Assembly: GCA_003605065.1 (NCBI GenBank)
Contig: QZJM01000006.1
Location: 1 to 39,428, forward strand
DNA: 39,428 nucleotides
Direction: 5' to 3'
From: Dethiobacter sp.
GTDB lineage: Bacteria > Bacillota > Dethiobacteria > DTU022 > UBA8154
A program made the position numbers and the translations under genes. The notes beneath the pieces were generated by a model. It was not told the DNA's origin and searched no databases. It saw nothing but the letters and a program-made list of their open reading frames with translations. Positions 1 through 39,428 of this stretch are shown here, piece by piece (the stretch's first letter is position 1; every line of letters starts with the position of its first letter).

Positions 1-90
1 TGTAGACACCCATGAAGCTTTGCTTCACCATCGGAGGAATGAAAATGCTCTCTCATGGGCAAAGGATTATTTATGACAGATTTGCATTTT
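1..90 (+). ncRNA. Possible glycine-riboswitch-like RNA fragment (cut by window edge)
   Basis: The plus strand contains a GAAGC-TTT-GCTTC hairpin (14-26), then a TCGGAGGAAT stretch, then CTCTCATGGGCAAAGGA (about 49-65). CCCATGA (9-15) and TCATGGG (53-59) are perfectly complementary. The order of stem, GAAGG-like box, stem and CTCAGGCAAAAGGA-like box recalls a single glycine aptamer, but several core positions differ and the 5' strand of the closing stem lies outside the window. No plus-strand gene follows; the RNA would run antisense into the 3' end of nikR. The similarity was judged by eye from remembered consensus, so the call is tentative. Confidence 0.25.
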
Positions 91-100
91 CAGGATAGTA

Positions 101-520
101 TTAGTCTAAATTTTTTCCTGTAGAGGTAATGGTCAGCCTGCCGTGTTTTACACCTTTAACACTAATAAGGCGTTCAGCGATCTGGCGTACTTCCCGGGCC
201 ATTCCTTTCACGGCCAGTACTTCCAGGCAGTTATGATGATCCAGGTGCATGTGCATTGTGGAAAGGATTAAATGGTGATAATTATGCTGCAGTTCCAACA
301 ACAGGTCACTTAATCCCCTTACATGGTGGTCGTAGATGAGTGTTACTGTACCGGCCACCTCTTCATCCTCTTTCCCCCATTCCATCTCAACCAGCTGGTT
401 ACGAATTAAATCGCGGATGGCTTCGGAGCGATTATGGTAACCTTTTTGCACAATTAGCCTGTCAAATGATTCCAATAGGCTCTCGTTGATAGAAACCCCA
501 AAGCGAATTAGATCCGACAT
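101..520 (-). CDS. nikR: Nickel-responsive transcriptional regulator NikR
   Basis: A 139-residue ribbon-helix-helix repressor with a C-terminal ACT-like nickel-sensing domain, the normal size for NikR. Residues 3-45 form the RHH DNA-binding part ([14 protein letters not shown], then [10 protein letters not shown]). The four square-planar Ni ligands of E. coli NikR (His76, His87, His89, Cys95) have counterparts at His79, His90, His92 and Cys98 in the LQHN, TMHMH and HHNC segments. From family knowledge it represses nickel uptake or nickel-using genes when nickel is sufficient. The start at 520 has a GAGGAGGCAAG-type site just upstream. No nickel transporter is in the window, but larE and larC 4-6 kb away make nickel-requiring proteins, which fits a local nickel theme. 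Confidence 0.93.
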
Positions 521-689
521 GTCTTGCCTCCTCTATTGTTAATTTTCCGGCCATTTTCATAATTATTATAGCATAATTTTAAATTTAGTCTAATCTTTAG
601 CTCTTTTAATGTCTAAAAAATGGAAATTTAGCTCATACTATAATAAAGATATTTTTATAGTATTTTTTACCCAGGGAGGAAATGGACTT

Positions 690-1547
690 ATGCATAATTT
701 TAAAAAAGTCAAAATTAGTGGTGTAAATACTTATGATCTGCCTACAATATCATGGGTACAAATGAAAAAGCTTTTTCAACGCCTGGAGAACGGTGAAACG
801 GAAGTAAGGGAAGAGCTTATCAAATGCAACTTAAAGCTGGTTTTGAGTGTTCTTAAGAATTTTACCAATCGCGGAGAAAATATGGATGACCTCTTCCAAA
901 TAGGATGTATTGGTTTGATGAAGGCTATAGATAATTTCCGGCTGCAGCATAGTGTTAATTTTTCTACCTATGCCGTTCCCATGATTCTCGGGGAAGTCAA
1001 ACGTTACCTGAGGGATAATAATTATATTCATATGAGCCGTTCTCTTAAAACAACTGCCCAGAAAATCCAAAATGTCAGGGATAACCTCATGCAAAAGAAT
1101 CAAAAAGAGCCCACCTTAAGTGAACTTGCTTCAGAAATGGGTATTACACCGGAAGAGATCGTCCTGGCCTATAATGCCAGTATGGAACCTCTTTCATTTT
1201 TTGAGCCTGTTTTTAATGACAGTACTGATCCCCTGCATATTATTGATCTTCTTAAAGATGTCCAAAATGAAGATGAACAATGGTTAGAAACTATTGCTCT
1301 TAAGGAAGCTCTGGGAAAACTAAGCCCCCGGGAAAGATATATTCTCATAGCGCGGTTTTTCCAGGGAAAAACACAGATGGAAGTGGCACAAAAGGTAGGT
1401 ATTTCCCAGGCACAGATATCCAGGATTGAAAAAGCCGCTTTACGTTTTATACGCCGGTATTATAAGGATCAGGTTACTCCAAAAGAACAGTTCTCCAGGG
1501 AGAGACTTACGGAGTCGGGGAGTGTACGCAAAGAAAATGAAATATAG
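690..1547 (+). CDS. sigG: RNA polymerase sporulation sigma factor SigG
   Basis: A 285-residue sigma-70 family protein that directs late forespore transcription. It keeps the SigG hallmarks: NLKLVLSVLKNFTNRGE (region 2.1), DDLFQIGCIGLMKAIDNF and FSTYAVPMILGEVKRYLRDNN (region 2), SLFEP-like SFFEPVFNDSTDP, and FFQGKTQMEVAQKVGISQAQISR (region 4.2 helix-turn-helix). The ATG at 690 is preceded by GGGAGGA (674-680) at good spacing and gives the short N-terminus typical of SigG; the open frame continues upstream to 609 without support. Its 3' end overlaps spoIIR. In Bacillus, sigG lies next to spoIIGA-sigE, so pairing with spoIIR here differs; both genes are SigF-dependent in the known systems. Confidence 0.95.
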   Translation: MHNFKKVKISGVNTYDLPTISWVQMKKLFQRLENGETEVREELIKCNLKLVLSVLKNFTNRGENMDDLFQIGCIGLMKAIDNFRLQHSVNFSTYAVPMILGEVKRYLRDNNYIHMSRSLKTTAQKIQNVRDNLMQKNQKEPTLSELASEMGITPEEIVLAYNASMEPLSFFEPVFNDSTDPLHIIDLLKDVQNEDEQWLETIALKEALGKLSPRERYILIARFFQGKTQMEVAQKVGISQAQISRIEKAALRFIRRYYKDQVTPKEQFSRERLTESGSVRKENEI

Positions 1548-2250
1548 AAATAACATTTTATATGAAAAGACAAGGTGTTTTTTCTTTCCTTTTTTTAGGG
1601 TGCTCTCCTGTGCTCTTCTAATAATATTTCTTCTTGCCTCCGGAACCCCGTTTTTTCTGCAGGACAAGCCTGATTTTTTATCTCCGGCAACTGGCGCGGA
1701 TAAACAAGGCGAAATAGTCAAAGCGGAGGAAATTATTCGCTTTCATGTCAGGGCTCACAGCAACAGCCCCGGGGACCAGGAGATCAAAAATTATCTGGCC
1801 CAAAAAATACTCTGTCTGTATGGTTCCCGCTGGAGTAATTGCCATAGCAGAGAAGAACTTCGTCTTTTAATGGCTGAGGATAGAGAAGCTATGGAGGTTA
1901 CGGCCCACGAGATCCTGGAGGAGAATGGTTTTTCCCATGATGTAAAAATATCGCTGGAAAAAAGCCTGTTTCCGGCACGTCTTTATTACGGGAAGCTTTA
2001 CCCGCCAGGAGAATATGAAGCTCTTAATATGATCATTGGAGATGGTGATGGTGAAAACTGGTGGTGTGTTCTTTTCCCGCCCCTTTGTTTGAACCTGATT
2101 CTTCCCCCGCCAAATGAAGGAATAGGCAAGCTTCCCGTAGAAGAAAAAGACAGTGAAAGCTTTAACCAGGCGGCACCTAAAGAAAACAAGAAGCCTGAAT
2201 GGCGCTTCTGGCTGCTGGAGGTTCTTACTGGTAAAAAAGCTGGAAAGTAA
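1522..2250 (+). CDS. spoIIR: Stage II sporulation protein R
   Basis: A secreted or membrane-anchored forespore signal of about 242 residues. In known systems it crosses to the intermembrane space and triggers SpoIIGA to process pro-SigE in the mother cell. A hydrophobic N-terminal segment (RVLSCALLIIFLLASG) acts as signal or anchor. The family core follows: EEIIRFHVRAHSNSPGDQEIK, then a long helix and FPARLYYGKLYPPGEYEAL, ending with GENWWCVLFPPLC. The C-terminal tail after the core is charged and proline-rich. The GTG at 1522 follows GGAG (1511-1514) by 7 nt; ATG 1537 is an alternative. The gene overlaps the end of sigG by 26 nt, indicating one transcript and probable translational coupling. 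Confidence 0.92.
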   Translation: MYAKKMKYRNNILYEKTRCFFFPFFRVLSCALLIIFLLASGTPFFLQDKPDFLSPATGADKQGEIVKAEEIIRFHVRAHSNSPGDQEIKNYLAQKILCLYGSRWSNCHSREELRLLMAEDREAMEVTAHEILEENGFSHDVKISLEKSLFPARLYYGKLYPPGEYEALNMIIGDGDGENWWCVLFPPLCLNLILPPPNEGIGKLPVEEKDSESFNQAAPKENKKPEWRFWLLEVLTGKKAGK

Positions 2251-2419
2251 ATAAAAGCACTAAAAAATCTATTCTCTGGTTCATCAAGTGAAATTAATCA
2301 CTATTCACAAAATTGCGGATTTAATTTTTCGGCCTTCGCTCCCTTTTTAAAAAAAGGAAAAACACAAGTCATAAAGAATTCTATAGTTATAACGGGTGTT
2401 AATCCAGGAGGATTTGCCT

Positions 2420-4027
2420 TTGAACGTCTGGCTTGTTGCAGTAGGTATGCTCAGCGGCCTCGGTCTGTTTCTCTTTGGAATACAAATGATGGCTTCGGGT
2501 ATGCAGAAAGTGGCTGGGGATAAGCTCAGGCGCATTCTGGAAGTATTAACCGGTAAACCGGTAATTGGGGTATTTACGGGCATACTTGTAACCATCCTGG
2601 TTCAAAGCAGCAGTACTACCACCGTAATGCTCGTAGGTTTCGTAAATGCAGGCTTAATGAACCTTTCGCAGGCCGTTAGTGCTATTATGGGGGCCAATAT
2701 TGGGACAACCATTACCGCCCAGATAATTTCCTTTAAACTGGAATCCATAGCGCTTCCTTTTATCGGTGTGGGTGGTCTCCTAAATTATTTTGGCCGGCGC
2801 AGGATATACCGTTACATGGGGCAAACTATACTGGGGTTCGGGCTGTTGTTTTTGGGCATGATTACCATGTCTCAAGCCATGCATCCTTTAAGGGAAAATG
2901 CCGTGTTCTTAAACCAGCTGGTTAGATTCGGAAAACAGCCCCTGCTCGGCATTTTGTTTGCCGCCTTTTTTACAGCCCTTATTCAAAGCAGCAGCGCGGC
3001 TACGGGTATAATTATTGCCCTGACTTTACAGAATTTGGTCACCCTTGAAGCTGCCATTCCCCTGATCCTGGGAACGAATATCGGAACCTGTATTACCGCA
3101 CTTCTGGCCAGTATGGGGGCTTCTTTATCAGCCAGGAAAGCAGCAATATCTCACGTCCTTTTTAATGTTTTCGGCGTTTTGCTGGCCATGATTTTTTTAA
3201 AGCCTTTTACCCTCCTCATCCTGGAATCGGCCCCTACCGTAGCACGGCAGACGGCCAACGCCCATACGCTTTTCAATGTTTTAAATGCGATTGTTGTCTT
3301 TCCTTTCTTTAAATATTTTATTCGCTTTATAAACTGGATTGTTCCCGGCGAAGATGTAACTATGGACATGGGCCCGAAATATCTCGATAAAAGGATGCTA
3401 AAGGCGCCCGCTGCCGCCATCAGGGCGTGCAAGCAAGAACTTTTAAGGATGGCTAATATGGCCCGTGATATGGTCAGGGAGTCTGTAGATGTTTTTTGCA
3501 AGCTTAACCGTAAAAAAATACCCCATATTTTGCAAACGGAAGAACTTTTAGATGGATTGGAGAAAGAAATAAATTTATATTTGCAGGAATTATCGCAGCA
3601 TTCTCTGACCCGGCAGCAGACGACAATAGTTTCAGGCATTATGAGCGCTGCCAATGACCTGGAGCGAATCGGAGATCATGCCCGAAATATCGCTTACTGT
3701 TCAGAACTGGTCATGGAGGATAAACTGCAGGTAACTGCAATGGCCAAACAGGAAGTTTACAGCCTCTTTGAAAAGGTAGATGATATGATGGCCAAGGCTA
3801 TTACAGCCCTTGCGGAAGAAAATGTCCAGCTTGCCAGGGAGGTTATCCGCCAGGATGATCTTGTTGATGAACTGGAACGCATTTTAAGAAAAAGCCATAT
3901 TGATCGGGTAAACCGCAAGGAATGTATTCCTTCAGCGGGTGTCATTTACCTTGATGTTTTGAGCAACCTGGAAAGGGTTGCTGATCATTCCACCAATTTA
4001 GCTCAAGTAGTGACCGGAGAATTCTAA
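2420..4027 (+). CDS. Na+/phosphate cotransporter family protein with PhoU-like tail
   Basis: A membrane protein of about 535 residues from the NptA/PNaS family (YjbB-like). Two inverted transmembrane repeats each carry the family QSSS motif (VQSSSTTTVML and IQSSSAATGIII), and each is followed by a GANIGTT or GTNIGTC loop. From about residue 330 the protein becomes soluble and helical with two PhoU-like halves, including SAANDLERIGDHARNIA and LSNLERVADHSTNLAQV. It probably imports or exports phosphate using the sodium gradient. The TTG at 2420 is chosen because AGGAGG (2406-2411) stands 8 nt upstream; the GTG at 2396 lies before that site. It stands alone with 145 nt before it and 28 nt before fur. 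Confidence 0.93.
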   Translation: MNVWLVAVGMLSGLGLFLFGIQMMASGMQKVAGDKLRRILEVLTGKPVIGVFTGILVTILVQSSSTTTVMLVGFVNAGLMNLSQAVSAIMGANIGTTITAQIISFKLESIALPFIGVGGLLNYFGRRRIYRYMGQTILGFGLLFLGMITMSQAMHPLRENAVFLNQLVRFGKQPLLGILFAAFFTALIQSSSAATGIIIALTLQNLVTLEAAIPLILGTNIGTCITALLASMGASLSARKAAISHVLFNVFGVLLAMIFLKPFTLLILESAPTVARQTANAHTLFNVLNAIVVFPFFKYFIRFINWIVPGEDVTMDMGPKYLDKRMLKAPAAAIRACKQELLRMANMARDMVRESVDVFCKLNRKKIPHILQTEELLDGLEKEINLYLQELSQHSLTRQQTTIVSGIMSAANDLERIGDHARNIAYCSELVMEDKLQVTAMAKQEVYSLFEKVDDMMAKAITALAEENVQLAREVIRQDDLVDELERILRKSHIDRVNRKECIPSAGVIYLDVLSNLERVADHSTNLAQVVTGEF

Positions 4028-4055
4028 AACATGTTTTTAAGAGTGGTGTAATAAA

Positions 4056-4499
4056 ATGAAGAAAAAAATATCCGAAATGGAGAGCCAGTTTAAAGAACAC
4101 CGCCTGACCCCGCAAAGAAGGCTGGTGCTGGAAATATTCCTGGAAAACAAGGAAAGACATTTAAGCGCAGAGGAGGTATTCCAGCTCAGCAGGGAAAAAG
4201 GGGAGGAAATCGGGCTTGCTACGATCTACCGTACTCTGGAGCTGTTGGAAGCCCTGGGTCTTTTACGCAAGATGAACTTTGGGGACGGGCGCAGCCGTTA
4301 TGAGCTTGTCCAGCTGGATTTAACTGAACATCATCATCATCATCACCTTGTTTGCCTCTCCTGCAGCAGGATTTTTGAAGTTGAAGAAGATTTTCTCCAC
4401 CAGCTTGAAGAAATTATTGAACAAAAACACCATTTTTCTATTGTAAACCATAACCTGCAATTTTTTGGTTACTGTAAATATTGCCGACAAGATGTTTAA
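4056..4499 (+). CDS. Fur-family metalloregulator with His6 stretch
   Basis: A 147-residue winged-helix repressor of the Fur/PerR/Zur family. The DNA-binding part has RLTPQRRLVLEIFLE, HLSAEEVF and IGLATIYRTLELLEALGL. The dimerisation domain has the structural zinc site with two CxxC pairs, Cys100/Cys103 and Cys140/Cys143. Residues 92-97 are six consecutive histidines where typical Fur has HHDH or HHHH; they are encoded by (CAT)5CAC at 4329-4346. The sequence leans to Fur rather than PerR, but the metal (Fe, Zn, Ni or Mn) cannot be decided by eye. It lies 28 nt after the phosphate carrier and about 100 nt before larE, on the same strand. The site before the ATG is weak (GTGGTG). Confidence 0.9.
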   Translation: MKKKISEMESQFKEHRLTPQRRLVLEIFLENKERHLSAEEVFQLSREKGEEIGLATIYRTLELLEALGLLRKMNFGDGRSRYELVQLDLTEHHHHHHLVCLSCSRIFEVEEDFLHQLEEIIEQKHHFSIVNHNLQFFGYCKYCRQDV

Positions 4500-4600
4500 A
4501 AAAAGGCGATTTGCTCGAAAGTTTGCGAGGTAAAATTATTCCATTATCAACAAGGTTCTGAAAATTCCGTATAATATTTACAGGAAGGGAGAAAAATATT

Positions 4601-5389
4601 ATGCCGGCTAAGGAGGAAAAAGAAAAACGCCTGGAAGAAATCCTGAAAGAAATGAAGGGGGTTGTGGTTGCTTTTTCGGGAGGAGTGGACAGCACTTACC
4701 TTCTGGCCAAAGCCAGGGAAGTTATTCAAAACAATGTTATCGCCGTTACGGCTATTTCTCCGCTCCATCCGCTAAGAGAAATAGAAGAAGCTAAAGAAAG
4801 AGCAAGCCAGCTAAAGGTAGAACACGTTCTCCTGGAAAGCAAAGAGCTGGAGAATGCGGAATTCAGATCAAACCCCCCTCACAGGTGCTATCTTTGCCGC
4901 AAGATGCTTTACAGCCATTTCAGGGAATTGGCACGTCAAAAGGATATCTCCCATATTTTAAACGGAAGCAACAAGGATGATGGTGAAAAGGCACGTCCCG
5001 GTATGAGGGCCGCCCTGGAATACGATGTCCGCTCCCCGTTGCAGGAAGCAGGGTTGCTTAAAAGGGAAATTCGCCAGCTTGCCAGGGAAGCCGGCCTTCC
5101 CAACTGGAATAAACCAGCCCTGCCATGCCTGGCTACACGTTTTCAGTATGGAGAACAACTGACCCTGACAAAGCTTGAGCAGGTGGAGCGTTCCGAGGAT
5201 TTTTTGCGTTCCATTGGCTTTGAAAAATTAAGGGTTCGCTATCATGGCGAAATTGCCCGCCTGGAACTTGACAGCTCCATGATGGAAGAAATTATGAGCA
5301 GGCGTAAGAAAATTGCCATTGTCCTGCAAAAGTTGGGCTTTACGTATGTAACCCTGGATTTGTGCTCGGCCATGGAGGAAAAGGAATAA
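4601..5389 (+). CDS. larE: ATP-dependent sacrificial sulfur transferase LarE
   Basis: A 262-residue PP-loop enzyme that adds sulfur to the nicotinic-acid-derived precursor of the nickel-pincer nucleotide (NPN), the cofactor of lactate racemase and related LarA enzymes. The PP-loop SGGVDS is at residues 26-31, followed by SNPPHRCYLCRK, NGSNKDDGEKARPGM and RSPLQEAGLLKREIR, and KPALPCLATRF with Cys176. In Lactobacillus plantarum LarE, Cys176 donates its own sulfur. [4Fe-4S]-type LarE proteins have an additional cysteine near position 180, here Arg180, so the sacrificial single-cysteine type is inferred. ATG 4601 is preceded by GGAAGGGAG. It converges with larC, with 7 nt between the stop codons. 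Confidence 0.92.
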   Translation: MPAKEEKEKRLEEILKEMKGVVVAFSGGVDSTYLLAKAREVIQNNVIAVTAISPLHPLREIEEAKERASQLKVEHVLLESKELENAEFRSNPPHRCYLCRKMLYSHFRELARQKDISHILNGSNKDDGEKARPGMRAALEYDVRSPLQEAGLLKREIRQLAREAGLPNWNKPALPCLATRFQYGEQLTLTKLEQVERSEDFLRSIGFEKLRVRYHGEIARLELDSSMMEEIMSRRKKIAIVLQKLGFTYVTLDLCSAMEEKE

Positions 5390-5396
5390 CCAGGTA

Positions 5397-6602
5397 CTAT
5401 GTCAGCATCTTCCAGACCTGCTGGTAGATTTTTTTGAGGGGTATACCTTGTTCACGGGCAATACGGAGGCAATCATCATACTCCGGGGCAATATTATGGT
5501 AATGAGGGGGTTGGCCGGCAAGTTTTACTCTTACCGGTCCCCAGGGTGTTTCCACCAGGGTTTGTTGCCGGGGTAACATGATTTTTTCGGCGCTCTGCCG
5601 CCTGTATCCCAGTGTGGTAGTCTCCTGGAGAAGAATTTGACCCAGCTGATGAGATTTTTGAGGGTTTGCCAAAACGGTAATTTTAACGGCAGGCCTGTTT
5701 TTTTTCATTTGGATAGGGGTAAAATAGACATCCAGGGCGCCGGATGAAAACAGTCTTTCCAGGACATAGTTATAAATTTCGGGGTTAAGATCGTCAATAT
5801 TAGCCTCCATAATCTCCAATGGTTCAGCCAGGAGATTTTCCCGGAAACAGGCGTCTGAACCGGTGGAAAGCAGTTCACTGCCGGTAAATTTGCCCTTAAA
5901 GGCCCTGACAATATTGGGGTAGTTAAAGTCTTTGGAGCCGGCGCCGTAGCCAATGCTTTCTATGATTATAGGGGGTACCGGCAAAAAACCGGAACAAAGG
6001 GTGCCCAGTATGGCTGCTCCGGTGGGAGTTACTGTTTCTCCTTCCAGGGGCAGCCCGTAACAGGGAATACGAAATTCCTTTATTATTTCCACAGCAGCCG
6101 GGGCCGGCAGGGGAATCCGGCCATGACCTGTTTTTATCCAACCCCTTCCCAGGGGAAGAGGAGAGGCGTAAATTTTTTCTACTCCCAGCATCTCCAGGGC
6201 TATAATGCAGCCGGCTATATCCACGATAGAATCAACTGCACCGATTTCATGGAAATGAACTTTATCGGCAGGGATCCCGTGAACTTTTGCTTCTGCCTGC
6301 GCCAGGGTTTGGAAAACGGCGATGCTTTTTTCTTTTACCGGGGGGGATAAGTTTGCCAGGTGGATTATTTCTTTGATTTCAGGAAGGTTCCGGTAAGGCT
6401 GTTTCTCCGTTACTTGAATTTTGACCTGCAAGGCGCTGAGGCCATTTTTACTGGTTCTTTCGCTCTTAAAGGTATAACCCTGCAGGGGCAGGAGAGATAA
6501 CTGCTCTCTCAGTTCTTCCGCAGAAAGGCCGCAATCAAGTAAAGCAGCCAAAAGCATATCTCCGGCAGCGCCCATAGGGCATTCCAAATATATTCCCTGC
6601 AT
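5397..6602 (-). CDS. larC: Nickel-pincer cofactor nickel insertase LarC, full-length
   Basis: A 401-residue member of the DUF111 family, which inserts nickel into the dithio-precursor in a CTP-dependent reaction and finishes the NPN cofactor. The N-terminus has the family signature YLECPMGAAGDMLLAALLD, followed by VHFHEIGAVDSIVDI, ETVTPTGAAILGTL, IGYGAGSKD and EANIDDLNPEIYNYV. In L. plantarum the protein is split into LarC1 and LarC2 unless a programmed frameshift joins them. Here one uninterrupted frame encodes both parts, with no long His-rich linker. ATG 6602 has AAAGGTGA upstream. It faces larE and is divergent from tsaC. larA and larB are not in the window. Confidence 0.92.
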   Translation of the reverse strand: MQGIYLECPMGAAGDMLLAALLDCGLSAEELREQLSLLPLQGYTFKSERTSKNGLSALQVKIQVTEKQPYRNLPEIKEIIHLANLSPPVKEKSIAVFQTLAQAEAKVHGIPADKVHFHEIGAVDSIVDIAGCIIALEMLGVEKIYASPLPLGRGWIKTGHGRIPLPAPAAVEIIKEFRIPCYGLPLEGETVTPTGAAILGTLCSGFLPVPPIIIESIGYGAGSKDFNYPNIVRAFKGKFTGSELLSTGSDACFRENLLAEPLEIMEANIDDLNPEIYNYVLERLFSSGALDVYFTPIQMKKNRPAVKITVLANPQKSHQLGQILLQETTTLGYRRQSAEKIMLPRQQTLVETPWGPVRVKLAGQPPHYHNIAPEYDDCLRIAREQGIPLKKIYQQVWKMLT

Positions 6603-6765
6603 AATTTAGTTCACCTTTCCGCCGGTGGATTACTGTAATCCGGATAGGTTATGATATTAACACCGGGAAAAAATTTGTACAACAAAAATATTATATCAAA
6701 AAAAGAAGGTCTATGGTAATATTTCTACAAGGATTATTTTTCTATATCGGAGGTGTAGATCGGAC

Positions 6766-7836
6766 TTGACATGGCCTAGTGTTAAGGGGACAATTATACT
6801 AAAAGCTGGCAGCCCCAATGAGGAAGACAGCGCTCTGCAGTATGCGGCGGAAATTCTTAAAAGCGGTGGGATTGTCGCCTTTCCAACGGAAACGGTTTAC
6901 GGCCTGGGAGCTAACGCCCTTGATGCGGAAGCTGTAGAGGGAATTTTTAAAGTTAAGATGAGGCCGTTCGATAACCCCCTTATCGTCCATGTTACAGGCA
7001 TGGAGCAGGCTGAGGAGCTGGTGCGGTTTAGTCCTCAGGAGGCTGCCGTTCTTGCCGGGCATTTCTGGCCGGGTCCCCTGACCCTGATTTTCCCCAAAAA
7101 AGAACTTGTTCCGGATATAACTACTGCCGGCCTTTCTTCCGTAGCTGTTCGTGTTCCTGCACACCCCCTGGCTTTAAAACTTATTTCCAGAGCGGGAATT
7201 CCCCTGGCCGCACCCAGCGCCAATCTTTCCGGACGTCCCAGCCCTACCACGGCAGATCATGTTTTGGAAGATATGGCCGGCCGTATTGATGCTGTGCTGG
7301 ATGGGGGAGCATGTTCCGTAGGGGTGGAATCCACAGTGCTCAGCCTCCTCTCCGGCCCCCCTGCATTGCTGCGGCCCGGTGGGGTGACCCTGGAAATGCT
7401 GGAGGCAGTTTTACAAAAGAAGATCCTGGATCTTACCGCCGGCAGGGGAGAAGACTTTAAAGGAGTTCCCCCGTCTCCGGGAATGAAATACAGGCATTAT
7501 GCTCCCAGGGCGCCCCTGTACCTTGTGGAAGGCGAAGGAGCGTCACAGAAACAGCAGCTTGTAGCCTTGAGTGAAAGTTTTACACTGCAGGGGCGCAGGT
7601 TAGGTTTAATCATTTTTGAGGAATCAGAGGGAGTTTTCCCCGCTCCCGTTGTTAAGGTGCTGAGTTCCAGAAAAGATCCGCGCCTGGCGGCAGAACGGCT
7701 TTTTGCTGTCCTGCGCAGCATGGATTCTCTGGAGGTGGAGGTTATTGTTGCTGAAGGTTTGGAGGAGAAAGAAATGGGCAGGGCTGTGATGAACCGGCTG
7801 CGTAAAGCCGCCACAAAAGTTATCAGGGTGGAATAA
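6766..7836 (+). CDS. tsaC: L-threonylcarbamoyladenylate synthase (TsaC/Sua5 type)
   Basis: A 356-residue Sua5-type protein that makes threonylcarbamoyl-AMP from threonine, bicarbonate and ATP, the first step of t6A37 modification of ANN-decoding tRNAs. The YrdC domain occupies about residues 10-210, with PTETVYGLGANA (40-51), KMRPFDNPLIVH and APSANLSGRPSPT. After the linker SPGMKYRHYAPRAPLYLV comes the Sua5 C-terminal domain, so this is the long Sua5 form rather than short TsaC. The only start placed correctly behind GGAGGTG (6749-6755) is TTG 6766; the nearby ATG 6771 is out of frame. It begins the cluster tsaC-ywlE-rpiB-glyA-comEB, with 16 nt to the next gene. Confidence 0.95.
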   Translation: MTWPSVKGTIILKAGSPNEEDSALQYAAEILKSGGIVAFPTETVYGLGANALDAEAVEGIFKVKMRPFDNPLIVHVTGMEQAEELVRFSPQEAAVLAGHFWPGPLTLIFPKKELVPDITTAGLSSVAVRVPAHPLALKLISRAGIPLAAPSANLSGRPSPTTADHVLEDMAGRIDAVLDGGACSVGVESTVLSLLSGPPALLRPGGVTLEMLEAVLQKKILDLTAGRGEDFKGVPPSPGMKYRHYAPRAPLYLVEGEGASQKQQLVALSESFTLQGRRLGLIIFEESEGVFPAPVVKVLSSRKDPRLAAERLFAVLRSMDSLEVEVIVAEGLEEKEMGRAVMNRLRKAATKVIRVE

Positions 7837-7852
7837 GGTAAGAGGTGATAAA

Positions 7853-8347
7853 ATGGAAGAAGTTTTAAATATTCTCTTTGTTTGCACCGGGAACACATGC
7901 CGCAGTGTTATGGCACAGGGATTATTTGAAAAAATGTGGAACGAGTTTCCCGAAAAAAAAATAGATATTAAAGCTTACTCTGCCGGGGTGGGAGCTGTTG
8001 AAGGGATAAATGCCAGCGAGGAAGCGCTGGAAATTCTCCGGAATGAAGGCATTGATCTCAGCCATCACCGTTCCAGCAAGGTTACTAAAGAGCTGGTGGA
8101 AAAGGCCCATTATATCTTTACGATGACCCGTATACATAAGGATATTCTTTTAAGCCTCTATCCCGAAGCCAGGGAAAAGATCCGGCTTTTTCCCGAGTAC
8201 GCCGGAATGAATGGCCGGGAAATTTCCGATCCTTACGGCCGGGGCCTGGAAAACTATCGCCTCATTGCCGGTGAGATCAAGGAAGCTTTAAAAGAAATTA
8301 TGGCCAGGTTGAATATTGTCGGGAATAAAGACAAAATGCTGGAATAA
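7853..8347 (+). CDS. ywlE: Low-molecular-weight phosphatase, probable protein-arginine phosphatase (YwlE type)
   Basis: A 164-residue LMW protein phosphatase. The CX5R catalytic loop is C11-TGNTC-R17 at the N-terminus (FVCTGNTCRS), and the general acid Asp126 lies in SDPYG. In YwlE the threonine in the CTGNTCR loop, where tyrosine phosphatases have isoleucine, selects phosphoarginine, and that threonine is present here (Thr15). From this the protein probably reverses McsB-type arginine phosphorylation, though no mcsB is in the window. ATG 7853 follows AAGAGGTGA. The order tsaC-ywlE-rpiB-glyA matches the Bacillus ywlC-ywlE-ywlF-glyA run, which supports the orthology. Confidence 0.9.
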   Translation: MEEVLNILFVCTGNTCRSVMAQGLFEKMWNEFPEKKIDIKAYSAGVGAVEGINASEEALEILRNEGIDLSHHRSSKVTKELVEKAHYIFTMTRIHKDILLSLYPEAREKIRLFPEYAGMNGREISDPYGRGLENYRLIAGEIKEALKEIMARLNIVGNKDKMLE

Positions 8348-8390
8348 AAGCAAAACGGTGCAGGAGAAAATTAAACAGGGGAGAACTTTA

Positions 8391-8873
8391 ATGTTAACAA
8401 AGGAGAATAATGCATTGAAGGTTGCTCTGGCTTGTGATCATGCCGGTTTCCTGCTGAAGGAGCATATTAAAGAGTACCTGGCGGAAAAAGGAATATGCTG
8501 CGAGGATTTTGGTACTTTTGACGAAGAGCCTGTAGATTATCCCGATTTGGCGTATAAGGCTGCCAGTGCCGTACAAAAAGGAGCATATGACAGGGGGATC
8601 CTGGTTTGTGGGACGGGCATTGGCGTAGCTATTACGGCCAACAAACTGAAAGGGATCAGGGCGGCATTATGCTCTGATTATTTTTCTGCCCGTTGCGCCA
8701 GGGCCCACAACGATGCCAATATTTTGACGTTAGGTGCCAGGGTTATGGAAAAAGAACGGGCGCTAAAGATTGTGGACGTTTTCCTGGAAACTCCTTTTGA
8801 GGGTGGCAGGCACCTTAAAAGATTAAAGAAAATAGAAAAACTGGAGGATGAAAACTGTCTGAAAAAAATTTAA
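8391..8873 (+). CDS. rpiB: Ribose-5-phosphate isomerase B
   Basis: A RpiB/LacA-LacB family isomerase of about 160 residues interconverting ribose 5-phosphate and ribulose 5-phosphate in the non-oxidative pentose phosphate pathway. Visible motifs are VALACDHAGF near the N-terminus, DYPDLAYKAA, and the catalytic segment GILVCGTGIGVAITANK with the active-site cysteine, then CARAHNDANILTLGARV. The usual C-terminal length is present, with a short charged extension. Two starts are credible: ATG 8391 behind GGGGAG (about 8379-8384), and TTG 8415 behind AAAGGAG (8399-8405), the latter giving the canonical KVALACDH beginning. The frame also stays open upstream into ywlE, without support. Confidence 0.94.
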   Translation: MLTKENNALKVALACDHAGFLLKEHIKEYLAEKGICCEDFGTFDEEPVDYPDLAYKAASAVQKGAYDRGILVCGTGIGVAITANKLKGIRAALCSDYFSARCARAHNDANILTLGARVMEKERALKIVDVFLETPFEGGRHLKRLKKIEKLEDENCLKKI

Positions 8874-8942
8874 GGCCAACCCGGAAATATGCAGGGGGAA
8901 AGGGGGTGTAGGCCTGGTTTAAAGAATAAATCAGGCTTTAAA

Positions 8943-10220
8943 ATGACTGTTGAAGAAGGAAGCAGAAGGGGTATTTTACAGGTAGTAGATCCCCAGGTAG
9001 CAAGGGCTATAGAGGAAGAAAAACGCCGGCAGCAGGAAAAAATAGTGCTAATTGCTTCGGAGAATTATGTCAGCAAAGGAGTACTCGAAGCCCAGGGTTC
9101 CGTTCTTACCAATAAATATGCTGAAGGTTATCCCGGTCATCGTTATTACGGTGGGTGTGAGTATGTTGATATAGTAGAGCGCCTTGCTATCACCAGGGCT
9201 ATGGAACTTTTTCGGGCCGAACATGCCAATGTTCAGCCTCATGCCGGTGCACCAGCCAATATGGCTGTATACCTGGCTGTTTTAAAGCCGGGGGACCCTG
9301 TGCTGGGTATGAATCTGGCTCATGGCGGTCATTTAACCCACGGCAGTCCTGTAAATATTTCGGGCAAATATTATACTTTCCACAGTTATGGAGTGGATTC
9401 CCGGACAGGCTATATAGACATGGAAGAGGTTAAACAACTGGCCATAAAGCATCAACCCCGCCTTATTATTGCCGGTGCCAGTGCTTACCCGCGAAAACTT
9501 GATTTTGCTGCCTTTGAAGCTATTGCCCGTGAGGTTGGCGCTTATCTCATGGTTGATATGGCTCATATTGCGGGCCTGGTGGCAGCCGGCCTGCATCCCA
9601 ATCCTGTTCCCCATGCAGAGTTTGTTACCAGTACCACTCATAAGACCCTCAGAGGGGCCAGGGGAGGATTAATTCTCTGCCGCCGGGAGTTTGCCCGTAC
9701 CATTGACAAGGCGGTTTTTCCCGGAATTCAGGGAGGCCCCCTGATGCATGCTATCGCTGCCAAGGCGGTAGCCTTCAAAGAAGCACAGGGAGAAGAATTC
9801 TTCCTGTACCAGGAACAGGTTATCAAAAATGCCGGCATTATGGCTAAAAGGCTTTTGGAACGGGGCTTCGACCTTGTCTCCGGCGGGACCGACAATCATC
9901 TTATCCTGGTAGATCTGAGAAGCAAAAAAATAAACGGCAGGGAAACGGAAAAATTACTGGATGAAGTGGGGATTTCTGCTAATAAAAACGCTATCCCCAA
10001 CGATCCGGAAAGCCCCGTTGTTACCAGCGGGATCAGGCTGGGAACGCCGGCTGTAACTTCCCGGGGCATGAAGGAGTCGGAAATGGAAATTATTGCCGAC
10101 CTGATCAACCGTGCTGTTGAAGAGCGGCAAAATCCTGCAGCGCTTGACCGGATAAAGCGTAAAGTTAAAGAATTATGTGCTGATTTTCCCTTGTATCATG
10201 CTGCCACATATTTTCAATAA
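8943..10220 (+). CDS. glyA: Serine hydroxymethyltransferase
   Basis: A PLP enzyme of about 425 residues converting serine and tetrahydrofolate to glycine and 5,10-methylene-THF. Signatures are [57 protein letters not shown], and the PLP-lysine motif [13 protein letters not shown] with Lys234 when counted from 8943. The C-terminal [18 protein letters not shown] is also canonical. ATG 8943 gives a normal-length N-terminus but has no clear ribosome binding site. The upstream ATG 8889 is in frame and adds 18 unconserved residues, so the start is uncertain. It ends 15 nt before comEB. Confidence 0.95.
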
Positions 10221-10235
10221 GGAGGAGCTTTTAAA

Positions 10236-10679
10236 TTGAAACGGCCTTCCTGGGACAGCTATTTTTTGGAGATAGCCTCGGTAATTGCGGGACGGTCAAC
10301 CTGCCTGCGCAGAAAAGTAGGGGCCATTCTGGTTAAAGATAAGCGTTTGCTTACCACGGGTTATAACGGCGCGCCTGCCGGCCTGAAACACTGCCTGGAA
10401 ATAGGCTGCCTGCGCCAGGTAAAGAATATCCCTTCGGGGGAACGCCATGAATTATGCAGGGGGCTGCATGCCGAGCAAAATGCTATTATCCAGGCCGCTT
10501 TACATGGAGTTTCCATTAAGGGCGCAGATCTTTACTGCACCCATCACCCCTGTTCTTTATGTTCTAAAATGCTTATTAATTCCGGAGTAGAAAAGGTGAT
10601 CTTAAAGGAGGGTTATCCCGACGAACTGGCTCAGCAGCTGTTTAAAGAGGCGGAGATACAGGTTGTAACAATTACTTGA
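10236..10679 (+). CDS. comEB: dCMP deaminase (ComEB-type cytidine/deoxycytidylate deaminase)
   Basis: A 147-residue zinc deaminase that converts dCMP to dUMP, supplying dTMP synthesis. The zinc and catalytic residues are in GLHAEQNAI (His78, Glu80) and [13 protein letters not shown] (Cys106, Cys109). The N-terminal [30 protein letters not shown] is the family start. TTG 10236 is preceded by AAGGAGG (about 10219-10225). It closes the tsaC-to-glyA cluster; in many Clostridia dCMP deaminase and upp sit here just before the ATP synthase genes, but upp is missing. No clear terminator follows; the next 344 nt hold a probable structured RNA. Confidence 0.94.
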
Positions 10680-10778
10680 TCCGGTTGTGTATACTAACCA
10701 TCACGGACCCTAGAGGTCACAACAATGGATAAAAATGCGTACTAAAGTATCAAGGCTCTACAGTGCTCTATACTAACT

Positions 10779-10991
10779 CCCCAATGGGGGGTAGCGCTGC
10801 GGGTGGCGTGAATTGTTGGAGTGGGCAAAAGCTCCTGGTGAAGCGAGGGCTGGAGGCGGTCCTGCCGGCATGGACGCCGGCAGCCGGCAGGCGAAAACGG
10901 GATGTGAGCTCTGCCGGGAAGGCCGCCGGAAGCTTGAGATGAGCTATTGAGCTTTCCACGACAACACCTGAACGACACCCCGCACGCTGCC
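10779..10991 (+). ncRNA. Candidate structured noncoding RNA of about 210 nt
   Basis: The 344-nt space between comEB and the flippase gene is free of convincing ORFs and highly self-complementary. A long outer helix can form: 10790-10796 (GGTAGCG) with 10985-10991 (CGCTGCC), 10798-10803 (TGCGGG) with 10979-10984 (CCCGCA), 10804-10805 with 10976-10977, and TGTTG (10814-10818) with CAACA (10962-10966). Inside it, CTGCCGGC (10862-10869) pairs perfectly with GCCGGCAG (10876-10883), and alternatively CCTGCCGG (10861-10868) pairs with CCGGCAGG (10884-10891). A CCCC-AAT-GGGG hairpin (10779-10789) abuts the 5' side. The region is richer in G+C than its flanks. The strand is inferred from the flanking genes; the helix alone does not decide it. 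Size and taxon would fit a raiA-type RNA, but I could not confirm any class. Confidence 0.6.
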
Positions 10992-11023
10992 ACACATTTA
11001 TATCCTTAAAGGAGTTTTTGTCG

Positions 11024-12043
11024 GTGGCGAAGCCTCTTCCTGCCTGGAAAAAAGGGCTGGGAATTTCCCTGGCTTTAAGCATTACAGCAGCGCTTTTTGT
11101 TTTCTTCCGCAACTTTAATGAAGATACCCTGGAAAGCCTGCTGACAGTCAGGGTTGAATACCTCTTAATTGCTGTCTTTATGGTTTTTTTCCTCTGGATT
11201 ATTGAAGGGTTACGCATCAGGCTGCTGGTCAGCACTCTTAGCAACCACAAAAGTATTTCACTTTTTGATGCGATGCAAATTTATTTACTGACCTTTTTTT
11301 TTGCTTCTGTAACACCGCTGGCAGCAGGAGAATGGCCTGCTCATATTTATGCTTTGAACAGGCAGGGGCTTTCCCTGGGAGAATCATCTGCAGTTACGGT
11401 TACGCGTTCTTTTTTAACCAGGTTTCTTTTTACCGTTACAGCCATTTCCTTTTTAATCATTTTCCGGGGCAGGCTGGTTCCTACTTTTCTTAACAGGGTC
11501 TTTTTGTATGCCGTTTTTGTTTCCGTTTTTACCTTACTTGGACTGCTTTTTCTCTTATGGAAACCTATGTTCCTGGAATGGATCCTGCAAAAAATAGGTT
11601 CTCTTGCCGGGGGGAAATATTTATTCGGTAAAAACTCTAAAGGGCAAAAAATATACTGGCGTTTGGGACAGGAATTCCAGGAGTTTCTCCATACCACACG
11701 CGCTCTCAATCGTTTTAAAATAGGAAATCTTATTATTATCAGCCTGTTAACCTTTACCTTTTGGCTTTGTTTTTTTAGTATTGCGCCCGTCATTTTACTC
11801 GGCCTTAACAAACCGGTGCCCTATCTCCAATCTTTAGTCTGGCAAATTGTGATACAGATGATTATTGTTTATATTCCCGTGCCCGGGGGAAGTGGTGTGG
11901 CGGAGTTGAGCCTGGCCAGTTTGTTTGTGTACTTTGTCCCCCCTTCTGTTCTGGGAATATTTGTTATGGTATGGCGTTTTTTTACATATTATATCCTGCT
12001 TTTTTTCGGAGGGTTAATCGCCCTTACCGTCTTGAAACCGTAA
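11024..12043 (+). CDS. Flippase-like integral membrane protein (LPG synthase TM / UPF0104 family)
   Basis: A protein of about 339 residues with roughly eight predicted membrane helices, of the lysylphosphatidylglycerol-synthase transmembrane (AglD/UPF0104) family. Family-like features are the first helix followed by the polar segment RNFNEDTLESLL, WIIEGLRIRLLV, LTFFFASVTPLAAGEWPAHIYAL, and the late VYIPVPGGSGVAELSLASL motif. It lacks the soluble aminoacyltransferase domain of MprF, so it is not a lysyl-PG synthase; lipid or polyprenyl-linked substrate transport is an inference from the family. GTG 11024 is chosen because AAAGGAG (11008-11014) lies 9 nt upstream; TTG 11018 is only 3 nt from it. 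It follows the candidate RNA directly. Confidence 0.85.
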   Translation: MAKPLPAWKKGLGISLALSITAALFVFFRNFNEDTLESLLTVRVEYLLIAVFMVFFLWIIEGLRIRLLVSTLSNHKSISLFDAMQIYLLTFFFASVTPLAAGEWPAHIYALNRQGLSLGESSAVTVTRSFLTRFLFTVTAISFLIIFRGRLVPTFLNRVFLYAVFVSVFTLLGLLFLLWKPMFLEWILQKIGSLAGGKYLFGKNSKGQKIYWRLGQEFQEFLHTTRALNRFKIGNLIIISLLTFTFWLCFFSIAPVILLGLNKPVPYLQSLVWQIVIQMIIVYIPVPGGSGVAELSLASLFVYFVPPSVLGIFVMVWRFFTYYILLFFGGLIALTVLKP

Positions 12044-12203
12044 CAAGGGGCCTTTTTCCGGATTGAACCCCCTTAATTATCTGGCAGGATTGAATATTTA
12101 AAATATAAAACTTTTAAATGTTCCTTGCAGGATTTTAAATCTGCCTGTAGAATGTTGATCAAGGTTTCAGTAAAGGGGACTGATCTGGCTGGAGGGTTTT
12201 TTT

Positions 12204-12449
12204 ATGTCTTCGGCCGGAAACGAAAAGCAGGTGAACCTGTTGTTCGGGTTTAAGCCGGAGGATTTATCCGGCCTGTTACTGGCAACGCGGCTTGCATTCT
12301 CCATAGTCTTGCCACTTATTACAGCTTTGCTGGTGGGCCGGTATCTTGGGCGCATCTTTGGTTATGAGGCCCTGTTTATTATTGTAAGTGTTCTTTCGGG
12401 TCTTTATGCCGGGTTCAGGCAAGCCATGAGGATGTTGCTGAAAAAGTAG
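12204..12449 (+). CDS. AtpI/AtpZ-like small membrane protein leading the ATPase operon
   Basis: An 81-residue protein with two hydrophobic helices (about 23-42 and 52-68). It looks like the AtpI/AtpZ class, which normally opens F-type ATP synthase operons and is linked to c-ring assembly or Mg2+/Ca2+ transport: ATRLAFSIVLPLITALLVGRYLGR, then FIIVSVLSGLYAGFRQAMRML. A GGAGG lies ahead of ATG 12204 in GGCTGGAGGG. Only 14 nt separate it from the first V-ATPase subunit, so it is the first gene of a V-type operon rather than an F-type one. The assignment is by eye at low sequence complexity. Confidence 0.7.
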   Translation: MSSAGNEKQVNLLFGFKPEDLSGLLLATRLAFSIVLPLITALLVGRYLGRIFGYEALFIIVSVLSGLYAGFRQAMRMLLKK

Positions 12450-12463
12450 AGGAGGTGAGGCAT

Positions 12464-12790
12464 TTGCTGACAGAAGTTCTTAAAGAGATCAGGGCTACGG
12501 AAGAAAAGGCAGATGATATCAGGCGCCGTGCCCTTGCAGAATCCCGCAGGATTATCCAGGATGCTGAGCGGAAATCGACGGAGATATTGCTGCAGAACGT
12601 AGCCAAAGCTGAAGAAGAGGGCAAGGAAATTATTACTGCCGCAGAAAAAGATGCCCAGAGTCAAATTATCCCTGTACAACAACGTGCAGATGAAGACATC
12701 GGACGGATTAAGGCAGCGGCTCGTGCCAAGCAGGAAAAAGCGATAACAATGGTGATGGAGAGGATCGTGAAGACCTATGGCTATAGCTAA
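12464..12790 (+). CDS. V-type ATPase peripheral stalk subunit G/H-like
   Basis: A charged, almost entirely helical protein of about 108 residues with heptad-like repeats (RRRALAESRRIIQDAERKS, AAEKDAQSQ) and a VMERIVKTYG end, typical of the V/A-ATPase stalk subunit that forms a heterodimeric coiled coil with subunit E (NtpF/AhaH). TTG 12464 is preferred because GGAGGTG (12451-12457) lies 6 nt before it; GTG 12455 falls inside that site. The gene overlaps the start of subunit I by 14 nt, which implies translational coupling. Confidence 0.85.
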   Translation: MLTEVLKEIRATEEKADDIRRRALAESRRIIQDAERKSTEILLQNVAKAEEEGKEIITAAEKDAQSQIIPVQQRADEDIGRIKAAARAKQEKAITMVMERIVKTYGYS

Positions 12791-14768
12791 AATGAACAAG
12801 GTTTACCTCATCGGCCACCAGGATGAAAAGGATAACACCCTCAGTATTCTCCAGCAGGTGGGGATGATGGAGATCGGCGATATCCAGGCCAAGGAAGCTT
12901 CCAAGGAAGCGTGGGCAGAGCTGGTGGAAGGCGACCATGAACAGGAATCATTGCAGGGGCTTGAGGCGCGCCTTACTGAGGTTCGTTTTGCTATGGATTT
13001 CTTGAACCGTTACTATCCGGTGAAAAAAAGTATGCTGGAAGCTTTAGGCGGCGACAGGAAGGCTGTCACCACTTCCGAGTTTGTGGCCAACGCTGCTGAA
13101 TGGAACCGGGTTGCCAGCGATATCTATCGCGAACTTCGTAAGACTGACGAAAAATTAATGTCGTTGCGTAATGAGGAAACGCGTTTACAGAACCTGAAAA
13201 CCCTTGTTCTTCCCTGGGAACAGCTGGCAGTGCCGTTGGAGGAAATTTATTCGACGGCATCGGTCTGTATCGAACTGGGGACGCTGCCCGCTGCAGAGCT
13301 TGCTGCCCTTCGCGAACGCTTGCTTGCAGCAGCCAAGGAAAGTTACCTGGCCGAAGTACATGTCGATCGTAACGAAGTCTACGTTTTCCTGGCCTACCCG
13401 GCAAGCCTTGCAGAAGAGGTGCGGGAAATTTTAAAGCAGGTTGGCTTTAACAAGCAGGTATTCCCCGCACTTGCCGGTACACCTGTGGAAATTCTGGCCA
13501 GGGTTGGACAAGAGTTGGTGATGATTGCGGAACAGCGCAAGGAGATACTGGCTGATACAGAAAAACAGGTTGAATTTCGTGACATTCTGAGTTATTATTA
13601 TGATTATCTTGTTATGGAACGGGATAAAAAGCAGGTTGTCACCAATCTTGCCCGTACCAATAATGCCTTTATTATGGAAGGGTGGATAAGGGAGAAGGAC
13701 CTGCCTGAACTGGAGAAAAAACTAAGTGCCGGCTGTGATACTGTGGTAGCGGTTGCCCGGGAACCGGAGCCAGGGGAGCATTTCCCCGTTTCACTGGAAA
13801 ACACGCGTTTAGTGGCCCCTTTTGAATTTATTACCACGCTTTACGGTGTGCCTCATCCCCATGGCGTTGATCCTACTTTAGCCTTAACGCCGTTCTTTGT
13901 AATGTTCTTTGGGCTATGTATGTCTGATGCCGGTTACGGGGTTGTAATTGCGGCTCTGGCTGCTCTGGCGCTCTGGAAATTGAAAATGAGCAAAATGGCC
14001 CGCAGGGTATTCTGGATTTTACTGGCCGGCGGTATTTCTACCATTATTTTTGGAGCACTGATCGGCGGCTGGTTTGGCGGCCTGATACCCCTGGAACCCT
14101 TATTTTTTAATGCCCTGCTTGATCCTATGCGCATGCTTGTCTATGCTCTTGCTATCGGCGTGTTTCAGATTTTTGTGGGTATGGGTATCCAGTTTTACCA
14201 CAACATCCGTGCCGGAAAAATTCTTGATGCCATTTCTGACCAGCTTTTTTGGGGCTTGTTTATTATCGGGTTGATAATGTTTGCTTTCCCTGAGTTGAAA
14301 GTAGTGGCTACAAACCTGTCGCTTGCTTCTGCTGCCGGACTGGTGCTTACCCAGGGGAGAGCGCAGACGGGTATTTTCAGGAAATTTCTTTCCGGGTTGT
14401 TTTCCCTGTACAATGTTACCGGTTTCCTGGGCGATATCCTCTCATATTCGCGCCTGCTTGCCCTTGGCCTGGCCAGCAGCGTCATTGCCATGGCCGTTAA
14501 CATGCTTGCTTTCATGCTGGGAGGGACCATTATCGGTTCCGTGCTGATGGTCATTATGCTGATTGGCGGGCATACTTTTAATATTGTGATTAATATCCTT
14601 GGCTCGTATGTCCACTCCAGCCGCCTGCAGTACCTGGAATTTTTTAACCGTTTTTTTGTTAGTGGCGGGCGCCCCTTTAAACCATTCAAGCTCAATACAA
14701 ACTATGTTGAGGTGACGGCAGACTGGCCGGGTGTTCCCCTGCAAAAGGCAGCCCAGTACAAGCTGTAA
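12777..14768 (+). CDS. ntpI: V-type ATPase subunit I (membrane stator)
   Basis: A 663-residue a-type subunit. The N-terminal half (to about residue 360) is cytosolic, with long helices that hold the peripheral stalks. The C-terminal half carries about seven to eight membrane helices and the ion half-channels. MAIAKMNKVYLIGHQDEKD is a typical beginning. A sequence near the membrane entry, FEFITTLYGVPHPHGVDPT, followed by LTPFFVMFFGLCMSDAGYG, is diagnostic of archaeal and bacterial subunit I. The conserved arginine that faces the ring carboxylate is most likely Arg559 in DILSYSRLLALGLASS. It starts inside the end of the stalk gene and leaves 80 nt before subunit K. Confidence 0.96.
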   Translation: MAIAKMNKVYLIGHQDEKDNTLSILQQVGMMEIGDIQAKEASKEAWAELVEGDHEQESLQGLEARLTEVRFAMDFLNRYYPVKKSMLEALGGDRKAVTTSEFVANAAEWNRVASDIYRELRKTDEKLMSLRNEETRLQNLKTLVLPWEQLAVPLEEIYSTASVCIELGTLPAAELAALRERLLAAAKESYLAEVHVDRNEVYVFLAYPASLAEEVREILKQVGFNKQVFPALAGTPVEILARVGQELVMIAEQRKEILADTEKQVEFRDILSYYYDYLVMERDKKQVVTNLARTNNAFIMEGWIREKDLPELEKKLSAGCDTVVAVAREPEPGEHFPVSLENTRLVAPFEFITTLYGVPHPHGVDPTLALTPFFVMFFGLCMSDAGYGVVIAALAALALWKLKMSKMARRVFWILLAGGISTIIFGALIGGWFGGLIPLEPLFFNALLDPMRMLVYALAIGVFQIFVGMGIQFYHNIRAGKILDAISDQLFWGLFIIGLIMFAFPELKVVATNLSLASAAGLVLTQGRAQTGIFRKFLSGLFSLYNVTGFLGDILSYSRLLALGLASSVIAMAVNMLAFMLGGTIIGSVLMVIMLIGGHTFNIVINILGSYVHSSRLQYLEFFNRFFVSGGRPFKPFKLNTNYVEVTADWPGVPLQKAAQYKL

Positions 14769-14848
14769 GGATGTAACGGTAGTCTGAGGGGTAAGTGGGG
14801 TAATAATTAATCCTATCATAAAAGTAATAAAAAGGAGGTATCATTACA

Positions 14849-15322
14849 ATGGAAGTAGGTTTAGGATTGGCTATACTAGGAGCTGCAGTTGCTACGCTTT
14901 TAGCGGGTATCGGCTCGGCAATCGGTATCGGTATTGCTGGTCAGACTGCTGCTGGTGTCATTAGTGAGGACCCCGATAAATTCGGTCTTACCATCGTGTT
15001 GACAGCTCTTCCTGGCACACAGGGCATTTACGGCCTGATTATGGGCTTTTTAATTCTTTTTAGGACTGGCCTGCTCGGTGGCGAGCTGGTTGCATTAACC
15101 ATCCCTCAGGGTTTAGCGCTTCTGTTTGCCGCCTTACCCATCGGTTTTGTGGGCTGGCTCTCCGCTATTTACCAGGGGAAAGCGGTAGCAGCTGGTATCC
15201 AGCTGATCGCCAAGCGTCCCGAGGAATTTGGTAAAGCTATGATTTATGGCGTTATGGTGGAAACTTACGCTGTGTTTGCCCTGCTTATGTCCATCATGAT
15301 TTTCATGTTTCTCCCAATCTAA
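14849..15322 (+). CDS. ntpK: V-type ATPase subunit K, Na+-type rotor ring protein
   Basis: A 157-residue four-helix proteolipid made of two fused hairpins. It aligns through most of its length with Enterococcus hirae NtpK. The Na+ ligands there are Leu61, Thr64, Gln65, Gln110 and Glu139; here the same positions are Leu54, Thr57, Gln58 (ALPGTQGIYG), Gln109 (AIYQGKAVAAG) and Glu138 (MVETYAVFA). The first hairpin has no acidic residue in its second helix, so there is one carboxylate per four helices, as in E. hirae. This predicts a sodium-coupled enzyme. AAAGGAGGT (14831-14839) before the ATG is the strongest site in the operon, fitting the high copy number of ring subunits. Confidence 0.95.
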   Translation: MEVGLGLAILGAAVATLLAGIGSAIGIGIAGQTAAGVISEDPDKFGLTIVLTALPGTQGIYGLIMGFLILFRTGLLGGELVALTIPQGLALLFAALPIGFVGWLSAIYQGKAVAAGIQLIAKRPEEFGKAMIYGVMVETYAVFALLMSIMIFMFLPI

Positions 15323-15344
15323 ATTTTAAGGAAGTGATTGCCTG

Positions 15345-15947
15345 ATGTCAGGAGCTGAAAAGCTTAAGGAAAAAATTATTACCGAAGCCAATGAGCAGGC
15401 TGATCAAGTCCTGAATGAGGCACGACGGCGTGCTGAACAGACCATGGCCAGGGGTGAGCAGGAAGCGGCTTCCAGGAAAAAAGCTCTTTTGGAGCAGGCC
15501 CGGGCACAGGCTGAGGAAAGACGTCGCCGTGCTCTAACGATAGCTGAACTGGATGCCCGTAAAAAGATCCTGACGGCAAAGGAGGAGCTGATTGAGGATA
15601 CCTTTAAACAGGCCCTTACGCGGTTACAGAGCATGGAACCGGGTGCCTACCAGGAGATAATTTTTCCTATGCTCCTCCATGCAGTACAAAGCGGAAAAGA
15701 AGAGATTATCGTGTCTTCTCAAGACCGGAAGCGTTTTACTTCAGAATTCCTGGCAAGCGTGAACCAGGCTCTTTCCCAGCAGGGGAAAGAAGGAAAGCTG
15801 ACGCTTTCCAAAGAAAGCCGTAAAATTCAGGGCGGGTTCATCCTGCGGGCTGGTGAAGTGGAAATTAACAGTTCTTTTGATTCCATCCTGCGCATGCAGC
15901 GTGACCAGCTGGAACCGGAAGTTGCAGCTGTACTCTTTAATGAATAA
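15345..15947 (+). CDS. ntpE: V-type ATPase subunit E (peripheral stalk)
   Basis: A 200-residue subunit forming the outer stalk with the G/H-like protein. The first 95 residues are a charged coiled-coil helix (KLKEKIITEANEQADQVLNEA, ARAQAEERRRRALTIAELDARKK). The C-terminal half is globular with LTLSKESRKIQGGFILRAGEVEINSSFDSIL, the conserved E-subunit end. ATG 15345 is preceded by AAGGAAGTGAT. It lies 22 nt after subunit K. It is followed by an unusual A-rich space of 167 nt before subunit C. Confidence 0.93.
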   Translation: MSGAEKLKEKIITEANEQADQVLNEARRRAEQTMARGEQEAASRKKALLEQARAQAEERRRRALTIAELDARKKILTAKEELIEDTFKQALTRLQSMEPGAYQEIIFPMLLHAVQSGKEEIIVSSQDRKRFTSEFLASVNQALSQQGKEGKLTLSKESRKIQGGFILRAGEVEINSSFDSILRMQRDQLEPEVAAVLFNE

Positions 15948-16114
15948 CTTGTTGCTTATTTGTTATGCATGGAGGTTGAGGTAGAATCCCAGGAAAAAAC
16001 AAAAACAGACAAAAAAGCAAAATTTACAGCATTATATTCTATTAAACAAAATAATATAAAATAAATGAAAAAGAGACAGTTTTTTACTTTTAAATGAGAG
16101 GAGGCCATGAAACG
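15948..16114 (+). other. A-rich spacer inside the ATPase operon
   Basis: All other joints in the operon are 80 nt or shorter. This spacer is very A/T rich (for example 16020-16075) and contains TTATATTCTATTAAA and AATATAAAATAAATG, which could hold an internal promoter or an mRNA processing site, ahead of the AGAGGAGG site of subunit C. The only small frame, 15969-16064 (31 codons), lacks a ribosome binding site. Confidence 0.45.
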
Positions 16115-17116
16115 TTGAGTAATGACCAGTATGCCTATGCTGTGGGTAGGGTGCGGGCTATGGAAACACGGCTTCTGGATCGGAGCAAGATTGAGCGGAT
16201 GGTGGAGGCCTCCAGTGCCGAAGAAGCGCTCAAAGTTCTCGGAGAAACTGAATATGCCGAGTACCTTGCTGGTTTGAAAAACATCTACGATTACGATACC
16301 ATGCTCGACCAGGAACTCCATCGTGTCTATCTAGAGCTGCACCGGTTCTCGCCGGAACCAGAACTGGTTGGCCTCTTTGCCTGCAAATTTGATTATCATA
16401 ATCTTAAAGTGCTCTTGAAAGCCCAAAAAATGGGTGAAAAAAGGGACGAATTGCTGGTCAGGGATGTAGGGAATATTCCTCTTGCGGTGTTAATCCGTGC
16501 CGTAAATGAAGAAGACTACACCAACTTGCCGTCCAAAATGCGGCAGGCAGCAGAGCAGATTTCAGAGGCTTTTCGTCTTGAGGCCAATCCGCAGCTTGTG
16601 GATCTGCTGCTTGACCGGGCTATGTTTTTGGAAATCTTTGAGAAACTGGAAAAATTAGATTCATCTTATCTGAAAGAATATTTCACATACCTGGTTGACC
16701 TGATAAATATCAAGACCTACCTGCGAGTTAAGCGGACCAACAATTCCAGAGAATTCCTGGAGCAGGCCTTGCTGCCTTTCGGGGAAAAAGACATGACCAG
16801 GCTTGTGCAGCTGGTAGATCCTCTGGAGGTTCTGGTTGACCGTCTCATGTCCAGCCGTTACGCCCAGTTCATTGAGGATGGTATCCAGACGTACCAGAAA
16901 ACCGATACACTGACCCGGTTTGAGAAGTTAGCTGACAATTTTCTCCTAAAACATGTAAAAAAGGCAAAATATGTAACATTCGGACCGGAACCGCTCGCCG
17001 CGTTCATTTTGGCAAAAGAAAACGAAATAAAAGTAATTCGCATTATCATGGTCGGCAAGATTAACCAACTGCCCACCGAAGAAATCAAGGAAAGGTTGCG
17101 TGATGTCTATGTATAA
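16115..17116 (+). CDS. ntpC: V-type ATPase subunit C (central stalk socket)
   Basis: A subunit of about 333 residues of the V/A-ATPase C (AC39/d-type) family that connects the rotor axle to the membrane ring. It starts YAYAVGRVRAMETRLLDRSKIERM and carries three helical repeats, with DYHNLKVLLKAQKMGEKRDELL and a C-terminal GPEPLAAFILAKENEIKVIRIIMVGKINQLP, which is the family ending. TTG 16115 is chosen because AGAGGAGG (16097-16104) is 10 nt upstream; ATG 16094 precedes that site. It overlaps subunit F by 14 nt. Confidence 0.93.
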   Translation: MSNDQYAYAVGRVRAMETRLLDRSKIERMVEASSAEEALKVLGETEYAEYLAGLKNIYDYDTMLDQELHRVYLELHRFSPEPELVGLFACKFDYHNLKVLLKAQKMGEKRDELLVRDVGNIPLAVLIRAVNEEDYTNLPSKMRQAAEQISEAFRLEANPQLVDLLLDRAMFLEIFEKLEKLDSSYLKEYFTYLVDLINIKTYLRVKRTNNSREFLEQALLPFGEKDMTRLVQLVDPLEVLVDRLMSSRYAQFIEDGIQTYQKTDTLTRFEKLADNFLLKHVKKAKYVTFGPEPLAAFILAKENEIKVIRIIMVGKINQLPTEEIKERLRDVYV

Positions 17117-17435
17117 AGTGGCGGTGGTGGGTGATAAAGACTCCATTTCAGGTTTTAAAGCCCTGGGTGTCTCCACGTATCCGGTTACCGGAGGCGAAGA
17201 AATACCCCATATCCTGAACAAAATCGTCCGGGAAAAATTTGCCGTTATCTGTATTACGGAGAATATCGCGCAGCAGGTCATGCCCCAAATTGCGGAATTA
17301 AATAAAAAGCAGCTGCCGGCCATCGTGTTGATCCCGAATAATCAGGGTGCACTGGGGCTGGGGATGCAGCAGATAAAGAAAAATGCAGAAAAAGCCATTG
17401 GTACTGATATCTTATTTGGGAAAGAGGGTAGTTAG
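17103..17435 (+). CDS. V-type ATPase subunit F (central stalk)
   Basis: A 110-residue Rossmann-like subunit that binds subunit D in the central rotor (called NtpG in Enterococcus). The beginning [20 protein letters not shown] and the middle [18 protein letters not shown] are canonical. The end has [34 protein letters not shown] 17103 is used; ATG 17109 would also serve, giving MYKVAVVG. It begins inside subunit C and stops 2 nt before the start codon of subunit A, so all three are probably translationally coupled. Confidence 0.93.
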
Positions 17436-17437
17436 CT

Positions 17438-19234
17438 TTGACCAATAGTGAAATTGTTGGCAGAATCATAAAGGTTTCTGGCCCGCTGGTGGTAGCCGAA
17501 AACATGAAGGGCACCAAGATGTATGATGTGGTACGCGTCAGCGAAAAGCGCCTCATCGGTGAAATCATCGAAGTCCGCGGAGACCGTGCCTCCATTCAGG
17601 TTTATGAAGAGACCAGCGGCCTGGGGCCCGGGGAACCGGTATATTCTACGGGGCAGCCACTCAGTGTTGAGCTGGGGCCTGGGCTCATCGAGTCCATTTA
17701 TGATGGGATCCAGCGCCCCCTGAATGTAATCTGGTCCATGGTTGGCGACCGTATTACCCGTGGTGTTGAAGCGGCGGCGCTGGATCGTAATAAGCGCTGG
17801 AATTTTGTCCCCACAGCAAAAGAGGGTGACGAGGTTCAGACGGGCGACGTCCTCGGTACCGTCCAGGAGACCACCCTCGTTATCCAAAAGATTATGGTTC
17901 CTCCTGGAATTAGCGGGAAGCTTACTTTTGTCTATAGCGGAGACGCCACTGTTACCGATACTATTGCCAGGGTCGAAAAAGATGGTACTGTTACAGAGAT
18001 TCAGATGATGCAGAAGTGGCCTGTTCGGAAAGGCCGTATGTACAAGGAGAAGTTGGCACCCACAGAGCCGCTTGTTACCGGGCAGCGGGTTATCGACATG
18101 TTCTTTCCTGTGGCTAAGGGTGGTGCTGCCTGTATCCCCGGGCCATTTGGCAGCGGAAAAACAGTCACACAGCATCAATTGGCCAAGTGGGCCGACGCAG
18201 AGATTATTGTCTATGTTGGCTGCGGAGAACGCGGTAATGAGATGACCGATGTTTTAAACGAATTCCCCGAATTGAAAGACCCTAAGAGCGGTGAGCCGCT
18301 GATGAAAAGAACGGTGCTTATCGCCAATACCTCCGATATGCCGGTTGCGGCAAGGGAAGCATCTATTTATACCGGGATTACTATTGCGGAATACTTCCGC
18401 GACATGGGTTACAGCGTAGCATTGATGGCCGACTCCACTTCACGCTGGGCTGAAGCGCTGCGTGAGATTTCCGGCCGCCTGGAAGAAATGCCAGGTGAAG
18501 AAGGTTATCCGGCCTATCTTGGTTCACGTGTCGCTGATTTTTATGAGCGTGCCGGCAAAGTTATCTGTTTTGGCCAGGATAACCGTATCGGCGCTCTTAC
18601 TGCCGTTGGAGCTGTTTCACCGCCAGGCGGGGATCTTTCTGAGCCAGTTTCGCAGAACACGTTACGGATCGTGAAAGTTTTCTGGGGGCTGGATGCCGCG
18701 CTTGCCTATCGCCGCCATTTTCCCGCCATTAACTGGCTGCTCAGTTACTCGCTATATACAGATACCTTCGACGAATTCTACCGGGAAAATCTGGGAAGCG
18801 AGTGGGTTGAGATGCGTGGAGAAGCGATGCGTATCTTACAGGAAGAATCTGACCTGGAAGAAATAGTTCGCCTTGTAGGTGTGGATGCTCTCTCTACACG
18901 GGAACGTCTTATCCTGGAGACAGCTAAGTCCATACGCGAGGACTTTTTGCACCAGAACTCTTTTCACGAGATAGATACCTATGCCTCGTTGAAAAAACAG
19001 TTCAAAATGATTAAATTGATCATGGTGTTTCACCATGAATGCCAGCGTGCGCTGGAAAGGGGTGCCAATTTGGCCGATCTTCTCAATCTTCCGGTTCGTG
19101 ACCAGATTGCCCGCGCCAGGTATCTCGAGGAGAGTAACATGGCCGAAATAGACCGTATCGAAATTGCCATAAGAGAGCAGATCGCTAAAATTGCTGCCGC
19201 CGGCGATGAAGAAATTGAGCAGCTATCAGCTTAA
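17438..19234 (+). CDS. ntpA: V-type ATPase catalytic subunit A
   Basis: A 598-residue catalytic subunit. After the N-terminal barrel comes the non-homologous bulge region of V-type A subunits (about 110-200), then the Walker A loop GPFGSGKT at 235-242. The catalytic segment is [13 protein letters not shown] with Glu264, and [44 protein letters not shown] follows in separate conserved blocks. The C-terminal helical domain ends with DEEIEQL. Start is TTG 17438, with GAGGG about 10 nt upstream in AAAGAGGGTAG. It hydrolyses or makes ATP depending on the ion gradient. Confidence 0.97.
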
Positions 19235-19252
19235 AAGGAAGGAGGGACTGCA

Positions 19253-20638
19253 ATGCTAAAAGAATACCGCAGTATTTCGGAAATAGTCGGCCCCCTGATG
19301 CTTGTAGAACAGGTTGATGGGATAAAATACGGTGAACTGGCTGAAATTGAAATGCCAGACGGTTCTGTTCGGCGGGGCCGCGTGCTGGAGGTGTCGGGAA
19401 ACAAGGCGCTGGTTCAGATTTTTGAAGGCTCCAGTGGTATGAACGTGAGCGAGTGTAAAGTTCGTTTCCTGGGGAAAGGAATCGAATTGCCTGTTTCACT
19501 GGATATACTGGGGCGTGTTTTTGACGGCCTGGGACGTCCACGTGACAAGGGGCCTAAAATTATTCCAGAAAAACGGCTGGATATCAATGGTCTGCCGCTG
19601 AACCCTTATGCCAGGGATTACCCCTCCGAATTTATCCAGACCGGTGTATCCACTATCGATGGGTTGAATACTCTTGTCCGCGGGCAGAAACTGCCTATCT
19701 TTTCCGGTTCCGGCCTGCCTCATAACCGGCTTGCTGCACAGATTGCCCGCCAGGCCAAGGTGTTGGGGACAGATGCTAAGTTCGCCCTTGTGTTTGCAGC
19801 TATGGGTATTACTTTTGAAGAAGCCGATTTCTTTATTACTGATTTTCGCAAGACCGGCGCCATTGAGCGTTCCGTGTTGTTTATCAACCTGGCTGACGAT
19901 CCCGCCATTGAACGGATTGCTACGCCAAGGATGGCGCTAACCGCTGCTGAATACCTTGCTTACGACAAGGGTATGCATGTTTTGGTTATACTCACCGACC
20001 TCACAAACTACGCCGAAGCACTAAGGGAAATTTCCGCGGCTCGTAAGGAAGTCCCCGGACGCCGTGGATATCCCGGCTACCTCTATACTGACCTGGCGAC
20101 TATTTACGAGCGTGCAGGCCGGATCCGGAATCGCGAGGGATCTATTACCCAGATTCCAATCCTGACCATGCCTGAGGACGATAAAACACATCCCATTCCT
20201 GACCTGACCGGCTATATTACGGAGGGGCAGATTATCCTGAACAGGGCCCTGCATCGTAAAGGCATTTACCCGCCTGTGGATGTGCTTCCCTCTCTGTCCC
20301 GTTTGAAGGATAAGGGAATCGGTAAAGGTAAAACACGTGAAGACCATGCCGATACACTAAACCAGCTTTATGCTGCCTATGCCCGTGGGAAAGAGGCCAA
20401 AGAGCTGGCTGCTATCCTTGGTGAGGCTGCGCTGAGCGAAGCCGATAAATTGTTTGCCAAATTCGCTGACGAATTTGAGAACCGCTATGTACGGCAGGGT
20501 GAAAATGCTGACCGCACCATAACAGAGACCCTGGACATCGGCTGGGAGCTTCTGAAGCTCTTACCGCGTACCGAACTGAAGCGGGTCCGCGATGAGTATC
20601 TGGATAAGTACCTGCCCGCTGCTTCCGGGGGGGAATAA
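19253..20638 (+). CDS. ntpB: V-type ATPase regulatory subunit B
   Basis: A 461-residue non-catalytic subunit. Where subunit A has a P-loop, this one has [17 protein letters not shown] (about 151-167), the usual degenerate form. [15 protein letters not shown] is the family start. Other conserved blocks are [47 protein letters not shown] and [29 protein letters not shown] (in parts). ATG 19253 follows AAGGAAGGAGGG. It lies 18 nt after subunit A and 3 nt before subunit D. Confidence 0.97.
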
Positions 20639-20641
20639 AGC

Positions 20642-21283
20642 ATGGAAATACGTATTAACCCCACCCGGATGGAGCTCAATCGTCTCAAGGGACGCTTGAA
20701 GATGGCCCTGCGTGGTCACAAGCTGCTCAAAGACAAACGGGACGAACTCATGCGTAAATTCTTGGAGTTGATCCGGGAAAATAAAAGCCTGAGATCCAAG
20801 GTGGAGGCAGAACTCTCCCGTTCATTTGCCAACTTCCTGTTAGCAAGTGCCATTATGTCGCCGGAGGCGATGGAAGAGGCCATCATGTTTCCCAAAGCCA
20901 GGGCCGAAATTGATGTTGACGAGGCTAATGTGATGAGTGTCCGCGTTCCCAGGTTCCGGATTTTGGAGAAGGAAGGGCAGAGGAGCGATGTGTATCCCTA
21001 TGGTTTTGCCAATACATCGGGAGAATTGGATACATCTATCTCTGCCCTCTCAGAAACGCTGCCGCATTTAATTCGACTCGCGGAGTTGGAAAAGGCTGTT
21101 TACCTGCTGGCTGATGAGATTGATAAAACCCGCCGGCGTGTAAATGCCCTGGAACACGTGATGATCCCTCAACTTCAGGAAACGATCAAGTATATCAGCA
21201 TGAAGCTGGACGAGGGTGAACGAAGTGCGCTGACACGCTTGATGAAAATTAAAGACATTGTTCGGGGAGAAGAAAGTGCCTGA
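20642..21283 (+). CDS. ntpD: V-type ATPase subunit D (rotor axle)
   Basis: A 213-residue subunit made mainly of two long helices forming the rotor coiled coil. NPTRMELNRLKGRLKMALRGHKLLKDKRDELM at the N-terminus (seen in two adjoining blocks) and RRVNALEHVMIPQLQETIKYI near the C-terminus are diagnostic. It is the last gene in the operon and is followed immediately by a strong terminator. Confidence 0.96.
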   Translation: MEIRINPTRMELNRLKGRLKMALRGHKLLKDKRDELMRKFLELIRENKSLRSKVEAELSRSFANFLLASAIMSPEAMEEAIMFPKARAEIDVDEANVMSVRVPRFRILEKEGQRSDVYPYGFANTSGELDTSISALSETLPHLIRLAELEKAVYLLADEIDKTRRRVNALEHVMIPQLQETIKYISMKLDEGERSALTRLMKIKDIVRGEESA

Positions 21284-21286
21284 AAC

Positions 21287-21315
21287 AAAAAGTCGCCGTA
21301 ATTGGCGACTTTTTT
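21287..21315 (+). terminator. Rho-independent terminator of the V-ATPase operon
   Basis: AGTCGCC (21291-21297) pairs with GGCGACT (21304-21310) around a six-base loop. The stem is extended by AAAA/TTTT, and a T-run follows at 21310-21315. It sits 4 nt after the subunit D stop codon. Confidence 0.9.
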
Positions 21316-21389
21316 CGTTGGTCAGGATAAACCGGAAAGAACGGGAGCTTAAACATTAAATAATAAATAAAGGCGCCTTTCCGCAAAGA

Positions 21390-21596
21390 TCAGTCAAATA
21401 GATCCTTCAGAAACGAAGACTTGCGTTTCTGCTTTTCAAAAACATGTCTTTCAGAAGAAGCCGGTTGTGACCGCTCGATAATTTTATCGAGTTCTCCGCG
21501 ATCCAGCCAGACTCCACGGCATTGAGGGCAGTAATCAATTTCTATTCCCTGCCGTTCTGACATTTTCAACTCTATGTTACAGGCAGGACAATTCAT
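21390..21596 (-). CDS. Small zinc-ribbon protein (zf-TFIIB family)
   Basis: A 68-residue protein with two CxxC pairs, MNCPACNIEL and DYCPQCRGVW, followed by LDRGELDKII, the signature of the zf-TFIIB-like domain. The last 30 residues are basic and polar (KQKRKSS). The function is unknown; the zinc ribbon suggests nucleic-acid or protein contact. It lies 18 nt downstream of the PhoU-like gene, in the same direction, so the two are probably cotranscribed. Confidence 0.85.
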   Translation of the reverse strand: MNCPACNIELKMSERQGIEIDYCPQCRGVWLDRGELDKIIERSQPASSERHVFEKQKRKSSFLKDLFD

Positions 21597-21614
21597 GGTT
21601 TTTTACCACCTTTC

Positions 21615-22244
21615 TTAATTTGTATGTAACGGCGCGATGTTGGGCACGCCGTTTTGTTCGCTGACCAGCGCCTTGCAGTGCCAGAGGATGTCCTGCAATT
21701 GTTGCAGCATTAGCATGAAGATCACGGATGCTTTGGGGTGGCAGACACCTTTACACAGCCTGTCTTCATGTAAAACAGTGCTGTTTAAAGTCATGGAGTT
21801 AAGTGCTTCGGCTTCTTTTTCTATATGTGAAATAATGAGAGGATTTCCTGTCTGCAGGGCATCATTAACATGGAGCAGCAGTTCCCTGGTACGATCTAGA
21901 ATTTCACTCATTTCTTTAACGGCCTCATCACTGAAAAGCACTTTTTCATTTACCTTTGCTTCTACCGGGCTGGAAAGCCGTAAGATGTCATAAAATATTT
22001 TACTAAAATTAATTGCTGCTGCCTGGATGGACAGGAGCTCAGCACCAGTTGTCTCAGTCGCCGCATAAAACCTGGCCAGTCTCTGCCGTGACTGCTTTGC
22101 AAAATTGCTGCCTGCCTGCTGGTACTTCAGGCTAAGGCGGTGTTTTACAAAGGCAGTATTAATCTCCCCAAAAAAATCATAAAACAGCTGCATGATTTCG
22201 TTGATCTCTTTAACGGCTGTACTGTTGACAATTTTCTTTTTCAT
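21615..22244 (-). CDS. PhoU-like helical protein
   Basis: A 209-residue, all-helical soluble protein with no membrane segment or signal peptide. The pattern of long helices, with EILDRTRELLLHVNDALQTGN, HIEKEAEALNSMTLNSTV and FMLMLQQLQDILWHCKAL, resembles the PhoU domain found at the end of Na/Pi cotransporters, such as the one at 2420-4027. The characteristic metal-binding ExxxD motifs of PhoU are only weakly recognisable, so the family call is moderate. It starts with ATG 22244 behind GAGGAGGAAGG. No phosphate transporter is adjacent. Confidence 0.6.
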   Translation of the reverse strand: MKKKIVNSTAVKEINEIMQLFYDFFGEINTAFVKHRLSLKYQQAGSNFAKQSRQRLARFYAATETTGAELLSIQAAAINFSKIFYDILRLSSPVEAKVNEKVLFSDEAVKEMSEILDRTRELLLHVNDALQTGNPLIISHIEKEAEALNSMTLNSTVLHEDRLCKGVCHPKASVIFMLMLQQLQDILWHCKALVSEQNGVPNIAPLHTN

Positions 22245-22462
22245 AACCTTCCTCCTCAGCTTGTACGCTTGTCATAACCATCACCGGCGGTGACTGTTTA
22301 CCGCGAATATTATACCATAAATTGCCTCGATTTACCATCTCTTTTGTAAATATTCAAGGATCATTCCAGGAAAAGAAGACAGCGGACCGGGACAAAGTTA
22401 TAAATCGAGCGTAACAATACCCAGGGTGGGGGAGATATTTAAAACGTCATCAAAAGAGAAGG

Positions 22463-23401
22463 CTAACGGGTTAAAGCGTCGTGAATGTAGTTTTCAACGA
22501 TCTCTGCCGAACGGCGAAACTGCTGCTCTTCTTCACCATCCAGTTCAAAGGGGATGACATTTTCTACCCCGTTTCTTCCCAACACACATGGAAAGCTGAG
22601 ATAAAGGTCTGTTACACCATAAATCCCCTTTATAAGTGTGGAAACCGTTAAGATGGAGTGTTCATCCCTCAGGATACTTTCTGTTATCCTTCGCAGGGCT
22701 AAAGCGATGGCATAGTACGTAGCCCCTTTTTCCTCAATAATTTCATAAGCCGCCTGGCGTACTTTTTGGGATACTGCCTCTCTGTTTTCACCGTCGCAGG
22801 CGTGATTACAGTTATGGCAAAACCTATCCAGCGATACTCCGGCAATATTTACCGAACTCCAGAGAGGGACTTCAGAATCTCCATGTTCGCCGATGACATA
22901 AGCATGAATATTCCGTGGATCTATGCCGCAGCGAGCGCTTAAAAGATGCCTGAAGCGCGAGGTGTCCAGCACTGTTCCTGAGCCTATAACCCTGGAAGGG
23001 GAAAGATTAGAAGTTTTCCAGGCCACGAAAGACATGATATCAACGGGGTTAGTTACAATAATTAAGGTGGTATCGGTATTATATTCCATAACGCTGGAAA
23101 CGATTTGTTTTATAATCCTGCTGTTCGTTTCCACCAGTTCCAGGCGCGATTGGCCGGGGACCTGGGGAGTTCCTGCTGTTATAATAATAATATCGGCATC
23201 ATGGCAATCTTCGTAATCCCCTGCATATACGTTTACAGGACTGACAAAAGAAGCGCCATGGTTTAGATCCATAGCCTCGCCCCGTGCTTTGTCTTTCAGC
23301 TTGTCAATTAAAACAATTTCCTGTGCAGTTCCGCCCAGCATCAAGGCATAGGCAGTCGTTGATCCTACGAATCCAGCCCCGATAATAGCTATTTTTGACA
23401 A
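22463..23401 (-). CDS. ldh: L-lactate dehydrogenase
   Basis: A 312-residue NAD-dependent dehydrogenase reducing pyruvate to L-lactate. The Rossmann motif GAGFVGSTTAYAL is at residues 8-20 and Asp33 in VLIDK selects NAD. In the substrate loop GTPQVPGQSR, Gln80 marks lactate rather than malate dehydrogenase, and Arg86 is the catalytic loop arginine. Asp147 and Arg150 (LDTSRFR) and His174 (IGEHGDSE) complete the active site. The start is TTG at 23401 behind GGAGGG. It stands alone on the minus strand, divergent from the DUF2508-bofA pair. The Lar cofactor genes 16 kb away could link L- and D-lactate metabolism. Confidence 0.94.
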   Translation of the reverse strand: MSKIAIIGAGFVGSTTAYALMLGGTAQEIVLIDKLKDKARGEAMDLNHGASFVSPVNVYAGDYEDCHDADIIIITAGTPQVPGQSRLELVETNSRIIKQIVSSVMEYNTDTTLIIVTNPVDIMSFVAWKTSNLSPSRVIGSGTVLDTSRFRHLLSARCGIDPRNIHAYVIGEHGDSEVPLWSSVNIAGVSLDRFCHNCNHACDGENREAVSQKVRQAAYEIIEEKGATYYAIALALRRITESILRDEHSILTVSTLIKGIYGVTDLYLSFPCVLGRNGVENVIPFELDGEEEQQFRRSAEIVENYIHDALTR

Positions 23402-23592
23402 GTTTTTTCCCTCCGTTAAGTTAAGCCTACAAAAATCTACAAATTATCACGGCTAGATATTTCCTTATCCTGTAATTTTATGCAACTTTCCGCCCATGTT
23501 CATATCAAAATGGTTACTTTTTTTATAATCCAAGCTCATTATTTTTTAGCAATATGAATATAATATAGTGAAAAAGTAGGAGTGGAATACTT

Positions 23593-23904
23593 TTGAAAGG
23601 TTTAACTGATTTCCTTACGGAGCTTTCTCAAAAATTACTGGGGGAAAAGTGTGAAGTTGCCCTGGAGGATAACTATCTGAACAACCTGGAACTGATAGAA
23701 AAGGCAAGGCTGGAATGGTTGGCAGCCATATCATTATTTAACAATGCCAGCGAGAAAGAGCTTATTGACCATGCCATTTTTACTTTAAACGCCGCTGAGC
23801 GCCGCTATATTTTTTTATTAAAGGAAGCTCGCCAAGAAAAAGAACGTATGAAAAAGTTAGATGGAGAGGAGGAACTTAATAAGGCAAATCATGCCCAATT
23901 TTGA
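23593..23904 (+). CDS. YaaL-like protein (DUF2508)
   Basis: A 103-residue soluble helical protein. The core LELIEKARLEWLAAISLFNNASEKELIDHAIFTLNAAERRYIFLLKEA (in parts) matches the DUF2508/YaaL family, whose function is unknown. In Bacillus subtilis yaaL lies directly before bofA, as here, though recR and dnaX are not upstream in this window. TTG 23593 follows TAGGAG (about 23577-23582). Its end overlaps the open frame of bofA. Confidence 0.82.
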   Translation: MKGLTDFLTELSQKLLGEKCEVALEDNYLNNLELIEKARLEWLAAISLFNNASEKELIDHAIFTLNAAERRYIFLLKEARQEKERMKKLDGEEELNKANHAQF

Positions 23905-24163
23905 TTTAAATTTTGTTATTGCTTTTTTCTTTGGAGTTCTTGTAATTTATATCCTGGCAAGGCTTCTCTACTTTCCCCTCCGTATCTTCGTACGCTTTCT
24001 TGTTAATACAGCAGCCGGAGGGGTGCTGCTGGTTGTTTTTAATTTTGCAGGTGCTTTCTGGGGTATACAGATTGGGTTAAACGTTATCACGGCCTTAATT
24101 GTAGGATTTATGGGAATACCGGGAATTATCCTGCTTTTGGTGCTGCAGCGCCTGACCGGGTAG
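23891..24163 (+). CDS. bofA: Pro-sigma-K processing inhibitor BofA
   Basis: A 90-residue integral membrane protein with two or three hydrophobic helices. It ends GLNVITALIVGFMGIPGIILLLVLQ, the conserved BofA C-terminus. In sporulating cells BofA holds the SpoIVFB protease inactive until the forespore signals, delaying SigK activation. ATG 23891 is used with a weak TAAGG upstream; the strong GAGGAGG lies 17 nt away, so ribosome entry may depend on coupling to the previous gene, whose stop at 23904 it overlaps by 14 nt. Confidence 0.88.
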   Translation: MPNFDLNFVIAFFFGVLVIYILARLLYFPLRIFVRFLVNTAAGGVLLVVFNFAGAFWGIQIGLNVITALIVGFMGIPGIILLLVLQRLTG

Positions 24164-24164
24164 G

Positions 24165-24203
24165 GTGCTGCCCCAGCTATTTTTAGGGGTCAGCACTTTT
24201 TAT
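24165..24203 (+). terminator. Rho-independent terminator after bofA
   Basis: GTGCTGCCCC (24165-24174) pairs with GGGG-T-CAGCAC (24186-24196) with one bulged T. TTTTTATTTTT follows. It starts 1 nt after the bofA stop codon. Confidence 0.88.
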
Positions 24204-24279
24204 TTTTAGGAGAGTATAAAAAAACCCTGGATCTGTGATAAAATTATAGCAACAAAATGATGCAAGTGGAGGATAAATT

Positions 24280-24357
24280 TTGCCGCCAGTTAAGAGAAAA
24301 AAACCTGCCAAGTTTCTCTGGATATTTAGTAATATTAGGGTTTTAAACTTCAGGTAA
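24280..24357 (+). CDS. Possible 25-residue basic peptide
   Basis: A short frame starting at TTG 24280 with GGAGG (24268-24272) 7 nt upstream, as good a site as on many real genes here. The product starts MPPVKRKKPAKFLW and is strongly basic, with a hydrophobic second half. It ends 16 nt before the small membrane protein at 24374, so it could be a leader or a coupled partner. There is no recognised family. The frame could be chance, and conservation is unknown. Confidence 0.35.
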   Translation: MPPVKRKKPAKFLWIFSNIRVLNFR

Positions 24358-24373
24358 GAGAGAATGATAGAAT

Positions 24374-24601
24374 ATGGATCTGGTTATTACACTTATTGCT
24401 GTCTTGCTTTTCTTCCTATGGCCGCACCTGGGCCAGGTGCGCTTTATTATTCTTCTTTTTTTGGGCCTGGGCGTACTTTTTATTGCCCTTATTTTTGCAC
24501 CTATCTTACTTCTTTCTCCTCTTTTTTACCTGGGTCTGGCTATTCTTATCGTTTTAATTTTTTATAAGGGCCTCAGCAAGGGGAAAAAAGAGCAAGGCTG
24601 A
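24374..24601 (+). CDS. Small hydrophobic membrane protein
   Basis: A 75-residue protein, nearly all hydrophobic, with two or three membrane helices separated by short turns (WPHLGQVR near residue 16-23) and a positively charged C-terminus (KGLSKGKKEQG). I do not recognise the family. The site before ATG 24374 is weak. It lies between the bofA terminator and a convergent terminator, so it forms its own short transcription unit, probably with the basic peptide just upstream. A sporulation role is possible from the setting but unproven. Confidence 0.6.
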   Translation: MDLVITLIAVLLFFLWPHLGQVRFIILLFLGLGVLFIALIFAPILLLSPLFYLGLAILIVLIFYKGLSKGKKEQG

Positions 24602-24622
24602 GCGCAGAGTGGAATAAATAAA

Positions 24623-24665
24623 AAATGAGGGGATGCTATTAGGCCCCCCCCTCATTTCCTTTTTT
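24623..24665. terminator. Bidirectional terminator between convergent genes
   Basis: AATGAGGGG (24624-24632) pairs with CCCCTCATT (24648-24656). There are A residues on the left and a T-run (24660-24665) on the right, so it can serve the plus-strand membrane protein and the minus-strand YdjM-like gene. Confidence 0.85.
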
Positions 24666-24680
24666 CTATGTTTGTTATTT

Positions 24681-25625
24681 TCAACCTATATCCATAGGGA
24701 TTAGATTGTTTTGACGGTAAAAATAGGCTTCTTCCAGAAGCAGCTGCTCGTCGAAAATCAGCATAGCCCGGTAAAAAAAGTCTGACTGATTTTTGAAGCG
24801 GAGATCCATTAGTTTAACAAAATGTTTGCCTTTCTCTTCCCATTGGGTAATGTGGTAATAGGATGTAAACTGGCAAAACAGCCGTCCAGGAGCGGTTTGC
24901 AGGGCTTTAAAAATTAAAGGAGAAAATGCTTTCCTGTCCATGCGGCGGCAATTACTTATTTTCCTGTTAAGGAAATTAAGTGTCCCCACAATGTTTTCAC
25001 GGGGGCCTTCCAGAAAAAAATCCCAGTTTACCATACCCTTAAAGGCAGGCATTACGGCCATTCTGCCTTTTACAGGACTAAGTTTATATTTTTTCTGCAG
25101 CAGACACTCCACTTTTAAGCGCATTTTCCAGCGCCCAAACAGGTAAAAGGCTGTCCCCAGAAATCCCCAAAGAGCAGCTTTTTGGGGGGCCTGGTAGCTA
25201 AATAAGACCGGTAAGAAGAACACAAAAAGCAAAGGATCAAAAAACATCAGCAGGTTTCCTGTCAGGCGTTTTTTGGAAAAAGGCCACAAGAGCTGGGTGC
25301 CATAAGAATTTAAAAAATCAAGCATTCCGTGGGATAAGGCGCCGGCCAGGGCCCATAGAAAATAGGGCCAGAGATTGCCTCCAAAATCCAGGTGTATTAT
25401 TACGGCTATGGCAGCAGAAAGAAGCAAAAAGCCCACCAGGGAATGGGAAGCTCCCCGGTGATTTCTGATAAAAGCGAGTTCCCCTTTTAACATGGTTATT
25501 ACATCTAAATCCGGTGCGACTGCACCTAATACAGCAGCACAAGACAGCGGATTATACGGGGAAAGGGGTTGTCCCGAAAGGGCGCTTACACCTAAGCCGA
25601 TCATGGCATGAGTAACAGGATCCAA
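24681..25625 (-). CDS. YdjM-like membrane-bound metal-dependent hydrolase (DUF457)
   Basis: A protein of about 314 residues with several membrane helices in its first 190 residues. It has the family pattern DPVTHAMIGLG, APDLDVI, NHRGASHSLVG and ALSHGMLDFLNSYGTQLLWPFS, whose His and Asp residues form the putative metal site. The C-terminal 120 residues are soluble, with FFLEGPRENIVGTLNFLNRKI. The exact substrate is unknown. TTG 25625 is preferred since GGAGGAG lies just upstream and it gives the family start at DPVTHAM. The frame runs on upstream but without support. An ATGTT-CATTAT-AACAT palindrome (25669-25684) lies in its promoter region. Confidence 0.85.
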   Translation of the reverse strand: MDPVTHAMIGLGVSALSGQPLSPYNPLSCAAVLGAVAPDLDVITMLKGELAFIRNHRGASHSLVGFLLLSAAIAVIIHLDFGGNLWPYFLWALAGALSHGMLDFLNSYGTQLLWPFSKKRLTGNLLMFFDPLLFVFFLPVLFSYQAPQKAALWGFLGTAFYLFGRWKMRLKVECLLQKKYKLSPVKGRMAVMPAFKGMVNWDFFLEGPRENIVGTLNFLNRKISNCRRMDRKAFSPLIFKALQTAPGRLFCQFTSYYHITQWEEKGKHFVKLMDLRFKNQSDFFYRAMLIFDEQLLLEEAYFYRQNNLIPMDIG

Positions 25626-25919
25626 TTGTTTCTCCTCCGTGTTTATCGATGATAGTTTACATAATATTATGTTCATTATAACATAACAGGGAAGAGGAAA
25701 TGAGAGGTAAAAGATAACTTGCCAGGCAGGTTTAGTTAAAAAAATGCGGCAGGAAAGAACAGACAATTAAAAAAAAGCAAGTTTTAATTATTTATTTAAA
25801 AAAATTTGAAAGCATATTGGTCCTGACATGAATAGGTGTGGGGGGTCATAAAATAAATATTAAGCAAGAGTTCTGTAACTTAATAAAACAGCCAAGGCTT
25901 GCAGCCTGAAGGAGGGGTT
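25626..25919. promoter_or_regulatory. Divergent intergenic region with AT-rich palindrome
   Basis: 294 nt without genes, between the minus-strand YdjM-like gene and the plus-strand lipoprotein gene. It contains an inverted repeat ATGTT-N6-AACAT at 25669-25684, overlapping ATAATATTATG, which could be a -10 element or operator for the minus-strand gene. An A/T-rich stretch at 25765-25815 and GTCATAAAATAAATATT near 25845 could serve the plus-strand gene. Exact promoters were not resolved. Confidence 0.35.
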
Positions 25920-26789
25920 ATGCGCAAGAAAGGCATTTTTTTATGGATCCTGGTTATCATTTTAAGTACTGGTTTAACCGCAACAGGGTGCCAGTCCACC
26001 CCGGAAAAACGCACCGGTGAACCGGGGGTGAGGGTAGAAGATGAGGGCAAAAAGGATGATGCGGGGGAGGATGAGAGTGACATGGATGAGCGTCAGGCAG
26101 AAGATATTCCGGCCAAGAAAGTAAAATTGCAGTTCCGGGGACATGCCTGTTTTTTAATGGAAGTTGATGGTTTACGTATTTTAACGGATCCTTATTCCCC
26201 CCAGGTTGGTTATGGAACACTAGATGTACAGGTTAACGTGGTTACTGTAAGCCACGAACATATGGATCATAATTACACAGCTGCCGCCTCCGGGGCCCAG
26301 ATTATCAGAGGCCTGACAGCTGACGGCCTGGGATGGGAAGATGTGTCGTTTGCGGTTGGGGATATAAATATTTCCAGCCTGGCTACTTATCATGATGATG
26401 CTGCCGGAAAACTAAGGGGTCGTAATGCTGTTTTTGTTTTTGATATTGGTAACCTGCGGCTGGTTCACCTGGGAGATCTGGGACATGTTTTCAATGAGGG
26501 TGAAGTTGAAAAACTGAAACCTGTAGATGTTCTCATTATACCCGTGGGGGGGCACTATACTATTGATGCCCAGGAAGCAAAACAGGTAGTGGAACAGCTG
26601 TCTCCTGCTGTAGTTATCCCCATGCATTACAAGACGAAAGTTATCAGGAACTGGCCTATAGCGGAGCTCAAGACCTTCCTGGAGGGGGAGGAAAATGTAA
26701 AGGAGAAAGGTAGTAAACCGGTCTATATTACCAGGGATGAACTGCCGAAGAGTACTGAAATATGGATCCTGGAGCCTGCCAAGCTTTAA
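25920..26789 (+). CDS. Lipoprotein with metallo-beta-lactamase fold (UlaG-like hydrolase)
   Basis: A 289-residue protein. The first 24 residues form a lipoprotein signal peptide ending in TATGC, making Cys24 the lipidation site. A very acidic linker (about 36-63, rich in Asp, Glu and Lys) follows. The catalytic domain is of the UlaG/UPF0173-like metallo-beta-lactamase type: KLQFRGHACFLMEVDG, LTDPYSP, the metal motif SHEHMDH (His112, His114, Asp116, His117), HLGDLGH, PVGGHYTID and VIPMHYKT. Most relatives are cytosolic, so the surface anchoring is unusual. ATG 25920 follows GAAGGAGGGG. Only 28 nt separate it from the GerMN lipoprotein. Confidence 0.87.
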   Translation: MRKKGIFLWILVIILSTGLTATGCQSTPEKRTGEPGVRVEDEGKKDDAGEDESDMDERQAEDIPAKKVKLQFRGHACFLMEVDGLRILTDPYSPQVGYGTLDVQVNVVTVSHEHMDHNYTAAASGAQIIRGLTADGLGWEDVSFAVGDINISSLATYHDDAAGKLRGRNAVFVFDIGNLRLVHLGDLGHVFNEGEVEKLKPVDVLIIPVGGHYTIDAQEAKQVVEQLSPAVVIPMHYKTKVIRNWPIAELKTFLEGEENVKEKGSKPVYITRDELPKSTEIWILEPAKL

Positions 26790-26817
26790 GCCGGGATTTA
26801 TTAAAGGGGTGTTTATT

Positions 26818-27393
26818 TTGCCTGTCAAAAGAAAACTTTGTAAAGGGATTCTCTTTTTTCTGGCTGTGCTGGCAGCAGTATTTCTGGTAACAGGATGCGG
26901 GAGGGGAGTAATGCCTTCCCCCTCCCTGCCTCTTGAGGAAGAAAAGGACAAAACTGCAGAAGAAGTACTGCCTGTGCATGAAAAGATCGTTCTTTTTTTT
27001 AGCAGTGAGCAAGCAGATAAACTCGTAAGAGAAGAAAGGGAAGTAAAGGCAGCTGGTGAGGATCTTAAAATTGTCATTCTCCAAGAGCTGATCAAAGGTC
27101 CGGAAAAACCCGGCCTGGGCCGGACAATTCCCCGGGATGTAAAGGTGCTTGGGGTTACGGTTGATAAAAAGGGTCTTGCCAGGGTGGATTTTTCCAGGGA
27201 AATTCTAACCAGTCACTGGGGTGGTTCCATGGGAGAAATTATGACTGTTTATTCTGTGGTAAATACGCTGGCCATACTTCCTGATGTCCAGCAGGTAAGG
27301 TTTCTTGTGGGGGGGGAAGAAGTCGAAACACTGGTAGGGCACCTTGATATTTCGGAACCTGTAGAACCGGATTGGGATCTGGTGGAGAAATAA
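26818..27393 (+). CDS. GerMN-domain lipoprotein
   Basis: A protein of about 191 residues with a lipoprotein signal peptide (LVTGC, Cys27) and one GerMN domain from about residue 54 to 180 (EKIVLFFSSEQADKLVREE, LQELIKGP, VLGVTVDKKGLARVDFSREIL, and VYSVVNTLAILPDVQQVRFLVGGEEVETL in blocks). GerM in Bacillus has two such domains and acts in sporulation and germination; single-domain lipoproteins are common in Clostridia. TTG 26818 is chosen behind AGGGGTG; GTG 26809 is also in frame. It is probably cotranscribed with the preceding lipoprotein. Confidence 0.87.
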   Translation: MPVKRKLCKGILFFLAVLAAVFLVTGCGRGVMPSPSLPLEEEKDKTAEEVLPVHEKIVLFFSSEQADKLVREEREVKAAGEDLKIVILQELIKGPEKPGLGRTIPRDVKVLGVTVDKKGLARVDFSREILTSHWGGSMGEIMTVYSVVNTLAILPDVQQVRFLVGGEEVETLVGHLDISEPVEPDWDLVEK

Positions 27394-27437
27394 TACATTT
27401 CCCATCATCAATTAGCTAATGCCCAAGGGAATCTGAC

Positions 27438-28124
27438 CTATTCCAGTATGATACGTGCATCTGCAGCAACAGCCCCCTGACTGTCTGCAAAAAGGGGATT
27501 AATGTCCAGTTCTTTAATTTCCGGGTTTGCTTCTAAAAAGCGGGATAGTTTAACCAGTATGTCAACCAGGGCTTCTTTTTTCACCGGCATTGTTCCCCTT
27601 ACCCCATCTAGCAGCGCCTGTCCTTTGATTTCAGAGATCATTTCACAAGCGTCTTCTTCGGTTAAAGGAACAATCCGGAAAGACACATCCTTAAGAATTT
27701 CCACGAAAATTCCGCCCAGACCAAACATGATCATGGGCCCAAACTGAGGATCCCGGGTCATGCCGGCGACCACTTCCACCCCTCCGGTGATCATTTTCTG
27801 GACTGTTACTCCTTTAATGTTCGACTGGGGGTACCTGGCCATGGCTGTTTTCAGCATCTGATCATATGCGCGGCCAACTTCTTCTGCACTGGCAAGGTTT
27901 AGGGAGACTCCACCGGCTTCTGTTTTATGGACTATATCAGTAGAACAGATCTTCAATGCCACCGGAAAACCCAAACTGGCGCCAAGCATCTGTGCTTCTT
28001 CTTTTGATCCGGCCAGGCATGTCTTTACCACAGGTATTCCCGCTGCTCTAAAAACCTCCTTGGCTTCTATTTCAGTAAGGATTTTTTGTCCTCGCGCTTT
28101 TGCTTCCCTGATTAAATTCAGCAT
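27438..28124 (-). CDS. acdB: ADP-forming acyl-CoA synthetase, beta subunit (ATP-grasp)
   Basis: A 228-residue ATP-grasp subunit of the acetyl-CoA synthetase (ADP-forming) family. With the alpha subunit it makes ATP from acyl-CoA, ADP and phosphate. Features include LTEIEAKEVFRAAGIPVVKTCLA at the N-terminus, SLGFPVALKICSTDIVHKTEAGGV, MGLGG-like IMFGLGGIFVEILKDVSFRIVPLT and ELDINPLF, the metal and nucleotide region. The start codon overlaps the end of the alpha subunit by 7 nt (ATGCTGA). The exact acyl substrate is not evident. Confidence 0.88.
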   Translation of the reverse strand: MLNLIREAKARGQKILTEIEAKEVFRAAGIPVVKTCLAGSKEEAQMLGASLGFPVALKICSTDIVHKTEAGGVSLNLASAEEVGRAYDQMLKTAMARYPQSNIKGVTVQKMITGGVEVVAGMTRDPQFGPMIMFGLGGIFVEILKDVSFRIVPLTEEDACEMISEIKGQALLDGVRGTMPVKKEALVDILVKLSRFLEANPEIKELDINPLFADSQGAVAADARIILE

Positions 28125-29587
28125 TTATGGTCTCTCCTTGCTTTCTTCTGGTAGGTATAGTAATCAACCAGCTTGCTGATTGCTGCTGCCGCCCGCCCAG
28201 GGCAGGAAAACACAGGGATACCCTCTTTTATTAACTGTTCCCGCATCCGGAAAAGGGCCTGCCAGCGCCAGTTTTCTACCTGACTGGCATCCATTTCAGG
28301 ATTACCTACAACAGCTACAACGGGTTTTAGTCTTTCTTTGTGAATCATCAGGCACCCATTCACATCACTTTCTATGAATTCGATCCATAATTCCTTAAAA
28401 AATAATGAATCTTCAGATGCGTTAATGCTTAGCAGGTCAAAAACAGGTGATTCAGCCATACACCTTATGATATCAACTGATTTTATGTTTAGACTGGCTA
28501 AGATGGAAGCATCGACGGGGTTACCTAACCACCTGGTTATCTTGGGGTTTTTGCTTTCTAAGAACTTCATGATCTCTTCTGGGATGGGTATGACCTCAAG
28601 ACCGGCTTCTTCATATTCATCGGAGGAAAGGACGCTTTTGCCTCCGCCGCCTCCGGCTATTCCCACCTGTTTACCGGTTATCGGGGGAAGAAAATAAAAA
28701 GCAACGGAGAGATCGACCAGCTCATTTAAGCTTTTAGCCTGGACTGCTTTTGCCTGCTGGAAGACCACCTGCCAGGTATCTATGGAGCCAGCCATGGAAG
28801 CAGTGTGGGAGGCAACAGATTTAATGCCGGCTTTGCTCCTTCCACCCTTTAAAATTATAACGGGTTTAATTTTTGTGGCCCGGCGCAGGGCTTTAAAAAA
28901 TTCCCGGCCATTTCTGGTACCTTCTATGTACATGAGAATTACCTTCGTTTCATTATCCCACATAAAGTACTCCAGAAAGTCTGTTTCGTTGAGGTCAGCC
29001 GCATTTCCATAGCTGACAACCTTGCTAAAACGAACTCCTCGCAGGGTAGCCAGTCGGACTATCTCTCCGGCAAGCCCCCCGCTTTGCACTATTGCTCCTA
29101 TGGAGCCTGGTTCCATGCAAAGATCGTGATTAAAAGCAATCCGTTCCCTGGGGTAATAGATGCCCATGCAGTTAGGGCCAAGCAGGCGTATCCCCAATTT
29201 TTTAGCCTCCTTCTTAATCTCTTCCTCAAGATGGCAGGCTTTTTCATCGCCGGTTTCGCTTAGCTGCGCTGTAAACAGGTGAACTGCCTTAACTTTTTTC
29301 CGTGCACATTGCCGAAGCAAGTCTACTACCAGGGTGGCATTTATACAGCAAATTACATAATCAACGTTTCCGGGAATCTCCTCCAGGGCCGGATACGTCT
29401 GAAGGCCAAGGATATCCATGTCCCTGGGATTTACCGGGTATATACAGCCCCGGTAACCGGAGTCAATCAGGAAGCGCAGGTACTGATAGCCATGGGAGCG
29501 GGTATTCTGTGAGGCTCCCACAACTGCTATAGAACGAGGATGAAAAATGTCGTCAATTGTTTTTATCATGTTCGTGGATATTACCAC
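28118..29587 (-). CDS. acdA: ADP-forming acyl-CoA synthetase, alpha subunit
   Basis: A 489-residue CoA-binding and succinyl-CoA-ligase-like subunit. The N-terminal CoA-binding domain has HPRSIAVVGASQN, YPVNPRD and RLLGPNCMGI. The second domain has IVQSGGLAGEIVRLA. The phosphohistidine of this family is expected at His261 in SVASHTASMAGS (usually SHTGALAG; Gly-Ala is replaced by Ala-Ser). It forms substrate-level ATP in fermenting and syntrophic anaerobes. GTG 29587 is supported by AGGAGGG 10 nt upstream and overlaps the ABC transporter stop by 7 nt; ATG 29569 has no site. Confidence 0.88.
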   Translation of the reverse strand: MVISTNMIKTIDDIFHPRSIAVVGASQNTRSHGYQYLRFLIDSGYRGCIYPVNPRDMDILGLQTYPALEEIPGNVDYVICCINATLVVDLLRQCARKKVKAVHLFTAQLSETGDEKACHLEEEIKKEAKKLGIRLLGPNCMGIYYPRERIAFNHDLCMEPGSIGAIVQSGGLAGEIVRLATLRGVRFSKVVSYGNAADLNETDFLEYFMWDNETKVILMYIEGTRNGREFFKALRRATKIKPVIILKGGRSKAGIKSVASHTASMAGSIDTWQVVFQQAKAVQAKSLNELVDLSVAFYFLPPITGKQVGIAGGGGGKSVLSSDEYEEAGLEVIPIPEEIMKFLESKNPKITRWLGNPVDASILASLNIKSVDIIRCMAESPVFDLLSINASEDSLFFKELWIEFIESDVNGCLMIHKERLKPVVAVVGNPEMDASQVENWRWQALFRMREQLIKEGIPVFSCPGRAAAAISKLVDYYTYQKKARRDHKC

Positions 29588-31368
29588 TCTTCCTTTTCCC
29601 TCCTTTTACTTTTATACATTTCCCCGAAATAACGGTAAAGATTAGCTGTCAGCTCCTCAAAGCTCTTAATTTCTGTCAGCTGTCCTCCACTGATTAAAAA
29701 GATGCGGTCAGCTTTTTTTATGGTGGAAAGGCGATGAGCGATGATGACGGAGGTACGGCCTTTTGTGGCATAATCCAGTGTTTCCTGCAAAAGGCTTTCC
29801 GTATAAGTGTCCAGATGGGCGGTGGCTTCATCCAGGATGAAAACGGCAGGATTAAAGGCCAGAATGCGGGCAAAGGCCAGTAACTGGCGCTGTCCTGTGG
29901 AGAGGCTTAAGCCTCTTTCCCCCAGGGGTGTATCAAATTGCTGTGGAAGTTTTTGAATAAATTCGTAGGCATTGGCAGCCTGTGCTACCTCTTCCAGCCG
30001 GCGGGATGTCAGGGAGAGAGAATTTAAGGTAATGTTTTCCTTAACAGAACCGCTGAAAAGAAAAACATCCTGATGAACAACCCCGATATGCCTGCGCAGG
30101 TCTTGGAGGGCGAATTCTTTTATATTCTGACCATCGATTTTTATCGCTCCTTTTTTAACATCATAAAAACGGTTGATCAGATTTACCAGGGAGCTTTTTC
30201 CTGCTCCTGTGGGACCTACTACGGCAATTTTCTGGCCCGGCTTAATCTTAAAGCTCACATCTTTGAGAACCCAGTCTTCATTTGTATAGGCAAACCAGAC
30301 ATTTTCAAAGTCTATCGCTCCCCGGACATCTTCAAGGGCTTTGGGCCTGAGAGGGTCGGCCACTTCCTCTTTTTGGTCCATAAGTTCAAAAATACGTTCT
30401 GCCGAGGCCATGGCGGATTGAAGGATGCTGTACTTGTCGCTAATGTCATAAAGCGGTCGGAAGAATTGATCCAGGTAATTTATAAACGCAAAGAGAATGC
30501 CAAAGGGAATAACTCCCTGCAGCACAGCTCCACTGCCGTACCAGAGCAAAAGGGTCAGAGCCAGGGAACGGGTCAGGTCCATTGCCGGCCTGAAGACGGC
30601 AAAAATTTTAATTTCCTGCAAGCTGGCCAGGAAATGGTGTTCATTAATCTCCCGGAAGAGGTTGGAGCGCTCCTTTTCCTGGAAAAAGACCTGGATTATT
30701 CTGATGCCTGCGATATTTTCAGCAAAAAAGGCATTGATGCGTGTTAACTGTTTGCGCAGTTCCCTGAAGGCCGGTCGGGCTTTTTTCCGGTAAAGGAAAA
30801 TGATCAGAACGACCAGGGGGATAATGCTGAAGGAGATAAGCGCCAGTTCAGTATGCAGGCGCAGCATAATAATTATTATCCCCAGCAGTAAGAAAAGATC
30901 CTTGAAGAGGTTTACCAGGAAGCTCGTATACATTTCATTCAAGGTCTCGGCATCGTTGGTTACCCTGGTTACTAGCTTTCCTACCGGATTTCTATCAAAA
31001 AAAGGAATGGAGAGTTTTTGCAGGTGCGAAAAGACATCGGTACGGAGATCATTAATAATGCGTTGTCCTGTCTGCATGAGGATATTAAACTGCACATAAT
31101 GCAGGAGCATTCCCGTAACGTAAACGAACAAAAAAAATATCCCCAGTTTTTGTAATCCCTCGGGAGAGCCCGCACCTAGAATATAATCATCAATGGCAAC
31201 TTTAAGAATATAAGGTTGGGCAAGCTGGATTGCTGTCACTGTAAATATTAAAAGAAGGGAGAGGGCAAGCAGTCCGGTATAAGGCCGGGCATAAAGGAGC
31301 AGGCGCTTAAATATATGTGGATCATAGCCTGGAGTTGATTCATCGTGGAAGTGGTGGTATTCGTGCAT
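29581..31368 (-). CDS. ABC exporter half-transporter, catalytic-site partner (YheH/BmrD-like)
   Basis: A 595-residue protein with six membrane helices and a C-terminal ATPase. It begins with a His-rich stretch (MHEYHHFHDE). Walker A GPTGAGKSS is at 385-393 and the Q-loop is VVHQDVFLFSG. The signature is non-canonical, LSTGQ (489-493), but Walker B ends in the catalytic glutamate Glu514 (ILDEATAHLD), and the switch histidine is in IIAHRLST. With the upstream gene it forms a heterodimeric exporter of the TM287/288 or BmrCD kind, in which only one ATP site is fully active. Substrates are unknown; multidrug or lipid-like molecules are usual. Confidence 0.92.
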   Translation of the reverse strand: MHEYHHFHDESTPGYDPHIFKRLLLYARPYTGLLALSLLLIFTVTAIQLAQPYILKVAIDDYILGAGSPEGLQKLGIFFLFVYVTGMLLHYVQFNILMQTGQRIINDLRTDVFSHLQKLSIPFFDRNPVGKLVTRVTNDAETLNEMYTSFLVNLFKDLFLLLGIIIIMLRLHTELALISFSIIPLVVLIIFLYRKKARPAFRELRKQLTRINAFFAENIAGIRIIQVFFQEKERSNLFREINEHHFLASLQEIKIFAVFRPAMDLTRSLALTLLLWYGSGAVLQGVIPFGILFAFINYLDQFFRPLYDISDKYSILQSAMASAERIFELMDQKEEVADPLRPKALEDVRGAIDFENVWFAYTNEDWVLKDVSFKIKPGQKIAVVGPTGAGKSSLVNLINRFYDVKKGAIKIDGQNIKEFALQDLRRHIGVVHQDVFLFSGSVKENITLNSLSLTSRRLEEVAQAANAYEFIQKLPQQFDTPLGERGLSLSTGQRQLLAFARILAFNPAVFILDEATAHLDTYTESLLQETLDYATKGRTSVIIAHRLSTIKKADRIFLISGGQLTEIKSFEELTANLYRYFGEMYKSKRREKEEW

Positions 31369-31383
31369 AAACGGTCTCCTTTT

Positions 31384-33135
31384 TTAGACAGCCTCTTCCC
31401 AGAGCTGTTGCTGGCAGAGTAAGAAATAAAGGCCCCTTTGTTCCAGCAGTTCCCGGTGTGTACCTTCCTCTTTTAAACATCCGTCCTCCAGCACCAGGAT
31501 TTTTGCCGCTTTTTTTAAAACTTTAAGGCGGTGCGAGATAATAATTACTGTAGCGCGTATATTGCTGCTCTGCAGGTTGTTAATAATGTGCTCTTCGGTA
31601 GTAATATCCACAGAAGAAAGAGCATCATCCAGGACTAATATTTCCGGTTTCGTCAGCAGCGCCCTGGCCAGTGCCAGGCGCTGCTGTTGACCCCCGGACA
31701 AGGTTACCCCTCTTTCTCCAACTACCGTGTTGTATCCTGCAGGGAAGCTTTCAATTTCCTTATCAAGGGCAACCAGCTTTGCCGCTTTTTTAATTTCCTC
31801 CCAGGTGGCTCCGGGACGGGCAAAGGCAATATTGTCTGCAATGGTGGTGGAGAAGATAAAATTATCCTGCGGCACATAGCCAAACTTCTCCCGCCAAAGT
31901 TTCAGGGGAACCTGTGAAATGGGGTGATCTCCCACAAGTATCCGGCCCTGGCCGGGTTCAAAGAAGCGCAGAAGCAGGTACATCAGCGTGGATTTTCCGC
32001 TGCCTGTTTGTCCTGTTATAGCGGTTACCGTTCCGTATGGTATGGTCAGGGAGATGTTTTTTAAGACAGGATTTTGTTCATATTGAAAAGAAATATTTTC
32101 CAGAATAATATCGCCCTGAAGGTCTTCCTTTTTAAGGGAGAGAGGCAGGGGGTGATCTACTATCTCTGACCGTTGTTCAAGCAGGCGGTTAATCCTTTGC
32201 ATGGAAGCCCTTCCCCGCTGGGTGATATTAATAACCCATCCCAGGGCGAGCATGGGCCATGTTAACAGGGCCAGGTAACCGTTAAATGCTACAAAATCTC
32301 CGATAGAAATCTGTCCTTTGATTACCAGATTGCCGCCGTAAATAAGAACTATAATAAAGCTCAAAAAGCTGCAAATATAGATCAGGGGATCATAAAAGCC
32401 CCACAGTTTGTATAAATTGAAATTATCGTGCATATATTTTGCCGTAGACTTTAAAAAACGTTTTTTTTCCACTCCTTCCAGGGCAAAAGCCTGGACGACT
32501 CTCATGGCAGCAATATTTTCCTGCGAGGTGTCCGTTAATTCTGCAAATGTTTCCTGAACTTTCATGAAGCGGTTAAAAACGCCTACCCCGAGCTTTTGAG
32601 AACCTAGAGCTAAAAAAGGCAGAGGAATTAAAGCCAACAGGGTAAGCCTGAGATCCGATGTAGAGAACATAAAAAATAGAGCCATGACAGTTAAGAAAAG
32701 TGCGTCAACCATTAGAACGACACTTAAACCGAGAGAAGAGCGCACCGCGGTAATATCGTTTGTCAGGTGGGCCATCAATTCCCCTGTTTTGTGCTGCAGG
32801 AAAAAGCGGGGGGAAAGGCTTTGCAGGTGATTGAATAAAAGTTCGCGCAGGTGTTTTTCCAGGATACGGGATGCTCCGATGATATAGAGCCGCCAGAGAT
32901 AACGAAAAACAGCCATACCTACGGCTATAGCAATTATGAAATAAAGATAGCTGCGCAAAAGAGCAATGTTAACCTGAGCCGACAGCAGGGTATCAGTAAA
33001 CAGACCCAGCAGGCGGGGAACAAGCAGCTGGAGAGAATCAACAATAAGGAGGCAGAATACCCCTCCCAGATAGTGCCATTTATATTTAAGGAAAAACTCT
33101 TTTAGTGTTAAAAATTCTTTTATCAATAAGAACAC
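31384..33135 (-). CDS. ABC exporter half-transporter, degenerate-site partner (YheI/BmrC-like)
   Basis: A 583-residue half-transporter with six membrane helices and an ATPase domain. Walker A GQTGSGKST is at 375-383, the Q-loop is VPQDNFIFS, and the signature is canonical LSGGQ (479-483). Walker B reads LVLDD, with Asp504 in place of the catalytic glutamate. Paired with the next gene, this leaves one consensus site (that gene's Glu514 with this LSGGQ) and one degenerate site. The start is GTG 33135 with only GGGTGG upstream; TTG 33126, 8 nt after a GGAG, is an alternative. 15 nt separate the two ABC genes. Confidence 0.92.
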   Translation of the reverse strand: MFLLIKEFLTLKEFFLKYKWHYLGGVFCLLIVDSLQLLVPRLLGLFTDTLLSAQVNIALLRSYLYFIIAIAVGMAVFRYLWRLYIIGASRILEKHLRELLFNHLQSLSPRFFLQHKTGELMAHLTNDITAVRSSLGLSVVLMVDALFLTVMALFFMFSTSDLRLTLLALIPLPFLALGSQKLGVGVFNRFMKVQETFAELTDTSQENIAAMRVVQAFALEGVEKKRFLKSTAKYMHDNFNLYKLWGFYDPLIYICSFLSFIIVLIYGGNLVIKGQISIGDFVAFNGYLALLTWPMLALGWVINITQRGRASMQRINRLLEQRSEIVDHPLPLSLKKEDLQGDIILENISFQYEQNPVLKNISLTIPYGTVTAITGQTGSGKSTLMYLLLRFFEPGQGRILVGDHPISQVPLKLWREKFGYVPQDNFIFSTTIADNIAFARPGATWEEIKKAAKLVALDKEIESFPAGYNTVVGERGVTLSGGQQQRLALARALLTKPEILVLDDALSSVDITTEEHIINNLQSSNIRATVIIISHRLKVLKKAAKILVLEDGCLKEEGTHRELLEQRGLYFLLCQQQLWEEAV

Positions 33136-33186
33136 TCCACCCGGCCTGGCACGGTAAAAACGTTTTTTATCTTCAGCAGAGCTTTT

Positions 33187-33822
33187 TTAAGTCAATAAAG
33201 CAGCCATTTCCCAGATAATTAAACCGGGTAAAAGGGCATAATCCTCCGTAGGCAGGTACTGGGGAGCAGAAGCATCGTAAAGTATATTAGCGGAGGGGGG
33301 AAATTCCTCATCACCCTTCCAGAGAACGAATCCTATGGGAACCCGGGGAAAGGGCCGTAAAATTACGGAAACATCCCCAAAAGAAGCGGTTTTCCCATCG
33401 AGGGAAGAAGCTATTTTTACAAATTGTTCGGTTTTTTGACCGAAATATTTCAGGAGAGGTTTAATCGTTCTTTTCTGATAGGGCTCCAGATAGATCTGAC
33501 CCCCGGGAAATTCTTTAAAAGTAATCCATTCTCCTTGGACGGGGGTGCCGCTGGCATGGCATAAATAATGCAGGAACAGTATTTGTAAGTGGATAGAAAC
33601 TCCCCTGCCGTCAAGGAGGGCTTTGACCTCTCCGGTGCGGTGATGAACAAAGTATTTTCTGTTTAAATAGGGCAGAATAAAACTTTCCTGTTCCCTGTTG
33701 TACGTTACGGCACTGTTAAGGCAAACAATGCGGGGGTCTGCTTGAGAAAGCTCATGACTGGCTTTATCCAGGGCTGCGCCGAGATTAAACTTTTCTCTTT
33801 CCGTCAATTCGTTTTGTTTCAC
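33187..33822 (-). CDS. DUF3786 protein
   Basis: A soluble protein of about 211 residues of the DUF3786 family, found mainly in anaerobes and of unknown function. Typical parts are LQILFLHYLCHASGTPVQGEWITFKEFPGG (in blocks), FGDVSVILRPFPRVPIGFVLWKGDEEFPPSANILYD (in blocks) and LPTEDYALLPGLI. GTG 33822 is used because AGGAGG lies 7 nt before it; the longer frame to 33840 runs through that site. It is the first gene of the minus-strand run leading into the ABC pair, with 51 nt between. Confidence 0.85.
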   Translation of the reverse strand: MKQNELTEREKFNLGAALDKASHELSQADPRIVCLNSAVTYNREQESFILPYLNRKYFVHHRTGEVKALLDGRGVSIHLQILFLHYLCHASGTPVQGEWITFKEFPGGQIYLEPYQKRTIKPLLKYFGQKTEQFVKIASSLDGKTASFGDVSVILRPFPRVPIGFVLWKGDEEFPPSANILYDASAPQYLPTEDYALLPGLIIWEMAALLT

Positions 33823-33973
33823 GGCTTGTCCTCCTAGCAAAATATTTTTTCTCCCCTGATTATTTTACCACAGCTCAAGGATTCGCGGGAAATAATTAAT
33901 TCTAGAGAGTCCGTGATGTTGCTATAAATTCTTCTAAGATGTAAAATAAAAAAAACGTTCGGGAGAAAGATAC

Positions 33974-34438
33974 ATGTACCTGGTCAGCGCCTGCCTTTTA
34001 GGTTTAAAAACACGTTTTGACGGTCATAAACTGTCTCCTCCCTGCGGCACCATGGCCGTACCTCTGGAAAAGCTTGTACCTGTTTGCCCTGAGCAGCTGG
34101 GGGGGCTGCCCACACCCCGTTTTCCTGCTGAGATTCAGGGCGGGCAGGGAGAAGATGTCTTAAAGGGAACAGCGCTGGTTTTAAATACCGCAGGCGACAA
34201 CGTAACGGAGTTCTTCCTGCAGGGTGCCAGGGAAATTCTGTCCCTGGCAAATCTTTATCAGGTGGAAGGAGCTTTTTTGAAAGACGGCAGTCCCTCCTGC
34301 GGTTCCTGCTATACCTATGACGGCACCTTTTCGGGAAGACGCTGTCCGGGCACAGGCGTTACCGCTGCCCTGCTCCGTGAGAACGGGATACCCCTTTTTA
34401 ACGAAAAACAGCTTTTCCCCTGTTATCCGGGCTTTTAA
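33974..34438 (+). CDS. DUF523 protein
   Basis: A 154-residue DUF523 family protein, a small cysteine-rich domain also known from 2-thiouracil desulfurase-related proteins. The cysteines sit in MYLVSACLLG, SPPCG, VPVCPEQLGGLPTPR and GSPSCGSCYTYDGTFSG, with GRRCPGTGVTAALL after them. A metal or Fe-S site is likely but inferred. ATG 33974 follows GGGAGAAAG. It is a lone gene, convergent with the glycosyltransferase. Confidence 0.88.
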   Translation: MYLVSACLLGLKTRFDGHKLSPPCGTMAVPLEKLVPVCPEQLGGLPTPRFPAEIQGGQGEDVLKGTALVLNTAGDNVTEFFLQGAREILSLANLYQVEGAFLKDGSPSCGSCYTYDGTFSGRRCPGTGVTAALLRENGIPLFNEKQLFPCYPGF

Positions 34439-34504
34439 AAATAGCCTTCTAAAAGTGTCCCCCATATTAATGGAAATTTGTCATACGTTAATTGTTACCT
34501 TATT

Positions 34505-35209
34505 TTAGATTCTAGAGAAAATTTCCGACGGAACTTTTCCAGGATAAAGCTTAATCATTTTTTTATAGTTTGCCAAAGCAAAAAGACATTCCCGGTACAT
34601 CTGCAGGCGGTATAAAAAACCTCTGTAAAGCCCCATTTTTTCTTCTTTTGTGGCATGTGTTAGGCCACGGAGTTCGGGATAATAAACATTTTTTTGAGCC
34701 AGCCCGGCATACCGGGACAGCAGTATTTCCACACCGAAACGCGACCAGCCGAGGTCAGGCAGTATATCGACAAAATCCCTGCTTAAGGCACGCTGCCCGT
34801 TAAGAATGGAAAAATAATGCTGAGCCAGGTTAACATTTTTCTTTTGTCCATGGCGAAAGATGCCGACAGTCATGGCCGGAGGATGCGGTTCAGCCAGGGG
34901 AGACAATAACATTTCGAGATGTTCATTTTGCAAGTTTACCAGGTCGGCATCAAGGAAAAGATAACGGGCGGCATAAGGGATTTCTTCCAGCCCAGCCTGC
35001 AGGGCAGCCCCTTTACCCCTGTTCTTCTCCCAGCGCAATACTTTTACCGGGAAAGCGGAGGCCACCTGGGAGGTCTGATCTACGGAACCGTCATCTATGA
35101 CAATTGTTTCATCGATCAGGGAGCTTGAAGTTATAATCTCTAAAACGCCGGCCAGGCGTGGCCCTTCGTTGCAGGCAGGTACCAGGGCGGCTGTTTTGAC
35201 AGACGTCAC
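34505..35209 (-). CDS. Family 2 glycosyltransferase
   Basis: A 234-residue single-domain GT2 enzyme with a GT-A fold. It has ALVPACNEGPRLAGVLE at the N-terminus, IDETIVIDDGSVDQTSQVA, KNRGKGAALQAGLEEI, and the metal-binding DxD-type motif FLDADLV. No membrane helices follow, unlike dolichyl-phosphate-type transferases. The size and KGAALQAG motif suggest a cytosolic sugar transferase, perhaps for a small acceptor; the donor and acceptor cannot be told. GTG 35209 follows AAAGGAAGAG by 7 nt. Confidence 0.85.
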   Translation of the reverse strand: MTSVKTAALVPACNEGPRLAGVLEIITSSSLIDETIVIDDGSVDQTSQVASAFPVKVLRWEKNRGKGAALQAGLEEIPYAARYLFLDADLVNLQNEHLEMLLSPLAEPHPPAMTVGIFRHGQKKNVNLAQHYFSILNGQRALSRDFVDILPDLGWSRFGVEILLSRYAGLAQKNVYYPELRGLTHATKEEKMGLYRGFLYRLQMYRECLFALANYKKMIKLYPGKVPSEIFSRI

Positions 35210-35340
35210 GCAGCATCTCTTCCTTTCTTAAACTGGAAATGCCCATTCATTAATTATACCAGGTTGTGTTTTTTCAGTCAGCTGGAAGCGTCTTTGTCCT
35301 TTACAAGTGCAAAGACTTTATTCCGTGCGCTGATTAAAGA

Positions 35341-36123
35341 TTAAGCATCTTTTATTTTTTTTGCAAAACCGGTTATTGTTTTATTCACTTCCTCACTTTT
35401 TTCCAGCATGGGCATATGACCGCTTCCGGGCAGTATCTGCAGTTCCGCTCCGGGAATCTTTTCGGCAAGGAAAAGACTGTATTTAGGAGGAGTCATTAGA
35501 TCTTGTTCCCCGCATAAAACCAGTGCCGGCAGCTTAATTTGTCCCAGTTGATTCAGCACGTCAAACTTGTTGCAGGCGCTGAAATCTGCATAAAACACCC
35601 CCGGGGGAACGGTCAAAACCATTTCTTCCCCCTTTTTGATCATGTTTTTGTCTGCATCAGGCCCATAAAGATTTTTAACAAGGGACGATTCATGTTTTCC
35701 AGCGCGGTATAAGTTCAGAAATTTGGGAGCAACGCGCAGCCTGCCTCCAGTTGCTGCCAGGATGAGCGCTTTTAAATCGGCAGGATACTTCAGAGCGTAA
35801 GAAAGAGCAATGGCACCGCCCAGAGAATGGCCGGCTAAAATAAAGGGCGGCAAATTTATACTTTCCATAAAGTCCTTGATATAATCACAGTAAAGAGAGA
35901 TATCGTCTGCAGCATCTCCTTCAGAATTTCCGTGCCCCGGCAGATCAATCGCCATAGGGGCAAATTCCTCTGCCAACCCGGTTAATTGAGGCTTCCATAA
36001 AAGACCGTTTCCCCCTGAGCCGTGGATGAAAAGAAGGGGCAGTTTTTCTTCGACAAAATTTCCGTAGTAACACATTTTAAAACCGTACTTTTTAAGCTGC
36101 ACAAAATTAGATTTAAGGGGCAT
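35341..36123 (-). CDS. Alpha/beta-fold hydrolase
   Basis: A 260-residue cytosolic alpha/beta hydrolase. The oxyanion segment is LLFIHGSGGNG, the nucleophile elbow GHSLGG gives Ser100, and the other triad members are Asp207 (GEQDLMTP) and His235 (GSGHMPMLE). The residues between strand 6 and the Asp form a helical cap (130-185). The substrate is unknown; esterase or carboxylester hydrolase activity is typical. ATG 36123 follows TTAGGAGA. It is a single-gene unit divergent from the SPOCS genes. Confidence 0.9.
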   Translation of the reverse strand: MPLKSNFVQLKKYGFKMCYYGNFVEEKLPLLFIHGSGGNGLLWKPQLTGLAEEFAPMAIDLPGHGNSEGDAADDISLYCDYIKDFMESINLPPFILAGHSLGGAIALSYALKYPADLKALILAATGGRLRVAPKFLNLYRAGKHESSLVKNLYGPDADKNMIKKGEEMVLTVPPGVFYADFSACNKFDVLNQLGQIKLPALVLCGEQDLMTPPKYSLFLAEKIPGAELQILPGSGHMPMLEKSEEVNKTITGFAKKIKDA

Positions 36124-36459
36124 AATTGTGTCTCCTAACCTGTTAGTGAAGATATAAAGGACATAAGTCAGCTAGTTTACTTTTCTATAAAAAATGCAAA
36201 TTTCCTTTTAACATAAAAAAAATGCTCTTTTTGATTTCCTCCACAAGCAGCACTAACCGCGTTTAAAATAATTTTTTGGGAGCTATTGGTGGGCGGATAC
36301 TTGTGTTTGCACTCAGGAGGATGGGAAGCTGCAAAATCTTCATTAAAGATGGTCTGCCTTAACCTTTTTATATTTTCTATAAACCCCTGTAACGTTAAAG
36401 GGGTTATTTGTATATATTATATTAAGTTCATAAAAGCAATATTGAAAGGAGGAAAGACA
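36124..36459 (+). promoter_or_regulatory. Leader and promoter-like cassette of first SPOCS gene
   Basis: 336 nt without a supported gene. AACCCCT (36382-36388) and AGGGGTT (36399-36405) form a hairpin with a ten-base loop. It is followed by TTGTATATATTATA (36408-36421), which contains a TATATT-type -10 element, then AAAGGAGG (36445-36452) and TTG 36460. The same sequence of elements comes before the second SPOCS gene (37993-38068), which argues for shared control. The 5' part (36124-36380) showed nothing further. Confidence 0.65.
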
Positions 36460-37860
36460 TTGTCAAACGGCTTAATTGTTGAACGGCGACTGCTTAAAGT
36501 AGAGCGGGTCATCGGTGAAACCACGGTAAGAAGAACTGTAGAAGCGGATATAGTCCTGCCTTTTAAAATCATTAAAATTTTTGATGTTATTGCCCATGTT
36601 GTAAACGTCCAAACGGAAGTACGTGCCGGAGGAGTGGATATTACAGGTGTCATCCATAAACAGCTTTTTGTTGTAGACAGAGGAGACCTGGTACGTCATC
36701 TAGATGAGGATGTGCCCTTCCAGGTCTTTGTTCCTGTGGCTGGTGCCGCACCGGGTATGAATGTACAGGTAGATATCAGGGTTATTTCGGTAGACACCAC
36801 TTTAATCGATCCGCTGACTGTACGGCAAGTAATAATTTTAGAAATCTTTGTTAAAGTAACTGTTACCGAACAAATTGAAGTAGTTGTTGATGTGCGAGAT
36901 GGGGATATTATTGTCCGCAAAGAACTGCTAAAAGTTGACAGTGTAGTTGGTGAGGATATTGTAAGACAGGCCATTACACCAACGATAACCCTGCCGATAA
37001 CGGCCAGGAAGATTTTCCGTATCATCCCGTCGGTACGCGACGTCACAGCAGAAGTACGCTTTGATACTGTTATCCTGAGGGGAGTTATTCACAAGCAGGT
37101 GTTTCTTGTTGACGAGGGCAATCTGGTACGCCATGCCGCTGAAGATATTCCTTTCACGAAAACAATTGATATACCCGGGGCCAGACCCGGTATGCAGGTC
37201 CAGTTTAATGTGCGCGTTTTCCTGGAAGAATTTGAGCTGATAGATCCCCCCAGCCGCCTGCTGCGCCAGGTCCTGGTAATCGAAGCTTTTGTCAAGGTGA
37301 CAGAGACGCTGCAGCTCGAGGTAGTGGTCGATGTGGAAGGCAAGTTTATTGTTGTAACTAAGAAACTCTTGAAAGTTGAGGCCGTCGTGGTGGATGTTCT
37401 CCAGCAGGAGACGCTGCGAGCGGTTGTTACCCTGCCTGTCCAGGCCCTAAAAGTGTTCGAGATCATCGGGCAGATTGTCAACCTGCAGGCTGAGGCCCGT
37501 TTCGACCAGGTAATCGTGAGGGGAGTCCTGCACAAGCAGATCTTTTTTGCAGATCCCGGCAACCTGGTACGTCATGCCCGGGAAGATATACCTTTTACCT
37601 TTGTTAAAACCGCATCGGGTGCCCGCCCGGGGATGAATGTGCAGGTAAGTGCCCGCATTGTCGGCCCCATCAGGCACAGGATTATTGACGTACAAGGATT
37701 AAGATTGGAGCAGACGGTTGTTATAGAAATCTTCGTAAAAGTTACACGTACCGTACAGCTTGAAGTAGTTGTAGATGTAAGAAGAAAAATCCCGCCAATG
37801 CCGCCAAGGCCTGCATCGGAGGTATCGGAGGCATCGGGGGAATCGAAGGAAGAAAGCTAA
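36460..37860 (+). CDS. Three-repeat SPOCS (DUF3794) protein
   Basis: A 466-residue protein made of three consecutive SPOCS/DUF3794 units at about residues 9-146, 153-292 and 300-440. Each unit carries a G-V-(I/L)-HKQ-x-F signature (63-70, 208-214, 355-361), the LVRH-x4-D(V/I)PF stretch and a closing EV-VVDV. SPOCS domains occur in spore coat and morphogenetic proteins such as SipL in Clostridioides. There is no signal peptide or membrane helix. The tail is Pro- and Ser/Glu-rich (PPMPPRPASEVSEASG). TTG 36460 is supported by AAAGGAGG. It is followed in tandem by a paralogue that shares its leader. Confidence 0.88.
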   Translation: MSNGLIVERRLLKVERVIGETTVRRTVEADIVLPFKIIKIFDVIAHVVNVQTEVRAGGVDITGVIHKQLFVVDRGDLVRHLDEDVPFQVFVPVAGAAPGMNVQVDIRVISVDTTLIDPLTVRQVIILEIFVKVTVTEQIEVVVDVRDGDIIVRKELLKVDSVVGEDIVRQAITPTITLPITARKIFRIIPSVRDVTAEVRFDTVILRGVIHKQVFLVDEGNLVRHAAEDIPFTKTIDIPGARPGMQVQFNVRVFLEEFELIDPPSRLLRQVLVIEAFVKVTETLQLEVVVDVEGKFIVVTKKLLKVEAVVVDVLQQETLRAVVTLPVQALKVFEIIGQIVNLQAEARFDQVIVRGVLHKQIFFADPGNLVRHAREDIPFTFVKTASGARPGMNVQVSARIVGPIRHRIIDVQGLRLEQTVVIEIFVKVTRTVQLEVVVDVRRKIPPMPPRPASEVSEASGESKEES

Positions 37861-37872
37861 ACATTTTACTAT

Positions 37873-37900
37873 CCTGAAAACAGCTACCCTGAAAACAGCT
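37873..37900 (+). repeat. Short tandem repeat downstream of SPOCS gene
   Basis: CCTGAAAACAGCT occurs twice, at 37873-37885 and 37888-37900, in the first bases after the stop codon of the first SPOCS gene. Its role is unknown. Confidence 0.7.
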
Positions 37901-37973
37901 CTTTACCATTTTCATTCAACTGATGGTGAAGCTCAAGCTTTATGGTTGTTTCAGTATAATAACAGTTTTACGG

Positions 37974-37992
37974 TCGCTTGTGGCGATTTTTT
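37974..37992 (+). terminator. Weak terminator-like element
   Basis: TCGC (37974-37977) pairs with GCGA (37983-37986), followed by six T residues (37987-37992). The stem is short. It lies just before the second SPOCS cassette and could end the first SPOCS transcript. Confidence 0.35.
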
Positions 37993-38068
37993 CGAACCCC
38001 TGTAACACTACAGGGGTTCGTTGTATATATTATAGTGAGCCTGTAAAAAGAAAATAGTTGAAAGGAGG
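37993..38068 (+). promoter_or_regulatory. Duplicated palindrome plus promoter-like cassette of second SPOCS gene
   Basis: A perfect 12-bp inverted repeat CGAACCCCTGTA (37993-38004) / TACAGGGGTTCG (38009-38020) with a four-base loop is followed at once by TTGTATATATTATA (38021-38034), identical to 36408-36421, then AAAGGAGG (38061-38068). The core CCCCTGTAAC of the left arm and loop is the same in both cassettes. It is not followed by a T-run, so an operator or 5' mRNA hairpin is more likely than a terminator. Confidence 0.65.
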
Positions 38069-38077
38069 GAAAAAACA

Positions 38078-39428
38078 TTGTTCACCGACTTTATTGTTGA
38101 ACGGCGGTTACTTAAGGTAGAACGGGTCGTCGGTGAAACTACGGTAAGGAGAACTGTAGAAGCTGAGATTACATTGCCATTTAAGGCCATAAAGGTTTTT
38201 GATGTAATTGCCAGCGTTACCGATGTAACAACAGAGGTACGAGAAGGCGGTGTTTTAGTCACCGGAGTCATTCACAAGCAGCTCTTTGTAGTTGACCTGG
38301 GAGATATAGTCCGTCATGTACCCGAGGATGTTTCTTTTGAAGAGTTTGTGGGTATCCCTGGCGTCGGACCGGGCATGAATGCACAGGTAAATATTCGTAT
38401 CCTGACGGTTGATACAGAATTAAATTTAGATCGGGTCAGGCAGACAGTTGTTTTAGAGATTTTTGTTAAAGTAACCATTACGGAACAGGTCGAAGTGGTC
38501 CTGGATGTCAGAGGCCCGGGAATCGTTGTCAGAAGGGAACTGTTGAAAGTTGACAGTGTAGTGGGTGAAGATACTCAATTCTTTACGCTGACACCTACTG
38601 TTACCCTGCCAATTACGGCCCAAAAAATATTCCGTATCATACCTTCAGTCCGGGATGTTACGGCCGAAGTTCGTGAAGACACTGTCATTGTACGCGGAGT
38701 GATTCACAAGCAGATCTTTCTCGTTGATGAAGGAGACCTAGTTCGTCACGCTTCAGAGGATGTCCCCTTTACCAGAACGGTTGATATCCCCGGGGCCAGA
38801 CCAGGGATGGATGTTCAGGTAACTCTCCGTGTTGTTCTGGAAGACTTTGAACTGGTAGATCCCCCCGGGAGAGTTTTAAGGCAGACTCTGGTAGTGGAGG
38901 CTTTTGTCAAGGTAACGGAGACACTTCAGCTCGAAGTTGTAGTAGATGTAAAGGGTCCCGGTATTAAAGTTATTAAGAAACTCTTAAAGGTTGAAAGCGT
39001 GGTAGTAGATGTCCTCCAGCAGGAAACGGTACGTGCCACCGTAATTCTACCCCAGAAACCTACGAAGATCCTGGAGATCATTGCCCAGGTTGTCAACCTG
39101 GAAGCCGAGGCCCGCACGGACCAGGTTCTGGTCAGGGGAATATTGCACAAACAAATCTTCTTTGTCGATGAGGCCGGCGATCTACTGCGCCATTTCAGGG
39201 AAGACGTGCCTTTCCGCTTTGTGAAGGCAGTCCCTGGGGCTCGTCCGGAAATGAATGTGCAGGTGCGCGCCCGTATTATTGGTGATATTATCCACAGGCT
39301 TGATGGCGAAAAATTGGAACAAACTGCTGTTATCGAGGTCTTTGTCAAGGTAACGCGTACCGTACAGATGGAAGTAGTTGTGGATGTAATAAGAGTGGTG
39401 CCGCCTGTGCCGCCGGTGCCGCCACCGC
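38078..39428 (+). CDS. Three-repeat SPOCS (DUF3794) protein, paralogue, 3' end outside window
   Basis: An open frame from TTG 38078 to the window edge, about 450 codons, with AAAGGAGG 9 nt upstream. It is a close paralogue of the preceding protein, unit by unit: FIVERRLLKVERVVGETTVRR, then LLKVDSVVGED and LLKVESVVVDVLQQET begin the three units, each with a GV(I)/GI(L)HKQ-x-F signature. The second unit is the best conserved between the two proteins (RIIPSVRDVTAEVR, DIPGARPGM, FVKVTETLQLEVVVDV). It ends in a proline-rich run (PPVPPVPP) at the edge, so only the tail is missing. The third unit keeps an extra residue (VDEAGDLLRH). Confidence 0.87.
   Translation, partial: MFTDFIVERRLLKVERVVGETTVRRTVEAEITLPFKAIKVFDVIASVTDVTTEVREGGVLVTGVIHKQLFVVDLGDIVRHVPEDVSFEEFVGIPGVGPGMNAQVNIRILTVDTELNLDRVRQTVVLEIFVKVTITEQVEVVLDVRGPGIVVRRELLKVDSVVGEDTQFFTLTPTVTLPITAQKIFRIIPSVRDVTAEVREDTVIVRGVIHKQIFLVDEGDLVRHASEDVPFTRTVDIPGARPGMDVQVTLRVVLEDFELVDPPGRVLRQTLVVEAFVKVTETLQLEVVVDVKGPGIKVIKKLLKVESVVVDVLQQETVRATVILPQKPTKILEIIAQVVNLEAEARTDQVLVRGILHKQIFFVDEAGDLLRHFREDVPFRFVKAVPGARPEMNVQVRARIIGDIIHRLDGEKLEQTAVIEVFVKVTRTVQMEVVVDVIRVVPPVPPVPPP

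Follow-up and report, generated by a model that had tools for sequence, protein, structure and literature searches.

A divergent TwoAYGGAY-like RNA and candidate CsrA decoy encoded by a mobile-looking intergenic repeat of Dethiobacteria

The spacer between comEB and the flippase/V-ATPase genes of Dethiobacter sp. (contig QZJM01000006.1) holds one copy of a dispersed, mobile-looking intergenic repeat of roughly 300 nt, and this element encodes a genuine, strand-specific structured RNA fold. Positions below refer to the window, the whole stretch of 39,428 nucleotides that was analysed. We are confident that the element is a mobile repeat containing a divergent TwoAYGGAY-like RNA. The family is multi-copy with defined ends, varies in presence and orientation at one spacer, and displays a covarying fold and a TwoAYGGAY-like architecture; that the RNA is transcribed, binds CsrA and acts as a decoy, and how the repeat moves, are what we infer. 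The full reading, a divergent TwoAYGGAY-like RNA on a non-autonomous mobile element that also titrates CsrA, is the one we favour, with modest confidence.

Organization and dispersal of the repeat

On the + strand, the whole copy extends from about 10692 to about 11008, with a left junction between (T)ATACTAA and CC at about 10690-10697 and a right end, CATTTATATCCTTA, at about 11008. The original prediction had given 10740-11000 as the extent of the RNA. This holds for the structured part, but the limits do not stand, as the feature is longer and is closed by ATAAAAATG / CATTTATAT. The 5' block A (TACTAACCRCCACGACCCTGCRGGTCACAACAATGGATGAAAATG, 10692-10737, +) folds into a hairpin, GACC-CTAGA-GGTC (10706-10718), and contains a further ATGGA motif (GGA at 10727-10729). 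The motif TATACTAAC, which had been singled out as occurring twice, marks the left junction of the element at 10690-10698 (+); for the other occurrence, at 10769, no conserved counterpart was seen in other copies. Since the left-junction motif also forms the right end of other copies (CATTTTCATACTAA), tandem copies abut at a single TACTAA.

The copies share one layout: block A, a variable arm, a core some 100 nt long, and the terminal CATTTTCATACTAA. When 31 full copies were aligned by their ends, conservation disappeared to the right of the terminal TACTAA and beyond about 12 nt to the left; their median length is 304 nt, and the window copy measures 317 nt. The left flank is of the TAYTAA type, and no target duplication beyond TACTAA itself was seen in these 31 copies. 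Block A occurs 38 times in the first loci and more than 90 times in all fetched loci, which partly overlap. In the mini-copies L024 and L028, the core is missing and hardly anything separates block A from the 3' end, suggesting that the core is dispensable for movement. A second, REP-like repeat (GGGGACATTCC...GGGGTGTGTCCCC) is nested within element copies L020, L021, L023, L032, and L039, and G003 contains nested arrays (L053, L040, L044-L052) in which the core of a first element is interrupted by a second copy.

With 10670-11020 as query, 19 matches were obtained in the window's own genome and many more in related genomes of its family. The covariance model R1, trained on 37 copies of this family only, the window copy included, has matches in 31 of the 71 genomes of the order: 19 in the window's own genome (G000), 49 in G004, 47 in G003, 21 in G009, 19 in G020, and 18 in G016. 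Pattern scanning of named genomes yielded at least 80 loci; among the matches listed, nearly all belong to the MAGs DeMMO6_36, all_maxbin.237, and UBA9862. L075 and other JAGVAS records (MAG DeMMO6_36, a relative of the same genus) carry the family at high copy. Carriage by phage or plasmid was rejected, as the phage, plasmid, and viral collections searched gave no match.

The original description implied one RNA gene lying between comEB and a flippase; the feature is instead a dispersed repeat inserted there. The comEB-flippase spacer, about 338 nt in the window, is empty and only 20-42 nt long in five genomes of the same family with an identical gene order (G001, G003, G006, G009, and G014), two of which belong to the window's genus. 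In G004, also of this genus, a family member occupies the spacer in the reversed orientation. This distribution suggests that the spacer may be an insertion-tolerant or preferred site. It is filled in opposite orientations in two congeners (L155; window 10680-11018).

A cis-acting leader or riboswitch for the downstream flippase/V-ATPase genes would be in keeping with the window copy, which is co-directional and stops just short of the next gene's ribosome-binding site, but not with the empty spacers of same-family genomes or the reversed copy in G004. Orientation data largely refute it: 25 of the 65 copies with resolved neighbours are co-directional with neighbouring genes, 23 antisense, 10 convergent, and 7 divergent, counts that use simple length-based ORF calls and include some overlapping loci (co-directional versus antisense, p 0.89). 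None of the 65 lies inside an ORF, and no common class was seen among the genes downstream of the copies. Random orientation together with empty spacers in relatives excludes a cis-regulator specific to this locus and fits an inserted intergenic repeat; we regard the leader reading as very unlikely.

A conserved, strand-specific fold

The MFE structure is built on a long outer helix (10790-10991, +), which begins with the pairing of GGTAGCG (10790-10796) with CGCTGCC (10985-10991) and continues in the same register through TGCGGG/CCCGCA and then TGTTG/CAACA, the very helices that had been predicted. For 10740-11000 (+), the MFE is -120 kcal/mol versus -95.7 +/- 4.9 for shuffles (z -5.01), and none of 200 shuffles was as low. 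The whole element (10696-11008) gives an MFE of -134.2 and a z of -5.41 on the + strand; the - strand, with a z of only -2.35, is far less unusual. Extending the fold to these limits adds an outermost closing helix (10727-11005, +), in which the end of block A (GGATAAAAATG) pairs with the 3' end of the element (CATTTATATCC). The consensus of this helix in other copies is ATGAAAATG / CATTTTCAT.

The conserved RNA core (10828-10956, +) matches R1 with 135.5 bits (E 3e-37), the window copy being itself an R1 training sequence. Covariance analysis had been proposed as a check on the original prediction; run on the 37 related copies, it found 31 of 39 pairs compensatory, that is, changed on both sides, with 94% of the cells in the alignment paired. 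The covariation score of 0.524 compares with 0.255 for shuffles, and slid controls do not exceed 0.10. As G-U cells exceed A-C cells (98 versus 26), + is the folded strand. Inverted repeats rich in GC are common, but a fold arising by chance in GC-rich intergenic DNA is refuted: the 37 divergent copies show compensatory changes all along the structure, at a level well beyond that of the shuffled and slid controls. We assign this idea practically no weight. The pairing is thus beyond chance, as had been claimed, on the strength of both the z of -5.0 and the strong covariation. The reported absence of a coding frame is also upheld: copies differ by 1-2 nt indels, and so no ORF is conserved in the element.

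Two adjacent hairpins lie within the core. Hairpin 1 (CTGCCGGC-ATGGAC-GCCGGCAG, 10862-10883, +) has a covarying stem and an AYGGAY loop, with GGA at 10872-10874. Hairpin 2 (CCGGCAG...CTGCCGG, 10884-10917, +) contains an internal ACGGGATGT, with GGA at 10900-10902; the usual form in other copies is CATGGATGG or ACAGGATGT. Among the 37 copies, the two stems (10862-10869/10876-10883 and 10884-10890/10911-10917) are paired in 96% and 93% of cells, whereas the alternative stem, CCTGCCGG/CCGGCAGG, is paired in only 68%. A conserved switch between alternative stems was rejected on these figures, and the mutually exclusive partners that had been noted do not represent one. The ambiguity arises because the two adjacent hairpins of the window copy happen to share one stem sequence.

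Relationship to TwoAYGGAY

No Rfam 15 family matched the window at the gathering score, which agrees with the original description of the RNA as unassigned. The raiA motif, suggested there as a possible class, is alike in size, but it was not among the chance-level matches obtained for 10600-11100 at a relaxed threshold of E <= 10, and its model matched none of 20 sibling loci at E <= 0.5. An identity with raiA or another overlooked Rfam family is thereby refuted for Rfam 15, and we consider it extremely improbable.

As judged from model searches, the nearest known relative of the element RNA is TwoAYGGAY (RF01731, clan CL00106), a 168-position model with a gathering cut-off of 43 bits. One sibling copy matches this model over the core, L166 and L167 align with its full length (1-168), and the best of 60 relatives scores 40.0 bits over the full model (1-168). 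The window copy gives no match at E <= 10 and none of the 60 relatives reaches the cut-off, so the element is called a divergent TwoAYGGAY relative rather than filed as a member. In the reverse direction, R1 retrieves Rfam-grade TwoAYGGAY RNAs of other families at full length (best E 1.9e-14), with 17 matches at E < 0.001 on TwoAYGGAY loci, some of which overlap, and a single off-target match (E 0.16) in 68 kb. The element family also has the consensus TwoAYGGAY topology, an outer helix plus two adjacent hairpins. The loops read AUGGAC (hairpin 1) and CGGGAU (hairpin 2) in the window, and siblings often have AUGGAY in both.

RF01731 is present in 50 of 399 genomes of the phylum and is often multi-copy, its copies per genome being lower bounds, since scoring stopped at six candidates for each genome, a number that many genomes attain. 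True TwoAYGGAY RNAs of other families keep the core and have different outer ends. Such copies (L212-L251) are dispersed repeats as well, and their complementary ends reach well past the Rfam model. At L228, L229, L231, L243, and part of L230 (G188, G324), Rfam-grade TwoAYGGAY lies between near-identical terminator-like hairpins, e.g. ACCCGCAGCAACTARCTGCGGGTTTTTTG. These duplicated hairpins could represent a long target duplication or, alternatively, an sRNA between dual terminators. The published passages on TwoAYGGAY that we drew on make no mention of a mobile, high-copy nature. We tentatively suggest that TwoAYGGAY-class RNAs of Bacillota may be cargo of mobile repeats, CsrA decoys that multiply by transposition, with the copy number of a selfish element setting the dose.

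A candidate decoy for CsrA

The element RNA probably acts as a CsrA decoy. In the SELEX consensus for CsrA, RUACARGGAUGU, the GGA sits in a loop with AC/GU closure (PMC7652899). Both loops of the element fit this consensus, including the A-C/G-U closure for loop 1. Loop 1 takes the forms ACAUGGAYGU, ACAGGAYGU, or near variants, typically CAUGGAYG or ACAGGAYGU, and GGA is retained in hairpin 1 of all 37 copies and in hairpin 2 of 36 of the 37. Two features count against the CsrA reading: the second motif of the window is ACGGGATGT rather than AYGGAY, and SELEX favoured shorter stems. A passage of the 2014 RMfam paper proposes TwoAYGGAY as a CsrA-binding sRNA in Clostridia (PMC4333381).

In the mechanism that we propose, the body of a non-autonomous mobile repeat of ~300 nt encodes a divergent TwoAYGGAY relative, whose paired ANGGA hairpins, upon transcription, would dock one CsrA dimer. 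The copies would jointly titrate CsrA in the manner of CsrB or RsmZ of Gammaproteobacteria, and transposition, with the mobilising enzyme supplied in trans, would alter copy number and hence the dose of the sponge. Against this mechanism, a consensus scan around the window copy found no sigma-70 promoter-like or Rho-independent terminator-like site.

csrA was found in the window's genome (G000), G003, G009, and others. Within the order, it is present in 7 of 9 genomes with at least 5 copies versus 7 of the 22 that have no match (p 0.04 by Fisher's test, kinship ignored); outside the order, 20 of 21 multi-copy TwoAYGGAY genomes have it, a count with no phylum-wide base rate alongside. The main point against the decoy reading comes from two draft genomes, G004 (49 copies, 89% complete) and G016 (18 copies, 87% complete), in neither of which csrA was found. 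Nor was it found in several low-copy genomes (89-96% complete), and in some low-copy genomes of this kind the best copies keep both GGA loops. The idea that loss of GGA tracks the absence of csrA was rejected (3 of 9 versus 2 of 12, p 0.61).

Copies with intact loops thus persist in genomes without detected csrA, as would be expected of a purely selfish non-autonomous element, whose fold and GGA loops would be recognised on ssDNA or RNA by a transposase or another mobility protein and would have no role with CsrA. The hairpins of IS200/IS605-type elements are recognised by their transposase, and Y1 transposases are present in the window's genome. The defined ends, with a left flank of TACTAA type and TACTAA on the right, the tandem abutment, the left subterminal hairpin, and the lack of an evident target duplication in this family are likewise consistent with such an element. 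The core-less mini-copies bear both ways, since their existence suits a selfish repeat but suggests that movement does not need the core. Furthermore, searches revealed no gene for a transposase, TnpB, or reverse transcriptase bounded by these ends, the loops are close to the CsrA consensus, and TwoAYGGAY elsewhere retains the core yet has other outer ends. We consider a purely selfish element the less likely reading, and retain the CsrA decoy as the preferred reading.

Several candidate mobilisers were searched for. Y1-transposase searches of 8 genomes gave 23 matches, and the 12 loci read from these contain neither block A nor the core. An autonomous copy enclosing a long ORF was rejected, as none occurs among the loci examined, and a group II intron derivative was rejected because the reverse-transcriptase loci examined have intron domains of their own and no block A or core. 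A TnpB-guide RNA was also rejected: there is no TnpB in the genome, and for IscB/IsrB, covered at the RNA level, the HEARO model is unmatched in the window (E <= 10).

Comparison with known systems

CsrB and RsmZ titrate CsrA in Gammaproteobacteria, and RNA antagonists of CsrA are known by experiment mainly there. In Bacillota, FliW is a protein antagonist of CsrA, and to our knowledge RNA decoy control of CsrA is unproven in this phylum. The prediction of RNA antagonists of CsrA in Bacillota dates from 2014, in a passage of PMC4333381. If the decoy reading is true, there would be a direct connection between a selfish repeat and the global regulator CsrA; the element family offers dozens of natural RNA variants per genome for comparisons of CsrA binding.

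The element resembles CsrB/CsrC/RsmX/Y/Z in having more than one ANGGA-presenting hairpin per RNA (consensus from PMC7652899). It differs in that each copy has two conserved sites, whereas CsrB-type RNAs have many, and in that it has no known promoter, sits on mobile repeats in Bacillota, and is so far a predicted CsrA ligand. The RrA/B/F sRNAs of E. coli are CsrA-interacting RNAs located between two terminators (PMC8144298), and some true TwoAYGGAY loci also lie between duplicated terminator hairpins; the sequences, however, are unrelated, and the window copy lacks such terminators. With non-autonomous IS200/IS605-like elements and REPIN/BIME, the element shares the character of a short dispersed intergenic repeat with a subterminal hairpin, a preferred flank, and random orientation. 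Unlike in these, a large conserved RNA fold makes up the body of the element, and no Y1 partner with matching ends was found. TwoAYGGAY itself differs from the element family in that the latter falls below 43 bits, has a distinct 5' part (block A) and TACTAA ends, reaches up to 49 copies, and, in hairpin 2 of the window, has CGGGAU where TwoAYGGAY has AYGGAY. The two share an outer helix, an internal-loop region, a junction, and a pair of neighbouring hairpins whose (A)NGGA lies within the loop or close to it; TwoAYGGAY, too, is multi-copy in many Bacillota genomes.
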